From NCBI GenBank assembly GCA_947501625.1, contig CANMWN010000003.1, forward strand, positions 1 to 64,000: a DNA stretch of 64,000 nt. The letters are read 5' to 3'. Source of the DNA: an uncultured Flavobacteriaceae bacterium. GTDB lineage: Bacteria; Bacteroidota; Bacteroidia; Flavobacteriales; Flavobacteriaceae. Both the position numbers and the translations under genes were made by a program. Every line of letters begins with the position of its first letter. Within the stretch, counting starts at the first letter, position 1. The notes under the pieces were generated by a model. It saw only the letters and a program-made list of their open reading frames with translations. It did no database searches and was not told the origin of the DNA. Positions 1 through 64,000 of the stretch are shown here, piece by piece.

Positions 1-38
1 GGTACTGCCAATCGGTGGGAGAGTATGTCATCGCCTTT
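1..38 (+). rRNA. 5S ribosomal RNA, 3' end only
   Basis: The first bases contain the typical 3' tail of a Bacteroidota 5S rRNA: GGTACTG, then GGTGGGAGAGTATGTCATCGCC. A strong terminator follows at once. The 5' part lies outside the window, so the window opens at the end of an rRNA operon on the plus strand. The exact last base is uncertain by a few nucleotides. Confidence 0.85.
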
Positions 39-44
39 CTTTTT

Positions 45-80
45 AAAAGCCTTCACTAAAAATAGTGAAGGCTTTTTCTT
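45..80 (+). terminator. Intrinsic terminator after 5S rRNA
   Basis: The inverted repeat AAAAGCCTTCACTA / TAGTGAAGGCTTTT (45-58 and 63-76) has a 4-nt AAAA loop and ends in a T tract. It is placed to stop the rRNA operon transcript. Confidence 0.93.
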
Positions 81-125
81 TTATATAAAGAAATAGTTAG
101 TCGGTAACTTTTAAAAGATATATCT

Positions 126-491
126 ATGAAAATTAAAATAAAAGCAAATAAGTATCAACAGTTAAATAATACTGATTTAGTAATTGTAGGGTTATTAATA
201 TCAATAGCAAAGAGTTATATTGACAATCAAAATGGTATGTTTGAATTAGTTATAAATTCTTTTAGTATTATTAAGTATAAAAGTATAGCACTTTTTATGC
301 TTTCAATTATTAGTCTTACTTTTTGGATAATATCTTTGAGTTTTGTAGTACTATCAACAGTGGCAGATAATAAGAAAAAGAATAGACTTATCTATCAAAA
401 TAAATCTAAAATTTATATGCTTAAAAGTATATTTTTACTATTAATTAGTTACTTGCTATCAGTTAATATATCGGGAATAATTAGCCTCTAA
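126..491 (+). CDS. Hypothetical small integral membrane protein
   Basis: The 121-residue product is not recognised. It has three hydrophobic stretches, about residues 18-33, 53-78 and 96-120, with basic residues between them, so it is probably an inner-membrane protein with three helices. It starts at ATG about 45 bases after the rRNA terminator. Its last 11 bases overlap the 3' end of the acyl-CoA dehydrogenase gene on the other strand, so the two genes converge tail to tail. Codon use is very AT-rich. No catalytic motif or domain is visible. The function is unknown. Confidence 0.6.
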   Translation: MKIKIKANKYQQLNNTDLVIVGLLISIAKSYIDNQNGMFELVINSFSIIKYKSIALFMLSIISLTFWIISLSFVVLSTVADNKKKNRLIYQNKSKIYMLKSIFLLLISYLLSVNISGIISL

Positions 492-1623
492 TTACACTTC
501 TAGAAATTACAATTTTTTGAATTTCAGAAGTTCCTTCATAAATTTGAGTAATCTTTGCATCGCGCATTAAGCGTTCTACGTGGTATTCTTTAACAAAACC
601 ATTTCCACCATGAATTTGAACTGCTTCGACAGTTTGTTCCATTGCAACTTTGGAAGCGTATAATTTTGCCATTGCACTTGACTCATCATAGCTATTGCCT
701 TGGTCTTTATCCCAAGCACATTTCATTACTAAATGACGTGCTGCAGTAATTTCAGTTGCCATATCGGCCAATTTAAAAGCAATTGCTTGATGGTTACAAA
801 TTTCTGTACCAAAAGCCTTACGCTCTTTAGCATATTTTAATGCCAATTCATAGGCTCCTGAAGCAATACCCAAAGCTTGAGCGGCAATTCCAATTCTTCC
901 CCCAGACAGCGTTTTCATTGCGAACTTAAATCCAAAACCATCTTCACCAATTCTATTTTCTTTTGGAACTTTTACATCGTTAAATTGAAGTGTATGAGTA
1001 TCACTTCCTCTAATACCTAACTTATCTTCTTTTGGTCCTATATGAAAACCTTCCATTCCTTGTTCAAGGATGAATGCATTAATTCCTCTATGTCCTTTAG
1101 ACCTGTCAGTTTGGGCAATCACTAAATATACTCCTGCTCTACCACCGTTAGTAATCCAGTTCTTAGTACCATTTAATAAGTAATAATCACCTTTATCTTC
1201 AGCAGTAGTTGCTTGTGATGTAGCATCAGAACCTGCTTCAGGCTCACTTAAACAAAAAGCACCAATTTGTTCACCTGTAGCTAGTTTAGTTAGATATTTT
1301 TGTTTTTGTTCCTCGCTTCCATAAGATTCTAAACCATAACATACTAATGAATTATTTACTGAAACCATAACTGATGCTGAAGCATCAATTTTTGATAATT
1401 CTTCCATTATCAAAACATAAGAAATAGCGTCCATACCGCTTCCTCCATACTTAGGATCAACCATTATTCCCATAAATCCAAGTTCTCCCATTTTGCGGAC
1501 TAACTCATTTGGAAATTCTTGTTTTTCATCTCTTTCAATAACTCCTGGAAGAAGTTCTGTTTGTGCAAAGTCTCTTGCAGCATCACGTATCATTATATGC
1601 TCTTCAGTAAGGCTAAAATCCAT
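481..1623 (-). CDS. Acyl-CoA dehydrogenase
   Basis: The 380-residue flavoprotein of the acyl-CoA dehydrogenase family makes the first alpha,beta double bond in fatty-acid or short/branched acyl-CoA degradation and passes electrons to ETF. The usual family features are present: an N-terminal helical domain, the middle beta domain with the CLSEPEAGSDA flavin/substrate segment, and the C-terminal RDAKITQIYEGTSEIQ segment holding the probable catalytic Glu (E363). Length and motifs fit short-chain (butyryl-CoA-type) enzymes, but substrate cannot be told from sequence. The start is placed at the ATG at 1623 rather than an in-frame start at 1662, because a TATCTTTG promoter element lies at 1660-1667 and homologues start MDFSLTEEH. 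It is monocistronic. Confidence 0.93.
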   Translation of the reverse strand: MDFSLTEEHIMIRDAARDFAQTELLPGVIERDEKQEFPNELVRKMGELGFMGIMVDPKYGGSGMDAISYVLIMEELSKIDASASVMVSVNNSLVCYGLESYGSEEQKQKYLTKLATGEQIGAFCLSEPEAGSDATSQATTAEDKGDYYLLNGTKNWITNGGRAGVYLVIAQTDRSKGHRGINAFILEQGMEGFHIGPKEDKLGIRGSDTHTLQFNDVKVPKENRIGEDGFGFKFAMKTLSGGRIGIAAQALGIASGAYELALKYAKERKAFGTEICNHQAIAFKLADMATEITAARHLVMKCAWDKDQGNSYDESSAMAKLYASKVAMEQTVEAVQIHGGNGFVKEYHVERLMRDAKITQIYEGTSEIQKIVISRSVIRG

Positions 1624-1659
1624 AATATTGATGGTTTGTTTTTGATTATTAATTATTTG

Positions 1660-1667
1660 CAAAGATA
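1660..1667 (-). promoter_or_regulatory. Candidate -7 promoter element for acyl-CoA dehydrogenase
   Basis: Read on the minus strand this is TATCTTTG, matching the Bacteroidota TAnnTTTG element. It lies 37 bases before the ATG at 1623. No clean -33 TTTG is visible. It argues against a start codon at 1662, which would lie upstream of the transcript start. Confidence 0.5.
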
Positions 1668-1738
1668 GTTAATTTTAAAGATAAATTTCATTAAAATTTG
1701 ATGATTAAAACTTGAGAAATGATTTGTATTTTTACTCT

Positions 1739-2791
1739 ATGAATAATAAGAAATATGCTATTGGTTTAATGAGTGGAACTTCTTTGGATGGAGTTGATTT
1801 AGTTTATGCTTCATTTGAACAAAAGCCAAACTATAGTTTTGAAATAATTTCTGCGAAAACCTATTCTTATTCTGATAAGTGGAAAAATAAATTAAAAAAC
1901 GCTTTTGGACAAACAACAAATGAAGTTCAGGAGTTAGACAACGAATATGGTAAATATTTAGGTAACCTGACCAATCTTTTTATTGAAGAATTTCAAATTG
2001 ATAAAATTGATTTTATTGCTTCTCATGGTCATACGATTTTTCATAAACCAGATGAAGGGTTAACTCTGCAAATTGGAAATGGAAAAGAGATTTCTGCAAT
2101 TACAAATCAAAAAGTTGTATATGATTTTAGAACTCAAGATGTGAAATTGGGAGGTCAAGGCGCACCATTGGTTCCTATTGGTGATGAACTTTTGTTTAGC
2201 GAATTCCAATATTGCTTGAATTTAGGAGGCTTTGCTAATATTTCATTCAATAATAATCAGAGAATAGCATTTGATATTTGTCCTGTAAATATTGTCTTAA
2301 ATCATTATACACGTAAGATAAATTTAGAGTTTGATGATAAAGGTTTAATTGCATCGAAAGGTGAAATTAATAATCAATTGCTTGAAGAATTGAATAACGT
2401 TCCTTTTTATCGAGATGAAAAACCGAAATCTTTGGGTTATGAGTTTGTAGTATCAGAAATTATTCCATTGATAGATAAATATTCATTAAGTATCAAAAAT
2501 ATTTTGAGGACATATATTGAACATATTGCAATTCAAATTGCAAATAAAATAAAATTTAAAGGACAAATTCTAATTACTGGAGGAGGAGTATTTAACGAAT
2601 TTTTAATAAATAATTTGAAAAATAGAGTTCAGAATGAAATAATCATTTCTAATGAACGAATTATCAATTTTAAAGAAGCATTAATTTTCGCTTTTTTAGG
2701 ACTGTTAAGGATTGATAATCAGGTTAATTGTTTAAAGAGCGTTACAGGGGCTGAAAAAGACCATAGTAGTGGTAAAATTTGTATGCCTTAA
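1739..2791 (+). CDS. anmK: Anhydro-N-acetylmuramic acid kinase
   Basis: The enzyme phosphorylates 1,6-anhydro-MurNAc to MurNAc-6-phosphate in cell-wall recycling. The 350-residue protein has the family's N-terminal ATP-site motif GLMSGTSLDGVD (residues 9-20), an ASHGHTIFH segment, the DVKLGGQGAPLVPIGD segment, LNLGGFANIS, and the ITGGGVFNEFL segment near the C terminus. It is slightly shorter than the 369-residue E. coli AnmK. An upstream in-frame ATG at 1712 would add nine residues, but conserved sequence begins just after the ATG at 1739. It is divergent from the acyl-CoA dehydrogenase and 31 bases ahead of the amino-acid dehydrogenase gene. Confidence 0.95.
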   Translation: MNNKKYAIGLMSGTSLDGVDLVYASFEQKPNYSFEIISAKTYSYSDKWKNKLKNAFGQTTNEVQELDNEYGKYLGNLTNLFIEEFQIDKIDFIASHGHTIFHKPDEGLTLQIGNGKEISAITNQKVVYDFRTQDVKLGGQGAPLVPIGDELLFSEFQYCLNLGGFANISFNNNQRIAFDICPVNIVLNHYTRKINLEFDDKGLIASKGEINNQLLEELNNVPFYRDEKPKSLGYEFVVSEIIPLIDKYSLSIKNILRTYIEHIAIQIANKIKFKGQILITGGGVFNEFLINNLKNRVQNEIIISNERIINFKEALIFAFLGLLRIDNQVNCLKSVTGAEKDHSSGKICMP

Positions 2792-2822
2792 TTTGATATA
2801 TTTGTGAGAGATAATTTATTTA

Positions 2823-4055
2823 ATGAAAGAGTTACTTAAAAAATACGAAAATAAAAAACCTGAGATTGTTTTTCATTGGCAAGATCAAGAAACTGACGCT
2901 GAAGGATGGACGGTTATAAACTCTTTAAGAGGAGGAGCCGCAGGAGGAGGAACAAGAATGAGAAAAGGATTGGATATGAATGAAGTTTTATCGCTTGCCA
3001 AAACAATGGAAGTTAAATTTACTGTTTCTGGACCAGCAATTGGAGGAGCAAAATCTGGAATTAATTTTGATCCAAACGACCCAAGAAAAAGAGGGGTTTT
3101 AGAGCGTTGGTATAAAGCTGTAACACCATTATTAAAACATTATTATGGAACTGGAGGAGATTTAAATGTTGATGCTGATAGAGATGTTATTCCTATTACT
3201 GAAGATTGTGGTGTATGGCACCCACAAGAAGGTATTTTTAATGGGCATTTTAAACCTACAGAAGCAGATAAGATTAATAGAATTGGGCAGTTGCGTCAAG
3301 GTGTAATTAAGATTATTGAAAATGAAAAATTCTCTCCTGATTTATCTAGAAAATATACTGTTGCGGACATGTTAACTGGTTACGGAGTTGCGGAAGCTGT
3401 TAAGCATTATTATAATATTTATGGTGGTTCTATAAAAGAAAAAAAAGCCGTTGTTCAAGGCTTTGGAAATGTTGGTTCAGCGGCTGCATATTATTTAACA
3501 CAATTAGGTGCTAAAGTTGTTGGGATTATTGATCGTGACGGCGGATTAATGAATGAGGAAGGGTTTTCAATGAGCGAAATGACAGATTTATTTTTAGGAA
3601 AAGATGGAAATAAATTAGTTGCCAATAATATGATTCCATTTGAAGAGATCAATAAACAAATTTGGTCTTTTCCAGCCGAGATTTTTGTTCCGGCAGCAGC
3701 TTCAAGATTAGTCTCAAAAGAACAAATAACCGAAATGATTTCTTCTGGACTAGAAGTAATTTCACCAGGAGCAAATGTTCCATTTGCTGATAAAGAAATT
3801 TTCTTTGGACCTATTATGGAGTATACAGATATTCAAGTAAGTTTATTGCCTGATTTTATTTCTAATTGTGGTATTGCTAGAGTTTTTGCATATTTGATGG
3901 AGCAAAGAAGGTCACTGCCAATGATAGATGAAGAAATATTTAATGATACATCAACAACTATAAAAAATGCTTTAGAAAGAACGTATAATAAAAATAGTAG
4001 TAAACAAAATATTTGTAAAACTGCATTTGAAATAGCATTGAATCAACTAATTTAA
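2823..4055 (+). CDS. Glu/Leu/Phe/Val family dehydrogenase
   Basis: The 410-residue enzyme belongs to the ELFV amino-acid dehydrogenases, which oxidatively deaminate an amino acid with NAD(P). The catalytic lysine lies in PAIGGAKSGINFDP (K77). A glycine-rich TGGDLNVDADRD segment follows, and the Rossmann nucleotide site is GFGNVGSAA (from residue 213). It differs from classical glutamate dehydrogenase in having a long N-terminal RGGAAGGGTRMRKG stretch, a branch common in Flavobacteriia. Glutamate versus branched-chain substrate cannot be decided here. It is followed after 12 bases by nhaD, so the two are probably co-transcribed. Confidence 0.88.
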   Translation: MKELLKKYENKKPEIVFHWQDQETDAEGWTVINSLRGGAAGGGTRMRKGLDMNEVLSLAKTMEVKFTVSGPAIGGAKSGINFDPNDPRKRGVLERWYKAVTPLLKHYYGTGGDLNVDADRDVIPITEDCGVWHPQEGIFNGHFKPTEADKINRIGQLRQGVIKIIENEKFSPDLSRKYTVADMLTGYGVAEAVKHYYNIYGGSIKEKKAVVQGFGNVGSAAAYYLTQLGAKVVGIIDRDGGLMNEEGFSMSEMTDLFLGKDGNKLVANNMIPFEEINKQIWSFPAEIFVPAAASRLVSKEQITEMISSGLEVISPGANVPFADKEIFFGPIMEYTDIQVSLLPDFISNCGIARVFAYLMEQRRSLPMIDEEIFNDTSTTIKNALERTYNKNSSKQNICKTAFEIALNQLI

Positions 4056-4067
4056 ACCACTTAAACT

Positions 4068-5462
4068 ATGGAATCAGCAATTATATTAGTATTTGTAATG
4101 GGCTATTTAGCTATTACACTTGAACACAATTTAAAATTAGATAAATTAATTCCAGCATTAGCAATGATGGCTATATGTTGGGCATTAGTAGCACTAGGAG
4201 TTGATGATTTTTCTAATTGGTTTAATTCTGCAAAGCATGCGTTAGTTGAAAATTTCCCAGCTCTTGGACATGAGGATAAAATGCACTTGATGGAAGAAAC
4301 ATTACTTCATCATCTGGGGAAAACGGCTGAAATACTTGTTTTTCTTTTAGGAGCAATGACAATTGTTGAAATTATCGATTATTTTGATGGCTTTGCTACG
4401 ATTAAAAGTTATGTAAAGACCAAAAGTAAAAAGAAAATTCTGTGGCTATTTAGTATTCTAGCGTTCATTTTATCTGCAATAATTGATAATTTAACAGCTA
4501 CGATTGTATTAATTTCTATACTACAAAAAATTGTTAAAAGAAGAGAGGACAGAATTTGGTTTGCTGGTCTAATTATTATTGCTGCTAACGCAGGTGGTGC
4601 TTGGTCGCCAATTGGTGATGTAACAACTACAATGTTGTGGATTGGTAAAAAAGTAAGTACTCCAATGTTATTTATGTATTTATTCATTCCGTCAGTATTA
4701 TGTATGGTAGTACCGTCATTTATTGCCACTTTTTTACCTGCATTTAAAGGTGAAATTGAAACTGATGATAATGCAGAGGATAAAAAACCAGGACCTCACA
4801 GTGCAACAATGTTATATTTGGGATTAGGAGCAATTGTTTTTGTGCCTTTCTTTAAAACATTTACGCATTTACCACCATATGTAGGTATGATGTTATCATT
4901 GGCAGTAGTAGCAACTTTTGCTGAGATTTATAGCCGTTCAAAATTTTCAATGACAAGTATTGATTCTGCTGAATCTGATGCGCATTCTCAACATGGTCCT
5001 GTACACTCATCTTTGTCAAAAATTGAAATGCCTAGTATTTTATTCTTCTTAGGTATTTTAATGGCAGTAGCTGCTCTTGAGTCTTTAGGGATTTTATTTG
5101 GTTTTGCTCAAAACTTAAAAGAAACAGTTCCGCTTATAGGAACTGAACAGGCTGGTACAGGCGTTTCAGATTTAGTTGTTATGTTGTTAGGAGTTGGTTC
5201 TGCTGTAATTGATAATGTGCCTTTAGTTGCTGCATCACTTGGAATGTTTTCTGAACCAATAGATGATCAATTATGGCATTTTATTGCTTTTGCAGCAGGA
5301 ACAGGTGGAAGTATGTTAATTATAGGATCTGCAGCTGGAGTTGTTGCGATGGGAATGGAAAAAATTGATTTCTTCTGGTACCTTAAAAAAATATCATGGT
5401 TGGCTTTAATAGGATTTATTGTCGGCTGTGTCGCATTCATGGGTATGCGAACAATAATTTAA
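4068..5462 (+). CDS. nhaD: Na+/H+ antiporter NhaD
   Basis: The 464-residue polytopic inner-membrane protein belongs to the NhaD/ion-transporter superfamily and exports sodium in exchange for protons, which fits a marine organism. Family signatures are the AIIDNLTATIVLIS segment in the first half, NAGGAWSPIGDVTTTMLW, VIDNVPLVAAS in the second half and AGTGGSMLIIGSAAGV near the end. The paired IDN motifs reflect the internal inverted repeat. The middle loop (about residues 230-245 and 290-325) is charged and His-rich. A terminator directly follows the gene. Confidence 0.95.
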   Translation: MESAIILVFVMGYLAITLEHNLKLDKLIPALAMMAICWALVALGVDDFSNWFNSAKHALVENFPALGHEDKMHLMEETLLHHLGKTAEILVFLLGAMTIVEIIDYFDGFATIKSYVKTKSKKKILWLFSILAFILSAIIDNLTATIVLISILQKIVKRREDRIWFAGLIIIAANAGGAWSPIGDVTTTMLWIGKKVSTPMLFMYLFIPSVLCMVVPSFIATFLPAFKGEIETDDNAEDKKPGPHSATMLYLGLGAIVFVPFFKTFTHLPPYVGMMLSLAVVATFAEIYSRSKFSMTSIDSAESDAHSQHGPVHSSLSKIEMPSILFFLGILMAVAALESLGILFGFAQNLKETVPLIGTEQAGTGVSDLVVMLLGVGSAVIDNVPLVAASLGMFSEPIDDQLWHFIAFAAGTGGSMLIIGSAAGVVAMGMEKIDFFWYLKKISWLALIGFIVGCVAFMGMRTII

Positions 5463-5468
5463 ACTTTT

Positions 5469-5495
5469 AACCTGAGAAGTTTCTCAGGTTTTTTT
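5469..5495 (+). terminator. Intrinsic terminator after nhaD
   Basis: A 9-bp stem AACCTGAGA / TCTCAGGTT (5469-5477 and 5482-5490) with loop AGTT is followed by a run of T. Confidence 0.92.
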
Positions 5496-5565
5496 ATGAA
5501 TTTATTTGTATTACAATTTACAATAAGTAATTTCGTTACATAAACAGTAATTTAAACAAAATACA

Positions 5566-6246
5566 ATGCAACAAGAAGCACAGGAAGTATTAGACGAAGC
5601 ATTATCAGAAGAAAAAACATTATCAATCTATAATTTAATTATGGATGGAGGTATTGGAGGACAAATAGTAATTGCTATTCTATTGGTGTTATTAATTGCT
5701 GCTCTATATATTTATTTTGAAAGAGTTTTTGCAATCAATGCAGTTTCTAAAACGGATGATAATTTCATGAACCAGATAAAAGATCAAGTTTCTAATGGAA
5801 AGTTAGACGCAGCAAAAGTATTATGTGCGCAAACTAATTCTCCCGAGGCTAGATTAATTGAAAAAGGAATTTCAAGAATCGGTAAACCTTTAGAAGATAT
5901 TAATACAGCAATTGAAAGTGCAGGTACTTTAGAAGTATATAAACTAGAAAAAAATGTAAGTATTTTGGCTACTGTTGCTGGTGCTGCACCAATGATTGGA
6001 TTCTTAGGAACTGTAGTTGGTATGATTTTGGCATTCCATGAAATGGCAACGAGTGGTGGACAGGCAGATATGGGAGCATTGGCAGGCGGAATTAATACTG
6101 CTATGACAACAACTGTTGCAGGATTAGTTGTTGGAATTATTGCTTATATTGCTTATAATCATGTTGTTGTAAAAACTAATAAAGTTGTGCATCAAATGGA
6201 AGCGAAAGCTGTAGAGTTTTTAGATTTATTAAACGAACCAGTATAA
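5566..6246 (+). CDS. exbB: MotA/TolQ/ExbB proton-channel family protein
   Basis: The 226-residue inner-membrane protein belongs to the ExbB/TolQ family, the proton-channel subunit that energises outer-membrane transport through TonB. Three membrane segments are seen at about residues 32-52, 131-157 and 172-197. The second and third carry the family's ATVAGAAPMIGFLGTVVGMI and GGINTAMTTTVAGLVVGI sequences. An N-terminal acidic stretch precedes the first helix. It is the first gene of an exbB-exbD-tonB operon with 1-nt and 0-nt gaps. TolQ function cannot be fully excluded, but the adjoining tonB-like gene favours ExbB. Confidence 0.93.
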   Translation: MQQEAQEVLDEALSEEKTLSIYNLIMDGGIGGQIVIAILLVLLIAALYIYFERVFAINAVSKTDDNFMNQIKDQVSNGKLDAAKVLCAQTNSPEARLIEKGISRIGKPLEDINTAIESAGTLEVYKLEKNVSILATVAGAAPMIGFLGTVVGMILAFHEMATSGGQADMGALAGGINTAMTTTVAGLVVGIIAYIAYNHVVVKTNKVVHQMEAKAVEFLDLLNEPV

Positions 6247-6247
6247 G

Positions 6248-6634
6248 ATGAAGTTTAAAGGTAGAAATAAAGTAAGTCCAGAATTTAGTATGAGTTCAAT
6301 GACTGATATTGTCTTTTTATTATTAGTCTTTTTTATGTTGACATCAAATGCTCCAAATGCATTGGATATGATTTTGCCTACAGCAAAAGGTAAATCTACA
6401 AACACTAAAAATGTATCTGTAAGTATTAAAAAGAATTTGTCTTATTATGTTAATGGTAAGAAAATTAATAAATCAGCTATTGAAAGTAAATTGAGAGAAT
6501 TATTGGGAGGAAATGAAAACCCAACTATACTTTTAAGAGCCGAAGAAGGAGTTCCTATTGAAAGAGCAGTAGCTGTAATGGATATAGCAAATAGAAATAG
6601 ATTTAAAGTAATATTGGCAGTAAAGCCTAAATAA
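6248..6634 (+). CDS. exbD: ExbD/TolR family biopolymer transporter
   Basis: The 128-residue protein has a short cytoplasmic N terminus, one membrane helix (about 19-34) and a periplasmic domain. The helix begins SSMTDIVFLLLVFFM; its aspartate (D20) is the proton-carrying residue of the family. It is one base after exbB and directly abuts the TonB-like gene, so the three subunits are translated from one message. Confidence 0.95.
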   Translation: MKFKGRNKVSPEFSMSSMTDIVFLLLVFFMLTSNAPNALDMILPTAKGKSTNTKNVSVSIKKNLSYYVNGKKINKSAIESKLRELLGGNENPTILLRAEEGVPIERAVAVMDIANRNRFKVILAVKPK

Positions 6635-7474
6635 ATGAAAATTTTAAATTTAAATACAGTTCATAAACGAAAATCAGCAACGATTACTGCGATAATTGTA
6701 TCGTTACTATTGTTGTGTATTTTCTTTTTTGGTTTAAAATATTTAGACCCACCAATTGAATCTGGCATTGCCGTTAATTTTGGAACATCAAATGTTGGTA
6801 GTGGAAATATCCAGCCAAGAGAGCCTATTAAAACTGAAAATAATCCTAAAGTAACTGAAGAAGTTGTTGAAGAAGTGGAACAGGATACTTCTTCGGATAA
6901 AGCCATTACTGAGGATGTAGTGACGCAGGAATCTGAAGAATCAATAAGAATAAAAAAAGAGCAAGCTGCTAAAAGAAAGGCTGCTGAGGCTGAACGAAAA
7001 GCCAAAGCAGAAGCGGAGAGAAAGAAACGTGAAGAAGAAGAGAAGAAACGAAAGTTGGATGAATTGATGGGAGGCTTGAATAAATCTGATGGAAATACTA
7101 CTGGAGGCGAAGGAAATGATAATGTAGGAGGCGATAAAGGTAGTGAAGATGGAGATCCAAACGCCGATGGTTATTATGGAAATGGAGGAAGTGGTGGAAA
7201 TGGTGATTATCAACTAGGAAACAGAAAACCATTAAATAAACCAAAACCTAAGTATGAATGTGAAGAAGAAGGTTTGGTAGTTGTTGCTATTGAAGTAAAT
7301 AGAAATGGAAAAGTGATTAAGGCTACTCCTGGAGTTAAAGGCTCAACGAATACTGCTCAGTGTCTACTTTCACAAGCAAAGATTGCTGCCATGAAAACTA
7401 CTTGGCAAGCAGATTCTAAAGCCGGATCGAAACAAATAGGGATTATTAAATACCGTTTTTCTTTATCTAATTAG
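6635..7474 (+). CDS. TonB-like energy transducer
   Basis: The 279-residue protein links the ExbBD motor to outer-membrane receptors or to cell-envelope partners. It has an N-terminal basic tail, one membrane helix (about 16-36), a long acidic then Lys/Glu/Arg-rich periplasmic linker (about 60-145, likely helical, TolA-like), a Gly/Asn-rich stretch (about 148-195), and a C-terminal TonB-type domain (about 200-279) with LVVVAIEVNRNGKV. The linker is TolA-like, so a Tol role is possible. It directly abuts exbD and is the last gene of the operon. Confidence 0.88.
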   Translation: MKILNLNTVHKRKSATITAIIVSLLLLCIFFFGLKYLDPPIESGIAVNFGTSNVGSGNIQPREPIKTENNPKVTEEVVEEVEQDTSSDKAITEDVVTQESEESIRIKKEQAAKRKAAEAERKAKAEAERKKREEEEKKRKLDELMGGLNKSDGNTTGGEGNDNVGGDKGSEDGDPNADGYYGNGGSGGNGDYQLGNRKPLNKPKPKYECEEEGLVVVAIEVNRNGKVIKATPGVKGSTNTAQCLLSQAKIAAMKTTWQADSKAGSKQIGIIKYRFSLSN

Positions 7475-7491
7475 AATTATTTAATGATTGA

Positions 7492-7525
7492 TTGTGATAA
7501 TGATAAAATAAAGAATCTATTTTTG
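7492..7525 (+). promoter_or_regulatory. Candidate Bacteroidota promoter for folC
   Basis: TTG at 7492-7494 and TATTTTTG at 7518-7525 are separated by 23 bases. This matches the TTTG / TAnnTTTG pattern, 34 bases before the folC ATG. Confidence 0.45.
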
Positions 7526-7559
7526 CATTAACTCATTATAAAATTATATCATTAGTAGA

Positions 7560-8777
7560 ATGACCTATCAAGAGACTTTAACTTGGATGTTTTCTCAATT
7601 GCCCATGTACCAAAATCAAGGTAAAACGGCTTTTAAGAAGGATTTATCAAACAGTATTAATCTTTCAAGACACTTAGGCTTTCCAGAAAAAGAGTTTAAA
7701 ACCGTTCATGTTGCAGGTACAAATGGGAAAGGCTCAACTAGTCATATGATTGCTTCGGTATTACAACAAGCAGGTTACAAAGTTGGTTTATATACATCAC
7801 CGCATTTAAAGGATTTTAGAGAACGAATTAAAATTAACGGTTTGCCTATTTCTGAAAATGAAGTAGTTGATTTTATTGAAGGTAATACATCATTTTTTGA
7901 CGAAAATAAATTGTCTTTTTTTGAAATGACTGTTGGTTTGGCTTTTCAGAGTTTTGCAAGACATAAAGTTGATGTTGCTATTATTGAAGTTGGACTTGGA
8001 GGAAGATTAGATTCTACTAATATTATTTCTCCTTTGGTAAGTGTAATAACAAATATTGGTTTTGACCATACGCAAATGCTTGGAGATACTTTACCAAAAA
8101 TTGCTTTTGAAAAAGCAGGAATTGTAAAAAAAGAAACTCCAGTAGTAGTAGGAGAATATCAAGAAGAAATTCATTCAGTATTTTATAAAAAGGCTATAGA
8201 AAATCGCTCAAGTTTATTTTTGGCCGAACAAAATATCGAGGACGATTTTGATTCAGATTTAAAAGGGTATTATCAATCAAAAAACATAAAAACTGCAGTA
8301 CAAACAATTAAAGTTTTACAAGAATTGAGTTTTTCTATTTCTGAATCTCAAATTAGAAATGGGTTATTGAATGTTGTAAAAAACACTGGATTATTAGGGC
8401 GTTGGCAAGTGATAAATGAGAAACCACTGACCATTTGTGATACTGCTCATAATAAAGAAGGACTCAATTATGTTTTAGAACAATTACTGGATTTAGAATA
8501 TGATAATTTACATATTGTTTTAGGAGTAGTTAATGATAAGGATTTAGGTGGAATTTTACCATTATTTCCCCAAAAAGCAATCTATTATTTTTGTAAGCCA
8601 AATATTCCTCGTGGTTTAGATGCTGAAATACTTAAGGATAAATCAGAAAAATTTGACTTGAATGGAACTGTTTATTTATCTGTAAATAAAGCACTTGAAG
8701 AAGCGCAAAAAAATGCTACTGATAAAGATGTGATTTATATAGGTGGAAGCACATTTGTAGTTGCAGAAATAGTTTGA
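7560..8777 (+). CDS. folC: Bifunctional folylpolyglutamate/dihydrofolate synthase
   Basis: The 405-residue ATP-dependent Mur-ligase-family enzyme adds glutamate to dihydropteroate and to folates in the cytoplasm. The P-loop AGTNGKGSTSH lies at about residues 52-62. A TSPHLKDFRERI segment follows, then EVGLGGRLDSTNI, and ISVITNIGFDHTQMLG-type sequence with the central-domain His/Asp. The C-terminal domain contains DTAHNKEGL, the family's DxAHNxxG motif. It lies between the TonB operon and tRNA-Val and is probably transcribed alone. Confidence 0.95.
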   Translation: MTYQETLTWMFSQLPMYQNQGKTAFKKDLSNSINLSRHLGFPEKEFKTVHVAGTNGKGSTSHMIASVLQQAGYKVGLYTSPHLKDFRERIKINGLPISENEVVDFIEGNTSFFDENKLSFFEMTVGLAFQSFARHKVDVAIIEVGLGGRLDSTNIISPLVSVITNIGFDHTQMLGDTLPKIAFEKAGIVKKETPVVVGEYQEEIHSVFYKKAIENRSSLFLAEQNIEDDFDSDLKGYYQSKNIKTAVQTIKVLQELSFSISESQIRNGLLNVVKNTGLLGRWQVINEKPLTICDTAHNKEGLNYVLEQLLDLEYDNLHIVLGVVNDKDLGGILPLFPQKAIYYFCKPNIPRGLDAEILKDKSEKFDLNGTVYLSVNKALEEAQKNATDKDVIYIGGSTFVVAEIV

Positions 8778-8794
8778 TATTTTTTCTCAAAAAC

Positions 8795-8825
8795 TTTGTT
8801 AGAATTAAAAACTCGCTTATATTTG
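8795..8825 (+). promoter_or_regulatory. Promoter for tRNA-Val
   Basis: TTTG (8795-8798) and TATATTTG (8818-8825) are separated by 19 bases and end 10 bases before the tRNA. The same spacing occurs in front of tRNA-Lys in this window, which supports the assignment. Confidence 0.8.
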
Positions 8826-8835
8826 CATCCGCTTA

Positions 8836-8910
8836 GGGCGATTAGCTCAGTTGGTTCAGAGCACCTCGTTTACACCGAGGGGGTCGGGGGTTCGAATCCC
8901 TCATCGCCCA
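8836..8910 (+). tRNA. tRNA-Val (anticodon UAC)
   Basis: A cloverleaf can be drawn. Acceptor arm GGGCGAT pairs with ATCGCCC, the D arm holds AGCTCAGTTGGTTCAGAGC, and the anticodon stem CCTCG/CGAGG encloses loop TTTACAC (anticodon TAC, reading GUA). The T arm contains GGTTCGAATCC. The discriminator base is A. CCA is not encoded. Confidence 0.95.
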
Positions 8911-8920
8911 CATCAATCAT

Positions 8921-8952
8921 AATTCCGATGAATTTTTCATCGGAATTTTTTA
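8921..8952 (+). terminator. Intrinsic terminator after tRNA-Val
   Basis: A 12-bp stem AATTCCGATGAA / TTCATCGGAATT (8921-8932 and 8936-8947) with a 3-nt loop and a T tract. Confidence 0.9.
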
Positions 8953-9043
8953 TTTCCAGAAATTTCAAAATCTTATATTTTATAAATGAAGGGAAATAAA
9001 AATTAGATTGTGCTGAAAGCACAAGGAATTATAATTGCAAAAG

Positions 9044-9082
9044 AGGTTTCGAATAGGGAACTAAAATCCCTCATCGCCCACA
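9044..9082 (+). repeat. Partial duplicate of the tRNA-Val 3' half
   Basis: AATCCCTCATCGCCCACA (9065-9082) repeats exactly the 3' end of tRNA-Val (8895-8912). Just upstream, GGTTTCGAAT resembles the T-loop start, but about ten extra bases are inserted before AATCCC. The remainder of a tRNA cannot be folded here. It could be a tRNA pseudogene left by a tandem duplication, or the distal attachment-site copy left by a lost integrative element. Confidence 0.75.
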
Positions 9083-9086
9083 GAAT

Positions 9087-9119
9087 AAAAAAACCTGCAA
9101 ATTTTTGCAGGTTTTTTCT
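9087..9119 (+). terminator. Second intrinsic terminator after the tRNA-Val remnant
   Basis: AAACCTGCAAA / TTTGCAGGTTT (9091-9101 and 9104-9114) is flanked by A and T runs. It follows immediately after the tRNA 3'-end copy, as a terminator does after a real tRNA gene. Confidence 0.85.
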
Positions 9120-9188
9120 TTTTAACAAAGTAAATGATTAAGTATTTTAGGACTAAAAATATACGTAATTAAGCGTATTTACAAGATT

Positions 9189-9211
9189 GGTAAATTTTTC
9201 ATAAATTTACC
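9189..9211. repeat. Perfect 9-bp inverted repeat upstream of the C1 protease operon
   Basis: GGTAAATTT (9189-9197) and AAATTTACC (9203-9211) flank TTCAT, about 29 bases before the ATG at 9240. There is no T tract, so it is more likely an operator or a 5' leader hairpin than a terminator. Confidence 0.4.
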
Positions 9212-9239
9212 TATATACTAACATAACCTAAAACTAGTC

Positions 9240-10679
9240 ATGAAAAGAATCTTATTACTATTTGTTTTAACCCTTATTTCTAACACTATTTACTCGCAAT
9301 CAGTTCCTAAAACAGGATTATTGTTTGATGATGACGCATATAAAGCCACACCATTAAAAGCAAGAAATGTTTCGTTTCAAAGTGTAGTTGCAGAAGAGTC
9401 TAGCGTATCATTAAAACAATTCGTGCCAACTATAAAAACTCAAGGACAATATGGAACCTGTGTAGGTTGGTCTACTTCTTATTATGGGAGAACAATTTTG
9501 AATGCACGTATGAATAATTTGACTTCTCTAGGCGATATAACTGATAATACTTTTTCACCAGTATTTACCTATCTCAATTCTAATGTTGATAATGATTACA
9601 ATTGTCAAGGAGGTGCTTATATTAATAAAGCATTAGAAACAATGGTTGAAAAAGGAGTGCCATTATTTAAAGATTATGATGTTATGTGTGATAGTTATAT
9701 CCCTTCAGATATTTGGTCAAAAGCAGAAATAAATAAAATTAAAGATTATAGCAAGTTATTTGCCGATTCTGAATCAAGTGATGTAAAAATTGAATCTGTA
9801 AAAAGATCATTAATTAATGGAAATCCTGTTATTATTGGGTTTCAAATAGAAAATTCTTTTTATACTGCTAAAAATGTTTTTGAACCAGATAATTTAGGTT
9901 CTACTGGTGGTCATGCAATGTGTGTTGTGGGTTATGATGATGATGAATATGGTGGAGCATTTGAAATTGTAAATAGTTGGGGAGATAATTGGGGGAATCA
10001 AGGATATATTTGGGTGCGGTATAGTGATTTTGTAAATTATGCGAAGTATGCTTATGAAATGATTCCAGCAAAAAGAGTTAAAAAAGTTGAAAATGTATTG
10101 GCTGGAGAATTGAATATGAAATTGTATGATGGTTCTTCAATGGAAATCAAAAAAGGTTCTGGAAAATATAAAAAATCAGTTTTAGGCTGGCAAACTGTTG
10201 AGGTTGATGAAGCAAAACAAAGTATTGGAGATTATGAAACTACTGAAGTTCATCCTGAAAACACACGTTATAGAATGTATGCAAAAGTTAACAAACCTGC
10301 ATATGTTTATGTGTTAGCAGCCGATAGTGAAGGAAGAAACGGAGTGTTGTTTCCTCACAAAGATGATATAAGTCCATATATAGCCTATGAAAATACCGAA
10401 GTAATTATTCCAGGAGAGAAGTATTGGTTTAAATTAAATGGCGATATTGATTCTGATTATTCAGTAGTTATTTTTTCTGAAGAAAAGATAGATGTAGCAA
10501 AGGTGAAAGATCAGCTAGATGATTTAGAAGGTGATTTGGTTGATAAATTATATGTGATATTTAATGATAAGTTGATAGCACGTGATAAAGTAACATTGGA
10601 TAAAAATAAAATGGCATTTGAAGCAAAGTATACTGATGGTTCTATGGCATTAATGGTGTTGGATATAAAGAGAAAGTAA
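9240..10679 (+). CDS. Exported papain-family (C1) cysteine peptidase
   Basis: The 479-residue protein starts with a signal peptide (about residues 1-20, ending YSQ). The C1 catalytic set is complete: oxyanion Gln Q68 and nucleophile C74 in QGQYGTCVGWS, H224 in GGHAMCVVGYDD, and N244 in EIVNSWGDNWGNQG. Residues from about 330 to 420 resemble the DUF4384 type of beta domain found on bacterial envelope proteases (MYAKVNKPAYVYVLAAD). No type IX sorting domain is seen. It heads a plus-strand operon with a lipoprotein and two metallopeptidases, spaced by 1-2 bases. It is probably periplasmic or at the outer membrane. The substrate is unknown. Confidence 0.85.
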   Translation: MKRILLLFVLTLISNTIYSQSVPKTGLLFDDDAYKATPLKARNVSFQSVVAEESSVSLKQFVPTIKTQGQYGTCVGWSTSYYGRTILNARMNNLTSLGDITDNTFSPVFTYLNSNVDNDYNCQGGAYINKALETMVEKGVPLFKDYDVMCDSYIPSDIWSKAEINKIKDYSKLFADSESSDVKIESVKRSLINGNPVIIGFQIENSFYTAKNVFEPDNLGSTGGHAMCVVGYDDDEYGGAFEIVNSWGDNWGNQGYIWVRYSDFVNYAKYAYEMIPAKRVKKVENVLAGELNMKLYDGSSMEIKKGSGKYKKSVLGWQTVEVDEAKQSIGDYETTEVHPENTRYRMYAKVNKPAYVYVLAADSEGRNGVLFPHKDDISPYIAYENTEVIIPGEKYWFKLNGDIDSDYSVVIFSEEKIDVAKVKDQLDDLEGDLVDKLYVIFNDKLIARDKVTLDKNKMAFEAKYTDGSMALMVLDIKRK

Positions 10680-10680
10680 C

Positions 10681-11166
10681 TTGAAAAAAACAAGAATTTT
10701 AACCCTATTTCTTTTTTTAGGATTGATGAGTTGTAAGTGTGCAAAAGTTAATTCACAATCAACTGATGAATTATTGGTTAGTAACCCTAAAATTGCGCAA
10801 GTGTTTTCTGATAAGCAATTGGTTGTTATCGATGCGCTTACTTCAGTTGATGTATTTAATATTGTGCCTCAATTGGTTAATGGTACAAAAGATAGGTATT
10901 CAAATAAGACTAAGTATATCAAGAAATTGGATGAGAAAGAGATTATTCATTTATTTAATTTGGTTTTAGATGATGCTAACTATGATTGGGATTTTAAAGA
11001 TAATTTACCTTTCAGCCCAACTGCTCAAATATTATTGAAAGGTGGTAACCATCAATTTATGTTTTTGTATTCAGAGAGTACAGGTCAAATGAGCGTTATT
11101 GATATTGAAGGACAGCAAGTATTTAAAATTAATGAAAAATTGATAGATTATTTTAATAAAATTTAG
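10681..11166 (+). CDS. Hypothetical lipoprotein
   Basis: The 161-residue product starts at TTG, one base after the protease stop codon. The start is supported by the signal it creates: a basic tail, hydrophobic core and lipobox LMSC with lipidated C18. No recognised domain follows; the mature part is a mixed alpha/beta protein with no Cys pairs or catalytic motif that I can see. It sits between the C1 protease and the M48-like genes and overlaps the next reading frame by stop/start proximity. A role as an envelope partner of these proteases is an inference from position. Confidence 0.7.
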   Translation: MKKTRILTLFLFLGLMSCKCAKVNSQSTDELLVSNPKIAQVFSDKQLVVIDALTSVDVFNIVPQLVNGTKDRYSNKTKYIKKLDEKEIIHLFNLVLDDANYDWDFKDNLPFSPTAQILLKGGNHQFMFLYSESTGQMSVIDIEGQQVFKINEKLIDYFNKI

Positions 11167-11168
11167 TG

Positions 11169-12665
11169 ATGAAAGTAAAATTATTAATAGCATTATTCTT
11201 TTTAGTACAAGTAACTATTGCTCAAAACTTTCAAACCGTAGAGGAAGTGAATGATGCCTGTGCACAATTAGGTTTTGCAACCAATGAAGATGCAGAAATA
11301 GCAGTAGATAACATTTTAGACCAAGTAGGCTTGCAACGAAATTTTATTATTGTAGAGTGTCCAAATATCAATAATGCAGTTGCTAAGAATATTGAGATGG
11401 AAGATGGTTTGAAAGCAAGGTATATCTTGTATGATTCTTACTTTTTTGAACGCTTTAACAGCAAAGGAGTAAATGACTGGCCTGCTTTAAGTATACTTGC
11501 TCATGAAATTGGTCATCATTTAAATGGACACGCCTTGAATAATCAAGGAAGTAATCATAAATATGAATTGGAAGCCGATGAGTTTTCTGGATTTGTATTG
11601 GGTAAAATGGGAGCTTCTCTTAGTGAAGCACAGAGCGCTATTGCAGCTTTGAGATATGCAAAGGCAACTAGTACTCATCCTGCTAAAGCAGATAGACTTT
11701 TACGAATAGAGAAAGGTTGGAAAAAGTCAGGAAATAACACCAAAATTATTGAAGATGATGTGAAAAATGCTGAATTAAATTACACCAATGGTTTAAAAGA
11801 ATATCAAAATGAAAATTATTTAGATGCTTTATTTTTATTTCAAAAAGCTGCTGAAAAGAATCATTTAATGGCGCAAAGTTATTGTGGATATATGTATGAG
11901 AATGGTAAAGGAATAAATAAAGATTTAAAAAAAGCGAAATTTTGGTATGAGAAAGCTGCTAACTCTGGAGATTCATATTCTCAAAATAATTTAGCAAAAA
12001 TGTACAATAATGGTAAAGGTATTGCTAAAGATTATATGTCAGCTTTGTATTGGTATAAAAAGGCAGCTGAAAAGGGGTATGCAAGGTCACAAGCTGCATT
12101 AGGAACAATGTATAGAGATGGAGAAGGAGTAACAATTAATTATAATACTGCTATTTCGTGGTTTAGGAAAGCTGCTGATCAAAATAACACTTTAGGTTTA
12201 TCTTGTTTAGGCCATCTTTATGAAAACGGATTAGGTTTTAGTAAAGATAATATTCAGGCTTTATATTGGTACAAAAGAGCTGCAGATTTAGGAGATTCAT
12301 TTTCTCAAAATAAACTTGGGAATTTTTATAGAGATGGAAAAGGTGTAGCGGTAAATGATTATACTGCTTTTAGCTGGTATCAAAAAGCTGCTGAACAAGG
12401 TAATGAAAACTCACAATCTAATCTTGGTTGGATGTATATGAATGGTGAAGGCGTAGCTATTAATTATTCTAGCGCAAGATATTGGTTAGAGAAAGCTGCT
12501 GAGCAAGGAAATGCTAATTCTCAGGTAAATTTAGGATATATGTATGATGTTGGAAAAGGTATTCCTGTCAATAAAACAAAAGCAATTTATTGGTATAAAA
12601 AATCTGCAAGGCAAGGAAATAAAACTGCACAAAGCAATTTAAAAATATTAGGGGAAACTTGGTAA
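11169..12665 (+). CDS. M48-like metallopeptidase with Sel1 repeats
   Basis: The 498-residue exported protein has a signal peptide (about 1-19, ending IAQ). A gluzincin metallopeptidase domain carries HEIGHH (H112-H116) and the third zinc-ligand motif ELEADE (133-138). From about residue 195 onward there are seven complete Sel1-type repeats of 36 residues with the pattern AxxxLGxMYxxGxGVxxNxxxAxxWYxKAA, plus a partial one. Such repeats usually bind partner proteins. The ATG at 11169 is preferred over a GTG at 11166 that overlaps the upstream stop. Its first 195 residues are closely related to the next gene, so the pair arose by duplication with exchanged C-terminal repeat domains. Confidence 0.85.
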   Translation: MKVKLLIALFFLVQVTIAQNFQTVEEVNDACAQLGFATNEDAEIAVDNILDQVGLQRNFIIVECPNINNAVAKNIEMEDGLKARYILYDSYFFERFNSKGVNDWPALSILAHEIGHHLNGHALNNQGSNHKYELEADEFSGFVLGKMGASLSEAQSAIAALRYAKATSTHPAKADRLLRIEKGWKKSGNNTKIIEDDVKNAELNYTNGLKEYQNENYLDALFLFQKAAEKNHLMAQSYCGYMYENGKGINKDLKKAKFWYEKAANSGDSYSQNNLAKMYNNGKGIAKDYMSALYWYKKAAEKGYARSQAALGTMYRDGEGVTINYNTAISWFRKAADQNNTLGLSCLGHLYENGLGFSKDNIQALYWYKRAADLGDSFSQNKLGNFYRDGKGVAVNDYTAFSWYQKAAEQGNENSQSNLGWMYMNGEGVAINYSSARYWLEKAAEQGNANSQVNLGYMYDVGKGIPVNKTKAIYWYKKSARQGNKTAQSNLKILGETW

Positions 12666-12667
12666 AA

Positions 12668-14209
12668 ATGAATAGAAAAATACTTATTGGCTTATTTTTT
12701 ATTGGGCAGTTTTTAACTGCTCAAAATTTTCAGAGTGTTGAAGAAGTTAATGACCATTGCTCTGCTTTAGGTTTTATGAGTAATGAAGAAGCTGAAATTA
12801 CTGTCGATAGAATTTTGGACGAAATAGGACTTTTTAGAAATTTTGTATTACAAGAATGTCCTAATATTAATAATGCTGTTGCTAAGAATATTCAAACATC
12901 TGGAGGAGAAAAAGTTCGTTATATTTTATATGACAATGAATTTTTTAATCGGATAGATCAAAAAGCAGCAAATGATTGGGCTTCAATTAGTATTTTGGCG
13001 CATGAAATTGCGCATCATTTGAATGGACATTCGTTAAACAATAGAGGGAGTAATCACAAATTTGAATTAGAAGCAGATTTTTCTTCTGGATTTTATTTGG
13101 CCAAAATGGGTGCATCATTGGAAGAGGCTCAAAGTGCTATAAGAACACTTCGTTATGAAAGAGCAACTGCTACACATCCTGCAAAAGCAGATAGATTAAA
13201 GGAAATTGAAAAAGGTTGGAGAAAAGCATATAAGAATATTAAAACTATAAATGATGAGCCAGTAGTTGAAGAGAATAATGAGATTGAAGTCTTTCCTTAT
13301 GACATAGATAAACAAACAAAAAATTTTAGTTTAGGAAGTGAAGCGTATAATGAAAAAAAGTACACATTAGCTGCAGATTATTTCTTAAAATCTTATCAAT
13401 ATAGTGCAGGAGATGAACTTACATCTTTATATTATTCTGCTGCAACTTCTGTTTTAGATAAGCAATATAATAAAGCTTTGCCAAAATATATAAGATTGTT
13501 TGAGGTAGGATATACAGGAGTTAACACAACATATTCAGCAACCGATAAAAAAACAGGTGAACAAATTATTTATGCGACTAAAGTTGAAATGGATAATGCT
13601 GTAAAAAAGAGAAGGTATATTAATCCTAAAACAGAAACATCAAAATCAAAAGTTTCAGAAATTGTAAAAAATATTGCTCTAATTTATGCTAGTCTTGGAG
13701 AATATAAGAAGGCGTTAAAATATCTTGAAGAATCTAAAAAATATAATATTGATAAATATGATTTAATCATTCAAGAGGCAAATATTTACTTTAAAATGGG
13801 AAATACTGTCAAGTTTAGAGAGAAAATGGAGGAAGCAATAAAGTTAAAACCAAACGAGCCTGATTTATATTATAATCTTGGAGTGATTTATGCCGAAGTT
13901 GACAATTCCTATAAAGCTCGATTGTATTATGGCAAAGCTATAGAGATTGAACCAACTTATAAGAATGCTTATCTTAATTTAGGAGCATTAATATTAAGTG
14001 AAGAGAATTATTTGGTTGAAAAAATGAACACCCTTGGAACTTCTAAAGAAGAAAATATAGAATACGATAGACTACAAGAAAAAAGAATGGGATTGTACAG
14101 AGAAGCAAAACCATATTTAGAAAAAGCATATAGTTTGGGTTCAGTTGATGCTAAGAATACCTTAAATAATATTTATGAAGCCTTGGGTGAAGATAAAAGA
14201 ATTGATTAA
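12668..14209 (+). CDS. M48-like metallopeptidase with TPR repeats
   Basis: The 513-residue protein is a paralogue of the preceding gene, with signal peptide, HEIAHH and ELEAD zinc motifs in the same positions. Its C-terminal half contains tetratricopeptide repeats instead of Sel1, for example the IALIYASLGEYKKALKYLEE and YYNLGVIYAEVDNSYKARLY segments. The ATG at 12668, two bases after the upstream stop, is chosen over a TTG at 12659. Its stop overlaps the stop of the gene on the other strand by four bases. It probably acts in the periplasm; the substrate is unknown. Confidence 0.83.
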   Translation: MNRKILIGLFFIGQFLTAQNFQSVEEVNDHCSALGFMSNEEAEITVDRILDEIGLFRNFVLQECPNINNAVAKNIQTSGGEKVRYILYDNEFFNRIDQKAANDWASISILAHEIAHHLNGHSLNNRGSNHKFELEADFSSGFYLAKMGASLEEAQSAIRTLRYERATATHPAKADRLKEIEKGWRKAYKNIKTINDEPVVEENNEIEVFPYDIDKQTKNFSLGSEAYNEKKYTLAADYFLKSYQYSAGDELTSLYYSAATSVLDKQYNKALPKYIRLFEVGYTGVNTTYSATDKKTGEQIIYATKVEMDNAVKKRRYINPKTETSKSKVSEIVKNIALIYASLGEYKKALKYLEESKKYNIDKYDLIIQEANIYFKMGNTVKFREKMEEAIKLKPNEPDLYYNLGVIYAEVDNSYKARLYYGKAIEIEPTYKNAYLNLGALILSEENYLVEKMNTLGTSKEENIEYDRLQEKRMGLYREAKPYLEKAYSLGSVDAKNTLNNIYEALGEDKRID

Positions 14210-15006
14210 TAACACATTTTATAATCTTCACATATCATTTGTTTGATTTCAATTTGGCTAAAACCAAGTTTTTCTAAACCTTTGGTTAATTCAGATAACT
14301 CTTCTTGAATAGCCTTGAACTGTTTTGAATCTAACAATTCAAAATGATAAAACTTTACTTTTTCAAAATTCGGATATTTAGTTTTACTTACTGCCCATTG
14401 ATATTCTTTTCCTCTTTTTAGTAGTTGATTATCAATAAATAACGTGAGAGAAGTGTTGTTTGTGCCTATTTTAGTTATATGATTTTTTCCTTTTTCTTTT
14501 AAAATAAAATAGAGTGTTTCATTTTCCTCTTTGGTTCTATTCCATGAAAATTGAATTTCAGGAAAATAAATTTTAATACTGTCGGCAGGTTGTTGCATTA
14601 AAACGATATTATCTATTCTATAGACAACACCAGTTTTTGTTTTGTTGGTAGTGTTGTTTGTGAATTGTTTCCATACATATGAAAAATATTTTTTGGTAAA
14701 TGAGGACTTATCTTTAATAGCAGTCTTATTTTTTAAATCATTATACATATACTTTCCAGCCTCGGCTAATTTAAATAACTCTCCACTTTCATTAATAAAA
14801 AGGAGTTTGTCATTTTTATTTAACTGTACAGAAGACTTCTTAGGTATTTTTGTTCCTTTACTAACTTTTCTTAGTGTGTCATTTAATAACATTGTTGGTT
14901 TTCCCTCAATTTTATAAGCATAAAAATTACTCTGAGCGTTTATTGATAGGTATCCCAAAAAAAAGAATAATAAACTAATTTTTTTTATTTTATATAACTG
15001 CTCCAT
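14206..15006 (-). CDS. Exported protein with possible FecR-like N-terminal region
   Basis: The 266-residue product has a signal peptide (about 1-24, ending INAQ). Residues 35-80 (GKPTMLLNDTLRKVSKGTKI, then LFINESGELFKLAEAG) look like the beta-rich FecR-type domains found in proteins encoded beside CHASE2 proteins, but the match is weak. The rest is unrecognised, apart from a beta-strand-rich central part that includes ISFNW-like sequence (IQFSWNRTKEENE). Its start overlaps the end of the CHASE2 gene by 22 bases, so the two are co-transcribed and probably work together. Confidence 0.6.
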   Translation of the reverse strand: MEQLYKIKKISLLFFFLGYLSINAQSNFYAYKIEGKPTMLLNDTLRKVSKGTKIPKKSSVQLNKNDKLLFINESGELFKLAEAGKYMYNDLKNKTAIKDKSSFTKKYFSYVWKQFTNNTTNKTKTGVVYRIDNIVLMQQPADSIKIYFPEIQFSWNRTKEENETLYFILKEKGKNHITKIGTNNTSLTLFIDNQLLKRGKEYQWAVSKTKYPNFEKVKFYHFELLDSKQFKAIQEELSELTKGLEKLGFSQIEIKQMICEDYKMCY

Positions 15007-16157
15007 TTGAATTTTTTTTGAATCTTTTTTAATACAAATTTATAATAAGTTATAAAACTACAACTTAATAATGTTACTCCAATTATTGGTGCAGACCTAA
15101 ATAATATTCCCATTTTAAAAAACCAAAATGTTAACCACATAAAAACTACTGTAAATAAAAACAGCCCAAATTTTTTGATAAAAAGAAAACTGATTAATTT
15201 TTTTTCACCTAACCAGATAAAAAATAAGACTCCGAGAAATGAACATAGAAAAGTAATGATACCAATCCAAAAATTTGAAACCTTAAATATAAAATCATTA
15301 CTGATAAGCATATTTATAATATTAGCATGTACAACAACACCAAACATATCAGGATTACTTTTTCCAGCACTTATTTTATTGAGTGGTGTAAAATGCTTGT
15401 CTTCAATGTCATGTTTGTTTCCTGTAGGTGTTCCCATATATCCTAATAAGACAATCTTATTGTTGATCAAACTCTTATCTTCAAGAAACATTAAGTCATC
15501 AAAAGTCAAATTAATAAAAGCATCAATGTTTCCAAAATAATTAATATGTCGAGTATTTTTTAATTTATTATTATAATTAAATTCATTAAATTTTTCTCCT
15601 AAGTATTTTTTAGCAATTATTGTTGGGAAAGAAAAATGTAAGCCCGTTGGTTTTTTTAGAATTCCTTTATGGTTTCTTATTACTGATGTTTTATTATCAA
15701 AATTAAAGTTTACAAAACCTTCGCTATTTTCATTCTCAAAGATTGAATGATTTTTTATAAACTCATTATCTTGTATAATGTAGGAGTTAACAATTCTTGA
15801 ATCTTTAATGGAATTAGATAAGAGCGAGTCAGAAAAAGAATTTTTTGGTTCTTTAAAAATCATATCCAAACCAATAACCTTAGGTTTTGCTTCTTTAACT
15901 AATTCGATTAATTGATTTAACTCATATCTATCTTTGTGCTCAATGTTAATTAAGATTATATCTTTGTTTATTCCTTTCGATTTTTTAAAGTTTTCGGCAT
16001 AATAAACATCTAAGAAACTAAAGTCTTTTACAGCTTTTTTCAATGGATTAAAAAAAGAAATATTAACAACTATAAATGAAAGTAAAAAAATCAACAAAAA
16101 TGAAAAGAGAGTTGCAAAGAGTGAATCTTTAATCAGAAGTTTGGTGCTCTTTTTCAT
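14985..16157 (-). CDS. CHASE2-domain membrane protein
   Basis: The 390-residue protein has one N-terminal helix (about 13-33), a large extracytoplasmic CHASE2 sensor domain (about 60-285) with DIILINIEHKDR, KVIGLDMIFKEP and NKIVLLGYMGTPTGNKHD, then three C-terminal helices ending in a short basic tail. This is the standard CHASE2 layout, but there is no kinase, cyclase or protease domain after the helices, so a separate partner must pass on any signal. It is upstream of and overlaps the exported protein gene, and it faces the protease operon. Confidence 0.85.
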   Translation of the reverse strand: MKKSTKLLIKDSLFATLFSFLLIFLLSFIVVNISFFNPLKKAVKDFSFLDVYYAENFKKSKGINKDIILINIEHKDRYELNQLIELVKEAKPKVIGLDMIFKEPKNSFSDSLLSNSIKDSRIVNSYIIQDNEFIKNHSIFENENSEGFVNFNFDNKTSVIRNHKGILKKPTGLHFSFPTIIAKKYLGEKFNEFNYNNKLKNTRHINYFGNIDAFINLTFDDLMFLEDKSLINNKIVLLGYMGTPTGNKHDIEDKHFTPLNKISAGKSNPDMFGVVVHANIINMLISNDFIFKVSNFWIGIITFLCSFLGVLFFIWLGEKKLISFLFIKKFGLFLFTVVFMWLTFWFFKMGILFRSAPIIGVTLLSCSFITYYKFVLKKIQKKFKWSSYIK

Positions 16158-16253
16158 AAAAAAATCCTAAAATAAAAATCTAAGATATGAATTTTTTATT
16201 TATTAGTTTATTTAAGATTATATTTACAATTCAATATTAAAAGTGAATTTATT

Positions 16254-17102
16254 ATGCGATTTTCATATATGTTTTTAAAAAAAATAGTTCTTAGTTTCAT
16301 TATAGTTTTAGTTGTTGTTTCTTGTAAAAAGAACGCAGATAAGCCTTCAAATGCTGAAGAAAATAAACCTGAAAGTACCATTGAAACTAAAGTAGAGGAG
16401 GAACCAAATATTTTTGTTGTAAAGACAACTTTTCCTTCTAAAGACGGTTTAATGATTTCAGCCGATTTATATGAAGTGAACGGTAAAAAACCGACTATCC
16501 TTTTATGTCATCAAGCAGGTTTTAGTAGAGGAGAATATAAAGAAACTGCATTGAAGTTGAATAAAATGGGTTACTCATGTTTAGCTATTGATCAGCGGTC
16601 AGGTAAGGAGGTAAATGGTGTGATAAATGAAACGGCACAAAGAGCAAAAGATAAAGGCTTGTCAACTAAATTTTTAGATGCAAGACAAGACATTGAAGCA
16701 GCAATTGATTATTTGTATGAAATGAACGGAAATAAACCAGTATTGATAGTAGGTAGTTCCTATTCTGCATCATTGGTGTTATTGATTGGTAAAGGAAATT
16801 CTAAAGTTAAAGCAATAGCTTCTTTTAGTCCAGGAGAGTATTTAAAGGGAATTTCTATGAAAGATAATATGCAAGGATATTTAAGCCCCATTTTTGTTAC
16901 TTCTTCTCAAAAAGAAATTCAGCAGGTTAAAGATTTACATATTTCTACAAAATTTGAGTATAATCATTTTCAACCATCTTTTGAAGGAATTCACGGTTCA
17001 AGAGCGCTTTGGGAAACTACAGAAGGGAATGAAAAATATTGGGAAGCTTTTGAGGTTTTTTTAGAGATGATAGAAAATACTCTAGATTCTGAAGGCAAAT
17101 AG
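16254..17102 (+). CDS. Alpha/beta hydrolase lipoprotein
   Basis: The 282-residue protein has a lipoprotein signal (hydrophobic core then VVSC, C24; a later ATG at 16269 also gives a good signal). The alpha/beta-hydrolase fold shows the oxyanion segment LLCHQAGFSRG (84-94), nucleophile S169 in GSSYS and probable catalytic H247 in GIHGSR. This places a serine esterase or acylhydrolase at the envelope. The substrate is unknown. It lies alone between the CHASE2 gene (divergent) and pfkA. Confidence 0.82.
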   Translation: MRFSYMFLKKIVLSFIIVLVVVSCKKNADKPSNAEENKPESTIETKVEEEPNIFVVKTTFPSKDGLMISADLYEVNGKKPTILLCHQAGFSRGEYKETALKLNKMGYSCLAIDQRSGKEVNGVINETAQRAKDKGLSTKFLDARQDIEAAIDYLYEMNGNKPVLIVGSSYSASLVLLIGKGNSKVKAIASFSPGEYLKGISMKDNMQGYLSPIFVTSSQKEIQQVKDLHISTKFEYNHFQPSFEGIHGSRALWETTEGNEKYWEAFEVFLEMIENTLDSEGK

Positions 17103-17183
17103 TTTTCGAAATCGTTATCGTAGATAATTGATTTATAAGTAGTTTTTTTTTGACTAATCAGATAATTTTGTGTGACTTAAATT

Positions 17184-18170
17184 ATGAATAAAACAATAAG
17201 TAAAATAGCAGTTTTGACTTCAGGAGGAGATTCTCCTGGAATGAATGCAGCAATTAGGTCAGTAGTAAGATCATGTGCATATCATAGAATTGATTGTGTA
17301 GGAATCTTTAGAGGGTATCAAGGAATGATTGAGGGAGATTTCAAAGAAATGAATGCTAGAAGTGTTAATCATATAATTAACAAAGGAGGAACAATCTTAA
17401 AATCTGCTAGGTCGAAAGATTTTATGACTAAAGAAGGAAGATTAAAGGCTTTTTATCAATTAAAAAACCATAATGTTGATGCTTTTGTTGTTATTGGTGG
17501 TGATGGAAGTTTTACTGGAGCAATGGTGTTTAACAAAGAGTTTGATTTTCCAATCATTGGTATTCCTGGTACTATAGATAATGATATTTATGGGACAAAT
17601 TTTACTCTTGGCTATGATACTGCATTAAATACTGCTGTTGAAGCTATAGATAAAATTAGAGATACTGCAAGTTCTCATAATAGATTGTTTTTTGTTGAAG
17701 TAATGGGACGTGATGTAGGTCATATCGCACTTAATGTTGGGGTTGGAGCAGGAGCTGAAGAAATTTTAATTCCTGAAGAAGATTTAGGATTAGATAGGTT
17801 GTTAGATTCATTAAAAAAGAGCAGAAAATCTGGTAAAACCTCAAGTATTGTGGTAGTTGCTGAAGGAGATAAAACTGGAGATAATGTATTTGAATTAGCT
17901 AAATATATTGAGGAGCATATGCCAACTTATGAAGTTAGAGTATCTGTGTTAGGTCACATGCAAAGAGGAGGTTCTCCATCTTGTTTTGATAGAGTATTGG
18001 CAAGTAGAATGGGTGTTAAAGCAATTGAGACTTTGTTGGATGGTAAATCCAATTATATGATAGGAATTAAAGATAATAAAATGATTTTAACTCCTTTGGA
18101 TATGGCAATAAAAGGAGAAACTGAAATAGATGCTGAATTAATTCAAGTATCTGATATAATGACAACATAA
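17184..18170 (+). CDS. pfkA: ATP-dependent 6-phosphofructokinase
   Basis: The 328-residue enzyme phosphorylates fructose-6-phosphate in glycolysis. Diagnostic motifs are [12 protein letters not shown] near the N terminus, the ATP motif [11 protein letters not shown] (103-113), and PGTIDNDI with catalytic D132. GRDVGHIAL and [14 protein letters not shown] follow in the fructose-phosphate/effector region. The GDGS glycine motif marks ATP rather than pyrophosphate as donor. It is 11 bases ahead of gap, so the two are one glycolytic operon with the following kinase. Confidence 0.97.
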
Positions 18171-18181
18171 AAAATATAAAA

Positions 18182-19183
18182 ATGTCAAAAACAAAAATTG
18201 GAATAAACGGATTTGGTAGAATAGGGAGAATTGCTTTTAGAATTGCAATGAATAATCCAAATATTGAGATAGTAGGAATTAATGATTTATTAGATATAGA
18301 CCATTTAGCATATTTATTGGAATATGATTCTGTTCATGGAAAATTTGATGGTGAAGTAAATGTAATAGATGGAAATCTTGTTGTTAATGGTAAATCAATT
18401 CGAGTTACTGCTGAAAGAAACCCTGAAGATTTAAAATGGGATGCTTTAAATACTGACGTTGTACTTGATTGTACAGGAATATTTACTACACTAGATAAAG
18501 CAAAAATGCATATTACTGCTGGAGCGAAAAAAGTAGTAATATCTGCACCTTCGGCAGATGCTCCGATGTTTGTTATGGGTGTTAATCATATGGAAGCGAC
18601 GGAAAATGATTTGATAGTATCTAATGCTTCTTGTACTACTAACTGTCTGGCTCCTTTGGTTAAAATAATTAATGATGAGTTTGGAGTTGTTGAGGGTTTA
18701 ATGACTACTGTACACTCAATAACATCAACTCAGTATACAGTTGATAGTGCTTCACGTAAAAACTATAGGTTAGGACGTTCAGCTATTAGTAATATTATTC
18801 CTACTTCAACAGGTGCAGCAAAAGCCGTAGGAAAAGTTATTCCAGAAGTAGATGGAAAGTTAACTGGAATGGCGTTTAGAGTACCAACTGATAATGTGTC
18901 GGTTGTAGATCTTACTGTAAGGACAGAAAAAAGCACTACGTTTGAAAACCTTAAAAAAATGATTAAAAATGCTTCTGAAAACGAGTTGAAAGGTATTGTT
19001 GGTTATACTGAAGAACCTGTAGTTTCTAAAGATTTTGTGTCAGAACCAATGACAAGTGTATTTGATGCTGAGGCTAGTATAGGTTTAAATGATAACTTTT
19101 TTAAATTAGTATCATGGTATGATAATGAGTATGGTTATTCTACTAAACTTGTTGATTTGGCAATGCATATAAACTCGTTGTAA
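18182..19183 (+). CDS. gap: Type I glyceraldehyde-3-phosphate dehydrogenase
   Basis: The 333-residue enzyme oxidises glyceraldehyde-3-phosphate with NAD and phosphate. The N-terminal Rossmann motif is INGFGRIGR. The catalytic cysteine is C151 in SNASCTTNC, and the DNEYGYS segment is near the C terminus. It sits in the pfkA-gap-kinase operon; the next gene starts one base after its stop. Confidence 0.97.
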
Positions 19184-19184
19184 A

Positions 19185-20033
19185 ATGATTTTAATTGCTG
19201 ATGGTGGTTCCACAAAATGTGACTGGATTTTGCTTGATACAAATGGTGAAATTCAGTTTAAAACTAGAACTAAAGGACTAAATCCTGCAGTTTTTTCTGA
19301 AACTAGCATTAGACAAAGACTTTTTGAAAATAAAGATTTAACAAATGTAAGAGAAAAAATCAAGCGTTTGTATTTTTATGGTGCTGGTTGTGGTACTGTT
19401 AGACCAAGACTTATACTAAAATACTTATTTGAAGATTTTTTTGTTGACGCTGATGTTGACGTTAAAGAAGATACATATGCTGCAGTTTATGCAACAACAT
19501 CTAGCCCAGGAATTGTATGTATTTTAGGTACAGGTTCTAATAGTTCTTTTTTTGATGGAAAAACTGTTGAAAATGTAGTTCCTTCCTTAGGATACATTTT
19601 GATGGATGAAGCGAGCGGAAATTATTTTGGCAAGAAGTTAATAAGAGATTACTACTATAGAAAAATGCCTGAAGACTTGCGTTTGCAATTCTCTAAAGAA
19701 TTTAACTTAAATCCAGATGATATTAAGTTAAACGTATATAAAAAAGAAAACCCAAATGCTTACTTAGCTTCGTTTGCTGAATTTATATTTAAAAACGAAA
19801 GAAATGAGTATTTCAACTATGTAATTAAAAAAGGAATCAAAGATTTCTTTAAAAATAAAATAAGAGTTTTTGAAAATCATAAAGAAGTACCTGTTCATTT
19901 TGTAGGTTCAATTGCTTATTTTTCTTCTGATATTATTCATAAAGTTGCTGAAAAGCATGGAGTAACTATTGGTAATATTATAAGAAGACCAATTGATGGA
20001 TTAATTGCCTATCATCAAAAAAAATTAAAATAA
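19185..20033 (+). CDS. BadF/BadG-type ATPase, N-acetylglucosamine-kinase-like
   Basis: The 282-residue protein is of the actin-like ATPase fold. It has phosphate-1 motif ADGGSTKCDWIL at the N terminus, a central CILGTGSNSSFFDG phosphate-2 segment and PSLGYILMDEASGNYFGKKL. Bacteroidota homologues are often annotated as N-acetylglucosamine kinase. The operon with pfkA and gap suggests sugar phosphorylation, but the substrate is unproven. Its 3' end overlaps murF on the other strand by nine bases. Confidence 0.82.
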   Translation: MILIADGGSTKCDWILLDTNGEIQFKTRTKGLNPAVFSETSIRQRLFENKDLTNVREKIKRLYFYGAGCGTVRPRLILKYLFEDFFVDADVDVKEDTYAAVYATTSSPGIVCILGTGSNSSFFDGKTVENVVPSLGYILMDEASGNYFGKKLIRDYYYRKMPEDLRLQFSKEFNLNPDDIKLNVYKKENPNAYLASFAEFIFKNERNEYFNYVIKKGIKDFFKNKIRVFENHKEVPVHFVGSIAYFSSDIIHKVAEKHGVTIGNIIRRPIDGLIAYHQKKLK

Positions 20034-21281
20034 ATCTAAAATTCTTTCCAATTTCATTCCTCTACTACCTTTAATTAGGATAGTTGAATTATGTAGTTTG
20101 TTTAAATTAAAATTTGATTCAAAATCTTTAAAAGAAGTATACTGAATTGCTTTAACTGAATTTGTTTTGTGAAATAATTCTCCAACAGTAATGATATTAT
20201 CTATTGAAGTTTTTTCTAGATAATTTATAATTGCTTGGTGTTCTTTAATAGTATTTTTACCCAACTCAAACATATCACCCAAAATAGCAACTTTATGATT
20301 GCTATTTAAAGAACTTAAATTATCAATAGCAGCTTTCATACTACTTGGATTGGCATTGTAAGCATCTAAAATTATATTGTTTCCGTTTTTCAAAATTACT
20401 TGTGAACGGTTGTTTGTTGGAATGTAATTTTCAATTGCTTCTTTAATTACAAGTTTGTCAATATCAAAATAATGACCAATTGTGATTGCAGCTGCGATAT
20501 TTGGATAGTTATAAATACCAATTAATTGAGAACTGATATCAATTTTTTTAAAAGTTAACCTGACATTTGGATTGGCATCTATTAGATTGATTGTGCTATC
20601 AAATAGAATTGTTTTAATGCCTGAAGATTTTTCAATTTGAGTTTTATCATCTGGATTAACAAATACTTTGCCCTTTGTTTTTTTTATAAATTCATATAAT
20701 TCTGTTTTCCCTTCAATCACACCTTCAATACTTCCAAAACCTTCCAAATGTGCTTTTCCAAAGTTTGTAATATATCCGTAATTTGGTTCGGCAATAGTAC
20801 ATAAAAATGCAATTTCCTTTTTGTGATTTGCGCCCATTTCAATAATGCCAAACTCAGTTTTATTATCCATCGATAATAATGTCAAAGGAACACCTATATG
20901 ATTGTTTAAATTTCCTTTTGTTGCAGCCGTATTAAATTTTTTTGAAAGCACAACATTTATCAATTCTTTAGTGGTAGTTTTACCATTACTTCCTGTCAAT
21001 GATAGAATAGGAATGTTTAACTTTTTCCTATGATAGTTTGCTAGTTTTTGTAAACAATTTAAAACATCTTCAACTAGAATTATACGTTCATTAGTTTGGA
21101 ATTTTTTTTCATCTACAATAGCATATGAAGCGCCTTTTTTTAGAGCCTCTTCAGCAAACTTATTGCCATTGAAATTTTCTCCTTTTAAAGCAAAAAATAT
21201 AGTGTTTTTTCGAATGTTTCTTGTGTCAGTATCAACAAGATAGTGTTGCGTATAAAGTTTATAAATTTCTGAAATTGTCAT
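20025..21281 (-). CDS. murF: UDP-N-acetylmuramoyl-tripeptide--D-Ala-D-Ala ligase
   Basis: The 418-residue cytoplasmic Mur ligase adds D-Ala-D-Ala to the peptidoglycan precursor. It has the short N-terminal UDP-binding domain (DTRNIRKNTIFFALKGENFNG), the ATP P-loop SLTGSNGKTTTKEL (around 94-107), and the central EMGANHKKEI and GKAHLEGFG segments. The C-terminal domain has LDAYNANPSSMKAAI and AILGDMFELG. It lies downstream of gldJ on the same strand, separated by a terminator hairpin. Confidence 0.96.
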   Translation of the reverse strand: MTISEIYKLYTQHYLVDTDTRNIRKNTIFFALKGENFNGNKFAEEALKKGASYAIVDEKKFQTNERIILVEDVLNCLQKLANYHRKKLNIPILSLTGSNGKTTTKELINVVLSKKFNTAATKGNLNNHIGVPLTLLSMDNKTEFGIIEMGANHKKEIAFLCTIAEPNYGYITNFGKAHLEGFGSIEGVIEGKTELYEFIKKTKGKVFVNPDDKTQIEKSSGIKTILFDSTINLIDANPNVRLTFKKIDISSQLIGIYNYPNIAAAITIGHYFDIDKLVIKEAIENYIPTNNRSQVILKNGNNIILDAYNANPSSMKAAIDNLSSLNSNHKVAILGDMFELGKNTIKEHQAIINYLEKTSIDNIITVGELFHKTNSVKAIQYTSFKDFESNFNLNKLHNSTILIKGSRGMKLERILDLF

Positions 21282-21294
21282 AAGACTAAAATAA

Positions 21295-21323
21295 AAAAAC
21301 CTCGTTAATAAAACGAGGTTTTT
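21295..21323 (-). terminator. Terminator between gldJ and murF
   Basis: AAAAACCTCGTT / AACGAGGTTTTT (21295-21306 and 21312-21323). Read on the minus strand it follows the gldJ stop and ends in a long T run. It lies just upstream of murF, so murF would need its own promoter or read-through. Confidence 0.88.
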
Positions 21324-21355
21324 GAATATTTTATATTCTAAATAAATTTAATAGA

Positions 21356-23050
21356 TTATCTACCTGTTCTAATTTCATTAGTACGCTTTCTTCTGTTTGG
21401 AGTCATAGGTCCAAGTTTGTCAGTAGCACATCTAAAGCCAATAAAACTAGTTGCCATATATTCTGGTAAATATCTTCTTTGTGCAGGATCTAACCAATAC
21501 TCTCTATCTTTCCATGAACCTCCTTTATATACCCTTGCTTCATCACTAATTAAAGTTGTTCTTTCTTCTTTATCGTATTCTTTTATTCTTAATCCACTCT
21601 CACCAATTGTTTTAGGGACAATAGGAGAATTATACATTCTAGGCTTAGTTTCTAACTCATCTTCATCCTTATCATATTCAGTAGTAGAAGCCAAATCACC
21701 ATCTCTTGCATCAATATTATATGATTTTTCATAATTGTTTCTCATATATGCGTCATCCTTAGTAATTGGAATAAACTTAATTGATCCAGGTAAATCCTTA
21801 GGAGTTATTTTACCATTAGGTAATGTGTCAAACTCAACAGTATTATAGTCAACAACAACTAACTTACCATTTTCATCAATCATTGGTTTGTTGAAAACAT
21901 TACCACGGAAATAATTGAAATCATTTGCATCAGTGTCAATAATTGGTCTGTAAACATCAGCAACCCATTCTGCAACATTTCCAGACATGTCATATAGTCC
22001 AAATGCATTAGGATTGTATTGCTTTATAGCCATTGTAATATCTCCACCATCGTTACTCCAACCAGCAACACCACTATAATCACCACGACCTTGTTTAAAG
22101 TTTGCTAATTGGTCGCCTTTGAATCTTCTTGATTTGTTTCGAGTATATTTACCATTCCAAGCATACTTCTTACGACCTCTAATATTGTTATACTCTCTAT
22201 TTTCAACATCTGCTTTTGCAGCATATTCCCATTCTGCTTCACTTGGTAATCTAAATTTAGGAGATAAAATACCATCTGAAACTTTAACTTGTCTTCCAGA
22301 AAATTTATCTCTGTCTGGCCTAGATTCTCCTTTTTTCCTTTTAACTGGTAACCCTTTCTTGTATACCGAAGAATCGCCTTCAAATAATAAATAAGGATTT
22401 GCTAAATAAGTTTCAGTGTTGAAATAATTTTTTCCATTCAATTCAAGAGAATCATTTTCATATATTTTATCTAACACTCCTTTATCTATCAACGTTTTTT
22501 CAGAAACTCTATCACTTCTCCATTTACAGTATTCATTGGCTTGTAACCAACTTACTCCTACAACTGGATAGTCGGCATAAGATGGATGACGTAAATAATT
22601 CTCAGTAAGTAATTCGTTTGCACCCAACGTATGTCTCCATACTAAGGTGTCTGGTAATGCGCTAGTATAAATATGTTTGTTTTGCTCTTCCGATTTTGGG
22701 AAGATTTTTTCTAACCACTCTAAGTAAAATAAATATTCTTGATTGGTAACCTCTGTTTCATCTAAAAAAAATGAGCGTACTTGCATATCTACAGGTGTAG
22801 TATTCCAATCAAATAATACATCATCTTGAACATGACCCATTGTAAAAGTACCTCCTTCAATCAATACCATTCCTGGAGGTGTCTCTTGTCCTTTAAATTT
22901 TCCTGTTGTTGAAAAGCCAGCCTGTTCTTTATCTTTAGAACTCCATCCTGTCAAAGAAGTACTTTGTCTATTACTTCTATTATGACATCCTACAAGTGTA
23001 AGTGTTGCTAATAAACCAATTAGCAAATAATTTACCTTAACAATTTTCAT
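21356..23050 (-). CDS. gldJ: Gliding motility lipoprotein GldJ
   Basis: The 564-residue outer-membrane lipoprotein is needed for gliding and for stability of the GldK/L/M/N type IX secretion machine in Flavobacterium. It has a lipoprotein signal (LTLVGC, C22) followed by a formylglycine-generating-enzyme-like fold (PPGMVLIEGGTFTMG at the start of the domain, DETEVTNQEYLFYLEWL, and FRLPSEAEWEYAAKA). The C-terminal RVYKGGSWKDREYW and SFIGFRCA motifs are also present. Length and motifs match GldJ rather than GldK. It is divergent from porU, the usual flavobacterial neighbourhood. The catalytic cysteine pair of true sulfatase-activating enzymes is not evident, as expected for a structural role. 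Confidence 0.95.
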   Translation of the reverse strand: MKIVKVNYLLIGLLATLTLVGCHNRSNRQSTSLTGWSSKDKEQAGFSTTGKFKGQETPPGMVLIEGGTFTMGHVQDDVLFDWNTTPVDMQVRSFFLDETEVTNQEYLFYLEWLEKIFPKSEEQNKHIYTSALPDTLVWRHTLGANELLTENYLRHPSYADYPVVGVSWLQANEYCKWRSDRVSEKTLIDKGVLDKIYENDSLELNGKNYFNTETYLANPYLLFEGDSSVYKKGLPVKRKKGESRPDRDKFSGRQVKVSDGILSPKFRLPSEAEWEYAAKADVENREYNNIRGRKKYAWNGKYTRNKSRRFKGDQLANFKQGRGDYSGVAGWSNDGGDITMAIKQYNPNAFGLYDMSGNVAEWVADVYRPIIDTDANDFNYFRGNVFNKPMIDENGKLVVVDYNTVEFDTLPNGKITPKDLPGSIKFIPITKDDAYMRNNYEKSYNIDARDGDLASTTEYDKDEDELETKPRMYNSPIVPKTIGESGLRIKEYDKEERTTLISDEARVYKGGSWKDREYWLDPAQRRYLPEYMATSFIGFRCATDKLGPMTPNRRKRTNEIRTGR

Positions 23051-23237
23051 ATTCTTTGTACTTTAGGGTTTATTTTGAATGCGCAATATACATCAAATAA
23101 ATTTTTTTACAAGTTTTTTTAAGAGTTTGTATTTTCTCTATTTTGTTCTATGATAACGATTGTTTTTTTTCTTTATTATGTGTAATGTTGTAATCTGTTA
23201 AAATATCTAAGAAAATTATACGTTTATTACTGTAATT

Positions 23238-26200
23238 ATGAATAAGACTATTTACGTTTTTTTTGCTTTATTATTCTCATTTTCTGCGGTTTATTCGCAA
23301 AACACTGTTGTAGAGAAGATTGATTTAAAGTGGAGTGAAAATACAAAGGTAATTACTGGCAATAATAAAGTAGTTAATTTACCATTGCTTGAAAATCAAG
23401 AGATTGATTCAAAATTATTACCATTATTTACTAAATCTTGGCAAACTCAAAAAGGGAATAGAGTATCAGAATACAAAATTTCTAATGTTGTTTATGAAAG
23501 TGTGCCAATAAGCAATTATAATGCTTTAAAAGAGTCAAACATTCCAGTTGAACTTATAAGTTCATTGAATGTAGCAAACTCTAGAGACACTGCTGAGGTT
23601 TTCTTAACATTAACACCAATTGTTAAGCAAGGTAACACTATAAAAAAAGTAATTTCTTTTACAATTGAATATTCGCTAACTAGAGTTTTATCTTCAAGAC
23701 TCACTTCGTCTAGAAATGCATTTAATTCTGTTTTGTCAACAGGGAATTGGTATAAGTTTGCAGTAGACACCACTGGTGTTTTTAGATTAGATAGAAGTTT
23801 TTTAAACAGTTTGGGGATAAATACAGGAAGTATAAATCCAAAAAAGATTAAGATTTATGGGAATGGAGGTCAAATGCTACCTAATTTAAATAGTGATTTT
23901 CGTTATGAAGACTTAGAAGAAAATGCTATTTATGTGAGTGGAGAAGATGATAATAGTTTTGATAGTCAGGATTTTATTCTTTTTTATGCTAAAGGTCCTC
24001 ACGATTGGATTTATAATTCAACCAATTCTACAGTTAATCACCGCAATAATATTTATTCTGATGAAGCATATTATTTTATTACAGTTGATGGAGATGATGG
24101 CAAACGTATTGAAAATGAAATTCCAATTACTGGCACACCTGTAACTACATTAACATCTTTTGATGATTATACTTTTTTTGAACAAGATTTAATCAATTAT
24201 TTTACAATTGGGCAGCAGTGGTTTGGCGATAATTTGACTTTTGAAAATACAAGAACTTATTCCATTCCTTTTAATAAAATAGACAATACACAAGATATTA
24301 CAGTCAAGGTAAGAGGTTTAGTAGATTCTTCAATATTTGCTCAAATGCAAGTTAGAGTTAATAGTCAAGATTTATTTAACATTCCTTTTACTCCTACTTC
24401 GAGTCCAACAACTCATGGAGTTGCTTCAGAAAATGCTGGAACTATTAATAGTACAAGTGATGATATTACTGTAGAAGTAATGTTTGATAATGGCGGTAAT
24501 CCTTCAGCAAAAGCCTATATAGATTATATAGAAATAATAGGGAAGAAAAACTTAACAATGAATGAAGAACAATTTTCATTTAGGAGTTTCGAATCAGCAA
24601 ATACTACTGGTATTGTACAATATCAAATATCAAATGCTTCTGATGTTAATCAAGTTTGGGATGTGACAGATTATGTAAACCCAAAAATGATAGAAAATAT
24701 TGGAACCAATTCAAGTTTTGACTTTAATGCCAATGGAGGAGAATTAAAAGAATATATTGCAATTAATTCTTCCAATTATTATACGCCAATAAAGCTTGCA
24801 AATAGCAGAGTTGATAATCAAAATTTACATGCTTTAGAAGATGTTGATTATTTAATAGTAACTAGAGACTTTTTATTCTCTGAAGCAGAAAGGTTAGCAG
24901 ACTATCATAGAAATAGAGGACTTACAGTAGAAGTGGTTGATTTGGATGATATATATAATGAGTTTTCGTCAGGAAGTAAAGATATAACAGGAATAAGAGA
25001 TTTCACTAAATACTTGTATGATAATGCAACTACACCTGATAATAGAATTAAATATTTGTGTTTGTTCGGTGATGCATCGTATGATTATAAAGACCGAATT
25101 TCAGGAAATAATAATATAGTTCCTGTTTATTTGGCTTATGAAAGTTTTAACCTTGCTACGTCTTATGTTACTGATGACTATTATGGAATGATGGATGCTA
25201 CTGAAGGGAATTTGATCAGTTCAGATAGACAAGATGTCATTACTGGACGTATACCAGTTACAGATATCTCTCAAGCCAAAGCAGCAGTTGATAAAATAAT
25301 TAATTACAATAGTGTTAATTCTTTTGGAGATTGGCGAAATCAAGTGACTTTAATTTCTGATGATTTAGATGTTGCTAGTGAATTTTTGTTACAGACAAGT
25401 ATGGAAAAAATTGCTGACACAATAAAAGATAGAAAGCCAATTTTAAATGTAAAAAAAATATATGCAGATGCGTTTTCTCAACAAGTTTCTTCAGGAGGAG
25501 AGCGTTATCCTGACGTAAATACTAATATTTCAAATTCGGTTGAAAGAGGTTCTTTATTGTTAAATTATTTTGGACATGGAGGTGAAGATGGTTGGGCAGC
25601 TGAACGAATTTTGGAGATTCAAGAAATTCAATCTTGGAATAATTATAACAACTTACCATTAATTATTACTATTACCTGTGAGTTTTCAAAATTTGATAAT
25701 CCACTCCGTGGTTCGGGAGGAGAATTTTTATTTTTAAATGATGATGGAGGTTCTGTTTCTTTAATTACAACAACTCGTGAAATTTATATAAACGTAGGGA
25801 GAATATTTAATGAACGGTTAATGAAATTGCTGTTAAATTTTAATAATGAAGATTATACGATGGCTGAGTCATTGATGAATGTTAAAAACTCTTTTGGGAC
25901 AGTTCAACGATTATTCGTTTATTTTTTGGGTGATCCTGCAATGAAATTAGCAGTGCCAAAAGCCGATATTAGATTAACTCAAATGAATGGAGTAGACATT
26001 AATACGAGCCTTGATACTATTAAAGCATTATCTCAAACTACTTTTAATGGAATTGTTACTGACCCTCAAGGAAATATATTAACTGATTTTAATGGAGAAC
26101 TTTCTGCTACAGTTTTTGATAAAGAAGTAAATAGAAATACTTTGGATAATGATAACTTTGGATTAGTGATGGAGTTTGATGTATTAGAGAGTAAAATTTT

Positions 26201-27044
26201 TAGAGGGAGGGCAACAGTTGAAAATGGTCAATTTGAATTTGATTTTGTTGCACCAAGAGACTTGAAAATTGCATATGGAAAAGGGAAAATAAGTTTTTAT
26301 GCCGATGATGATGTGTTAGATAAAGCAGGATATAATTTTGATGTTACAATTGGAGGTATCAATGAAAATGCTCCAGAAGATAATCTTGGTCCAAGAATTC
26401 AACTTTATATGAACGATGAATCTTTTATTGATGGGGCAAATACCAATTCGTCACCTTTATTTTTAGCATTATTGGAAGATGAAAATGGAATTAATACGTC
26501 AACAACTGCTGTAGATCATGATATTGTTGCAGTTTTAGACGGCGATCAATCAAATCCTATAATTCTAAATGATTTTTATCAAACTGAATTAAATGATTTT
26601 ACAAAAGGAGAGGTAAAATACCCTTTTAGAAATCTTGAAACTGGACCTCATACTATTGAATTATGTGCTTGGGATACATACAATAATTCATCTTGTGCTA
26701 CGTTATCATTTGTTGTAGTTAGTGACAGTAAAATGTTACTTGAAAATGTGTTGAATTATCCAAATCCATTTGTGAATTATACTGAGTTTTGGTTCAATCA
26801 CAATAAACCAAATGAAACACTTGAAGTTCAAGTTCAAATTTTTACAGTATCAGGAAAATTAATAAAAACAATCAATCAAACAATACAGTCGGCAAGTACA
26901 TTGTCACGTTCAATCACTTGGGATGGATTAGACGATTTTGGAGATAAAATTGGAAAAGGAGTTTATGTTTATAAATTAAATGTTAAAAGCCTTGATTCTA
27001 ATTTGAAAGCAGAAAAATATGAGAAATTAGTAATACTCCAATAA
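23238..27044 (+). CDS. porU: Type IX secretion sortase PorU
   Basis: The 1268-residue exported C25 (gingipain-like) cysteine peptidase acts as the surface sortase that removes the C-terminal sorting signal of T9SS cargo. A signal peptide (about 1-21, ending YSQ) precedes a large N-terminal region. The catalytic pair H780 (NYFGHGGEDG) and C814 (TITCEFSKFD) lies in the C25 domain. The last about 80 residues (from NVLNYPNPF, with GKLIKTI and GKGVYVYKLNV) form a type A-like C-terminal sorting domain, which PorU itself keeps. PorV is encoded directly downstream. Confidence 0.96.
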   Translation: MNKTIYVFFALLFSFSAVYSQNTVVEKIDLKWSENTKVITGNNKVVNLPLLENQEIDSKLLPLFTKSWQTQKGNRVSEYKISNVVYESVPISNYNALKESNIPVELISSLNVANSRDTAEVFLTLTPIVKQGNTIKKVISFTIEYSLTRVLSSRLTSSRNAFNSVLSTGNWYKFAVDTTGVFRLDRSFLNSLGINTGSINPKKIKIYGNGGQMLPNLNSDFRYEDLEENAIYVSGEDDNSFDSQDFILFYAKGPHDWIYNSTNSTVNHRNNIYSDEAYYFITVDGDDGKRIENEIPITGTPVTTLTSFDDYTFFEQDLINYFTIGQQWFGDNLTFENTRTYSIPFNKIDNTQDITVKVRGLVDSSIFAQMQVRVNSQDLFNIPFTPTSSPTTHGVASENAGTINSTSDDITVEVMFDNGGNPSAKAYIDYIEIIGKKNLTMNEEQFSFRSFESANTTGIVQYQISNASDVNQVWDVTDYVNPKMIENIGTNSSFDFNANGGELKEYIAINSSNYYTPIKLANSRVDNQNLHALEDVDYLIVTRDFLFSEAERLADYHRNRGLTVEVVDLDDIYNEFSSGSKDITGIRDFTKYLYDNATTPDNRIKYLCLFGDASYDYKDRISGNNNIVPVYLAYESFNLATSYVTDDYYGMMDATEGNLISSDRQDVITGRIPVTDISQAKAAVDKIINYNSVNSFGDWRNQVTLISDDLDVASEFLLQTSMEKIADTIKDRKPILNVKKIYADAFSQQVSSGGERYPDVNTNISNSVERGSLLLNYFGHGGEDGWAAERILEIQEIQSWNNYNNLPLIITITCEFSKFDNPLRGSGGEFLFLNDDGGSVSLITTTREIYINVGRIFNERLMKLLLNFNNEDYTMAESLMNVKNSFGTVQRLFVYFLGDPAMKLAVPKADIRLTQMNGVDINTSLDTIKALSQTTFNGIVTDPQGNILTDFNGELSATVFDKEVNRNTLDNDNFGLVMEFDVLESKIFRGRATVENGQFEFDFVAPRDLKIAYGKGKISFYADDDVLDKAGYNFDVTIGGINENAPEDNLGPRIQLYMNDESFIDGANTNSSPLFLALLEDENGINTSTTAVDHDIVAVLDGDQSNPIILNDFYQTELNDFTKGEVKYPFRNLETGPHTIELCAWDTYNNSSCATLSFVVVSDSKMLLENVLNYPNPFVNYTEFWFNHNKPNETLEVQVQIFTVSGKLIKTINQTIQSASTLSRSITWDGLDDFGDKIGKGVYVYKLNVKSLDSNLKAEKYEKLVILQ

Positions 27045-27090
27045 AAAAACGATATTTGTAATTGCTCAAAAAACTAAATTAAAAATTTAA

Positions 27091-28239
27091 ATGAAAAACT
27101 TACTTACAACTATTTGCGTTATCTTAATGGTTATTCCAACAGTTAATGCACAAAATGAGCCAGACAATCCAATTACTACAGCAGCACCATTTTTATTAAT
27201 AGTTCCAGATGCTAGGTCAGGAGCAATGGGTGATGTTGGTGTTGCTACAACAGCTGATGCAAATTCTCAGCATCATAATCCAGCAAAATATGCTTTTTTA
27301 AATTCACAATTTTCTGTTGGTTTAAATTATACACCTTGGATGAGAGAGTTAGTCAATGATGTGTTTTTAGGCGGATTTACTTTAGGAAATAGATTAGATG
27401 ATAGAAGCGCTTGGGCTGTAAGTTTAAAATATTTTACACTTGGTGAAATTCAATTGACTGATTTTTCAGGGGAAGAAATTGGTTTTGAAAATCCTAATGA
27501 ATTTTCAATTGATGGTACTTATGCTTTAAAATTAAATGAAACTTTTGCAATGGGTGTAACGTTAAGATATATACGTTCTGATTTTGCATTAAAAGTCGCA
27601 AATTCAGAATTGAATACCGTAAATACGTTTGGAGTAGACATTTCGGGTTACTATCAATCAGAAGAGGATAACTATGGAGATTTTAATGGACGTTGGAGAG
27701 GTGGATTTAACATTTCTAACATTGGTCCTAAAGTTACATATGTTGATGGTGGGAGAGAAAATTTTATTCCAACTAATTTAAAGTTAGGTGGAGGTTTTGA
27801 TTTTATTCTAGATGATTATAATAAAATCGCAACTACTTTAGAATTCACGAAGTTGTTGGTTCCTACGCCACCATTGAGAGATAATACTACAGGAGAAATT
27901 ATTGAAGGTAAAGATGATGATGTAGGATTCTTTAAAGGGATGTTTCAATCATTTGGAGATGCACCAGGCGGTGGAAGTGAAGAATTAAAAGAGTTTACAT
28001 GGGCTCTTGGTGTAGAATATATGTATGATAATGCTTTTGCAGTTCGTGCTGGTTATTTTAATGAAAGCGAATTTAAAGGTGGACGTAAATACTTTACTTT
28101 AGGAACTGGATTTAAGTTTAAAAGTAGTAAGATTGATATTTCTTATTTATTTAATTCTTCTGATGTAAATAATCCTCTTGAGAATACATTAAGATTCTCA
28201 TTAGCATTTGACTTTGGAGAATTATATGAAGATTATTAA
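27091..28239 (+). CDS. porV: Type IX secretion outer membrane protein PorV
   Basis: The 382-residue outer-membrane beta-barrel of the FadL-like PorV/LptO family carries cargo from the Sov translocon to PorU. It has a signal peptide (about 1-21, ending NAQ), followed by the family opening ITTAAPFLLIVPDARSGAMG and the ATTADANSQHHNPAKYAF segment. The many alternating hydrophobic strands end in a terminal Phe-containing strand. It follows porU by 46 bases and fits one transcript. Confidence 0.95.
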   Translation: MKNLLTTICVILMVIPTVNAQNEPDNPITTAAPFLLIVPDARSGAMGDVGVATTADANSQHHNPAKYAFLNSQFSVGLNYTPWMRELVNDVFLGGFTLGNRLDDRSAWAVSLKYFTLGEIQLTDFSGEEIGFENPNEFSIDGTYALKLNETFAMGVTLRYIRSDFALKVANSELNTVNTFGVDISGYYQSEEDNYGDFNGRWRGGFNISNIGPKVTYVDGGRENFIPTNLKLGGGFDFILDDYNKIATTLEFTKLLVPTPPLRDNTTGEIIEGKDDDVGFFKGMFQSFGDAPGGGSEELKEFTWALGVEYMYDNAFAVRAGYFNESEFKGGRKYFTLGTGFKFKSSKIDISYLFNSSDVNNPLENTLRFSLAFDFGELYEDY

Positions 28240-28254
28240 TGGTAAATTTCTTGT

Positions 28255-28737
28255 ATGAAGAAAATCCAATTAGCAACAACTATTACTTTATTTGATTCTG
28301 TAGATGAACTTCCAGTTGATGTTCAAAATTTAATGAATGAAGCAGTTAAAATTCGTGAAACAGCATATGCGCCTTATTCGCAATTTAAAGTTGGTACTGC
28401 ATTTTTATTGGCTAATGGAGAAGTAGTTAATGGAAATAATCAAGAAAATGCAGCCTACCCTTCAGGAATGTGCGCCGAAAGAGTTGCCGTATGGAAGGCT
28501 GGTTCTGAATTTCCAGATGTAAGAATAATTAAGATTGCCATTACAGCTAGTTCTGAAAATAATGTAGTAAATGAACCTGTTGCGCCTTGTGGTGCATGTC
28601 GTCAAACCCTCTCAGAATATGAAATAAAGCAAGATTCAAAAATTGAAATTTACTTTATGGGTGAGACTGGAAAAATAGTTAAAACTGATTCGCTTCACGA
28701 CTTACTACCATTGGCTTTCGATAAATCATTTCTTTAG
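28255..28737 (+). CDS. cdd: Cytidine deaminase
   Basis: The 160-residue zinc enzyme deaminates cytidine and deoxycytidine in nucleotide salvage. The active-site motif is PSGMCAERVAVW with zinc ligand C73 and proton shuttle E75; the other ligands are C112 and C115 in PCGACRQTLSE. The YSQFKVGTAFLLANG segment is also typical. It is 15 bases after porV, a common flavobacterial neighbour with no evident functional link to secretion. Confidence 0.95.
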   Translation: MKKIQLATTITLFDSVDELPVDVQNLMNEAVKIRETAYAPYSQFKVGTAFLLANGEVVNGNNQENAAYPSGMCAERVAVWKAGSEFPDVRIIKIAITASSENNVVNEPVAPCGACRQTLSEYEIKQDSKIEIYFMGETGKIVKTDSLHDLLPLAFDKSFL

Positions 28738-28845
28738 TAATAAATTGATTTTTAGCCTTTTGTTATATAAAAACTAAGCCATTATTTTGTTTTTATAAAA
28801 AATAATGTATATACTTGTTTTCTATTAACCCCACAAACAAACAAA

Positions 28846-29493
28846 ATGTTTAAAAAACTTACTTTAGCTATTATAGCATCAGTTGTGCTATATAGTTGTC
28901 AAAACGATGATGTTTTAGAAAATGAAAATCTATTATTAAACGAAACATCGAAATCAGAAAAATTATTTGAATTTAACGTATCAACTCAAGAAAATATGAG
29001 TTTGTTTTCTAGAAATACTGATACCGCATGTTTATCAACCTCATTGATTGCTGGTCAACATTATGATGCAGGTAGAATTGATGTTGAAATTGTTACAGAA
29101 GATGATGGAGAAGATTATGTATATATTACCTATTTGTCAGAAAATGATTGGGTAATTAAATTGACACATCTTTATGCAGGAGACAAAGATGGAATTCCTG
29201 AAACTAAAAATGGAAATCCAAAACCTGGTGTCTTTGAAAAAAGAATGGATTATTCTGCTAATGTTATTTCAGATTTTGAAGTAGAATATAAGATTCCTGC
29301 AGAAGCATTTGAAGACTGTTTTTATATAGCTGCTCATGCTGAAGTTGAAAAGAGTGATGGCTCACAAGCAGAAACTGCTTGGGGAGAAGGTGAAGGCTTT
29401 GAAGGAAATAGTTGGGCGATGTATTTTGAGTTTTGCAAAAGCATATGTGACGACAAAGATAGTGATGATGACGGTGATGGAGGAGTAAAATAA
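28846..29493 (+). CDS. Hypothetical lipoprotein
   Basis: The 215-residue product has a lipobox VLYSC (C18) after a hydrophobic core. The mature part is acidic, with a central domain containing HYDAGRIDVEIVTEDDGEDYVYITY and several Trp/Phe-rich strands. It ends in a run of Asp-Asp-Gly residues. It resembles secreted proteins of Flavobacteriia that lack an assigned function, and no catalytic motif is seen. A strong bidirectional terminator follows. Confidence 0.72.
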   Translation: MFKKLTLAIIASVVLYSCQNDDVLENENLLLNETSKSEKLFEFNVSTQENMSLFSRNTDTACLSTSLIAGQHYDAGRIDVEIVTEDDGEDYVYITYLSENDWVIKLTHLYAGDKDGIPETKNGNPKPGVFEKRMDYSANVISDFEVEYKIPAEAFEDCFYIAAHAEVEKSDGSQAETAWGEGEGFEGNSWAMYFEFCKSICDDKDSDDDGDGGVK

Positions 29494-29499
29494 AAAACT

Positions 29500-29530
29500 A
29501 AAAAGAGAGGTTTTAAACCTCTCTTTTTTT
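29500..29530. terminator. Bidirectional terminator between convergent genes
   Basis: The palindrome AAAAAGAGAGGTTT / AAACCTCTCTTTTT (29500-29513 and 29515-29528) has a short loop and T runs on both strands. It serves the lipoprotein gene and pafA, whose stop codon lies at its edge. Confidence 0.92.
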
Positions 29531-31196
29531 ATTCTAAAATTTTTTCAATAACCTTCCCTGAATTACCACTTGGAAATTCAATATCAAGTAAAGCAGAAAC
29601 AGTTGGTGCAATATCTATAATTGGATGATATTCATGACTACTACCTTTTTTTATTCCTTTACCATAAAAAAGTAAAGGCACATGAGTGTCATAATTATAA
29701 GGTGAGCCATGATTTGTAGCTTCAACCTTTAAATACCAATCACTAAGCGTTGATGGAGTTTCAATATATATGATATCACCTGAATATTTTTGATTATACC
29801 CTCTTTGTATCATTCCCATTATACCTTCAGTAAATTGAGAACTTTGAAGTGTTCTTGCTGAAGTGATTTTATAAATATTTTTGTAATTAATCATTTCATC
29901 AATCAATGCATCTACAACTTTGTTTTTATTAATTTTTAATTCTTTGATTTTATTATGATTCAAGAAAACTTGATTATTCATTATATCTTCAACTAAATCT
30001 TCTCCAAAATGAGCCTTTGTAAAATCTTTTACTTTTTGAATTATTTGCTTTGCGTTTCTATATCCAGCAGGTATTTTTATATCATTTAAAAACTTAGGGA
30101 CTTCAGTAACTCCGTGATCAGAAGTTAAAAATAAAGTATAATTGTTAACACCAACATTGCTATCTAGATGATTAAGCAATCTTTCTATGTCTCTATCAAG
30201 ACGAACAAAAGTATCTTCCAATTCTATTGAGTTTGGACCAAATCTATGACCAACTTCGTCAGTGCTTGTATAACTAATTGCTAAAAAATCTGTAAATTCA
30301 GATTTTCCTAATTGTTCGTTTTCAATAGCATTAATGGCAAAGTCGGTAGTTAGATTATTACCAAAAGGGGTTATTCTTAATAGTAAAAAGTTGTTATTTT
30401 CTTCTCTTAGGTTTTGAATGTTATGAGGGAAAATTGGTTTTTCACTTCCTTCATAAGGATCTTCATATGGACTATTGTCTTTATGACTGTTTGAGTATTT
30501 ATTTATGTCTAAATAAGTGTTCCATGGTTTACTTAAGTAGTTTTCAAAAGTGTCAGAAGTGTTTATTTTTTTTACCCAATTTGGTAATTCATTCATATAA
30601 TATGAACTTGAAATCCATTGACCAACTTGCTTGTCGTCAAACCAATATGCAGCATTGGCTGTATGACCTCCAGGTAAAACAGAACCTCTATTTTTTATAC
30701 TTACAGCAATAACTTTTCCGTTCATGTTTTGAGCCAAATGCAGTTGATCGCCAACAGTAGTTGTGCGTAATCTATGTGGAGACATTTCACCTTCTTTAGA
30801 ATTTGATCCAAGAGTTTTATAATTTTCATCTTTCACACAATACACTCTTTCTTTTATGTATTTATCATACCAATCATTTCCCATTATTCCGTGGTTTTCT
30901 GGAGCTGTTCCTGTATAAATAGAAGCATGACCAATGGCTGTTTTTGTTGGAACGTAATTATAATGTGTGTTTTTGAGATTGTACCCATCTTTCATTAACC
31001 GCTTAAAACCACCATCGCTAAAATTATTGTAAAATCTAGCTAAATAATCATAGCGCATTTGATCTACAACAATACCTATTACTAGTTTAGGTTTTTTAGT
31101 TTCCATAATATGGCTACTAGTTATTTGGTTATTTAATTGCGCTTTGCAAGAAAAAAATACAACTGATAATAAAATTAATAGGCTTGTCTTTTTCAT
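29529..31196 (-). CDS. pafA: PafA-type alkaline phosphatase lipoprotein
   Basis: The 555-residue enzyme of the alkaline-phosphatase superfamily is of the phosphate-irrepressible PafA type, which hydrolyses phosphomonoesters outside the cell without phosphate repression. An N-terminal lipobox FFSC (C17) suggests an anchored lipoprotein. The metal/nucleophile core is VIGIVVDQMRYDYLARF (first Asp ligand D45) and NYVPTKTAIGHASIYTG, with a threonine nucleophile. LTSDHGVTEVP and the SPYNYDTHVPLLFYG segment give the remaining Asp and His ligands. It is monocistronic with a TAnnTTTG element at 31226-31233. Confidence 0.9.
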   Translation of the reverse strand: MKKTSLLILLSVVFFSCKAQLNNQITSSHIMETKKPKLVIGIVVDQMRYDYLARFYNNFSDGGFKRLMKDGYNLKNTHYNYVPTKTAIGHASIYTGTAPENHGIMGNDWYDKYIKERVYCVKDENYKTLGSNSKEGEMSPHRLRTTTVGDQLHLAQNMNGKVIAVSIKNRGSVLPGGHTANAAYWFDDKQVGQWISSSYYMNELPNWVKKINTSDTFENYLSKPWNTYLDINKYSNSHKDNSPYEDPYEGSEKPIFPHNIQNLREENNNFLLLRITPFGNNLTTDFAINAIENEQLGKSEFTDFLAISYTSTDEVGHRFGPNSIELEDTFVRLDRDIERLLNHLDSNVGVNNYTLFLTSDHGVTEVPKFLNDIKIPAGYRNAKQIIQKVKDFTKAHFGEDLVEDIMNNQVFLNHNKIKELKINKNKVVDALIDEMINYKNIYKITSARTLQSSQFTEGIMGMIQRGYNQKYSGDIIYIETPSTLSDWYLKVEATNHGSPYNYDTHVPLLFYGKGIKKGSSHEYHPIIDIAPTVSALLDIEFPSGNSGKVIEKILE

Positions 31197-31225
31197 TAGA
31201 TTTGTTAATGATAAATTATAATAAT

Positions 31226-31233
31226 CAAAGTTA
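31226..31233 (-). promoter_or_regulatory. Candidate -7 promoter element for pafA
   Basis: Read on the minus strand it is TAACTTTG, a match to TAnnTTTG, 30 bases before the ATG at 31196. No clear PHO box is visible, in line with a phosphate-irrepressible enzyme. Confidence 0.45.
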
Positions 31234-31319
31234 CAACATTCATCTATATTAACGTTTTATTTATGTTAACTTTCAATAAAAGATTATATTTATTTAATAT
31301 TTTAGCAAAAAGAAATTGA

Positions 31320-32060
31320 ATGAATTATTTAGAGCATATAGGTAAATATTTTATGATGCTTGGTCAAGTTTTTAAACGCCCTCAAAAATGGAAGGTGTTT
31401 AGAGAGACGCTCTTTAGAGAAATTGATGATTTGGGTCTAAAATCTTTAGGAATTATTATGTTTATTTCTTTTTTTATTGGTGGCGTTGTTGCTATTCAAA
31501 CGGCATTGAATGTTGACAGTCCTTTTATTCCTAAATATTTAATAGGTTTTGCTACCAAGCGTTCCATGATTTTAGAGTTTGGCCCAACCTTTTCTTCAAT
31601 TATTTTGGCAGGTAAAGTAGGTTCTTATATTGCATCAAGTATTGGTACAATGCGGGTTACTGAACAAATTGATGCATTAGAAGTGATGGGTATAAACTCA
31701 TTGAGTTATCTAGTACTACCGAAAGCCATAGCTACCTTATTGTTTTATCCTTTTATTGTGTTAATTGCTATGACTCTAGGAATTATTGGAGGTGCAATGG
31801 CTGGTTATTTAACCGGATTATTTTATTCGGTAGATTATATTAATGGAATTCAATTAGATTTTGATCCGTATTTCATTAAATATGCTTTGATTAAAACTGT
31901 AGTTTTCGCTTTTGTTATTGCAACAGTACCTGCCTATCATGGTTATTATGTTAAGGGAGGATCATTAGAAGTTGGTAGAGCCAGTACTCAAGCAGTTGTT
32001 TGGACAAGTGTTGCAATAATCTTGTTAAATTATTTCTTAACTCAAATGCTTTTAGGATAA
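31320..32060 (+). CDS. MlaE-family ABC transporter permease
   Basis: The 246-residue polytopic inner-membrane permease is of the MlaE/YrbE type, moving phospholipids between inner and outer membranes. Family features are GGVVAIQTALN, LEFGPTFSSIILAGKVGSYI, IGTMRVTEQIDALEVMGIN, and about five hydrophobic helices. Its stop overlaps the ATG of the ATP-binding partner (TAATG), so the two are translationally coupled. The MlaD-type substrate-binding protein is not in the window. Confidence 0.93.
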   Translation: MNYLEHIGKYFMMLGQVFKRPQKWKVFRETLFREIDDLGLKSLGIIMFISFFIGGVVAIQTALNVDSPFIPKYLIGFATKRSMILEFGPTFSSIILAGKVGSYIASSIGTMRVTEQIDALEVMGINSLSYLVLPKAIATLLFYPFIVLIAMTLGIIGGAMAGYLTGLFYSVDYINGIQLDFDPYFIKYALIKTVVFAFVIATVPAYHGYYVKGGSLEVGRASTQAVVWTSVAIILLNYFLTQMLLG

Positions 32061-32830
32061 TGATTGAAGTAGCGAATTTACATAAAAGTTTTGGTGATGC
32101 TCATATTTTAAAAGGAGTATCGACAGTATTCGAGAAAGGAAAGACGAATATGATTATTGGGCAAAGTGGTTCTGGTAAAACCGTGTTTTTAAAATGTTTA
32201 TTAGGATTGCATACGCAAGAAGAAGGAACAATATCTTTTGATGGAAGAATATATTCGCGATTAAATATTGATCAAAGAAGATTGTTAAGAACCGAGATCG
32301 GTATGTTATTTCAAGGAGGTGCGCTTTTCGATTCTTTGACGGTTGAAGAAAATATTATGTTTCCTTTAAAGATGTTTGCTAATAAAAGTAAAAAGGAAAT
32401 GTTAAATCGAGTAAATTTTGTTTTAGAACGAGTAAATTTACCTGGATCAAACAAGAAATTTCCTGCACAACTTTCTGGCGGTATGCAAAAACGTGTTGCT
32501 ATTGCTAGAGCTATAGTAATGAATCCTAAATATTTATTTTGTGATGAGCCTAATTCTGGTTTAGATCCTCAAACTGCAACAGTTATTGATAATTTAATTC
32601 AAGAAATTACAGCTGAATATGATATAGTCACGGTTGTTAACTCTCATGACATGAATTCAGTAATGGAAATTGGAGAAAAAATTGTTTTTCTAAAAGACGG
32701 TAAAAAAGCTTGGGAAGGTACTAATAAAGATATCTTTATTACTGATAATGAGGCTGTCGTAAATTTTGTTTATTCTTCTAATTTATTTAAAAAAGTTCGT
32801 GAAACTTATTTGCGAGAAAGTAAATTATAA
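32060..32830 (+). CDS. MlaF-family ABC transporter ATP-binding protein
   Basis: The 256-residue ATPase pairs with the preceding permease in phospholipid transport. Walker A is GQSGSGKT (34-41), the signature LSGGMQKR is at 138-145, and Walker B YLFCDEP is at 158-164 followed by NSGLDP. The start is the ATG at 32060, which overlaps the permease stop by one base; an earlier in-frame start at 32000 lies inside the permease gene. Confidence 0.94.
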   Translation: MIEVANLHKSFGDAHILKGVSTVFEKGKTNMIIGQSGSGKTVFLKCLLGLHTQEEGTISFDGRIYSRLNIDQRRLLRTEIGMLFQGGALFDSLTVEENIMFPLKMFANKSKKEMLNRVNFVLERVNLPGSNKKFPAQLSGGMQKRVAIARAIVMNPKYLFCDEPNSGLDPQTATVIDNLIQEITAEYDIVTVVNSHDMNSVMEIGEKIVFLKDGKKAWEGTNKDIFITDNEAVVNFVYSSNLFKKVRETYLRESKL

Positions 32831-32835
32831 TTCTG

Positions 32836-32866
32836 TTTGTTTTATTTAAAAAGTAACTTATATTTG
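32836..32866 (+). promoter_or_regulatory. Promoter for tRNA-Lys
   Basis: TTTG (32836-32839) and TATATTTG (32859-32866) are 19 bases apart, the same arrangement as in front of tRNA-Val. The gap to the tRNA is 24 bases here, longer than the 10 bases in front of tRNA-Val. Confidence 0.75.
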
Positions 32867-32890
32867 CAGCCGCAAAAAGAGAAAAAGGAG

Positions 32891-32963
32891 GACTTGGTAG
32901 CTCAGTTGGTAGAGCACCTCCCTTTTAAGGAGGTGGTCCTGGGTTCGAGCCCCAGCCAAGTCA
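32891..32963 (+). tRNA. tRNA-Lys (anticodon UUU)
   Basis: Acceptor GACTTGG pairs with CCAAGTC. The D arm contains AGCTCAGTTGGTAGAGC, anticodon stem CCTCC/GGAGG encloses loop CTTTTAA (anticodon TTT), and the T arm holds GGTTCGAGCCC. The discriminator is A. CCA is not encoded. Confidence 0.95.
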
Positions 32964-32967
32964 CAAT

Positions 32968-32999
32968 AAAAAATCCGAAGTTTAACTTCGGATTTTTTT
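32968..32999 (+). terminator. Intrinsic terminator after tRNA-Lys
   Basis: AAAAAATCCGAAG / CTTCGGATTTTTT (32968-32980 and 32986-32998) with loop TTTAA. It can also stop the converging DUF389 gene. Confidence 0.92.
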
Positions 33000-33016
33000 A
33001 TAGAATATATTTGAGT

Positions 33017-34438
33017 TTACTTTCTCTCAACTTTTAGTGTATCTAATTGAAGCCTTATCTTTAGCCACTCTTTCAATTTTATTTCTTGTTGCGAATAATT
33101 TGGTATGGAATCATACCAAGATGCGGTGAAAACTGTCAATGTATCAGTAGTTTTAAAATTGGTTGAAATGACATTAGAATAACTTAAAGATTTTAATGCG
33201 TTATAATTAGTTTTAGCTTCTTGACTTAGTTGTACAAATGGAACTTTGTAATATTTGTTTAACTCGGCTTCTAAAAGTTTAATTTTATTTTCACTTTGTT
33301 TTATTTTTTCATCTCTAGATAATATGATTCCTTGGTTTTGAGCATATAAATCACTTAGATTTTCTACTTGTGCTCTTAAGTCCGAGTCATCAACACCTTG
33401 TTGAATATTTAATTTAGTATCTGCTAAACCATAGGTTGGTAATTTTGATTCCCAATTTTCTATCTCGCTTTTACTTAGTGTTTTCCCAAAAAGAACTAAC
33501 TTGATACTCTTATTATTATAGTTAATGTTTTTATCATCTTCATCAATTATACTTATACCATTTTCTTTCATTTCTTGAATAAAGTTATGGGCATTTTGAA
33601 TATATTGACCTCTTTGGTATAGTTGATAAAATTGAAAAACACTAAATGCGAAGATGATTATTGCAACAAATGAAGCTAATTGTGCAATACGCTTTCTTTT
33701 TGCTGAGTTGATATATTTTACCATTGGAAAACGTAAAAACTTTACAATTAAAAATGTTGCTAAGGCTATAAAAATAGTATTAATTGTAAATAAGAACATT
33801 GCACCAAAGAAAAATTCTAAATTCCAAACTGCAAGCCCATATCCTGCTGTACACAAAGGAGGCATTAAAGCTGTTGCAATCGCAACACCAGCAATAGTAT
33901 TGGTTTGTTTTGATCGCCTACTTATTGCTACAATCAGCGCTAAACCACCTGAAATTGCAATAAATACATCACGTACATCTGGCGCAGTACGAGCTTTTAA
34001 TTCTGGTGTTAGTTCTTGAAAAAGTGGGAATGAAAAAAATAAAAATGAAGTAATTAAACTTAGTCCAATCATTACTCCAAGATTTACAAAAGAACGTCTC
34101 AAGGTGTCAATATCATTAATTCCAATCGACAACCCAACACCTAAAATTGGACCCATTAATGGAGAAATAAGCATGGCGCCAATTACAACTGCTGTCGAAC
34201 TTGTATTTAATCCAATAGATGCAATCAAAATTGAAAATACCAAAATCCATGCAGTATGACCTTGCATAGAAATATTATTTTTTACATCTTCAATAGTAGC
34301 ATTCTTGTCAGTGTCATGCCTTATGTCTAGAAGTTTACTTAAAAATTGTTTGAAATTTTTCCAAATACTTCCAATATCTTGAGGATTGTTTTCAGGAGCT
34401 GAATTTGGGTCAATTTTTTTTTCAAATTTTGATTCCAT
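33017..34438 (-). CDS. DUF389 domain-containing membrane protein
   Basis: The 473-residue protein has the DUF389 membrane domain at about residues 60-270, with ASIGLNTSSTAVVIGAMLISPL, LGVGLSIGINDIDTLRRS and GVAIATALMPPLCTAGYG. A cytoplasmic or periplasmic C-terminal region includes a probable coiled coil (about 355-400). The molecular role of DUF389 is not established; a transporter-like function has been proposed from its hydrophobic topology. It is followed on the same strand, in the reverse order of coordinates, by the nucleotide-sugar gene cluster that starts upstream of it. Confidence 0.9.
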   Translation of the reverse strand: MESKFEKKIDPNSAPENNPQDIGSIWKNFKQFLSKLLDIRHDTDKNATIEDVKNNISMQGHTAWILVFSILIASIGLNTSSTAVVIGAMLISPLMGPILGVGLSIGINDIDTLRRSFVNLGVMIGLSLITSFLFFSFPLFQELTPELKARTAPDVRDVFIAISGGLALIVAISRRSKQTNTIAGVAIATALMPPLCTAGYGLAVWNLEFFFGAMFLFTINTIFIALATFLIVKFLRFPMVKYINSAKRKRIAQLASFVAIIIFAFSVFQFYQLYQRGQYIQNAHNFIQEMKENGISIIDEDDKNINYNNKSIKLVLFGKTLSKSEIENWESKLPTYGLADTKLNIQQGVDDSDLRAQVENLSDLYAQNQGIILSRDEKIKQSENKIKLLEAELNKYYKVPFVQLSQEAKTNYNALKSLSYSNVISTNFKTTDTLTVFTASWYDSIPNYSQQEIKLKEWLKIRLQLDTLKVERK

Positions 34439-34449
34439 AGAATTATGAT

Positions 34450-35526
34450 TTATACAAATTCGTTTCCAAATTTATCTTTTGCAACTTGTGTAATTTGTTT
34501 GATGTTTTGTTCATCGCTTTTTGGACAAATCAATAGAACATCATCTTTTTCAACCACAATATAATCATTTAAGCCTTGAATAACAACTCTCTTTTTATTT
34601 TGAGTTCTTACAATATTGTTTGATGAGTCTCTAAAAATTGTTTCACCACCTACAGCTGCATTTTTATGTTCATCTTTTGGTAATTTGTTATATAACGATC
34701 CCCAAGTTCCTAAATCATTCCAGTCAAAATTTACTGGTAATACATGAACATTTTTAGCGTTTTCTAAGATTCCATAATCAATTGAAATGTTTTCTGCATT
34801 TGCATAATTAGTATCAATAAAATCATCCTCAAACTCAGTATTATAGACATTATTAGCTTTACAAAACAAGGAGTGCATTTCTGGTAAACTTGATTCAAAT
34901 GCTTTTAAGATACTCTTGACACTCCAAATGAAAATTCCAGCGTTCCAAAGATAAACACCACTTTCTATAAACTTTTTAGCATTCTCCAAATTAGGTTTTT
35001 CAGTAAACTGTTTTACTTTTTTTATTTCAGCATTGTTGTTTTCGAATTGAATATAGCCATAACCAGTATTTGGTGAACTAGGCTCAATTCCAAGTGTCAT
35101 TAACACGTCATTTTGTTGGCAAAACTCAAATGCAGTTTCAATATTGTCAATAAATTTTGGTTCATTTTCAATCCAATGATCACTAGGAGCAATTATCATA
35201 ACTCCATCAGGATTTATAGCATGAATTTTAAGTGCCGCATATAAAATACAAGGTGCAGTATTACGCATACAAGGCTCTAAAAGTAATTGTTTCTTAGTAG
35301 TGTTTTCTAATTGTTTGAGTACTAAATTTTTATATCTTTTATTAGTGGAAATTAAGATGTTTTCAGAAGGGATTAATCGTTCTAACCTACTGAATGTTTT
35401 TTGGATTAATGAGTCTCCAGTTCCCAACATATCATGGAATTGCTTTGGATATTCTTGTGTACTCATTGGCCAGAAACGTGAGCCAACTCCTCCAGCCATA
35501 ATGACTGCAAAATAGTTTTTATTCAT
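34450..35526 (-). CDS. manC: Mannose-1-phosphate guanylyltransferase
   Basis: The 358-residue cytoplasmic enzyme makes GDP-mannose from mannose-1-phosphate and GTP for glycans. The nucleotidyltransferase signature is AVIMAGGVGSRFWPMS (7-22), followed by QKTFSRLERL, MIIAPSDHW, the FTEKPN loop and LWNAGIFIWS. There is no C-terminal isomerase domain, so it is the monofunctional form. It is 11 bases ahead of the DUF389 gene and five bases after the SprT-like gene, giving one probable operon of SDR, SprT-like, ManC and DUF389. Confidence 0.93.
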   Translation of the reverse strand: MNKNYFAVIMAGGVGSRFWPMSTQEYPKQFHDMLGTGDSLIQKTFSRLERLIPSENILISTNKRYKNLVLKQLENTTKKQLLLEPCMRNTAPCILYAALKIHAINPDGVMIIAPSDHWIENEPKFIDNIETAFEFCQQNDVLMTLGIEPSSPNTGYGYIQFENNNAEIKKVKQFTEKPNLENAKKFIESGVYLWNAGIFIWSVKSILKAFESSLPEMHSLFCKANNVYNTEFEDDFIDTNYANAENISIDYGILENAKNVHVLPVNFDWNDLGTWGSLYNKLPKDEHKNAAVGGETIFRDSSNNIVRTQNKKRVVIQGLNDYIVVEKDDVLLICPKSDEQNIKQITQVAKDKFGNEFV

Positions 35527-35531
35527 ATTTT

Positions 35532-36119
35532 TTAGTTTAATTCAACTTCAGCATTTTGGTTAAATAGATATAATTTTTTTGATTTGAGTTCAACGCATTC
35601 ATATCTCGTACGTCTTTTATTTCCTCTCCGAAAGATACGATTTTTAAACGTGAATTCTGTTCCAAATGGAACTTCAAAAATATAGTTCTTATTTGATTTT
35701 ACGTTATACTTTTTTAATGCTAATGCCAAATTCACATCAGAATCAGTACTTGCTTTAGGATTCTTTAAATAATTAGCCAATTGTGGAAGAATCTCTTTTG
35801 GGTATATGCTTGGCTGTAAGAAAGGTAACATTAAATGTTGAAAATTTTGTTTCCATTCGCTTCCATGAGGTTGCACTCTCTTGTGATTATTATGGGTAAC
35901 TAAATGCGCAATTTCATGGATTAAGGTTAAAAGAAATTGATAAGGGTTTAAATTGTTATTGACAGTAATTTGATACTCTTTGTTTTTAGTGAGCCTAAAA
36001 TCACCATGTTTGGTTGCTCGTTGATTTACAATTTTTAATTGATGAGGGTATTTTTTTAATAATTCGGTTACTAATGCTACAGAAGCCTTAGGTATATGTT
36101 TCTCGAGTGCATTTTGCAT
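35532..36119 (-). CDS. SprT-like metalloprotein
   Basis: The 195-residue protein has the zinc motif HEIAHL (H68-H72) and the family's PHGSEWKQNF segment (H85). The C-terminal zinc-ribbon cysteines of classical SprT are missing except for one Cys in RTRYECVEL. SprT-like proteins resemble the eukaryotic DNA-protein-crosslink protease Spartan; the bacterial role is unproven. It sits between an SDR gene and manC with gaps of four to five bases. Confidence 0.87.
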   Translation of the reverse strand: MQNALEKHIPKASVALVTELLKKYPHQLKIVNQRATKHGDFRLTKNKEYQITVNNNLNPYQFLLTLIHEIAHLVTHNNHKRVQPHGSEWKQNFQHLMLPFLQPSIYPKEILPQLANYLKNPKASTDSDVNLALALKKYNVKSNKNYIFEVPFGTEFTFKNRIFRRGNKRRTRYECVELKSKKLYLFNQNAEVELN

Positions 36120-36123
36120 AATG

Positions 36124-36804
36124 CTATGGCGTGGAATTTGATACTTGTAATACTTTTCCGTTATAATATTTATTTCCTGTTAACGAAAAATTATAAATAT
36201 ATGCTGCCATTTCTAATGCAGTTGTTGGCGCTTTGTATCCAGGAAATGCTTCTTCCAACATTTCAGTTTGTACTGCTCCTAGTGCTAAAACATTAAATGA
36301 AATTCCATGATCTTTATATTCTTCGGCAAGTAATTCAGATAGGGTTATAACAGCACCTTTTGATGAACTGTAAGCTGCAAGCCCAGGGAATTTCATACTG
36401 CCTTGAATTCCTCCCATACTGCTGATAGTTACAACATGGCTATCGTTTTTCAAAAACGGAATAAGTATTCTTGTCACTTCAGCAACAGCAAAAACATTCA
36501 CATTATAAACATCTATGAAATCTTGAGTAGTAGTTTCTGAAAAGGGTTTGTTGGCAAGTTTTCCTGCATTATTTATTAAAACATCAACAGTTTTCCAATT
36601 ATTCTCAACAAACTCAACAATTTTTTGAATTTCTTTTTTGTTAGAAATATCAATTGCTAAAGTTGTAATATTTGGATGATTTAACATATCAATAGGTTTG
36701 CTATTTCTTGAAATTGCAAGCACGCTGTGATTATTGTTAGCAAACAACTGTGCTAATTCATAGCCAATCCCTCGACTAGTTCCAGTAATTATTACATTCT
36801 TCAT
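36124..36804 (-). CDS. SDR family oxidoreductase
   Basis: The 226-residue short-chain dehydrogenase/reductase has cofactor motif TGTSRGIG (7-14), NNAG (78-81), serine around 128-129 in ISSMGG and the YSSSK active-site pair Y145/K149. The shortened C terminus lacks a large substrate lid. The substrate is unknown. It overlaps nothing and directly abuts the following lipoprotein gene upstream. Confidence 0.9.
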   Translation of the reverse strand: MKNVIITGTSRGIGYELAQLFANNNHSVLAISRNSKPIDMLNHPNITTLAIDISNKKEIQKIVEFVENNWKTVDVLINNAGKLANKPFSETTTQDFIDVYNVNVFAVAEVTRILIPFLKNDSHVVTISSMGGIQGSMKFPGLAAYSSSKGAVITLSELLAEEYKDHGISFNVLALGAVQTEMLEEAFPGYKAPTTALEMAAYIYNFSLTGNKYYNGKVLQVSNSTP

Positions 36805-38319
36805 TTATTCAAACTCTATATGTTGATATGCTCCAATATCAGGACTAGAAGTTCTGTTTTCACCTAAAATATCTTGAGGTACTTGCATTGCTCCTGATAA
36901 ATTCCCTAATCCATTTCCAGCTGATTCTTGTCCAATAATTAAATCATTAGTTAATGTATTTCTAAAATGTGGACTTTCATTCAAGATATTGTTTTGATAG
37001 TGAGTAGAGTCATTAAAATTATACTCAGGAATTCCATCATAACTTCCATTAAAATCATTAAAACGAATCAAGTTGTTACTAAAATTATAATTGAAGTCTG
37101 AACCATCGACTCTATCTAAAAGTAATTCTATATTGTTACTACCATAAATGATACAATTCGTGAAGTTTGCTTCAACCAAATTTCGAGTTTCAACTACATC
37201 CATACCATTATCATCATAGGTAAAAAAGTTGTTTACTAAAACCGTTGGAAATTGCCTGAAACTATTATTCCAATAATTAGCAAAGGTTGAATGAGTGAAA
37301 TTATAAGCTCCTCCAATAACACATGCAAGTGCCGAGAAACCAGCATTATTAATTACAACATTTTCACCTAGAATATTAGTTTCTCTTCCTAGTATTCCAT
37401 AATTAGAGTGATTGTATATTTGAGAATTTTTGATGGTTAAAGTGGGAGCGGAGTTGCTTCCAATTGAATCTAATAAAATTCCAATACTTCCATTTTTTAT
37501 GGTAGTATAATTTATTTCATGATCCTTGCTTCCAGCACGCATCCATATTGCGCCCCATTGTCCAGGATTTTCGCTAAAATTTGGTTCGAGTCTATCTCCT
37601 TCAATGATTACTTCGTTATCTAATTCACCATTTATTTTAAGCGTTGCTTTTTTATCAATTATAAGACCTGAATTGGCGTGAAAATGTATTCTGGCACCTG
37701 CGTCAACAGTTAAAGTTTTATCTTCTGCAACAGCAGCATATCCGTAGACAACATATGGTTTTTCACTAGTAAAATTCAACTCGCTATCTTCCAAAAAGCG
37801 TCCTTTGATCGTTGTTGGTTGACCATCAAGCGTTAAGGAGTCAATGACTCTTGTAATAGGATTTTGATTTGGTTTTATAAATATTGCATCTTGAACCAAT
37901 GTTACTAAATGTACATCTTGTTCATTACTTCCATTGTCAAATAATATTTCATCAGTATATAAAGGGTCAGGTTTGTTAGCAACATTTACAGTTGTTTCTA
38001 TAAATACATAAATACTGTCTTTGGCAAGTATTTCAATATTTTCAAATGATTTTCCAGGCAATCCATCTACATTTAAACGATAGTTTGAACTTTCTCCTTT
38101 TGCCAATCTTACACTTGGAATATAAATGTCATTATTACTTCTGTTATATACTTTTAGATTATAAGTGCTTGAACCTATATTGGTAAATACAGTATCTAAA
38201 TAAACAGTGTCTTTTGAAAATCGAAGTTCACCTGTACTTGGAACAGTTTCAAAATCATCACGGCAAGAAGACAGTATAATTATAAAAATTAATGATAAAA
38301 AAAGCCCGTAGTTTTTCAT
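36805..38319 (-). CDS. Lipoprotein with right-handed beta-helix domain
   Basis: The 504-residue protein has a lipobox ILSSC (C19). An N-terminal beta domain (about 28-130) with FTNIGSSTYNLKVYNRSN resembles choice-of-anchor/abnormal spindle-like beta sandwiches. From about residue 190 to 480 there are repeated short strands and turns (DAGARIHFHANSGLIIDKKA, IKNGSIGILLDSIGSNSA) typical of a parallel beta-helix. It is likely exposed on the outer membrane. The function is unknown. One base separates it from the SDR gene. Confidence 0.82.
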   Translation of the reverse strand: MKNYGLFLSLIFIIILSSCRDDFETVPSTGELRFSKDTVYLDTVFTNIGSSTYNLKVYNRSNNDIYIPSVRLAKGESSNYRLNVDGLPGKSFENIEILAKDSIYVFIETTVNVANKPDPLYTDEILFDNGSNEQDVHLVTLVQDAIFIKPNQNPITRVIDSLTLDGQPTTIKGRFLEDSELNFTSEKPYVVYGYAAVAEDKTLTVDAGARIHFHANSGLIIDKKATLKINGELDNEVIIEGDRLEPNFSENPGQWGAIWMRAGSKDHEINYTTIKNGSIGILLDSIGSNSAPTLTIKNSQIYNHSNYGILGRETNILGENVVINNAGFSALACVIGGAYNFTHSTFANYWNNSFRQFPTVLVNNFFTYDDNGMDVVETRNLVEANFTNCIIYGSNNIELLLDRVDGSDFNYNFSNNLIRFNDFNGSYDGIPEYNFNDSTHYQNNILNESPHFRNTLTNDLIIGQESAGNGLGNLSGAMQVPQDILGENRTSSPDIGAYQHIEFE

Positions 38320-38370
38320 AAAGGTAATTTGGTATAAAAATATAACTTTTCTAGCGAGTTATTATTGTTT

Positions 38371-39402
38371 TTATTTTCTTTTTACCAATTCTATTTCAAA
38401 TAGTTTACTCCAGTTTTTTCCAGTTACATAGAGTTTGTTAGTTGCTTTGTCATAAGCGATACCATTTAAGACATCTAGTTGTGAATGTTGTTCAACTTTG
38501 TCTTTAAGGCCGTTAAGGTTGGCTACGCCATCAATTTTTCCAGTTTTGGCATCAACAATTAAAATAGAGTTTTGTTGGTATACGTTTGCATAAATTTTAC
38601 CATCAATGTATTCAAGTTCGTTTAGTTTTTCAACTTTTCGCTTGTTGGTATAGGCTTCAATAAAACTAACTTCTGCTTGTGTTTCAGGATTTAAAAACCA
38701 AATGCGTTCAGTTCCGTCAGTTTTAATCAATTTTTCTCCGTTGTTAGTCAATCCCCAACCTTCTAAACTGTTTTTATATTTGAATGTTCCTTTTTCTTCA
38801 AATGTGTTGAAATCATAGATAAAACCAATGCCTTTTCTCCACGTAAGCATAAAAATATTATCGCCAAACCTTGTCATACCTTCTCCAAAATATTGATTGT
38901 CTAAGTCTGTTTTTTGTAATACTTCACCAGTTTTTAAATTAACTTTTCTTAATGATGAACGCCCATTTTGACCAGTGCTTTCATATAAAAAACCATCATG
39001 GATTTCTAAACCTTGGGTATACGCATTTTTGTCATGCGGATAGGTGTTAACTATCTTGTAATCGTAAATTGCTGGTTCACTATCTGCTAGGAAATAAACT
39101 GTTTTGGTGATTTTTTTAGTCTTGTTGGTATAAAAAATTAACGAAGTAATGGTATGTCTTCCTAATTTGTAATCGTTGATATCAAGAGTTGTAGTTAAAT
39201 CATCGTTTACGGTTAGTTTTTTCTTGTCAATACTTATCTGAACCGAGTCTATTGGCTGATTGTTTTTTTCGGTAACCGATATTGAAAGTAATTCATTTGT
39301 TTTCAGTTTTTTAGGAGTATTTAAATTAAATTTATATTCTGTTTTGCAAGAAAAAAGTATTACTGAAACTATTACTATAACAAGACAATTTTTGAAACGC
39401 AT
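38371..39402 (-). CDS. Glutaminyl-peptide cyclotransferase-type lipoprotein
   Basis: The 343-residue protein has a lipobox ILFSC (C19). The C-terminal two-thirds forms a beta-propeller of the plant/bacterial glutamine cyclotransferase family: YTQGLEIHDGFLYESTGQNGR, LRKVNLKTGEVL, FGEGMTRFGDNIFMLTWR and YIDGKIYANVYQ. It would convert N-terminal Gln to pyroglutamate on exported proteins, including T9SS substrates. N-terminal residues 25-115 form a separate beta domain. Confidence 0.9.
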   Translation of the reverse strand: MRFKNCLVIVIVSVILFSCKTEYKFNLNTPKKLKTNELLSISVTEKNNQPIDSVQISIDKKKLTVNDDLTTTLDINDYKLGRHTITSLIFYTNKTKKITKTVYFLADSEPAIYDYKIVNTYPHDKNAYTQGLEIHDGFLYESTGQNGRSSLRKVNLKTGEVLQKTDLDNQYFGEGMTRFGDNIFMLTWRKGIGFIYDFNTFEEKGTFKYKNSLEGWGLTNNGEKLIKTDGTERIWFLNPETQAEVSFIEAYTNKRKVEKLNELEYIDGKIYANVYQQNSILIVDAKTGKIDGVANLNGLKDKVEQHSQLDVLNGIAYDKATNKLYVTGKNWSKLFEIELVKRK

Positions 39403-39454
39403 GTGTTACTATTTTTAACGTGTTTATTTTTATACAAATAAAACACTTTTATTG

Positions 39455-39484
39455 TTTGAAATTTCAAAAATATAGTTAAATTTG
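39455..39484 (+). promoter_or_regulatory. Promoter for rpmE2
   Basis: TTTG (39455-39458) and TAAATTTG (39477-39484) are 18 bases apart. The leader of about 45 bases contains a small AACG/CGTT hairpin (39501-39516). A ribosomal-protein operator is possible but unproven. Confidence 0.7.
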
Positions 39485-39534
39485 CAAACTCAAAATTAGC
39501 AACGTCAAAAAGCGTTGTGTTAAAATTTAAAAAA

Positions 39535-39786
39535 ATGAAAAAAGGTATACACCCAGAAAATTATAGAATGATGGCATTCAAAGATATGTCAAACGGAGAC
39601 GTATTTTTAACTCGTTCAACTGCAGATTCAAAAGAAACACTAGAAGTTGACGGTGTTGAGTATCCTTTGGTGAAGATGGAGATTTCTAGAACTTCACACC
39701 CTTTCTATACAGGTAAGAAGAAATTAATTGATACGGCAGGACGTATTGATAAGTTCAAAACTAAATACGCTAAATTTAAAAAATAA
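39535..39786 (+). CDS. rpmE2: 50S ribosomal protein L31 type B
   Basis: The 83-residue ribosomal protein has the type B features [33 protein letters not shown] and VDKF-like RIDKFKTKY. It lacks the zinc-binding CxxC of type A L31, so it does not need zinc. The ATG at 39535 is chosen because the reading frame upstream is only preceded by a weak GTG at 39517 and homologues begin MKKGIHP. A terminator follows. It forms the right-hand border of conserved genes before the accessory island. Confidence 0.95.
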
Positions 39787-39809
39787 GCATTTAGTTATAT
39801 ATAATTTAG

Positions 39810-39842
39810 AAAAAAGCCTCGATGTAAATCGAGGCTTTTTTT
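39810..39842 (+). terminator. Intrinsic terminator after rpmE2
   Basis: AAAAAAGCCTCGAT / ATCGAGGCTTTTTTT (39810-39823 and 39828-39842) with loop GTAA. Confidence 0.92.
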
Positions 39843-39867
39843 GGTTTTAGTATTTGATCAGCCAAAG

Positions 39868-39885
39868 GCTGAATGTGCTTCAACG
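39868..39885 (+). repeat. 18-nt direct repeat, copy A (island boundary)
   Basis: GCTGAATGTGCTTCAACG is exactly repeated at 40913-40930. CAACG at its end is inverted as CGTTG at 39901-39905, just before the stop codon of the next minus-strand gene. Confidence 0.85.
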
Positions 39886-39918
39886 CTTATTCGCTATACA
39901 CGTTGTTGTGTGGCGTTT

Positions 39919-40548
39919 TTATTTTTTTCTTGGTAAAGGTTGAATGTTCTTTTCTTTCATTCGTTTTAGGACTTCTTGGTTAATTTCTCGCATACTTTTT
40001 TCTTTCTCGATTTTGTCAAATTGGACTTTAGCATCTTCCGCCATATAGTCCTTTACTGATTTCTCCAAATATGGAATTGCCTCATCCCATTCTTTTTTGT
40101 GTCTTACACTCAACATATCAATGACAAAGGCTAAAGATTCGTAAAGCTCATTGATGTCTTTTTCAGTACTTGGCTTTCTTAATCCGTTTAATTCATTCCA
40201 CCAAGGTTTGAAATTTCCGAGTTTATCTCTGTTTACGTGAGCTAACATTAAATTCCTCATTTTCGTTAATCCGTTGTATTTTTTCAGATTCCTTATTACT
40301 GGTGCGCAAACATAAAGAGTGTCTCTTAAATTCTCGTCATCTTTAGATAATCGACTTAATATACTATACTCTTCTAGAAAAGAACAAACTTGTATAAATC
40401 CATATTTGCTGACTTTATATATCAGAAAATTTCTGTTGTCAGTTTGAATATTCTTTGTTTCTGTATAATCGAGATACATTTCAAGAAATATCCATTTTAT
40501 ATTTATAAGGCATTTTTGAAATTCAGTCAGTTCAGATTCTTTTTTCAC
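39919..40548 (-). CDS. Hypothetical protein with HEPN-like R-x5-H motif
   Basis: The 209-residue protein is not recognised as a named family. It is all-helical by appearance. MRNLMLAHVNRDK contains R98-N-x4-H104, which fits the Rx4-6H motif (with Asn after Arg) of HEPN domains, often RNases in toxin or defence systems. A basic, Lys/Arg/Glu-rich C terminus (170-209) follows. It starts with GTG at 40548; no ATG exists in-frame upstream, where an inverted-repeat element begins 30 bases away. It may be 5'-truncated by that element. The genes on either side (rpmE2, and an island of repeats) suggest a horizontally acquired accessory gene. Confidence 0.55.
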   Translation of the reverse strand: MKKESELTEFQKCLINIKWIFLEMYLDYTETKNIQTDNRNFLIYKVSKYGFIQVCSFLEEYSILSRLSKDDENLRDTLYVCAPVIRNLKKYNGLTKMRNLMLAHVNRDKLGNFKPWWNELNGLRKPSTEKDINELYESLAFVIDMLSVRHKKEWDEAIPYLEKSVKDYMAEDAKVQFDKIEKEKSMREINQEVLKRMKEKNIQPLPRKK

Positions 40549-40577
40549 TATGATTTTTGGGTTTGGTAAAATGACAC

Positions 40578-40854
40578 ACAGACCTGCTAAACGTAGTTCT
40601 GTAATTTTTGAGTAAATATAAGGAATTTGGGCAATTATTATCAGATATTAGACTTCCTATATCAATCTGATAATAATTTATCGAATAGCAAGCGAGTCTT
40701 GCGTTATTTGCCAAATTTCGATTATTGGGAGCAAAAATTGCAGAGCCAAATTATGTTTAGTAAAAGTTGGTGCATCGTTTTGGCTCGATGCCCAGCAAAG
40801 GTGATATTAATTTTAAATATCACTATACTAAATAATTTGGTTTAGCAGGTCTGT
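40578..40854. mobile_element. 277-bp non-coding element with 15-bp terminal inverted repeats
   Basis: The ends ACAGACCTGCTAAAC (40578-40592) and GTTTAGCAGGTCTGT (40840-40854) are perfect inverted copies. Inside are further hairpins: a 14-bp inverted repeat AATTATTATCAGAT / ATCTGATAATAATT (40633-40646 and 40665-40678), GCATCG/CGATGC near 40780, and GTGATATT/AATATCAC (40801-40808 and 40816-40823). No credible gene is encoded. No target-site duplication was found. It looks like a MITE-type element or a heavily folded non-coding RNA. Confidence 0.55.
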
Positions 40855-40912
40855 TGAAGCACAATCTTTTGGGATGGGAGTGCGAAGCACGAAGAAACAA
40901 AAGTTCAACTTT

Positions 40913-40930
40913 GCTGAATGTGCTTCAACG
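40913..40930 (+). repeat. 18-nt direct repeat, copy B
   Basis: GCTGAATGTGCTTCAACG is identical to 39868-39885. The 11 bases GTTGAAGCACA at 40853-40863 are the inverted form of part of it. It starts the long palindrome that follows. Confidence 0.85.
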
Positions 40931-41051
40931 TGTTTGTATAAGATTAGTTGCGTGGTTTAAGCACTAAAGTTAGCAAATAAATCACAGATAGAAAGTCCGC
41001 GAGGGCTTTCGTAAATAGGCTATTACCAGCAATTAATTTTATACGGTGTTG
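40926..41051. other. 126-nt imperfect palindrome, attC-like in shape
   Basis: CAAC (40926-40929) and GTTG (41048-41051) close the structure. The arms GTATAAGATTAGTTGC (40936-40951) and GCAATTAATTTTATAC (41029-41044) pair over 16 positions with two G-T pairs on the plus strand. A terminal hairpin GAAAGTCC-GCGA-GGGCTTTC lies at 40991-41010. It sits 13 bases beyond the stop codon of the DUF262 gene. The CAAC/GTTG ends and length resemble integron recombination sites, but the core boxes do not fully match RYYYAAC/GTTRRRY. A structured 3' UTR or non-coding RNA is an alternative. Confidence 0.5.
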
Positions 41052-41064
41052 GCATTTCGTTATT

Positions 41065-42834
41065 TTATTCCGCTGTTGTTTTTTCGTTTTCGATTTGCAA
41101 TATTTTTCCAAATTCAATAATGAGTAATTTTTCACGTTCCTCAAAAAACTCAATAAAGTTTTTAAATTCTAAATCAACATTTGGAATATTGTGAACATTT
41201 TTGAATTCATTTTGTTTGTCGTTGTTTGGATATGTTTTTTCAAGCCAAATCTTAAATTCCGTGTCTTTTTTCTCAATATTTGGGATTGCTCCAAGTAATT
41301 GAAGATTTCCAATATAGTTTAAATAGCCAATAAATGTATCTATATCATCTTCTTCAATTCCTCTTTTACGCAACTTTGTTCTTGTAAAAAGGCTTTTTGG
41401 AAAAATATGGTCTATGTGAAATTGATTATTATAGTCTAAATGTGGATATAACAATGATAAAACTGAAAAAGTGAAACCTTGTCCGTATTTGTAATAAGTT
41501 AGGTTTTCAACATCTTCGTCTGAAAACAATAATGATTTGTTAGTTCCTTTAAATTTCTCTACTATTTTGTCAAGTGGAAAAATAGTGTCATTTTCTTTTA
41601 TGATTTTACGAATTGGTCGTAATACATTATCTGGCTGACCACTAAATGCTCTTTTTACTAACGTTAAAATTAACCATTTGCGTATTTTCTCTTTATCTTC
41701 TAAATTGTTATTCGAGTCAGGATAACTGTCAGTTGCATTAATTTTATATAAATAATAGGCAATTGGAATTATTGCATTATTTGAAGTTAAGGTTTCTCTA
41801 TTATAACCAAAACTTGAAACAAGTTTTACTGCTATTCTGATTGAATCGGTTAGTTTGTCCCAATTACTCTCAATTTTAAGCATATTGGCTTTATTGAAAT
41901 TATCTACTTTAAAAGCAAAATCGCTAAAATCATTTATTACTAAACTCGATTTTAAAACAAAATCTTTATTAAAGTTAAATCCGTTTCCAATATCATTAAT
42001 TTCGTCAACAAACTTTATTATTTCTTCTCTTGCATCTTTTTCCTCCCATTGTGCTGTTGCTATTGACAATAATAAATCTGAATAACTCAAAATAGTTCCA
42101 CCACTATTAATTCTTATAAAAATGTTCAATACTTTGTCTAAAGATTGACTTTTCTCTTTGTAATAACTTATAAGTGGTGTAATGTGAATTACGTTATGTA
42201 ATTGAAATAGAGTGTTATTTGCAAAGTTTGCCTGTTCTTGAGTGTAATTTTGAAAAATTCCATTCTGAATTAGAAAACTGTTTACTTCTCCTGGTTCTTT
42301 TAAGTTTAAGATTTCTCCAACACAAAACCAATAAGAGTTTTCGTCATTCTCTTTTGCGTCTTCTTCAGTTAGAAAACGGAAATCAAATTCAAGTTCGCTA
42401 TGTTCAGAATTTGAAACTAAATTCAAATAAAGTTTTGTTTTAGGATATGCTTTATCGTTATCCCATCTTTTTCTTGGTAATTTTTCGGCAAATGTTCCTT
42501 TTAGAGCAACATAAATTGAAGTCAACCTTTGTTGACCATCTAAAATGGCAGTAATTTCTTCTTCTCCATTTACGTCTGCTTTTGAATTATGTCTATTATC
42601 TCTCTCGTGAAATTCTCGTAAAAATTCGTAAAATTTGAAGTCAGTCACATTCTCTTTTTCCACTTGCCAAAACAAAAAAGAACTAATTGGATAGTTTCTC
42701 ATTATACTATCAAAAAGTCTTTCGATTTGATAAGTGTTCCAAACAAATTCTCTTTGGATTGCTGGAAGTAAATATTTCTTTTTGTGAATGCTTTCTACTA
42801 CATCTTTAATCTTTAATGCTGTTTCGTATGCCAT
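41065..42834 (-). CDS. DUF262/HNH (DUF1524) GmrSD-type protein
   Basis: The 589-residue protein has an N-terminal DUF262 domain with YLLPAIQREFVWNTYQIERL, ISSFLFWQVE, the DGQQR nucleotide motif (99-103) and FIRINSGGTILSYSD (239-253). A C-terminal HNH-like DUF1524 region has HIDHIFPKSLF (H473, D475, H476) and YIGNLQLLGAIPN. Both halves of a GmrSD type IV restriction enzyme (which cleaves modified phage DNA) are therefore in one chain, though substrate specificity is unproven. It stands alone between the attC-like palindrome and a boundary inverted repeat, with no methylase nearby. Confidence 0.87.
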   Translation of the reverse strand: MAYETALKIKDVVESIHKKKYLLPAIQREFVWNTYQIERLFDSIMRNYPISSFLFWQVEKENVTDFKFYEFLREFHERDNRHNSKADVNGEEEITAILDGQQRLTSIYVALKGTFAEKLPRKRWDNDKAYPKTKLYLNLVSNSEHSELEFDFRFLTEEDAKENDENSYWFCVGEILNLKEPGEVNSFLIQNGIFQNYTQEQANFANNTLFQLHNVIHITPLISYYKEKSQSLDKVLNIFIRINSGGTILSYSDLLLSIATAQWEEKDAREEIIKFVDEINDIGNGFNFNKDFVLKSSLVINDFSDFAFKVDNFNKANMLKIESNWDKLTDSIRIAVKLVSSFGYNRETLTSNNAIIPIAYYLYKINATDSYPDSNNNLEDKEKIRKWLILTLVKRAFSGQPDNVLRPIRKIIKENDTIFPLDKIVEKFKGTNKSLLFSDEDVENLTYYKYGQGFTFSVLSLLYPHLDYNNQFHIDHIFPKSLFTRTKLRKRGIEEDDIDTFIGYLNYIGNLQLLGAIPNIEKKDTEFKIWLEKTYPNNDKQNEFKNVHNIPNVDLEFKNFIEFFEEREKLLIIEFGKILQIENEKTTAE

Positions 42835-43113
42835 ATTTTCTTGTTTCCTTTGCGGTCTGTTTTAATGAATGCCAACTAGTTATAAAAGTACTAAAATACT
42901 CTTTTATGGGTTTATATTTCCGGATAAAAGCACCTTTTGTTCCTGTTTACTGTTTTTATAATTTGTATAAAATCTAAAATTAGTAATAAAATAGTTGAAT
43001 TATGTTTGGAAAAAAGCCCGTCTTTTGAAAGGTGTTAAAAGGTATTACAAAAGGATTCTATCTAGTTTGTCAAAATTCTTTTGTAAATTTGATAAAGATG
43101 CCCTACCACAATT
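42835..43113. other. Gene-free stretch at the island edge
   Basis: No gene is seen. ATGCCAAC (42869-42876) is the inverted copy of GTTGGCAT (41048-41055), so the DUF262 gene is flanked by an 8-bp inverted pair. A TAAATTTG element at 43084-43091 with TTTG 14 bases upstream (43066-43069) may be the promoter of the beta-hydroxylase-like gene, although the spacing is short. The rest is AT-rich without clear structure. Confidence 0.4.
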
Positions 43114-43176
43114 GTGAATTGCTGCTTTTATAAAAGTATTCACTATATTAAAACATTCTATATTAAATTTCTCAAT

Positions 43177-43899
43177 ATGAATTTTCGTGCCATTACTATC
43201 AATATGTTAATGAAAACGGGTAATAGTATCATCAGTAGATATGACGGTGGTTCTAATCGTCCTGTTATTTTAGACGCTGTCACTTATTTTCCTCAATTGT
43301 CTATAATTGAACAAAACTTTGAAATTATTAAATCGGAATATGAAAATGTAAATAAACATTTTGAGATTCCTTCTTATCATGAAGTTGATCAAAGAAATTA
43401 TGCAATTTCAGGGAAAGTCGAATCAAATTTGAAATGGAAGGTATTTCTGTTATATTATTCTGGAGAAACACCTGAATTGGCCAAAGAATTATGTCCAAAG
43501 ATTTGTGAGTTAATTAAAGACATTCCTAATGCTTATAAAGTGTTTTTTTCGGTGTTAGAGCCAGGCAAATCAATTCCTGCTCATCATGGCCCTTATAGAG
43601 GTTACCTTAGATATCATTTAGGTTTAAAAGTGCCAAATGATTCACCACCACACATAAGAATAAAAGATCAGATTTATCAATGGAAAGAGAGAGATAGTTT
43701 ATTATTTGACGATACTTGGGATCATGAGGTTGTGAACAATTCTAATCAAGAAAGAGTAGTCTTAATTATTGATTTATTACGTCCTCTACCTTTTTTACCA
43801 AGACAGATTAATAATTTTATTACTAAAGTATTATTGAAAAAAATCAGAATTAAAAAAGTGCTAAATAATGTAGCGAAATTGAACAAAAAAAATGACTAA
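43177..43899 (+). CDS. Aspartyl/asparaginyl beta-hydroxylase-domain protein
   Basis: The 240-residue protein is of the AspH type of Fe(II)/2-oxoglutarate oxygenases. The core is VFFSVLEPGKSIPAHHGPYRG with metal His, YLRYHLGLKVP, and the second His in DDTWDHEVVNNS, followed by RVVLIIDLLRP with the cosubstrate-binding Arg. In bacteria such enzymes modify lipids or peptides; the substrate is unknown. The ATG at 43177 is chosen; a GTG at 43114 would add 21 hydrophobic/basic residues and may follow the promoter at 43084. It converges with the GNAT-like gene, 19 bases apart. Confidence 0.85.
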   Translation: MNFRAITINMLMKTGNSIISRYDGGSNRPVILDAVTYFPQLSIIEQNFEIIKSEYENVNKHFEIPSYHEVDQRNYAISGKVESNLKWKVFLLYYSGETPELAKELCPKICELIKDIPNAYKVFFSVLEPGKSIPAHHGPYRGYLRYHLGLKVPNDSPPHIRIKDQIYQWKERDSLLFDDTWDHEVVNNSNQERVVLIIDLLRPLPFLPRQINNFITKVLLKKIRIKKVLNNVAKLNKKND

Positions 43900-43918
43900 T
43901 TTATTCACTAATAATGAT

Positions 43919-44557
43919 TTAGTAGGTTTTTAGAGTGAAATTAAAAGACCATTTTTTAAATAAAATTACACTTAAGTATAATTTCAAAGGCTTTACATTT
44001 AACTTCCGTTTATATCTTAGAGTTGGCTTATTAAAATATTCGCTTATACTATAGTATTTAGTTATGCCTTTATCTTTAAAGTATTGGTAACTTTGATAAC
44101 GTAAATAAGGTGCTAAATTTCTACCTCTATAATTTTCGAATGTATAGGTGTTGTGTACGTAACTTTCTGTAGGGTTTATTATAAATTCTCTATCTCTAAA
44201 TAAAAAAGTTTGATGTTTAATAAATGAATAAATTGCAATTTCACCATTATACTTTATGCCTAAACATGTACTGCCGTTATTTAGGTCGCTCATTAAATCT
44301 TTATGGTCAATTCCAATAACATTATTTTTGATATAAGTAATTTCTTTTACACCAAATACTGATAATTCGTATTTGGAATTATCATCTCTAATTTGAGGAG
44401 GCTCTATATTAATAGAACCCAGTTCCCAATAATACGGCATAAAATCTAACCCAATTTTTGCGAACGTATTACGAATGCCATGAAGAAAAAGTCCATTTTT
44501 AATAATATTTAAGAACCATTTGATTTTATAGCGTATGCCTTTGTCTCTTTTTTCCAT
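43919..44557 (-). CDS. Putative GNAT-like acyltransferase
   Basis: The 212-residue protein is not confidently assigned. A segment NTYTFENYRGRNLAPYLRYQSY resembles the acyl-CoA-binding region of GNAT or FemAB-type transferases (RGxxLA), and the YFKDKGITKYYSISEYFNKP following strand fits the same fold. It ends with a basic, aromatic tail (about 180-212). Its neighbour is a beta-hydroxylase-like protein that converges on it. A role in envelope lipid or peptide modification is an inference from these relatives. Confidence 0.55.
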   Translation of the reverse strand: MEKRDKGIRYKIKWFLNIIKNGLFLHGIRNTFAKIGLDFMPYYWELGSINIEPPQIRDDNSKYELSVFGVKEITYIKNNVIGIDHKDLMSDLNNGSTCLGIKYNGEIAIYSFIKHQTFLFRDREFIINPTESYVHNTYTFENYRGRNLAPYLRYQSYQYFKDKGITKYYSISEYFNKPTLRYKRKLNVKPLKLYLSVILFKKWSFNFTLKTY

Positions 44558-44652
44558 TAAAATTTTTATTAGAAAATAATTCTATTGATTATAAATTTGA
44601 AGATGTTAAAAAGTAAAGTTAGTAAAATTAATAGGGAAGTCAAGTAACAAAA

Positions 44653-44676
44653 AACGCCTATCGAAAGATAGGCGTT
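44653..44676 (-). terminator. Intrinsic terminator after pdhC
   Basis: AACGCCTATC / GATAGGCGTT (44653-44662 and 44667-44676) with loop GAAA. On the minus strand it follows the pdhC stop and runs into a T tract. Confidence 0.9.
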
Positions 44677-44699
44677 ATATTTATATAATTAAGTATTTA

Positions 44700-46322
44700 T
44701 TAAACTAACATTGTTACTGGATTCTCAATATATCCCTTCAAAGTTTGTAAAAACTGTGCGCCAGTTGCACCATCAACCGTTCTATGATCGCAAGCAAGCG
44801 TTAATTTCATTGTGTTACCAACAACTACTTGTCCGTTTTTAACAACTGGTTTTTCAACAATATTTCCAACAGAAAGTATCGCTGAATTTGGTTGGTTTAT
44901 AATCGAAGTAAAACTTTCGATACCAAACATTCCTAAATTAGAAATAGTAAATGTACTTCCTTCCATTTCGGCTGGCGTTAATTTCTTGTTTCTTGCTCTG
45001 CCAGCAAAATCTTTAACAGATGCTCCAATTTGAGGTAAAGTTTGTTCGTTGGCAAACTTTACTACAGGAACTACTAAGCCATCTTCAACAGCAACTGCTA
45101 CACCAATATGAACGTGATTATTTAATTTCATGCGGTCATCAAACCATTGAGAATTCACTTGTGGATGTTGTTTCAATGCCAAGGCACAAGCCTTCACAAT
45201 CATATCATTGTATGAAATTTTGGTGTCAGGAATGGAGTTAAATTGCTTACGGAAAGCAATCGAATTTTCCATATCAAATTCTACTGCTAAATAATAATGA
45301 GGAGCAGTGAATTTAGATTCTCCTAAACGCTTAGCAATCACTTTACGCATTTGAGAATGCTTAATCTCATCAAAGTCTTCTTGACCTGTAGTAACAAATT
45401 TTTGAACTGGAGCACTTGAAGAACTTACAGTTGCCGGAACATAATTTTCTATATCACGTTTGATAATTCTTCCATGATCTCCCGAACCTTGTATAGTTGC
45501 TAAATTAATTCCTTTTTCTTCTGCTAGTTTTTTGGCCAATGGAGATGCAATAATACGTTCATTCGAATTATTTGAAGTAACTATTGGAGTTGGAGTCGCA
45601 GTTGTTACCTCTTTTTTATCTTCAATTTTTGTGCTTTCTTTAATTACTGCTTTTTCTTCTTTCTTTGGTTGTGAACTTGAAGCACTGAAATTTTTGACAA
45701 TAGCATCTACGTTTGTTCCAGCTTCACCTATAATTGCTAATAGTGAGTCTACTTCAGCAGTTTCACCTTCTTGCAATCCAACATATAATAAAGTTCCTGA
45801 ATTAAAAGATTCAAACTCCATTGTTGCTTTGTCAGTTTCAATTTCAGCAAGTATATCGCCTTCTTCAACTTTATCACCAACCTTTTTTAACCAAGTCGAT
45901 ACTGTTCCTTCAGTCATAGTATCACTTAATCTAGGCATTGTTACAACCTCTATTCCTTCAGGAATTTCAGTTTGAGTAGAACTTTCTTCTGGTAGTTCTT
46001 CTACTTTTGAAGTTATTTCTTCAGTAACTTCTTCATTGCTCTCACTTGCATTATGATTGGCTATCAATGCAGATACATCTTCTCCTTCTTCTCCAATAAT
46101 TGCTAATAATGAATCAACAGGTGCAGTTTCACCTTCTTTAAGACCAACATATAATAATGTTCCTTCATTAAAAGACTCGAATTCCATCGTTGCTTTGTCA
46201 GTTTCAATTTCGGCAAGGATATCTCCTTCTTCAACTTTGTCGCCAACTTTTTTAAGCCAAGTTGATACAACTCCTTCAGTCATCGTATCACTCAATCGAG
46301 GCATTGTTATTATTTCTGCCAT
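44700..46322 (-). CDS. pdhC: Pyruvate dehydrogenase E2 (dihydrolipoyl acetyltransferase), two lipoyl domains
   Basis: The 540-residue E2 core of the pyruvate dehydrogenase complex has two N-terminal lipoyl domains with lipoylated K43 and K165 in ETDKATMEFESF. A Ser/Glu/Lys/Pro-rich linker leads to the peripheral-subunit-binding domain (about 258-297, ASPLAKKLAEEKGINLATIQ). The C-terminal catalytic domain has the DHRTVDG active-site motif (H513, D517). It overlaps pdhA by one base (46322). The second lipoyl domain is nearly identical to the first, so the duplication is recent or conserved by gene conversion. Confidence 0.96.
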   Translation of the reverse strand: MAEIITMPRLSDTMTEGVVSTWLKKVGDKVEEGDILAEIETDKATMEFESFNEGTLLYVGLKEGETAPVDSLLAIIGEEGEDVSALIANHNASESNEEVTEEITSKVEELPEESSTQTEIPEGIEVVTMPRLSDTMTEGTVSTWLKKVGDKVEEGDILAEIETDKATMEFESFNSGTLLYVGLQEGETAEVDSLLAIIGEAGTNVDAIVKNFSASSSQPKKEEKAVIKESTKIEDKKEVTTATPTPIVTSNNSNERIIASPLAKKLAEEKGINLATIQGSGDHGRIIKRDIENYVPATVSSSSAPVQKFVTTGQEDFDEIKHSQMRKVIAKRLGESKFTAPHYYLAVEFDMENSIAFRKQFNSIPDTKISYNDMIVKACALALKQHPQVNSQWFDDRMKLNNHVHIGVAVAVEDGLVVPVVKFANEQTLPQIGASVKDFAGRARNKKLTPAEMEGSTFTISNLGMFGIESFTSIINQPNSAILSVGNIVEKPVVKNGQVVVGNTMKLTLACDHRTVDGATGAQFLQTLKGYIENPVTMLV

Positions 46323-47317
46323 TACCTATGTTTTAAAAATGGATAATCTTCTTGTTCGTAAACTACATCATACAGTTGTTTCACTTCTGGATATGGAGAC
46401 TCTTCAGCATACTTTACACATTCTGCAACTTCGCTTTTTACACCTTTGTCAATTGCGTCAATTTCGTCTTGAGATAAATAATTTTTATCTTTTATAATAT
46501 CCAATACTTGCGTAATTGGATCTATTTTTTTGTATTCTGCAACTTCATCCTTTGTTCTATAGTGTTGAGCATCTGACATTGAATGACCACGATATCTGTA
46601 TGTTTTCATTTCAAGGAATGTTGGTCCGTCACCACGTCTTGCTCTTTCAATTGCTTCATGCATTGCTTCTGCAACTTTTACTGGATTCATTCCGTCAACT
46701 GGTCCACATGGCATTTCATATCCCAATCCTAATTTCCAAATATCTTCATGGTTTGCTGTTCTCTCTACTGATGTTCCCATGGCATAACCGTTATTCTCAC
46801 AAATAAATACTACTGGTAATTTCCAGTTCATTGCCATGTTAAATGTTTCATGTAATGAACCTTGACGTGCTGCTCCATCACCAAAGTATGTTAATGTAAC
46901 GCCATCTCTATCGAAATATTTGTCTGCGAACGCTATTCCTGCACCTAAAGGTATTTGACCACCTACAATTCCGTGACCTCCGTAAAAGCGATGTTCTTTA
47001 GAAAAAATGTGCATTGAACCTCCCATTCCATGTGAAGTTCCGGTCACTTTCCCATACAATTCAGCAAAAACTTTTTTAGCATCAACTCCCATTCCTATTG
47101 GTTGGACGTGATTACGGTAAGCAGTTATCATTTTGTCTTTGGTAAGATCCATTGCATGTAATGCTCCTGCTAATACTGCTTCTTGACCATTATATAAATG
47201 TAAAAAACCTCTTACTTTTTGCTGGATGTAAACTGCTGCTAATTTGTCTTCGAATTTTCTCCAAAACAGCATGTTTTTATACCAATCTATATAGGTTTGT
47301 TTGGTTACGGGTTTCAT
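46322..47317 (-). CDS. pdhA: Pyruvate dehydrogenase E1 component alpha subunit
   Basis: The 331-residue alpha subunit decarboxylates pyruvate with thiamine pyrophosphate. The TPP motif begins at GDG (146-148, FGDGAARQG) and ends at the ENN of FICENNGYAMG (N175/N176). The RYRGHSMSDAQHYRT loop is the conserved phosphorylation-loop region of E1 alpha. No beta subunit gene is in the window, so E1 beta must be encoded elsewhere, as in many Flavobacteriia. A TATTTTTG element (47342-47349) precedes it. Confidence 0.96.
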   Translation of the reverse strand: MKPVTKQTYIDWYKNMLFWRKFEDKLAAVYIQQKVRGFLHLYNGQEAVLAGALHAMDLTKDKMITAYRNHVQPIGMGVDAKKVFAELYGKVTGTSHGMGGSMHIFSKEHRFYGGHGIVGGQIPLGAGIAFADKYFDRDGVTLTYFGDGAARQGSLHETFNMAMNWKLPVVFICENNGYAMGTSVERTANHEDIWKLGLGYEMPCGPVDGMNPVKVAEAMHEAIERARRGDGPTFLEMKTYRYRGHSMSDAQHYRTKDEVAEYKKIDPITQVLDIIKDKNYLSQDEIDAIDKGVKSEVAECVKYAEESPYPEVKQLYDVVYEQEDYPFLKHR

Positions 47318-47341
47318 AAGTTTTAAAAATTATTGTAAAGA

Positions 47342-47349
47342 CAAAAATA
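47342..47349 (-). promoter_or_regulatory. Candidate -7 promoter element for pdhA-pdhC
   Basis: TATTTTTG on the minus strand, 25 bases before the pdhA ATG. No clear -33 TTTG. Confidence 0.45.
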
Positions 47350-47430
47350 GTATTTTAAAAAATAAGACTAAAAAAAATAATATGTTTTTTTAAGTTAACG
47401 TTTTAGTTAAGCAAAGACCTAATAAAAAAT

Positions 47431-48012
47431 TTATATCAAGTCGTTTATTTGAGCATATTGTAATAGTAAAATTGTTTTTGCATCCACAATTTCTTTTCTT
47501 TTGATCATGTCTATTGCATGTGAAAAAGGCATTTCTAATACTTCAATATTTTCATGTTCGTCGTCAAGGCCTCCACCTTCACTTACTTTCATTTCGTCGG
47601 TATATTCAGCAACGAAAAGATGTAAAATCTCTGTAACTGCTCCTGGAGACATATAAGTTTCCATCACCTTTTGAATGCTTTTTACTTTATAACCTGATTC
47701 TTCTTCTGCTTCTTTTATAGCACATTTTTCTGGTGCATCACCGTCCAAAACTCCAGCGCAAACCTCAATCATCATACCATCATCATTGCCATTAACATAA
47801 GTAGGCATTCGAAATTGCTTAGTAAGAATAACCGTCTTTTTTATAGGGTTATAAAGTAAAATTGCTGCGCCATTTCCTCTATCGTAAGATTCGCGATGTT
47901 GAGTTTCCCAAACACCTTTGTCATTCAAATAATCAAAAGTAATTTTGTTAAGTGTATACCAATTATCGGATAATAATTGAACATTTATATTTTTTACCTT
48001 GTCATTTGGCAT
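47431..48012 (-). CDS. NUDIX hydrolase, NudK-like
   Basis: The 193-residue hydrolase has a Nudix box variant at about residues 87-110 (GVLDGDAPEKCAIKEAEEES, then GY), with Lys in place of the usual Arg before the Glu. It is close to the GDP-mannose/ADP-ribose pyrophosphatase (NudK) group, which fits the sugar nucleotide genes elsewhere in the window. Its ATG at 48012 shares a base with the gcvP stop, so the two are coupled. Confidence 0.85.
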   Translation of the reverse strand: MPNDKVKNINVQLLSDNWYTLNKITFDYLNDKGVWETQHRESYDRGNGAAILLYNPIKKTVILTKQFRMPTYVNGNDDGMMIEVCAGVLDGDAPEKCAIKEAEEESGYKVKSIQKVMETYMSPGAVTEILHLFVAEYTDEMKVSEGGGLDDEHENIEVLEMPFSHAIDMIKRKEIVDAKTILLLQYAQINDLI

Positions 48013-50903
48013 TACATATAATCTTCAATAGGATTGCATGAACAAATCAAGTTTCGGTCACCATAAGCATCATCAACACGACGTACAGATGGCCAAAATT
48101 TATTTTCAGCAATATAATTTAAAGGGAAAGCTGCTTGTTTTCTTGTGTAAGGTAATGACCAATCATCTGCAGTTAACATTTCTTGCGTGTGTGGTGCATT
48201 TTTTAATAGATTGTTAGCATCTTCTTTTGTTGCTTCAGCAATCTCTTTTCTAATAGATATTAATGCATCACAAAAACGATCTAATTCTGCTAAACTTTCA
48301 CTTTCTGTTGGCTCAACCATGATAGTTCCTGCAACTGGAAAAGAAACTGTAGGCGCGTGGAAACCATAATCCATTAATCGTTTTGCAATATCAACGACTT
48401 CAATTCCATGTTGTTTAAATTCACGACAATCTAAAATCATTTCATGGGCTGCTCGATTTAACTCGCCAGAATACAAAGTTTCGTAATGACCATGTAAACG
48501 TTCTTTCATGTAATTGGCATTTAATATTGCAATTTTGGTAGCATCAGTTAGTCCTTTTGCGCCAAGCATAGTTATGTATCCGTAAGAAATAATACATGCC
48601 AATGCTGAACCCCAAGGAGCAGCAGATATTGCAGTAATAGCATTATTTCCTCCTGTTGATACTATAGGATTGGTTGGTAAAAATGGGACTAGTTGAGGCG
48701 CAACACAAATTGGACCTACACCAGGACCACCACCACCATGAGGAATAGCGAAAGTTTTGTGCAAGTTTAAGTGACACACATCTGCACCAATTGTTGCTGG
48801 ATTAGTCAATCCAACTTGAGCATTCATATTGGCGCCATCCATATATACTTGACCACCATTATCATGTATGATTTGAGTAATTTCCTTAATGGCTTTTTCA
48901 TACACTCCATGAGTTGAAGGGTAGGTGACCATTAATGCTGCTAAATTATCTTTATGTAATTCTGCTTTGGCACGTAAGTCTTCCACATCAATATTTCCTC
49001 TTTCATCTGTTTTGGTAACAACAACTTTCATTCCAGCCATCACTGCAGACGCTGGATTTGTTCCATGAGCAGAAGCAGGAATTAAGCAAATATTTCTATG
49101 CGAATCACCATTTGATTGATGATAGGCTCTTATTGTCATTAAACCTGCAAATTCACCTTGTGCTCCTGAGTTAGGTTGTAAAGAAGTTCCTGCAAAACCA
49201 GTAATTACATTTAATTGTTGCTCTAAATTTTTAAGCATTTGTTGATATCCTTCTGCTTGATTTAAAGGTGCAAATGGGTGAATATTTCCCCAATTTGGGT
49301 TGCTCAATGGCAACATTTCAGAGGCAGCATTTAACTTCATTGTACAAGAACCTAACGAAATCATGGAGTGATTTAAGGCTAAATCTTTGCGCTCCAATTT
49401 TTTGATATAACGCATCATTTCAGTTTCCGATTGATACGAGTTGAACACTTCGTTTTCTAAGAAAGGAGTGTTTCTTTGGATGTTTTGAGGAATTACATTG
49501 AAATTAGATTCAAATTTTCTTTGAGTTAAAATTTGATTAAATGAATTATCATTTTCTTCACTTGAATTATTAGTAATTACCGAAGGTTTTAGAGAGCCAA
49601 AGATTTGAAATAGAGTTACTAAATCTTTTTGAGTTGTTGCTTCATTGATAGAAATTGATATGTGTTTATCATCAATATAGTTGAAGTTAACTTTTGCTGA
49701 TTCTGATATTTCTTTAATTTTTTGGTTATCTATTTCAATTAAAAGCGTGTCAAAATATGATGTGTTTAATTGATTAAAACCATTTTCATCTAGAAACTTG
49801 GCTAATAATTTTGTTTTATTATGAACTGTATCAGCAATATGTTGAATTCCATCTTTTCCATGATATACAGCATACATTCCTGCCATAACGGCCAATAAAA
49901 CTTGGGCTGTACAAATATTTGACGTTGCTCTTTCACGTTTTATATGTTGCTCACGAGTTTGTAAAGCCATTCTTAAAGCGCGACCACCATCTACATCTTT
50001 AGTAACTCCAATAATTCTTCCTGGAATACTTCTTTTGTAAGCTTCTTTGGTTGCAAAATATCCTGCATGTGGACCTCCATAACCCAAAGGAATTCCAAAA
50101 CGTTGTGTAGTTCCAACAACAACATCAGCGCCAAATTCTCCTGGCGCTTTTAATTTTACTAATGATAATATATCAGCAGCTACAGCAACCTTGATGCTTT
50201 TCTCATTTGCTTTTGAAACAAAATCAGAATAGTCATAAACTTGTCCGTGTTTTCCTGGATATTGAAGTATTGCACCAAAAAAACCTTCAGAAAAATCAAA
50301 TTTTTCATGGTTACCAATAACTAGTTCTATTCCAATAGGAATAGAGCGAGTTTGTAAAATAGATAATGTTTGAGGTAAAATTTCTTCAGAAACAAAAAAC
50401 TTATTTGCTCCTGCCTTTTTTAGAGGGCGTTCTCGAACATCAAACAACAGAGCCATTGCTTCAGCAGCAGCCGTTCCTTCATCAAGTAGCGATGCATTTG
50501 CAAGTTCCATACCAGTTAAATCACAAACCATTGTTTGGTAATTTAATAATGCTTCCAATCTACCTTGAGCAATTTCGGCTTGGTAAGGAGTGTAGGCCGT
50601 ATACCATCCTGGATTTTCTAAAATATTGCGTTGTATTACACTTGGCACTATTGCTTCATGATAGCCTAAACCTATATAACTTTTAAATACTTTGTTCTTT
50701 GCGCCTAACTCGTTAATATGCTGTAAATACTCATATTCGCTTATTTCTTTATCAAGATTTAATTCGTTTTCTAATCGAATATCATCAGGAATTGTTTGTG
50801 TAATCAACTCATCTAATGTGTCAACACCAATAGTTTTTAGCATCGATTTTATGTCGTTTTCACGAGGGCCAATATGTCTTAAAGCGAAAGAGTTTGTTTG
50901 CAT
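48012..50903 (-). CDS. gcvP: Glycine dehydrogenase (aminomethyl-transferring), P protein
   Basis: The 963-residue homodimeric-type P protein of the glycine cleavage system decarboxylates glycine and passes the methylamine group to lipoyl-GcvH. The PLP lysine is K716 in [15 protein letters not shown]. The N-terminal half has FIGLGYH-like [14 protein letters not shown] and the C-terminal half has the second pseudo-domain. The GcvH and GcvT genes are not present. It is upstream of and overlapping the NUDIX gene by one base. Confidence 0.97.
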
Positions 50904-50928
50904 TTTTAAAGTAAAAAAATTAGTGTGT

Positions 50929-50936
50929 CAAAAATA
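50929..50936 (-). promoter_or_regulatory. Candidate -7 promoter element for gcvP
   Basis: TATTTTTG on the minus strand, 26 bases before the gcvP start. Confidence 0.4.
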
Positions 50937-51023
50937 ATTCATTTTGGATAAATACTAAAGTAAAATTACTCTTTTTGATATGTATTTTTATTTTTATTTA
51001 TTGCAGTCAATACTTACATTTGT

Positions 51024-51854
51024 GTGGTGCAGTTTTTAAAGAAAATCTTCGATTTATATATATTTAGCAACTTACATGTTGCTTTAGGAACTTTTTGTTT
51101 GGTTAAAGTTACATTGTTACATTATAATATTTATGAGAATCAAACTGCATTGTTTGTTTTATTTTCAACTGTAGTTGCTTATAATTTTATACGATTTTAT
51201 AGAATTTCGGAAATTAATACTTGGTATTTGGATTGGTTAAAAAAGCATAAGTTACTTTTGTATGTCATGTCAGGAGTTAGTTTTGTTTCATTACTTTATT
51301 TATTATTTTTATTTCAGTTAAAAGCAATTTTATGGCTTTTGCCTTTCGGTCTGTTTACCATTTTTTATGTTATTCCTCTTCCTTTTAAAAATGTTTCTTT
51401 AAGAAAATTGCCAGGAATAAAACTATATTTAATTGCTATTTCCTATGCTGGTATTACTACACTTTTTCCACTTGTTCAAAATGATATTTTAATATCAACT
51501 AATGAATGGTTATTATTTATTCAAAGATTTCTTTTTATTGTTATTATTACGATTCCGTTTGATATTAGAGATTTGAATTGTGATAATGCGTCAATGAATA
51601 CCTTGCCTCAAAAAGTAGGTGTAAATAAGTCTAAATTAATAGGTGTTTTTTACGCAATCCTTTTTATTGTATTAGAGTATTTTAAAAACCCAATAAGCGA
51701 TAAACATTTAATCATCGGATTAATTGTTATTGTAACTTCAGTTTTATTTTTGATTTTTACTAAAGAAAAACAGTCAAGATATTATAGTGCTTTTTGGGTC
51801 GAGGCATTGCCTGTTTTTTGGCTATTATTAATTTTAGGAATTCATAATTTTTAA
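51024..51854 (+). CDS. UbiA-like membrane prenyltransferase homologue
   Basis: The 276-residue protein has about eight hydrophobic helices and the C-terminal Asp-rich motif FDIRDLNCDNASMNTLPQKVG, which is the second conserved motif of UbiA prenyltransferases. The usual first NDxxD motif is missing; NFIRFYRI appears instead, so catalysis in the normal way is uncertain. The start is a GTG at 51024 or 51027, because a TACATTTG element at 51015-51022 sits only two bases upstream, which suggests a very short or absent leader. The substrate is unknown. Confidence 0.75.
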   Translation: MVQFLKKIFDLYIFSNLHVALGTFCLVKVTLLHYNIYENQTALFVLFSTVVAYNFIRFYRISEINTWYLDWLKKHKLLLYVMSGVSFVSLLYLLFLFQLKAILWLLPFGLFTIFYVIPLPFKNVSLRKLPGIKLYLIAISYAGITTLFPLVQNDILISTNEWLLFIQRFLFIVIITIPFDIRDLNCDNASMNTLPQKVGVNKSKLIGVFYAILFIVLEYFKNPISDKHLIIGLIVIVTSVLFLIFTKEKQSRYYSAFWVEALPVFWLLLILGIHNF

Positions 51855-51979
51855 AAACAATTTTTATCATTTTCGATAATATTTTAAGTAAAAGAAATGA
51901 ATTTGATAAAACTTGTAAAAGCCTTCTTTTTATTCTATTTACTTTGTAGCTTTACTCGCTAATTATAGACTTTATAATC

Positions 51980-53878
51980 ATGCAAATGAGCACCGTAAAA
52001 AGGAATTATATTTTTGATTTTGATAGTACCTTAACTAGAGTAGAAGCATTAGATGTTTTGGCTGAAATTACGTTGGTAAATAATCCAAAAAGAGATGAGA
52101 TTATTCAAGAGATAATTGATATCACTAATTTGGGTATTGACGGCGAAATTTCTTTTACCGAGTCTTTAGAGAGAAGAATAAAATTATTAAATGCCAATAA
52201 ATCAGATTTGGAGGGTTTGATTGCTGAGTTGAAAAAACAAGTGTCAAAATCAATAGAAAGGAATAAAGAATTTTTTGAAAAATTTTCTGATGATATTTAT
52301 GTTGTTTCTTGCGGATTTAAAGAGTTTATTGATGATATAGTTAAAGATTATAATATACCATCTGAAAGAGTTTTTGCTAATGAATTCAAATTTGATACGG
52401 AAGGTAATATTATTGGGTTTGATGAGAATAATGTTTTAGCAACTCATAATGGAAAGATCCAATGTCTAAAAGATTTAAATCTTGAAGGGGAAATTCAAGT
52501 AATTGGTGATGGATATAGTGATTATGTTACTAGAGAAGCTGGTGTTGCGGACAAATTTTTTGCTTATACAGAAAATGTATCGAGAGACAAAACAACTGAA
52601 AACGCGGATCATGTTACTCCAAACTTAGATGAGTTCTTATTTGTGAATAGACTGCCAAGAAACATATCTTATCCTAAACATAGAATAAAGATTTTATTGT
52701 TAGAAAATGTGCATCCTGATGCTTTTGAAAAATTAGCTGGTGATGGTTTTACTGTAGAAACAGTTTCTAGAAGTTTATCTGAAGATGAATTGATTGAAAA
52801 AATTAAAGATGTACATGTTTTAGGAATTCGTTCAAAAACTCAAGTTACTAAAAAAGTAATTGCAGCTGCAGAAAAATTGATGGTAGTTGGGGCATTTTGT
52901 ATTGGTACAAAACAAATTGATTTAGAAACTTGTAAAGAAAATGGAGTTATAGTTTTTAATGCTCCATATAGCAATACGCGTTCGGTTGTGGAATTGGCGA
53001 TTGGAGAAATTATTATGTTAATGCGTAGTGTTTTTCAGCGTAGCACCGAACTCCACAATGGTCAATGGAATAAAACTGCAAATGGATCTAGAGAAGTTCG
53101 TGGTAAAAAATTGGGAATTATTGGATATGGAAATATTGGGAAGCAATTATCTGTTTTGGCAGAAGCATTGGGAATGAATGTTTTCTATTATGATGTTGAA
53201 GATAAATTGGCTTTAGGTAATGCTACAAAAATTGATAAACTGTCTGATTTATTAGCAATTTCTGATGTAGTTACTTTACACGTAGATGATAATGCTGCTA
53301 ATAAAGATTATATTGGAACGGAAGAAATTTCACAAATGAAAGACGGTGCAATTTTAATAAACTTATCTAGAGGATTCGTAGTTGATGTTGTTGCTTTAAA
53401 AAAGGCTTTAGAAAGTGGAAAGTTAAGTGGAGCAGCAGTTGATGTGTATCCTGAAGAGCCAAGAAAAAATGGAAAATTCTATACTGAACTAAAAGGTTTG
53501 AAAAATGTAATTCTAACACCTCACGTGGGAGGAAGTACTGAAGAAGCTCAAAAGGATATTGCTGATTTTGTACCTAATAAAATGATGGCTTATATCAATA
53601 CTGGAAATACGGTTGATGCAGTTAATTTTCCAAATATTCGTTTACCAAAACATGAAAATGCACATCGCTTTTTGCATATTCATCAAAACGTTCCAGGAGT
53701 AATGGCAAAAATCAATAAAGTGTTGGCAAAGTATGATATGAATATTACAGGTCAATACTTATCTACCGATGCTAATGTTGGATATGTGATTACTGACTTG
53801 GATAAAGATTACAATCAAAAAGTAATAAAAAAGTTACGTGAAGTAGAAGGAACTATCAAGTTTAGAGTGCTGTATTAA
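51980..53878 (+). CDS. serA: Fused phosphoserine phosphatase-phosphoglycerate dehydrogenase
   Basis: The 632-residue protein combines an N-terminal HAD domain (about 1-225) with a C-terminal D-3-phosphoglycerate dehydrogenase (about 230-632). HAD motif I is FDFDSTLTR (D13, D15), and VIGDGYSDYV is the late Asp motif. The SerA part has Rossmann GIIGYGNIGKQL and active-site regions around INLSRGFVVD and LTPHVGGSTEEAQ. It ends with an ACT domain (HQNVPGVMAKINKVL). The first and last steps of serine synthesis from 3-phosphoglycerate are joined in one polypeptide; the middle aminotransferase SerC is not in the window. A shorter start at the ATG at 51986 is equally plausible. Confidence 0.93.
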   Translation: MQMSTVKRNYIFDFDSTLTRVEALDVLAEITLVNNPKRDEIIQEIIDITNLGIDGEISFTESLERRIKLLNANKSDLEGLIAELKKQVSKSIERNKEFFEKFSDDIYVVSCGFKEFIDDIVKDYNIPSERVFANEFKFDTEGNIIGFDENNVLATHNGKIQCLKDLNLEGEIQVIGDGYSDYVTREAGVADKFFAYTENVSRDKTTENADHVTPNLDEFLFVNRLPRNISYPKHRIKILLLENVHPDAFEKLAGDGFTVETVSRSLSEDELIEKIKDVHVLGIRSKTQVTKKVIAAAEKLMVVGAFCIGTKQIDLETCKENGVIVFNAPYSNTRSVVELAIGEIIMLMRSVFQRSTELHNGQWNKTANGSREVRGKKLGIIGYGNIGKQLSVLAEALGMNVFYYDVEDKLALGNATKIDKLSDLLAISDVVTLHVDDNAANKDYIGTEEISQMKDGAILINLSRGFVVDVVALKKALESGKLSGAAVDVYPEEPRKNGKFYTELKGLKNVILTPHVGGSTEEAQKDIADFVPNKMMAYINTGNTVDAVNFPNIRLPKHENAHRFLHIHQNVPGVMAKINKVLAKYDMNITGQYLSTDANVGYVITDLDKDYNQKVIKKLREVEGTIKFRVLY

Positions 53879-53926
53879 AATCTATTTCTTCAAAATTTTA
53901 TTGATAATATTCTCAGATTAAATCTG

Positions 53927-53934
53927 TAAATTTG
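53927..53934 (+). promoter_or_regulatory. Candidate promoter for the kynurenine operon
   Basis: TAAATTTG (53927-53934) with TTG at 53901-53903 (23-base spacing), 22 bases before the kynU TTG start. It agrees with the chosen start. Confidence 0.55.
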
Positions 53935-53956
53935 TGAGAAACATAATTTACTCACA

Positions 53957-55228
53957 TTGGACTACTATAAATCAACATTAGAATTTGCTAAACAATTAGA
54001 TTCTGATGACGAATTAAAATCTTACAGAAATAAATTTTATATACCTCAAGATGCTGCAGGGAACGAGCTGGTTTACATGACTGGAAACTCACTTGGATTG
54101 CAGCCTAAAACAACTAAAGAATATCTAAATCAAGAGTTGAAAGATTGGGCAAATTTGGGTGTTGAAGGACATACTGAGGCTAAAAATCCATGGATGCCTT
54201 ATCACGAATTTTTAACAGAAAGTATGGCTAAAATCGTAGGCGCAAAACCATTGGAAGTTGTGGTGATGAATACGCTTACGACCAATCTTCACTTGATGAT
54301 GGTCTCATTCTATAAGCCTACTAAAAAGAGATATAAGATTTTGATTGAAGCCGATGCTTTTCCTTCCGACAAATATGCTATAGAATCACAATTACGTCAT
54401 CATGGATATGACGATAAAGAAGGATTGATCTTATGGAAAGGAAGAGAGGAAGATGAGTTGGCAAATTATGATGATTTAGAACGGATTTTTGAAGAGCATG
54501 GTGATGAAATTGCTTTAGTAATGATTGGTGGAGTTAATTATTATACAGGTCAATATTTTGATTTAAAGCGCATTACAGAGTTAGGCCATAAAAATGGTTG
54601 TGTTGTAGGTTTTGATTGCGCTCATGGTGCTGGAAATGTTGAACTGAATTTGCATGATTCAGGAGCCGATTTTGCAGTTTGGTGCACCTATAAATATTTG
54701 AATTCTGGACCAGGAAGTTTAGGTGCATGTTTTGTGCACGAGCGCCATGCTTATGATAAGAGTTTAAATCGGTTTACAGGTTGGTGGAGCCATAATAAAA
54801 AAACACGTTTCAATATGCGTCATGAATTTGATGTGCTGCCAGGAGCCGAAGGTTGGCAATTGAGTAACCCTCCAATTTTATCAATGGCTGCAATTAGAGC
54901 ATCCTTAGATATTTTTAATGAAGTAGGTATTAGTAAACTTGTTAAAAAATCAAAAGAACTAACTGGATATTTTGAATTTTTAATCAATCATATTGATAGT
55001 GAAAGAATTAGAGTTATTACACCTTCAAATCCTCATGAAAGAGGTTGTCAATTATCTGTACAAGTGAAAAATGCTGATAAAACTTTGCATAATAAGTTGA
55101 TGGAAGCAGGAGTGATTACTGATTGGAGAGAGCCAGATGTAATTCGTTGTGCACCTGTTCCATTGTATAACTCTTTTGAAGATGTTTATAAAATGGTAGA
55201 GCGACTAAAGAATATATTAAATGAATAA
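53957..55228 (+). CDS. kynU: Kynureninase
   Basis: The 423-residue PLP enzyme splits kynurenine to anthranilate, and 3-hydroxykynurenine to 3-hydroxyanthranilate plus alanine. The cofactor lysine is K246 in TYKYLNSGPGSLG. VYMTGNSLGLQPK and DFAVWCTYKY are also family features. It starts with TTG at 53957, which is uncommon but supported by the promoter at 53927 and the lack of a nearby ATG. Its end overlaps kmo by eight bases, so the two are coupled. It opens the kynurenine catabolic operon. Confidence 0.95.
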   Translation: MDYYKSTLEFAKQLDSDDELKSYRNKFYIPQDAAGNELVYMTGNSLGLQPKTTKEYLNQELKDWANLGVEGHTEAKNPWMPYHEFLTESMAKIVGAKPLEVVVMNTLTTNLHLMMVSFYKPTKKRYKILIEADAFPSDKYAIESQLRHHGYDDKEGLILWKGREEDELANYDDLERIFEEHGDEIALVMIGGVNYYTGQYFDLKRITELGHKNGCVVGFDCAHGAGNVELNLHDSGADFAVWCTYKYLNSGPGSLGACFVHERHAYDKSLNRFTGWWSHNKKTRFNMRHEFDVLPGAEGWQLSNPPILSMAAIRASLDIFNEVGISKLVKKSKELTGYFEFLINHIDSERIRVITPSNPHERGCQLSVQVKNADKTLHNKLMEAGVITDWREPDVIRCAPVPLYNSFEDVYKMVERLKNILNE

Positions 55229-56615
55229 AAAAAATAATATTGTAATTATTGGTGCTGGGCTTTGCGGAAGTTTGTTAGCATTGCGTTTAGCACAAAGAGG
55301 TTATAAAGTGGAGGTTTTTGAAAGCCGACCAGATTTAAGAACAACCGATATTTCTGCTGGACGCTCAATAAATTTAGCTTTGTCTGATAGAGGTTTTAAA
55401 GCCTTGCGATTGGCTGGAGTTGAAGAAAAAGCACGAGAAATTTGCATTCCTATGTACGGTAGGCTGATGCACGATGTTGAAGGGAATACATTTGCATCTA
55501 AGTATTCTGGTAGAAAAGGAGAATATATCAATTCTATTTCTCGGGGAGACTTAAATGGAATTTTATTGACTGAAGCCGAAAAACATGAAAATGTAAATAT
55601 TCATTTCAATAAAAAATGTACTTCGGTAGATATTGAAAACACAATTGCTCATTTTAAAGACTACGAAACTAAAGAAGAGTTTTCAATCGATGCTGATGTT
55701 GTTTTTGGAACTGATGGAGCAGGTTCGGTATTGAGGAAAAGTTATTATTTAGAGCGTAAATTTTTATTTAGTTATTCTCAGAACTATTTAACACATGGAT
55801 ACAAAGAGTTAGAAATTCCTGCCGATGCAGATGGAAATCACCAGATTAGTAAAGATCATTTACATATATGGCCAAGAGGAGATTATATGTTGATTGCATT
55901 ACCAAATATGGACGGAAGCTTTACAGTAACATTATTTTTGAGTTATGATGAAGGAGAGTATAACTTCAATAATTTAACATCCGAAGAAAAGATAACAGCC
56001 TTTTTTGAATCTCAATTTCCAGACGCATTAAAATTAATACCAAGTATAAAAGATGAGTTTATCAATAACCCTACAGGAGCATTAGGAACAGTTAAATGTT
56101 CACCTTGGCACTATCAAAATAAGACCTTGTTAATGGGTGATGCAGCTCATGCGATTGTGCCTTTTTACGGTCAAGGAATGAATGCTTCATTTGAAGATGT
56201 TACTGTTTTTGATGAAATTTTAGATCAAGACCTAGAAACTTGGGAAGCAGTTTTCAAAGCATTTGAAAAAGAAAGAAAACAAGATACTGATGCTATTGCT
56301 GATTTAGCGATTGATAATTATTATGAAATGCGTGATCATGTAGCAAATCCATTATTTAAAGAAAAACGAAAAGTTGAAATGGATTTGGAAAGTAATTTCC
56401 CAAAGGAGTATTCATCTAAATATTCATTAGTAACTTTTAATGAAAATATTCCATATTCTGAAGCAATGAAGCGAGGAAGAGCTCAAGATAAAGCAATATT
56501 GAACTTACTGGACGATAATGAATTAGTTGAAGAAACTGACTTGAAAAATGTATTGCAAAAAGTTCAAAAAGAAACAAATAATATTTTAGAAGAAGATAAA
56601 ATTGCAGGATTGTAA
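55221..56615 (+). CDS. kmo: Kynurenine 3-monooxygenase
   Basis: The 464-residue FAD enzyme hydroxylates kynurenine to 3-hydroxykynurenine with NADPH. The N-terminal dinucleotide motif IIGAGLCGSLLALRLAQRG is followed by RSINLALSDRGF. The DG motif is FGTDGAGS, and the second FAD motif is LMGDAAHAIVPFYGQGMN. A Lys/Glu-rich C-terminal region (about 400-464) matches the bacterial enzymes. It overlaps kynU and is followed immediately by a DUF1697 gene. Confidence 0.96.
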   Translation: MNKKNNIVIIGAGLCGSLLALRLAQRGYKVEVFESRPDLRTTDISAGRSINLALSDRGFKALRLAGVEEKAREICIPMYGRLMHDVEGNTFASKYSGRKGEYINSISRGDLNGILLTEAEKHENVNIHFNKKCTSVDIENTIAHFKDYETKEEFSIDADVVFGTDGAGSVLRKSYYLERKFLFSYSQNYLTHGYKELEIPADADGNHQISKDHLHIWPRGDYMLIALPNMDGSFTVTLFLSYDEGEYNFNNLTSEEKITAFFESQFPDALKLIPSIKDEFINNPTGALGTVKCSPWHYQNKTLLMGDAAHAIVPFYGQGMNASFEDVTVFDEILDQDLETWEAVFKAFEKERKQDTDAIADLAIDNYYEMRDHVANPLFKEKRKVEMDLESNFPKEYSSKYSLVTFNENIPYSEAMKRGRAQDKAILNLLDDNELVEETDLKNVLQKVQKETNNILEEDKIAGL

Positions 56616-57137
56616 ATGAAAAGATATATCGTTTTATTACGCGGAATTAATGTCTCAGGAAAAAATAAACTTCCTATGGCAGACTTACGTGATTTATTGA
56701 ACGATTTAGATTTTCATAATGTGCAAACGTATATCCAAAGTGGAAATATCATTTTAGATTCCGATGAGCGTAAATCGGTTGTTTGTGAAAAGATAAAGAA
56801 AGGAATTGCTAAGAGATTTAATTATGATGTTCCAGTGATTGCTAGAACAATCATTGAGTGGGAAAAAGCAATTGATAATTATCCTTTTCCTCTTGAAAAT
56901 CCAAAAATTGTGGCCTTTGCCTTTTTGAATAAAGAAACAACTGAAACCAACATAGAAGCAAAAGGAATTGATAAAGATGAATATCAAATTGATAAGGATA
57001 TTATCTATATTTATTGTCCGTCAGGATTTGCAAGATCTAAATTGAGTAATAACCTGTTTGAAAGAAAATTAAAAGTAATTGCAACAACACGTAATTTAAG
57101 AACTACGTTAAAGTTGTTAGAATTAGCAAAAGAATAA
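56616..57137 (+). CDS. DUF1697 family protein
   Basis: The 173-residue protein has the family start RYIVLLRGINVSGKNKLPMADLR and the NVQTYIQSGNIILDS segment. Function of DUF1697 is not established. It directly abuts kmo with no intergenic base. Its link to kynurenine breakdown is only positional. A palindromic repeat begins four bases after the stop. Confidence 0.87.
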   Translation: MKRYIVLLRGINVSGKNKLPMADLRDLLNDLDFHNVQTYIQSGNIILDSDERKSVVCEKIKKGIAKRFNYDVPVIARTIIEWEKAIDNYPFPLENPKIVAFAFLNKETTETNIEAKGIDKDEYQIDKDIIYIYCPSGFARSKLSNNLFERKLKVIATTRNLRTTLKLLELAKE

Positions 57138-57141
57138 TAAT

Positions 57142-57202
57142 CGTCATTCCGAACTTGTTTCGGAATCTCATCATGAGAATCTGAAATATATTCAGATTGA
57201 CG
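57142..57202. repeat. Composite palindromic repeat, copy 1
   Basis: Outer CGTCA (57142-57146) and TGACG (57198-57202) enclose three hairpins: ATTCCGAA/TTCGGAAT (57146-57153 and 57159-57166), CTCAT/ATGAG (57167-57171 and 57173-57177) and TCTGAA/TTCAGA (57180-57185 and 57191-57196). Confidence 0.85.
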
Positions 57203-57221
57203 TAAATGATTTAATAATATT

Positions 57222-57656
57222 ATGAGCGATAATAAAAATAAGATTCCTGCTTCCGCAGGAACTAAAGTAACACCAAGAGGCGCATATCCACATGTAAAAG
57301 TTGTTGGAGATTTTATTTTTGTTTCAGGTACTAGTTCAAGGCGACCAGACAATACTATTGCTGGTGTTGATATTATTGACGAAATGGGAACTAAACACTT
57401 GAATATTGAAACCCAAACACGTGAAGTTTTAAAAAATATAGATGCCAATTTAAAAAAAGTAGGTGCTTCTATTAAAGATGTGGTTGATGTTTCTACATTC
57501 TTGGTAAACATGAATGATTTTGCAGGATATAATAAAGCCTATGCTGAATTTTTTGACAAAGAAACAGGGCCAACACGTACAACAGTTGCTGTGCATCAAT
57601 TACCACATCCAGATTTGGTGGTTGAGATAAAAGTAACTGCTTATAAGAAACAATAA
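57222..57656 (+). CDS. RidA-family protein, probable 2-aminomuconate deaminase
   Basis: The 144-residue trimeric RidA/YjgF-fold protein has [43 protein letters not shown] and GPTRTTVAV with the conserved Arg (R119). In kynurenine operons this branch is placed as the deaminase acting on 2-aminomuconate after the dehydrogenase step; general imine deaminase activity is possible. Residues 8-14 (IPASAGT) are encoded by a palindrome of the repeat family at 57244-57261, so this N terminus probably arose from the repeat. A later in-frame start is not obvious; [11 protein letters not shown] is the first conserved segment. Confidence 0.85.
57244..57261. repeat. Palindromic repeat inside coding sequence
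   Basis: TTCCTGC (57244-57250) and GCAGGAA (57255-57261) enclose TTCC. The same sequence type is found between genes at 61748-61767. Here it is translated as part of the RidA-like protein. Confidence 0.85.
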
Positions 57657-57658
57657 AT

Positions 57659-57722
57659 GTCATCCCTGCGAAGGCAGGAATCTCAAGAATAGAAACTAAA
57701 AAGATTCCCGCTTTCTCGGGAA
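57659..57722. repeat. Palindromic repeat, copy 3
   Basis: Two hairpins: CCTGC/GCAGG (57665-57669 and 57674-57678) within TGTCATCCCTGCGAAGGCAG, and TTCCCG/CGGGAA (57705-57710 and 57717-57722). It lies between the RidA gene and the first DUF6090 gene and begins three bases after the RidA stop. Confidence 0.83.
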
Positions 57723-57728
57723 ATATGT

Positions 57729-58358
57729 ATGATTAAACTCTTCCGACATATACGTAAATCATTACTTATGGAAAATAAGACATCCAAATATTTTAAATAC
57801 GCTATTGGAGAAATAGTATTGGTTGTTATTGGGATTCTCATTGCTCTTCAAATAAATAATTGGAATGAAAATAAAAAAATAAATCGCTCAATAAATACTA
57901 CGTTGACTCTTTTGAAAGATGAGATTATGACAAATAGAAATAAAATAAATCAAGTAAAAGACTATCATGTCATGGTTAGAGATACGTTGCAAAAAATTGA
58001 TATGCCTAAAACTAAAGAAGGAATTGGTAAAGCGTTAACGTTTTGGAAAGGTATGAGGACACCAAGGCTTCAAGACGCAGCATTTCAAACAAGTATTCAA
58101 TCTGGAATTGGTAAAGAATTTGATCCTGAACTCCTAAAAAATTTAAATAATTTATATACATATCAAGATAGTTATAATAACTTTACTAATCAATCTGCCC
58201 AAATATTCTTTAATGCCGATTTTACAGATGTTACTAGTTTTGGGAAAATGATGGCTTCAGTACAAATGACAATGAATGATTTGTATTTTTTCGAAAGAGA
58301 ATTTGACAATCTTTTTGAAAATACTTTAACTAAAATAGATTCAATATATAATAAATAA
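57729..58358 (+). CDS. DUF6090 family membrane protein, copy 1
   Basis: The 209-residue protein opens with the conserved block KLFRHIRKSLLMENKTSKYF, then the membrane helix EIVLVVIGILIALQINNW (about 31-48). After NENK the rest (about 52-209) is a helical, charged domain unlike the other two copies. One helix with a short basic cytoplasmic N terminus suggests a type II membrane protein with a periplasmic domain. The function is unknown. Confidence 0.82.
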   Translation: MIKLFRHIRKSLLMENKTSKYFKYAIGEIVLVVIGILIALQINNWNENKKINRSINTTLTLLKDEIMTNRNKINQVKDYHVMVRDTLQKIDMPKTKEGIGKALTFWKGMRTPRLQDAAFQTSIQSGIGKEFDPELLKNLNNLYTYQDSYNNFTNQSAQIFFNADFTDVTSFGKMMASVQMTMNDLYFFEREFDNLFENTLTKIDSIYNK

Positions 58359-58359
58359 T

Positions 58360-58482
58360 ATGAGCGGATTTGACATTGTTATGGTTATTACAGTTATACT
58401 ATTTGCAAGATTAGGTGTGCGATTGGTTACTGGATATAACAAAATGAAAAAAGATAAAGACCAAAATAAAGACAATGATTAA
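58360..58482 (+). CDS. Small 40-residue membrane protein
   Basis: The ORF MSGFDIVMVITVILF then ARLGVRLVTGYNKMKKD and a Lys/Asp-rich tail starts one base after the stop of the first DUF6090 gene and overlaps the start of the second by eight bases. A hydrophobic helix (about 5-22) precedes a charged tail. Close packing on both sides argues that it is translated. The function is unknown. Confidence 0.6.
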   Translation: MSGFDIVMVITVILFARLGVRLVTGYNKMKKDKDQNKDND

Positions 58483-59215
58483 ATTCTTTCGACATATCCG
58501 AAAATCATTACTCAACGAAGGTAAGACTTCTAAGTATTTCAAATACGCTATTGGAGAAATTGTACTTGTTGTGATTGGTATTATGATTGCCTTGCAGATT
58601 AATAATTGGAATGAAAATAGAATATCTCAAAATTCAAAAACTCAATATTTCGAGCAATTATTAGAAGAAATAGAATTAGATATTACAGGAATAAAGGTAA
58701 ATCTAGAAAGATTAGATGGAGCTGTAAAATCATATGATACTTATGAGACTATCTACGAAACGTCTAATATATCATTAGACACTATTTATAATAATATCAG
58801 AAAATTACCTAAAAGTTATGGTCCAGTATCTTTTAACACAAAGACTATTGAAGTATTAAAATCTACAGGTGACATTAAACTTCTTCCAAACAAAATTCAA
58901 ATATTATTAGTAAACCTTGAAACTTCACAGGAAAAATACAGGATGGTTAATACAGGTAATTATGGTATGTATATGAATCTAGTTAAAGAAACATATCTCA
59001 TGAATGGCTTTTCCATAGAAAGCAAATTAGCAAATCAAGCCCGTTTTGCTAAAGCATTAGATTTTAAGAGTAAATTACCAGAACAATTAGCCAAGCAGCA
59101 TTTAGCATTTAGCATAAAAAATTTCGCGGATTTAAATGCATCAATAGTGTTAAATGAAATTTTAATAACTGTCAATGAGTTAAAACTACTTATTGAAAAA
59201 GAACTAAAAAAATAA
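58475..59215 (+). CDS. DUF6090 family membrane protein, copy 2
   Basis: The 246-residue paralogue of the previous and next copies has the same N-terminal block (KFFRHIRKSLLNEGKTSKYF) and membrane helix. The region after about residue 52 is a different helical domain. It overlaps the small ORF before it and is one base from the third copy, indicating translational coupling. Confidence 0.83.
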   Translation: MIKFFRHIRKSLLNEGKTSKYFKYAIGEIVLVVIGIMIALQINNWNENRISQNSKTQYFEQLLEEIELDITGIKVNLERLDGAVKSYDTYETIYETSNISLDTIYNNIRKLPKSYGPVSFNTKTIEVLKSTGDIKLLPNKIQILLVNLETSQEKYRMVNTGNYGMYMNLVKETYLMNGFSIESKLANQARFAKALDFKSKLPEQLAKQHLAFSIKNFADLNASIVLNEILITVNELKLLIEKELKK

Positions 59216-59216
59216 A

Positions 59217-60005
59217 ATGATTAAATTCTTCCGACATATCAGAAAATCATTGCTTAATGAAGGTAAAACCTCTAAGTATTTTAAATATGCTATTGGAGAA
59301 ATCGTATTGGTTGTGATTGGGATTTTGATTGCTTTACAGATTAATAATTGGAATGAGAATAAAAAAGACAGACAAGAAGAAAAAGCCCTTTTAATTCAAT
59401 TAAAATCAGAATTTGAGAGTAATTTAAAGCAACTAGATCAAAAAATTGATATTAGAAATAGTATGATTACTGCGTCTTTCAAATTATTAGAATATGTTGA
59501 TAACCCAACTTTAAGAAATAATGATAGTATTAATAAGTACTTAGTATTTACAGTTTTATCTCCCACATTTGATCCGATTGTAAATGACATTAATAGTTCA
59601 GGAAGAATACAATTATTAACCAATAATAGATTAAAAGAATTATTGTCTCTTTGGACAAGCGAGATTATACAAGTAACGGAAGAAGAAGTTGGTTGGGATT
59701 ATTATAAAAACAATGTTTACAGACCTTTTTTATTAGAATATGGCTCATATAGAAATATGTTAAACGCCTATTGGAAAAACAATACAATGGATGCTTTCCA
59801 TTTAGATAAGGGTACTGAAATAAAATTCGATTTAAAAAACTCTAAAGTAAATGTCAATGCATCTAAAGTTTTTGAAAGCTCAAAAATTGAAGACCATATG
59901 GCGTATTGTGCAACAATGACAAAAATTGCCAATACACAATCTAAAAGTTTAAGAATTCGCATTGTTGAGATATTAACTATAATAGAAGAACAATTAAAAG
60001 AATAA
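59217..60005 (+). CDS. DUF6090 family membrane protein, copy 3
   Basis: The 262-residue third tandem paralogue shares the N-terminal 50 residues almost exactly with copy 2 and then diverges. The periplasmic-type region has helices and no cysteines of note. It overlaps the aldehyde dehydrogenase start by one base, so it is inside the same operon as the kynurenine enzymes. Confidence 0.83.
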   Translation: MIKFFRHIRKSLLNEGKTSKYFKYAIGEIVLVVIGILIALQINNWNENKKDRQEEKALLIQLKSEFESNLKQLDQKIDIRNSMITASFKLLEYVDNPTLRNNDSINKYLVFTVLSPTFDPIVNDINSSGRIQLLTNNRLKELLSLWTSEIIQVTEEEVGWDYYKNNVYRPFLLEYGSYRNMLNAYWKNNTMDAFHLDKGTEIKFDLKNSKVNVNASKVFESSKIEDHMAYCATMTKIANTQSKSLRIRIVEILTIIEEQLKE

Positions 60006-61444
60006 TGAATATTCAAAACTACATAAGCGGTAAATTTATGCCAGCCGTTGCTAACAGCTATATTGATAATTACAATCCATCAAACGGAGAAGTATATGGT
60101 CAAATTCCTAATTCTTCTAGTGAAGATGTAGAATTGGCATATCAATCAGCAAAGAATGCTTTTAAGCAGTGGTCAAATACAACTTTTGAAGAACGTAGTA
60201 GAATCCTCATAAAAATATCAGAATTATTAGAAGCAAATTTAGAACGTTTTGCAGTAGCAGAATCTAAAGACAATGGAAAACCATTATCATTGGCTAGAAA
60301 AATAGACATTCCAAGAGCCGCAAGTAATTTTCGTTTTTTCGGAAATGCCATAACACAGTTTGCAAGCGAAAGTCACGAAAGTGTAGGTCAAGGAGCAATT
60401 AATTACACGTTACGTCAACCTATAGGAGTTGTCGGTTGTATTTCTCCGTGGAATTTACCTTTGTATTTATTTACTTGGAAAATTGCTCCAGCAATTGCAG
60501 CAGGAAATTGTGTGGTTGCTAAGCCGAGTGAAGTAACTCCAATGACGGCATATTTGTTGGGTGAAATTTGTACAGAAGCAGGACTTCCAATAGGCGTATT
60601 AAATATTGTACACGGTTTAGGAACAACCACTGGTCAAGCCATTGTCGAGCATCCTAATATTAAAGCTATTTCTTTTACTGGCGGAACAGCAACAGGAGCG
60701 CATATTGCTCGCGTAGCAGCACCAATGTTTAAGAAATTGTCGTTAGAATTAGGAGGGAAAAATCCAAATATCATTTTTGCCGATTGTGATTATGATGATA
60801 TGTTGGAAACTTCAGTTCGTTCATCGTTTACCAATCAAGGACAGATTTGTCTTTGCGGAAGTAGAATATTTGTGGAAGAATCTATTTATGAAAAATTCAA
60901 AAAAGATTTTGTAGAAAAAGTAAAACTATTAAAAGTTGGGCATCCATCAGATGAAGACACCAATATTGGCGCGTTGGTTTCAAAACCGCATTTAGAAAAA
61001 GTTGCTGAATATATAGAAATTGCCAAACAAGAAAACGGAAAAGTATTGTGTGGAGGCGAAAGAGTTACAGTTAAAGGAAGTGAAAATGGATATTATTTAC
61101 AACCAACAGTCATAGAAGTTACAACTGACGAATGCAGAGTGAATCAAGAAGAAATATTTGGTCCAGTTGTGACGATTATGCCTTTTACAACTGAAGAAGA
61201 AGTACTTGAAATGGCAAACAAGGTAAAATACGGATTATCAACAACGCTGTGGACAAGCGATTTGAAAAGAACGATGCGAATGAGTAATCAATTGCAATCT
61301 GGAATTGTATGGGTAAATACTTGGATGATGCGTGACTTAAGAACACCTTTTGGCGGAGTAAAAGCAAGTGGAGTAGGACGTGAAGGTGGATTTGAAGCAT
61401 TGCGTTTTTTTACCGAAGCAAAGAATGTGTGTATAAAGTATTAA
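60005..61444 (+). CDS. Aldehyde dehydrogenase, probable 2-aminomuconate-6-semialdehyde dehydrogenase
   Basis: The 479-residue NAD-dependent enzyme has catalytic C282 in GQICLCG, base E248 in SLELGGKNP, and the GVVGCISPWNLPL and FTGGTATGAHI NAD site. From its place in the operon and homology to AmnC/Aldh8-type enzymes it should oxidise 2-aminomuconate semialdehyde. Substrate is inferred. It overlaps the third DUF6090 gene by one base. A palindromic repeat begins two bases after its stop. Confidence 0.9.
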   Translation: MNIQNYISGKFMPAVANSYIDNYNPSNGEVYGQIPNSSSEDVELAYQSAKNAFKQWSNTTFEERSRILIKISELLEANLERFAVAESKDNGKPLSLARKIDIPRAASNFRFFGNAITQFASESHESVGQGAINYTLRQPIGVVGCISPWNLPLYLFTWKIAPAIAAGNCVVAKPSEVTPMTAYLLGEICTEAGLPIGVLNIVHGLGTTTGQAIVEHPNIKAISFTGGTATGAHIARVAAPMFKKLSLELGGKNPNIIFADCDYDDMLETSVRSSFTNQGQICLCGSRIFVEESIYEKFKKDFVEKVKLLKVGHPSDEDTNIGALVSKPHLEKVAEYIEIAKQENGKVLCGGERVTVKGSENGYYLQPTVIEVTTDECRVNQEEIFGPVVTIMPFTTEEEVLEMANKVKYGLSTTLWTSDLKRTMRMSNQLQSGIVWVNTWMMRDLRTPFGGVKASGVGREGGFEALRFFTEAKNVCIKY

Positions 61445-61445
61445 T

Positions 61446-61513
61446 TGTCATTCTCGCGAACGCGGGAATCCAAAATTTAACAAAATAGATTCCGCATTAA
61501 GTGCGGAATGACA
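61446..61513. repeat. Composite palindromic repeat, copy 4
   Basis: Outer TGTCATT (61446-61452) pairs with AATGACA (61507-61513). Inside are ATTCTCGCG/CGCGGGAAT (61450-61458 and 61461-61469) and ATTCCGCA/TGCGGAAT (61489-61496 and 61502-61509). An ATG inside it (61508-61510) could be used as a start codon of the next gene. Confidence 0.85.
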
Positions 61514-61519
61514 AAACAG

Positions 61520-61738
61520 ATGAATAAAGATATTAGGAAGAAGATTATAACTGTATGTAATGATAAAATTGAAAAGAAAGGCGAGAATGTAGGATTATCA
61601 TTCTATGCTTTTTTTGCAAATAAAAATGATAACCCAACTTTGTTGATGGAAGTTGCTAAATGGTGGATACAAAAACATAAATTCGATCATTTTGAAAAAG
61701 CAGTGAAGATTAAAAAAATGATTATTGAAAATAAGTAA
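61520..61738 (+). CDS. Small hypothetical protein (possibly DUF6500)
   Basis: The 72-residue product (start at ATG 61520) reads DIRKKIITVCNDKIEKKGENVG then LSFYAFFANKNDNPTLLMEV and a basic end. I recall this pattern from a short family named DUF6500, but cannot verify it. An in-frame ATG at 61508 lies inside the palindromic repeat. The repeats flank it on both sides. The function is unknown. Confidence 0.7.
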   Translation: MNKDIRKKIITVCNDKIEKKGENVGLSFYAFFANKNDNPTLLMEVAKWWIQKHKFDHFEKAVKIKKMIIENK

Positions 61739-61745
61739 CTTGTTG

Positions 61746-61850
61746 TCATTCCTGCGAAAGCAGGAATCCATATAGAAATTATTAACAAATCGTCATTCTG
61801 AACTTGTTTCAGAATCACATTAAAAAGATACCTGCTTTCGCAGTCATATT
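61746..61850. repeat. Cluster of palindromic repeats, copy 5
   Basis: Three hairpins: ATTCCTGC/GCAGGAAT with loop GAAA (61748-61755 and 61760-61767), ATTCTGAA/TTCAGAAT (61795-61802 and 61808-61815) and a partial CTGC/GCAG (61832-61835 and 61840-61843). The ATG of the next gene begins at 61851. Confidence 0.85.
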
Positions 61851-62627
61851 ATGAATTTAGGAATAGAAAATAAAAACGCATTGGTTTGCGGAAGTACACA
61901 AGGAATTGGAAAAGCATCTGCAATGACTTTAGCAGCTGAAGGTGCTAATGTGACGTTGCTTGCAAGAAATGAAGACAAACTAAAACAAGTATTAGCCGAA
62001 CTTCCAAATAATGATCAAAATCATAATTATTTGGTGGCTGACTTTCAGAAGCCAGATGAATTAAAAGTCAAATTAGATAATTCCAATTTAGAATTTCACA
62101 TTCTGATTAACAATACAGGAGGTCCAGCAGGTGGACCTGTTTTTAAGGCATCTTTAGAGGAGTTTGAATCGGCATTTACACAACATTTGAAATGTAATCA
62201 CGTATTGGTACAAGCAGTTGTACCGTTTATGAAAACACAATGTTTTGGTAGAATCATAAATATTATTTCGACTTCTGTTAAGCAACCATTGGATGGTTTA
62301 GGAGTTTCAAATACGATTCGTGGTGCTGTTGCTAATTGGTCAAAAACATTGGCAAATGAGTTGGGAGAACACGGAATTACAGTAAATAATGTGCTTCCAG
62401 GAGCAACAGGAACAGAAAGATTGTCTGAAATATTGAAAAATAAATCAGCAAAAACTGGAAAGTCAATTGATGAGGTTTCTGATGGAATGAAAAATGCGGT
62501 TCCAGCAAAAAGATTTGCACAACCTCAAGAAATTGCAAACGCAGTTGCCTTCTTGTCTAGTGCTGCTGCAAGTTATATAAACGGAATTAATCTACCTGTT
62601 GATGGTGGAAGAACAAAATCTTTGTAG
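61851..62627 (+). CDS. SDR-fold protein with altered active site
   Basis: The 258-residue Rossmann protein has cofactor motif CGSTQGIG (13-20) and a variant NNTG (87-90). In the usual YxxxK position there is GVSNTIRGAV, so Tyr is Ser (S153) and Lys is Arg (R157). Ser/Thr around 140-142 is present (STSV). This subtype is known in bacterial SDRs and may have a different chemistry or no reductase activity. Its place between the dehydrogenase and dioxygenase genes suggests a role in this pathway. Confidence 0.82.
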   Translation: MNLGIENKNALVCGSTQGIGKASAMTLAAEGANVTLLARNEDKLKQVLAELPNNDQNHNYLVADFQKPDELKVKLDNSNLEFHILINNTGGPAGGPVFKASLEEFESAFTQHLKCNHVLVQAVVPFMKTQCFGRIINIISTSVKQPLDGLGVSNTIRGAVANWSKTLANELGEHGITVNNVLPGATGTERLSEILKNKSAKTGKSIDEVSDGMKNAVPAKRFAQPQEIANAVAFLSSAAASYINGINLPVDGGRTKSL

Positions 62628-62653
62628 ATTTATAGAATTAAAAAACACAAACT

Positions 62654-63187
62654 ATGAGCAAATTAGTATCGCCTTTAAATTTTAAAGCATGGATTGAAGA
62701 AAATCGTCATTTGTTAAAACCACCAGTCGGAAACAAATGTGTGTGGAAAGATGGGGATTTTATTGTGATGGTTGTTGGAGGTCCTAATAGTAGAAAAGAT
62801 TATCATTATAATGAAACGCCAGAATTTTTCTATCAAGTAGAAGGAGATATTGTGCTAAAAATAATTGATAAAGGAACTCCAAAAGATGTGCATATCAAAG
62901 AAGGGGATATTTATTTGTTACCTCCAAAAGTGCCTCATTCTCCACAACGTGGAGCAAATACAGTAGGTTTAGTAATTGAGTATAAGAGACCAGAAGGAAT
63001 GCGTGATGCGTTGTTGTGGTTTTGTGAAAATTGTGTGACAAAATTATATGAAGAAGATTTTACTGTAAAAAATATTGAGACAGATATGCCGAAAATATTT
63101 GACAAATATTATAACGATCAAGCAAAGCGTAGTTGTCCAAATTGTGGTGAAATTATGCAACCGCCAAAAAAAGTCCAGATAGATTGA
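62654..63187 (+). CDS. nbaC: 3-Hydroxyanthranilate 3,4-dioxygenase
   Basis: The 177-residue cupin enzyme opens the aromatic ring of 3-hydroxyanthranilate. Iron ligands are H51 and E57 (DYHYNETPEFFY) and H95 (PHSPQRG). The C-terminal rubredoxin-like zinc/iron site has C124 and C127 (FCENC) and C161 and C164 (CPNCG), as in bacterial enzymes of about this length. It immediately precedes the ACMSD-like gene, with one base between them, so they are co-transcribed. Confidence 0.94.
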   Translation: MSKLVSPLNFKAWIEENRHLLKPPVGNKCVWKDGDFIVMVVGGPNSRKDYHYNETPEFFYQVEGDIVLKIIDKGTPKDVHIKEGDIYLLPPKVPHSPQRGANTVGLVIEYKRPEGMRDALLWFCENCVTKLYEEDFTVKNIETDMPKIFDKYYNDQAKRSCPNCGEIMQPPKKVQID

Positions 63188-63188
63188 T

Positions 63189-64000
63189 ATGAAGCGTAAA
63201 TTAAGAATAAACGGTCACTCGCATTTATTGCCATATCCTGAACAGATTCCTCAGTTTATGAAAGATAAAGGAATTTTTTGGGTAGATAAAGATCGAAAAT
63301 ATATGCTGCAAAAAGATTGGAGTCGTCCTGTCACAGATTCTAGTTTCTTTTTGGATGAAAAACTTGCTTGGATGGAGCATTTTAAAATAGATCATGCTGT
63401 AGTTTTAAATCTATCTCAATTGTATGGAAATGGATTGCGATTAGAAGAGATGAAGCAAGCGTTGCGCTTTCAAAATGATTTTAATGCCAAAGTACAGCAC
63501 GATAATCCTTCAAAATTTACTTGCGGATTTGTAGTTCATCCAGGATTTGTTCGTGGAGCATTATGGGAAATAGAGCGCTGTGTTGAGGTTCTTGGAATGC
63601 GTTTGTTGTGTTTGCCAACACACTATATGGACACTATTGGAACTTGGCGTTGTATATTTGATGAAGAAAACGAACCTATTTTTGAATTGGCAAATAAGTA
63701 CAATTTGGCAGTAGAAATTCATCCGTATGATGGAGAAAAATTTATCAAACTTCAAAATACTTCATGGCGTTTTCATTTAATTTGGATGTTGGCTCAATGT
63801 GCAGACGCATATCATTTTTTAACACTCAATGGTTATTACGAAAAATATCCAAACATGCGTATTTGTTTTGCGCACGGAGGTCAATTAGCACAAATGAATT
63901 TAGGTCGTCGTATTCAAGGATTTGATGGTCGTCCAGATTTGTTTGAAGGAAAATCACACCCAAGAAAAGCAGTTGGACACAAAAATATTTTCTTTGATAC
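63189..64000 (+). CDS. ACMSD-like amidohydrolase (decarboxylase), 3' end outside window
   Basis: At least 270 residues are seen, and the reading frame runs off the window end. The start INGHSHLLPYPEQIP carries the HxH metal motif (H10, H12) of 2-amino-3-carboxymuconate-6-semialdehyde decarboxylase-type amidohydrolases. Later segments are VEIHPYDGE with another His, and FAHGGQLAQMN. With 3-hydroxyanthranilate dioxygenase upstream, decarboxylation of its ring-opened product is the likely reaction. About 60 C-terminal residues are missing. Confidence 0.9.
   Translation, partial: MKRKLRINGHSHLLPYPEQIPQFMKDKGIFWVDKDRKYMLQKDWSRPVTDSSFFLDEKLAWMEHFKIDHAVVLNLSQLYGNGLRLEEMKQALRFQNDFNAKVQHDNPSKFTCGFVVHPGFVRGALWEIERCVEVLGMRLLCLPTHYMDTIGTWRCIFDEENEPIFELANKYNLAVEIHPYDGEKFIKLQNTSWRFHLIWMLAQCADAYHFLTLNGYYEKYPNMRICFAHGGQLAQMNLGRRIQGFDGRPDLFEGKSHPRKAVGHKNIFFD

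Follow-up and report, generated by a model that had tools for sequence, protein, structure and literature searches.

A cassette island beside rpmE2 in a flavobacterial genome as a probable integrase-less satellite of a chromosomal integron-like system

Two single genes that lie beside rpmE2, both on the minus strand and each accompanied by a copy of the same 18-nt direct repeat, raise the question of whether accessory genes reach this locus as exchangeable units and, if so, which enzyme moves them. The locus belongs to a window of 64,000 nucleotides from an uncultured Flavobacteriaceae bacterium (contig CANMWN010000003.1), whose initial annotation had recorded the repeat positions, the shared gene orientation and the lack of an integrase; these observations hold, as no PF00589 recombinase is found in the window. 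Judged by its anatomy, the island is very likely an integrase-less satellite of a chromosomal integron-like system, with cassettes that would be swapped in trans by a recombinase lacking the IntI insert. It runs in the order attI, DUF262 cassette, gene-less cassette and HEPN-like cassette, without an integrase:

42876..42957, minus strand: attI-like site, a copy of the 3' end of the integrase gene and attI belonging to this genome's integron, the rest of the integrase being absent
40929..42875, minus strand: gene cassette 1 (DUF262/GmrSD-like gene plus attC)
41065..42834, minus strand: DUF262/GmrSD-like ORF, 589 aa, PADLOC candidate defence family HEC-05
40921..41058 (model match coordinates, read on the bottom strand, which is the plus strand in the window), plus strand: attC of cassette 1, matched by attC model R1 (130 bits, E=1e-24), to whose training set it belonged
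40579..40928, minus strand: gene-less cassette B (350 nt; first bases TTGAAGCACATTCAGC, last bases GTTTAGCAGGTCTG)
40913..40930, plus strand: second copy of the 18-nt repeat, the start of cassette B plus the two preceding bases
39884..40578, minus strand: gene cassette 2 (HEPN-like gene plus degenerate attC), between cassette B and the next CG^TT junction
39919..40548, minus strand: HEPN-like ORF, 209 aa, labelled by motif only
39884..39918, minus strand: attC of cassette 2 in truncated form, with R'' (CCACACAAC) and L'' (GTGTATA) still present but the hairpin mostly gone
39868..39885, plus strand: first copy of the 18-nt repeat, the junction followed by the initial 16 nt of a B copy that has presumably been lost
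39535..39786, plus strand: rpmE2 (L31), Pfam Ribosomal_L31, conserved flank of the variable site

The attI-like site (82 nt, crossover G^TT at 42876/42875) shares 93.9% identity with the stretch of locus L015, where the main array lies, that ends at the first cassette junction. Cassette 1 starts with GTTGGCATT, complementary to its own R'' AATGCCAAC, and folds better on the bottom strand (-14.5 kcal/mol vs -9.7 on the top) at its attC; a homologous cassette in L091/L023 aligns with it across 42876-41047, starting at the G^TT junction and ending one base beyond R''. The DUF262 label is confirmed by Pfam (GmrSD_N, E=1.3e-31; GmrSD_C, E=2.6e-6) and by PADLOC (HEC-05, E=3e-233). Cassette 2 is more worn: its start, TGTGTC, fits the complement of its own R'' only loosely, and its shortened attC, not detected by model R1 in the window, was read from the sequence. 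The HEPN-like label of its gene is backed by an Rx5H motif (RNLMLAH) seen by eye, but no family match was found for the 209-aa ORF in Pfam, PADLOC or NCBIfam.

The repeat itself, GCTGAATGTGCTTCAACG, is exact at 39868-39885 and 40913-40930, and in 100 dinucleotide shuffles of the window (up to 3 mismatches) a mean of 0.03 matches was obtained, with two matches in none of them. Across the whole genome, with up to 2 mismatches allowed, eight exact copies and two with one mismatch were recovered, while the reversed pattern gave none; these copies bear out the expectation that the motif recurs beside other variable genes, and five of them sit in an array beside a tyrosine recombinase on a different contig from the window. 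Although the repeat is real, it is not a free-standing element: it consists of the first 16 nt of the separate 350-bp gene-less cassette B plus two bases. The second site has the whole block (40579-40928), the first only its initial 16 nt. Nine full-length copies of B occur in the genome (6 identical, 3 at 99.7%), with identity breaking off sharply at both edges; the B start GTTGAAGCACA is complementary to an internal TGTGCTTCAAC, the preceding base is G in 8/9 copies (one A), and TT follows in 7/9, as at a cassette junction. The CAACG/CGTTG-type inverted motifs noted earlier are likewise present, although by the second repeat they read CCAACACCG/CGGTGTTGG. L018, considered as a site of a lone B, was rejected, as an attC match adjoins a gene there; that gene and the one beside rpmE2 in G004 have only their first 49 residues in common.

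The units are recognizable well beyond this island. Cassettes end in attC-like sites, imperfect hairpins with AAC/GTT boxes, R''/L''/L'/R' arms, unpaired spacers and an R box of about 9 nt; the outer arm of each site is complementary to the start of the same cassette. In 161 of 200 cassette rows (one region present twice having been dropped), the first 6 bases after GTT are complementary to the row's own R'' at 6/6 positions, and for 95 distinct pairs the mean is 5.13 of 6, compared with 2.01 after permutation (highest 2.45 in 1000). Three matches or fewer were seen in 28/200 rows, of which 17 arise from a mis-set later GTT (the earlier GTT gives 5 or 6 of 6), three come from the own array, where the model does not mark B separately, and 8 are unexplained. 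A loose attC finder, which did little better on real than on shuffled sequence, gave way to a strict one and that in turn to a covariance model; the strict finder returned 61 sites against 10.4 expected from first-order resampled sequence, and before folding was compared 15 of these were discarded on visual inspection because they did not fit. The bottom strand is the more stable in all 46 curated sites retained, which include a few near-copies (p=3.5e-9), and top-strand oppositions are A.C in 89 cases vs C.A in 8, the bottom strand showing conserved G.T wobbles. The covariance model was built from 38 of the 46, and 12/21 pairs of the attC consensus show both-sided compensatory change. Rfam gave no match in the main array. 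Some cassettes carry genes that PADLOC names as phage defence-like (HEC-05, retron-type reverse transcriptase, PtuA, SoFic, HerA); as only the 25 commonest families were listed from PADLOC and Pfam searches of 139 cassette proteins, no defence fraction is claimed.

Six PF00589 recombinases are encoded elsewhere in the genome, one of them beside the five further repeat copies (L015:4035-5228, PF00589 E=1.9e-36). The main array of 5 B copies and 4 gene cassettes directly follows this gene, the first cassette beginning 28 nt past the stop codon, and attI overlaps the gene's 3' end. A putative attI motif, TATAAC-N-AGTT, was read by eye after the integrase gene in 11/17 loci, with one-base variants in 4 and absence in L022 and L023. 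The L015 enzyme scores 194.7 bits in two stretches against TIGR02249, below the curated cut-off of 265, and lacks the IntI insert of about 41 residues, a gap seen against IntI4 2A3V. The spacing from KGxKxR to HxLRH is 58-59 residues in 35/35 members vs 100 in 12 IntI, these being the loci, out of 21 IntI tried, that gave both motifs in order (several were badly extracted). In a tree from which the wrongly extracted IntI row L078 was excluded, 15 IntI form a clade at 100/99 that contains none of the 35 members, and two XerA-like rows (L053, L055) are sister to the IntI clade at 99/95; the closest solved structures are XerA/archaeal Xer (5HXY, 4A8E; NF040815).

Most aligned members additionally carry an extra N-terminal domain, for which a HARP/DRD-like character is faintly suggested: Pfam HARP (PF07443; gathering 25 bits) reaches 21.6 bits in L056 and 10.6 in the own enzyme, being listed for 2/6 scanned proteins (E=1.5e-4, short of the curated cut-off, and E=0.44), and the best Foldseek hits are XPB (prob 0.97, E=0.03) and SMARCAL1 HARP (prob 0.33, E=0.4), with no match under E=0.001. 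The idea that this domain is essential was downgraded once attC arrays were found beside integrases without it, at three loci of another family, and the domain is thus not needed in general.

The attC model was derived from sites next to these integrases, and the 99 relatives surveyed include several of the named-locus genomes, so the following counts are not independent of it. At 39 named integrase loci, all 79 attC matches (E up to 0.05) fall within the 163,133 bases downstream of the integrase match and none within the 328,693 upstream bases searched; among the 99 relatives, attC matches occur in 57/59 genomes with the integrase vs 12/40 without. Of the 25 named loci whose downstream stretch reaches 1 kb or more, 5 gave no attC match, all of them with distant integrases, and 8/59 relatives that carry the integrase have at most two sites. 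Four relatives (G010, G011, G032, G050), two of them rated 99% complete, hold at least 13 attC matches each with the integrase absent from the assembly. Within the own family, 56/60 genomes have attC matches.

Comparison within the genus, which the initial annotation had proposed as a check, supports the arrival of single genes at the island as exchangeable units. Whereas rpmE2 is detected in 13/14 genus genomes, the beta-hydroxylase gene, taken at first for the other conserved flank, is found in 1/14 and is ruled out in that role. Among the 12 of 13 genomes that cover the stretch downstream of rpmE2 (L115 ends there), three have an attC-model match, each with a different gene: DUF262 plus HEPN-like in the own genome, a 213-aa gene in G012 and a 262-aa gene in G004. 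In G013 and G009 rpmE2 directly adjoins pdhC, and the remaining seven show no attC match downstream of rpmE2. Different cassettes thus occupy the same site, and one cassette occurs in two contexts, the relative of the DUF262 cassette being located in another species' array (L091/L023). The trkH-to-mpl interval, integrase included, is 15.7 kb long in G012 as against 7.5 kb in G000, and a genus relative carries a 74-kb array. The stretches searched in the relatives contain no protein related to any of five from the G000 array.

Could the repeats instead be part of a mobile element, resembling a MITE or an IS, that lands next to accessory genes, in which case those genes would not be cassettes at all? 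B is short, near-identical in nine places and present at L017 without any cassette gene, as such an element might be. However, its junction lies at G^TT, as do those of the gene cassettes, and it has the same start/R'' complementarity, on which grounds B was rejected as an insertion element; B-less arrays in many genera share the attC anatomy, the DUF262 cassette directly adjoins attI with no B in front, and the B copies sit at the cassette junction (G before 8/9, TT after 7/9) rather than at unrelated targets. This origin is accordingly very improbable.

Nor is it at all likely that these are ordinary IntI integrons, or integrase-less remnants (CALIN), on which a canonical IntI encoded elsewhere acts. 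TIGR02249 does match the L015 enzyme, and in a survey of 296 phylum genomes (up to 11 candidates scored per genome) canonical IntI exceeds the cut-off in 84, none among the own-family genomes listed, with attC matches in 8/58 genomes that have IntI only; yet attC occurs in 38/69 genomes with the A1-type integrase only, attC matches track integrases of this profile (p=1e-10), with no such link to canonical IntI (p=0.68), IntI scores above 265 in just 1/60 relatives searched and not in the own genome, and the arrays adjoin the insert-less integrase. Exceptions in the survey, namely attC matches in 31/143 genomes with neither integrase type and 40/95 genomes with this integrase but no attC match, may reflect the 11-candidate scoring, assembly gaps, lone or relict sites, or false matches. 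A host XerC/XerD pair that recombines the hairpins, as with Xer-exploiting elements, the adjacent integrase being incidental, would fit the presence of Xer-type enzymes in nearly all these genomes and the closeness of the adjacent enzyme to XerA; this explanation too is very unlikely, as relatives with Xer-type matches that lack this integrase are those with the lower attC rate (12/40 vs 57/59), and attI overlaps the integrase gene.

Under the preferred reading of an integron-like satellite, cassettes of one gene and a folded attC hairpin would be released as circles and integrate into attI or another attC, crossing over at G^TT. This exchange would most likely depend on the Xer/IntI-type tyrosine recombinase beside the main array, acting in trans from its other contig. 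Like IntI, it would recognize attC as a folded bottom strand, but would do so with no IntI-specific insert; the N-terminal HARP/DRD-like domain that it has in the own family may help in reading structured DNA. More broadly, and with moderate confidence, we propose a second integron lineage widespread in Bacteroidota, whose integrases would handle folded single-stranded attC without the I2 insert, its task being taken over by the substrate fold (bottom-strand G.T wobbles) and, in the own family, by the HARP-like domain.

A published description of this system was not found in the open-access literature. For Bacteroidetes proper, IntegronFinder 2.0 lists just one complete integron, from Salinibacter (PMC9024848), an earlier survey used the additional domain or the IntI patch to pick out integrases (PMC2426708), and reviews name Bacteroidota among integron-bearing phyla (PMC8618304, PMC9668308). 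The system seems to be common in flavobacteria and to run on a recombinase missing a component regarded as essential to integrons; this may explain why it has been overlooked. If its function matches its anatomy, integrons are a common feature of flavobacteria, in some cases on the scale of superintegrons, and would be missed by searches requiring IntI. The I2 helix has been proposed as the innovation behind integron origin and folded single-strand recombination (PMC7790495); its necessity becomes a testable question.

Altogether, the system most resembles sedentary chromosomal integrons of the Vibrio superintegron type in its tyrosine recombinase, adjacent attI, tandem co-oriented single-gene cassettes, attC sites with R''/L''/L'/R' arms, unpaired spacers, a G^TT junction and a better-folding bottom strand, as well as in gene-less cassettes and arrays of up to 74 kb. 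Unlike in IntI integrons, whose R box is 7 nt, the R box here is about 9 nt, the bottom strand has conserved G.T wobbles, and the integrase lacks the IntI insert and falls outside the IntI clade. With XerA and archaeal Xer (5HXY, 4A8E; NF040815) it shares a catalytic domain without the insert, but it adjoins attI and cassette arrays and mostly bears the extra N-terminal domain. Like CALIN, the window island and sites L016-L018 hold cassettes away from any PF00589 recombinase; unlike CALIN, the island retains an attI copy, and the genome has an integrase-bearing array with the same elements. The own-family integrase is co-directional with its cassettes, which differs from sedentary chromosomal integrons and recalls the arrangement described for Treponema integrons (PMC11014356). 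The same paper also describes promoter-bearing gene-less cassettes in Vibrio superintegrons, which the gene-less cassettes here resemble in having no clear ORF and lying between gene cassettes, whereas here one family is near-identical (B, nine copies) or repeated many-fold (40 rows, G006).

The 18-nt direct repeat that the initial annotation had placed twice in the window is present in both copies exactly, far above chance, and the genome that carries it (2.66 Mb, 11 contigs) holds eight exact and two one-mismatch copies. Contig C4 has five copies within 5.1 kb, in a cluster that starts directly after the gene for a 397-aa tyrosine recombinase, referred to here as the integrase. The repeat does not stand as a bare unit, however; it consists of two bases and the opening 16 nt of a block, B. 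Aligned in nine copies (six identical, three at 99.7%), B is 350 nt long with sharp edges at both ends, starts with TTGAAGCACATTCAGC, is preceded by G in eight of nine copies and by A in one, and has TT as the next bases in seven of nine. It contains no convincing gene: its 72-aa ORF runs antisense and does not vary between copies. In the main array B alternates with the gene cassettes c1 to c4, in the order attI-B-c1-B-c2-B-c3-B-c4-B. Past the last B of this array (L015:10677-10688), the first 12 nt of B appear again before the sequence diverges; as with the fragment at the left end of the window, this may be what is left of a lost copy.

Cassettes typically end in an attC hairpin composed of R'' (...AAC), about 3 nt, L'' (e.g. 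GTGTATAAT), a variable stem, L' (e.g. ATCATACAC), about 6 nt and CG^TT. A cassette opens with bases complementary to those of its own R'' (GTTGGCATT against AATGCCAAC in the window's DUF262 cassette), the trace that would be expected if it had passed through a circle closed at G^TT. This complementarity is 6/6 in 161 of 200 cassette rows, counted after dropping one region present twice, while 28 rows show three matches or fewer, 17 of them through a scripting artefact; the 95 distinct start/R'' pairs average 5.13, and permuting the partners lowers this to 2.01 (maximum 2.45 in 1000). Folding favours the bottom strand at every one of 46 sites, a hand-curated set with a few near-copies among them (mean -18.1 versus -15.3 kcal/mol for the top strand, p=3.5e-9), because the non-pair oppositions of the top strand, mostly A.C (89, versus 8 C.A), turn into G.T wobbles in its complement. 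Among 38 aligned bottom strands, 21 pairs are predicted, with both-sided changes in 12; three wobble positions (columns 10-138, 22-129 and 29-124) are conserved in 38, 37 and 38 strands, respectively. IntI recombines attC via the bottom strand, and from these folds we infer that recombination here would match it.

On the minus strand, the window island comprises an attI copy (82 nt, 93.9%), a DUF262 cassette with intact attC, B, and a HEPN-like cassette whose attC is shortened and is followed by the first 16 nt of B, presumably the remainder of a lost B. A relative of the DUF262 cassette in the Flavobacteriaceae MAG BB35 (L091/L023; protein 94.6%, DNA 87.6% over 1831 nt) sits within that genome's integrase-linked array; the match starts at the G^TT junction and stops one base after R''. 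Beyond that base the attC interiors differ (L091:1578-1773 versus window 40929-41047), as if interiors could be swapped.

The proposal that genes arrive beside rpmE2 as exchangeable units is supported by other attC-bounded genes at that place in the genus relatives G012 and G004; in G013 and G009, rpmE2 directly adjoins pdhC. The trkH-to-mpl interval, integrase included, spans 7.5 kb in this genome and 15.7 kb in G012, and searching stretches of the related genomes with five array proteins of this genome gave no relative at E below 1e-6. The products of a cassette gene elsewhere in this genome (L018:5241-6029) and of one beside rpmE2 in G004 (L110:2041-2826) agree over an initial 49 residues (82% identity) and diverge after that. 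Ahead of cassettes away from arrays lies a second site motif, AACTTTACNTATCGNACGATA...TTATCTTAACCA^TT, present at seven places in this genome; it could serve as an alternative landing site or as a half-site that carries a promoter.

Occurrences of the second site motif
L016 2700-2800: ahead of the reverse transcriptase cassette
L017 4560-4610: ahead of B, motif in diverged form
L136 and L137, in front of the cassette starts: ahead of the cassettes beside rpmE2 in G012 and G004

The reverse transcriptase is a 564-aa retron/defence-type protein, carried as a cassette beside mutY and followed by B (L016:3012-4706). Among the 25 commonest families listed for 139 cassette proteins, ParE toxins and transposase-type rve domains are each matched by four, with single matches including HEC-05, PtuA, SoFic and HerA.

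Across 39 named loci, oriented by integrase match, the attC covariance model gives 79 matches (E up to 0.05; many are training sites of the model) in 23 loci, all downstream of the integrase, and none in 328,693 bases upstream; 77 are oriented as expected, and the remaining two are weak mirror matches of sites already counted. Of the loci that extend 1 kb or more downstream (25), five lack a match (L051-L055), all with distant integrases. In 99 relatives, matches occur in 57 of 59 genomes with the integrase and 12 of 40 without, the integrase being counted as present at E of about 1e-61 or lower, a cut-off chosen after the gap to Xer had been seen; within the family, taken to be Flavobacteriaceae from the names of such relatives, three or more sites are found in 48/52 versus 4/8 (p=0.008). 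Over 296 phylum genomes, matches track this integrase profile (p=1e-10) but not canonical IntI (p=0.68); they occur in 38/69 genomes with this profile alone, 8/58 with IntI alone, 17/26 with both and 31/143 with neither. Arrays can be long, with 89 cassette rows measured in a 74-kb stretch of the genus relative G006 and 51 in G027. Forty rows in G006 (L087-L090) belong to one gene-less family (about 420-460 nt, 86% identity) scattered among gene cassettes, possibly a selfish or regulatory cassette. The only canonical IntI above cut-off among 60 relatives searched (G013:C258:2-922) is possibly a contaminant.

The integrase, whose closest named relative is from Lutibacter sp. NORP37 (90% identity), scores below the integron-integrase cut-off (194.7 versus 265 bits) and just below that for XerA (218.8 versus 220). 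In an alignment to IntI4 (2A3V), a stretch of 64 residues in IntI4 corresponds to 21 in this enzyme, and two catalytic motifs are spaced by 58-59 residues in 35/35 members measured, against 100 in the 12 IntI (of 21 loci tried) with both motifs found in order. Integrases are described as having gained single-strand recombination by acquiring the I2 helix, which Xer proteins lack (PMC7790495). The tree groups 15 IntI in a clade (100/99) that includes none of the 35 members and has two XerA-like rows as its sister (99/95); deeper branching is unsure. Most members aligned carry about 75-95 additional N-terminal residues, with W45 invariant and F27 near-invariant; the predicted structure of this part (mean pLDDT 80) weakly resembles the damage-recognition region of XPB and the HARP domain of SMARCAL1, which agrees with a weak match to Pfam HARP in two of six proteins scanned.

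IntegronFinder 2.0 reports one complete integron in Bacteroidetes proper (PMC9024848), and a search of open-access text found neither flavobacterial integrons nor integrons that lack the IntI insert described. The cassette system is real and, at the level of sequence, is integron-like in every feature tested but the integrase, which fails the IntI tests. The same attC type also occurs in another family of Bacteroidota (L150-L152), beside a shorter integrase, an open frame of 280-319 aa without the N-terminal part. There the array is divergent from the integrase, as it is in classical integrons.
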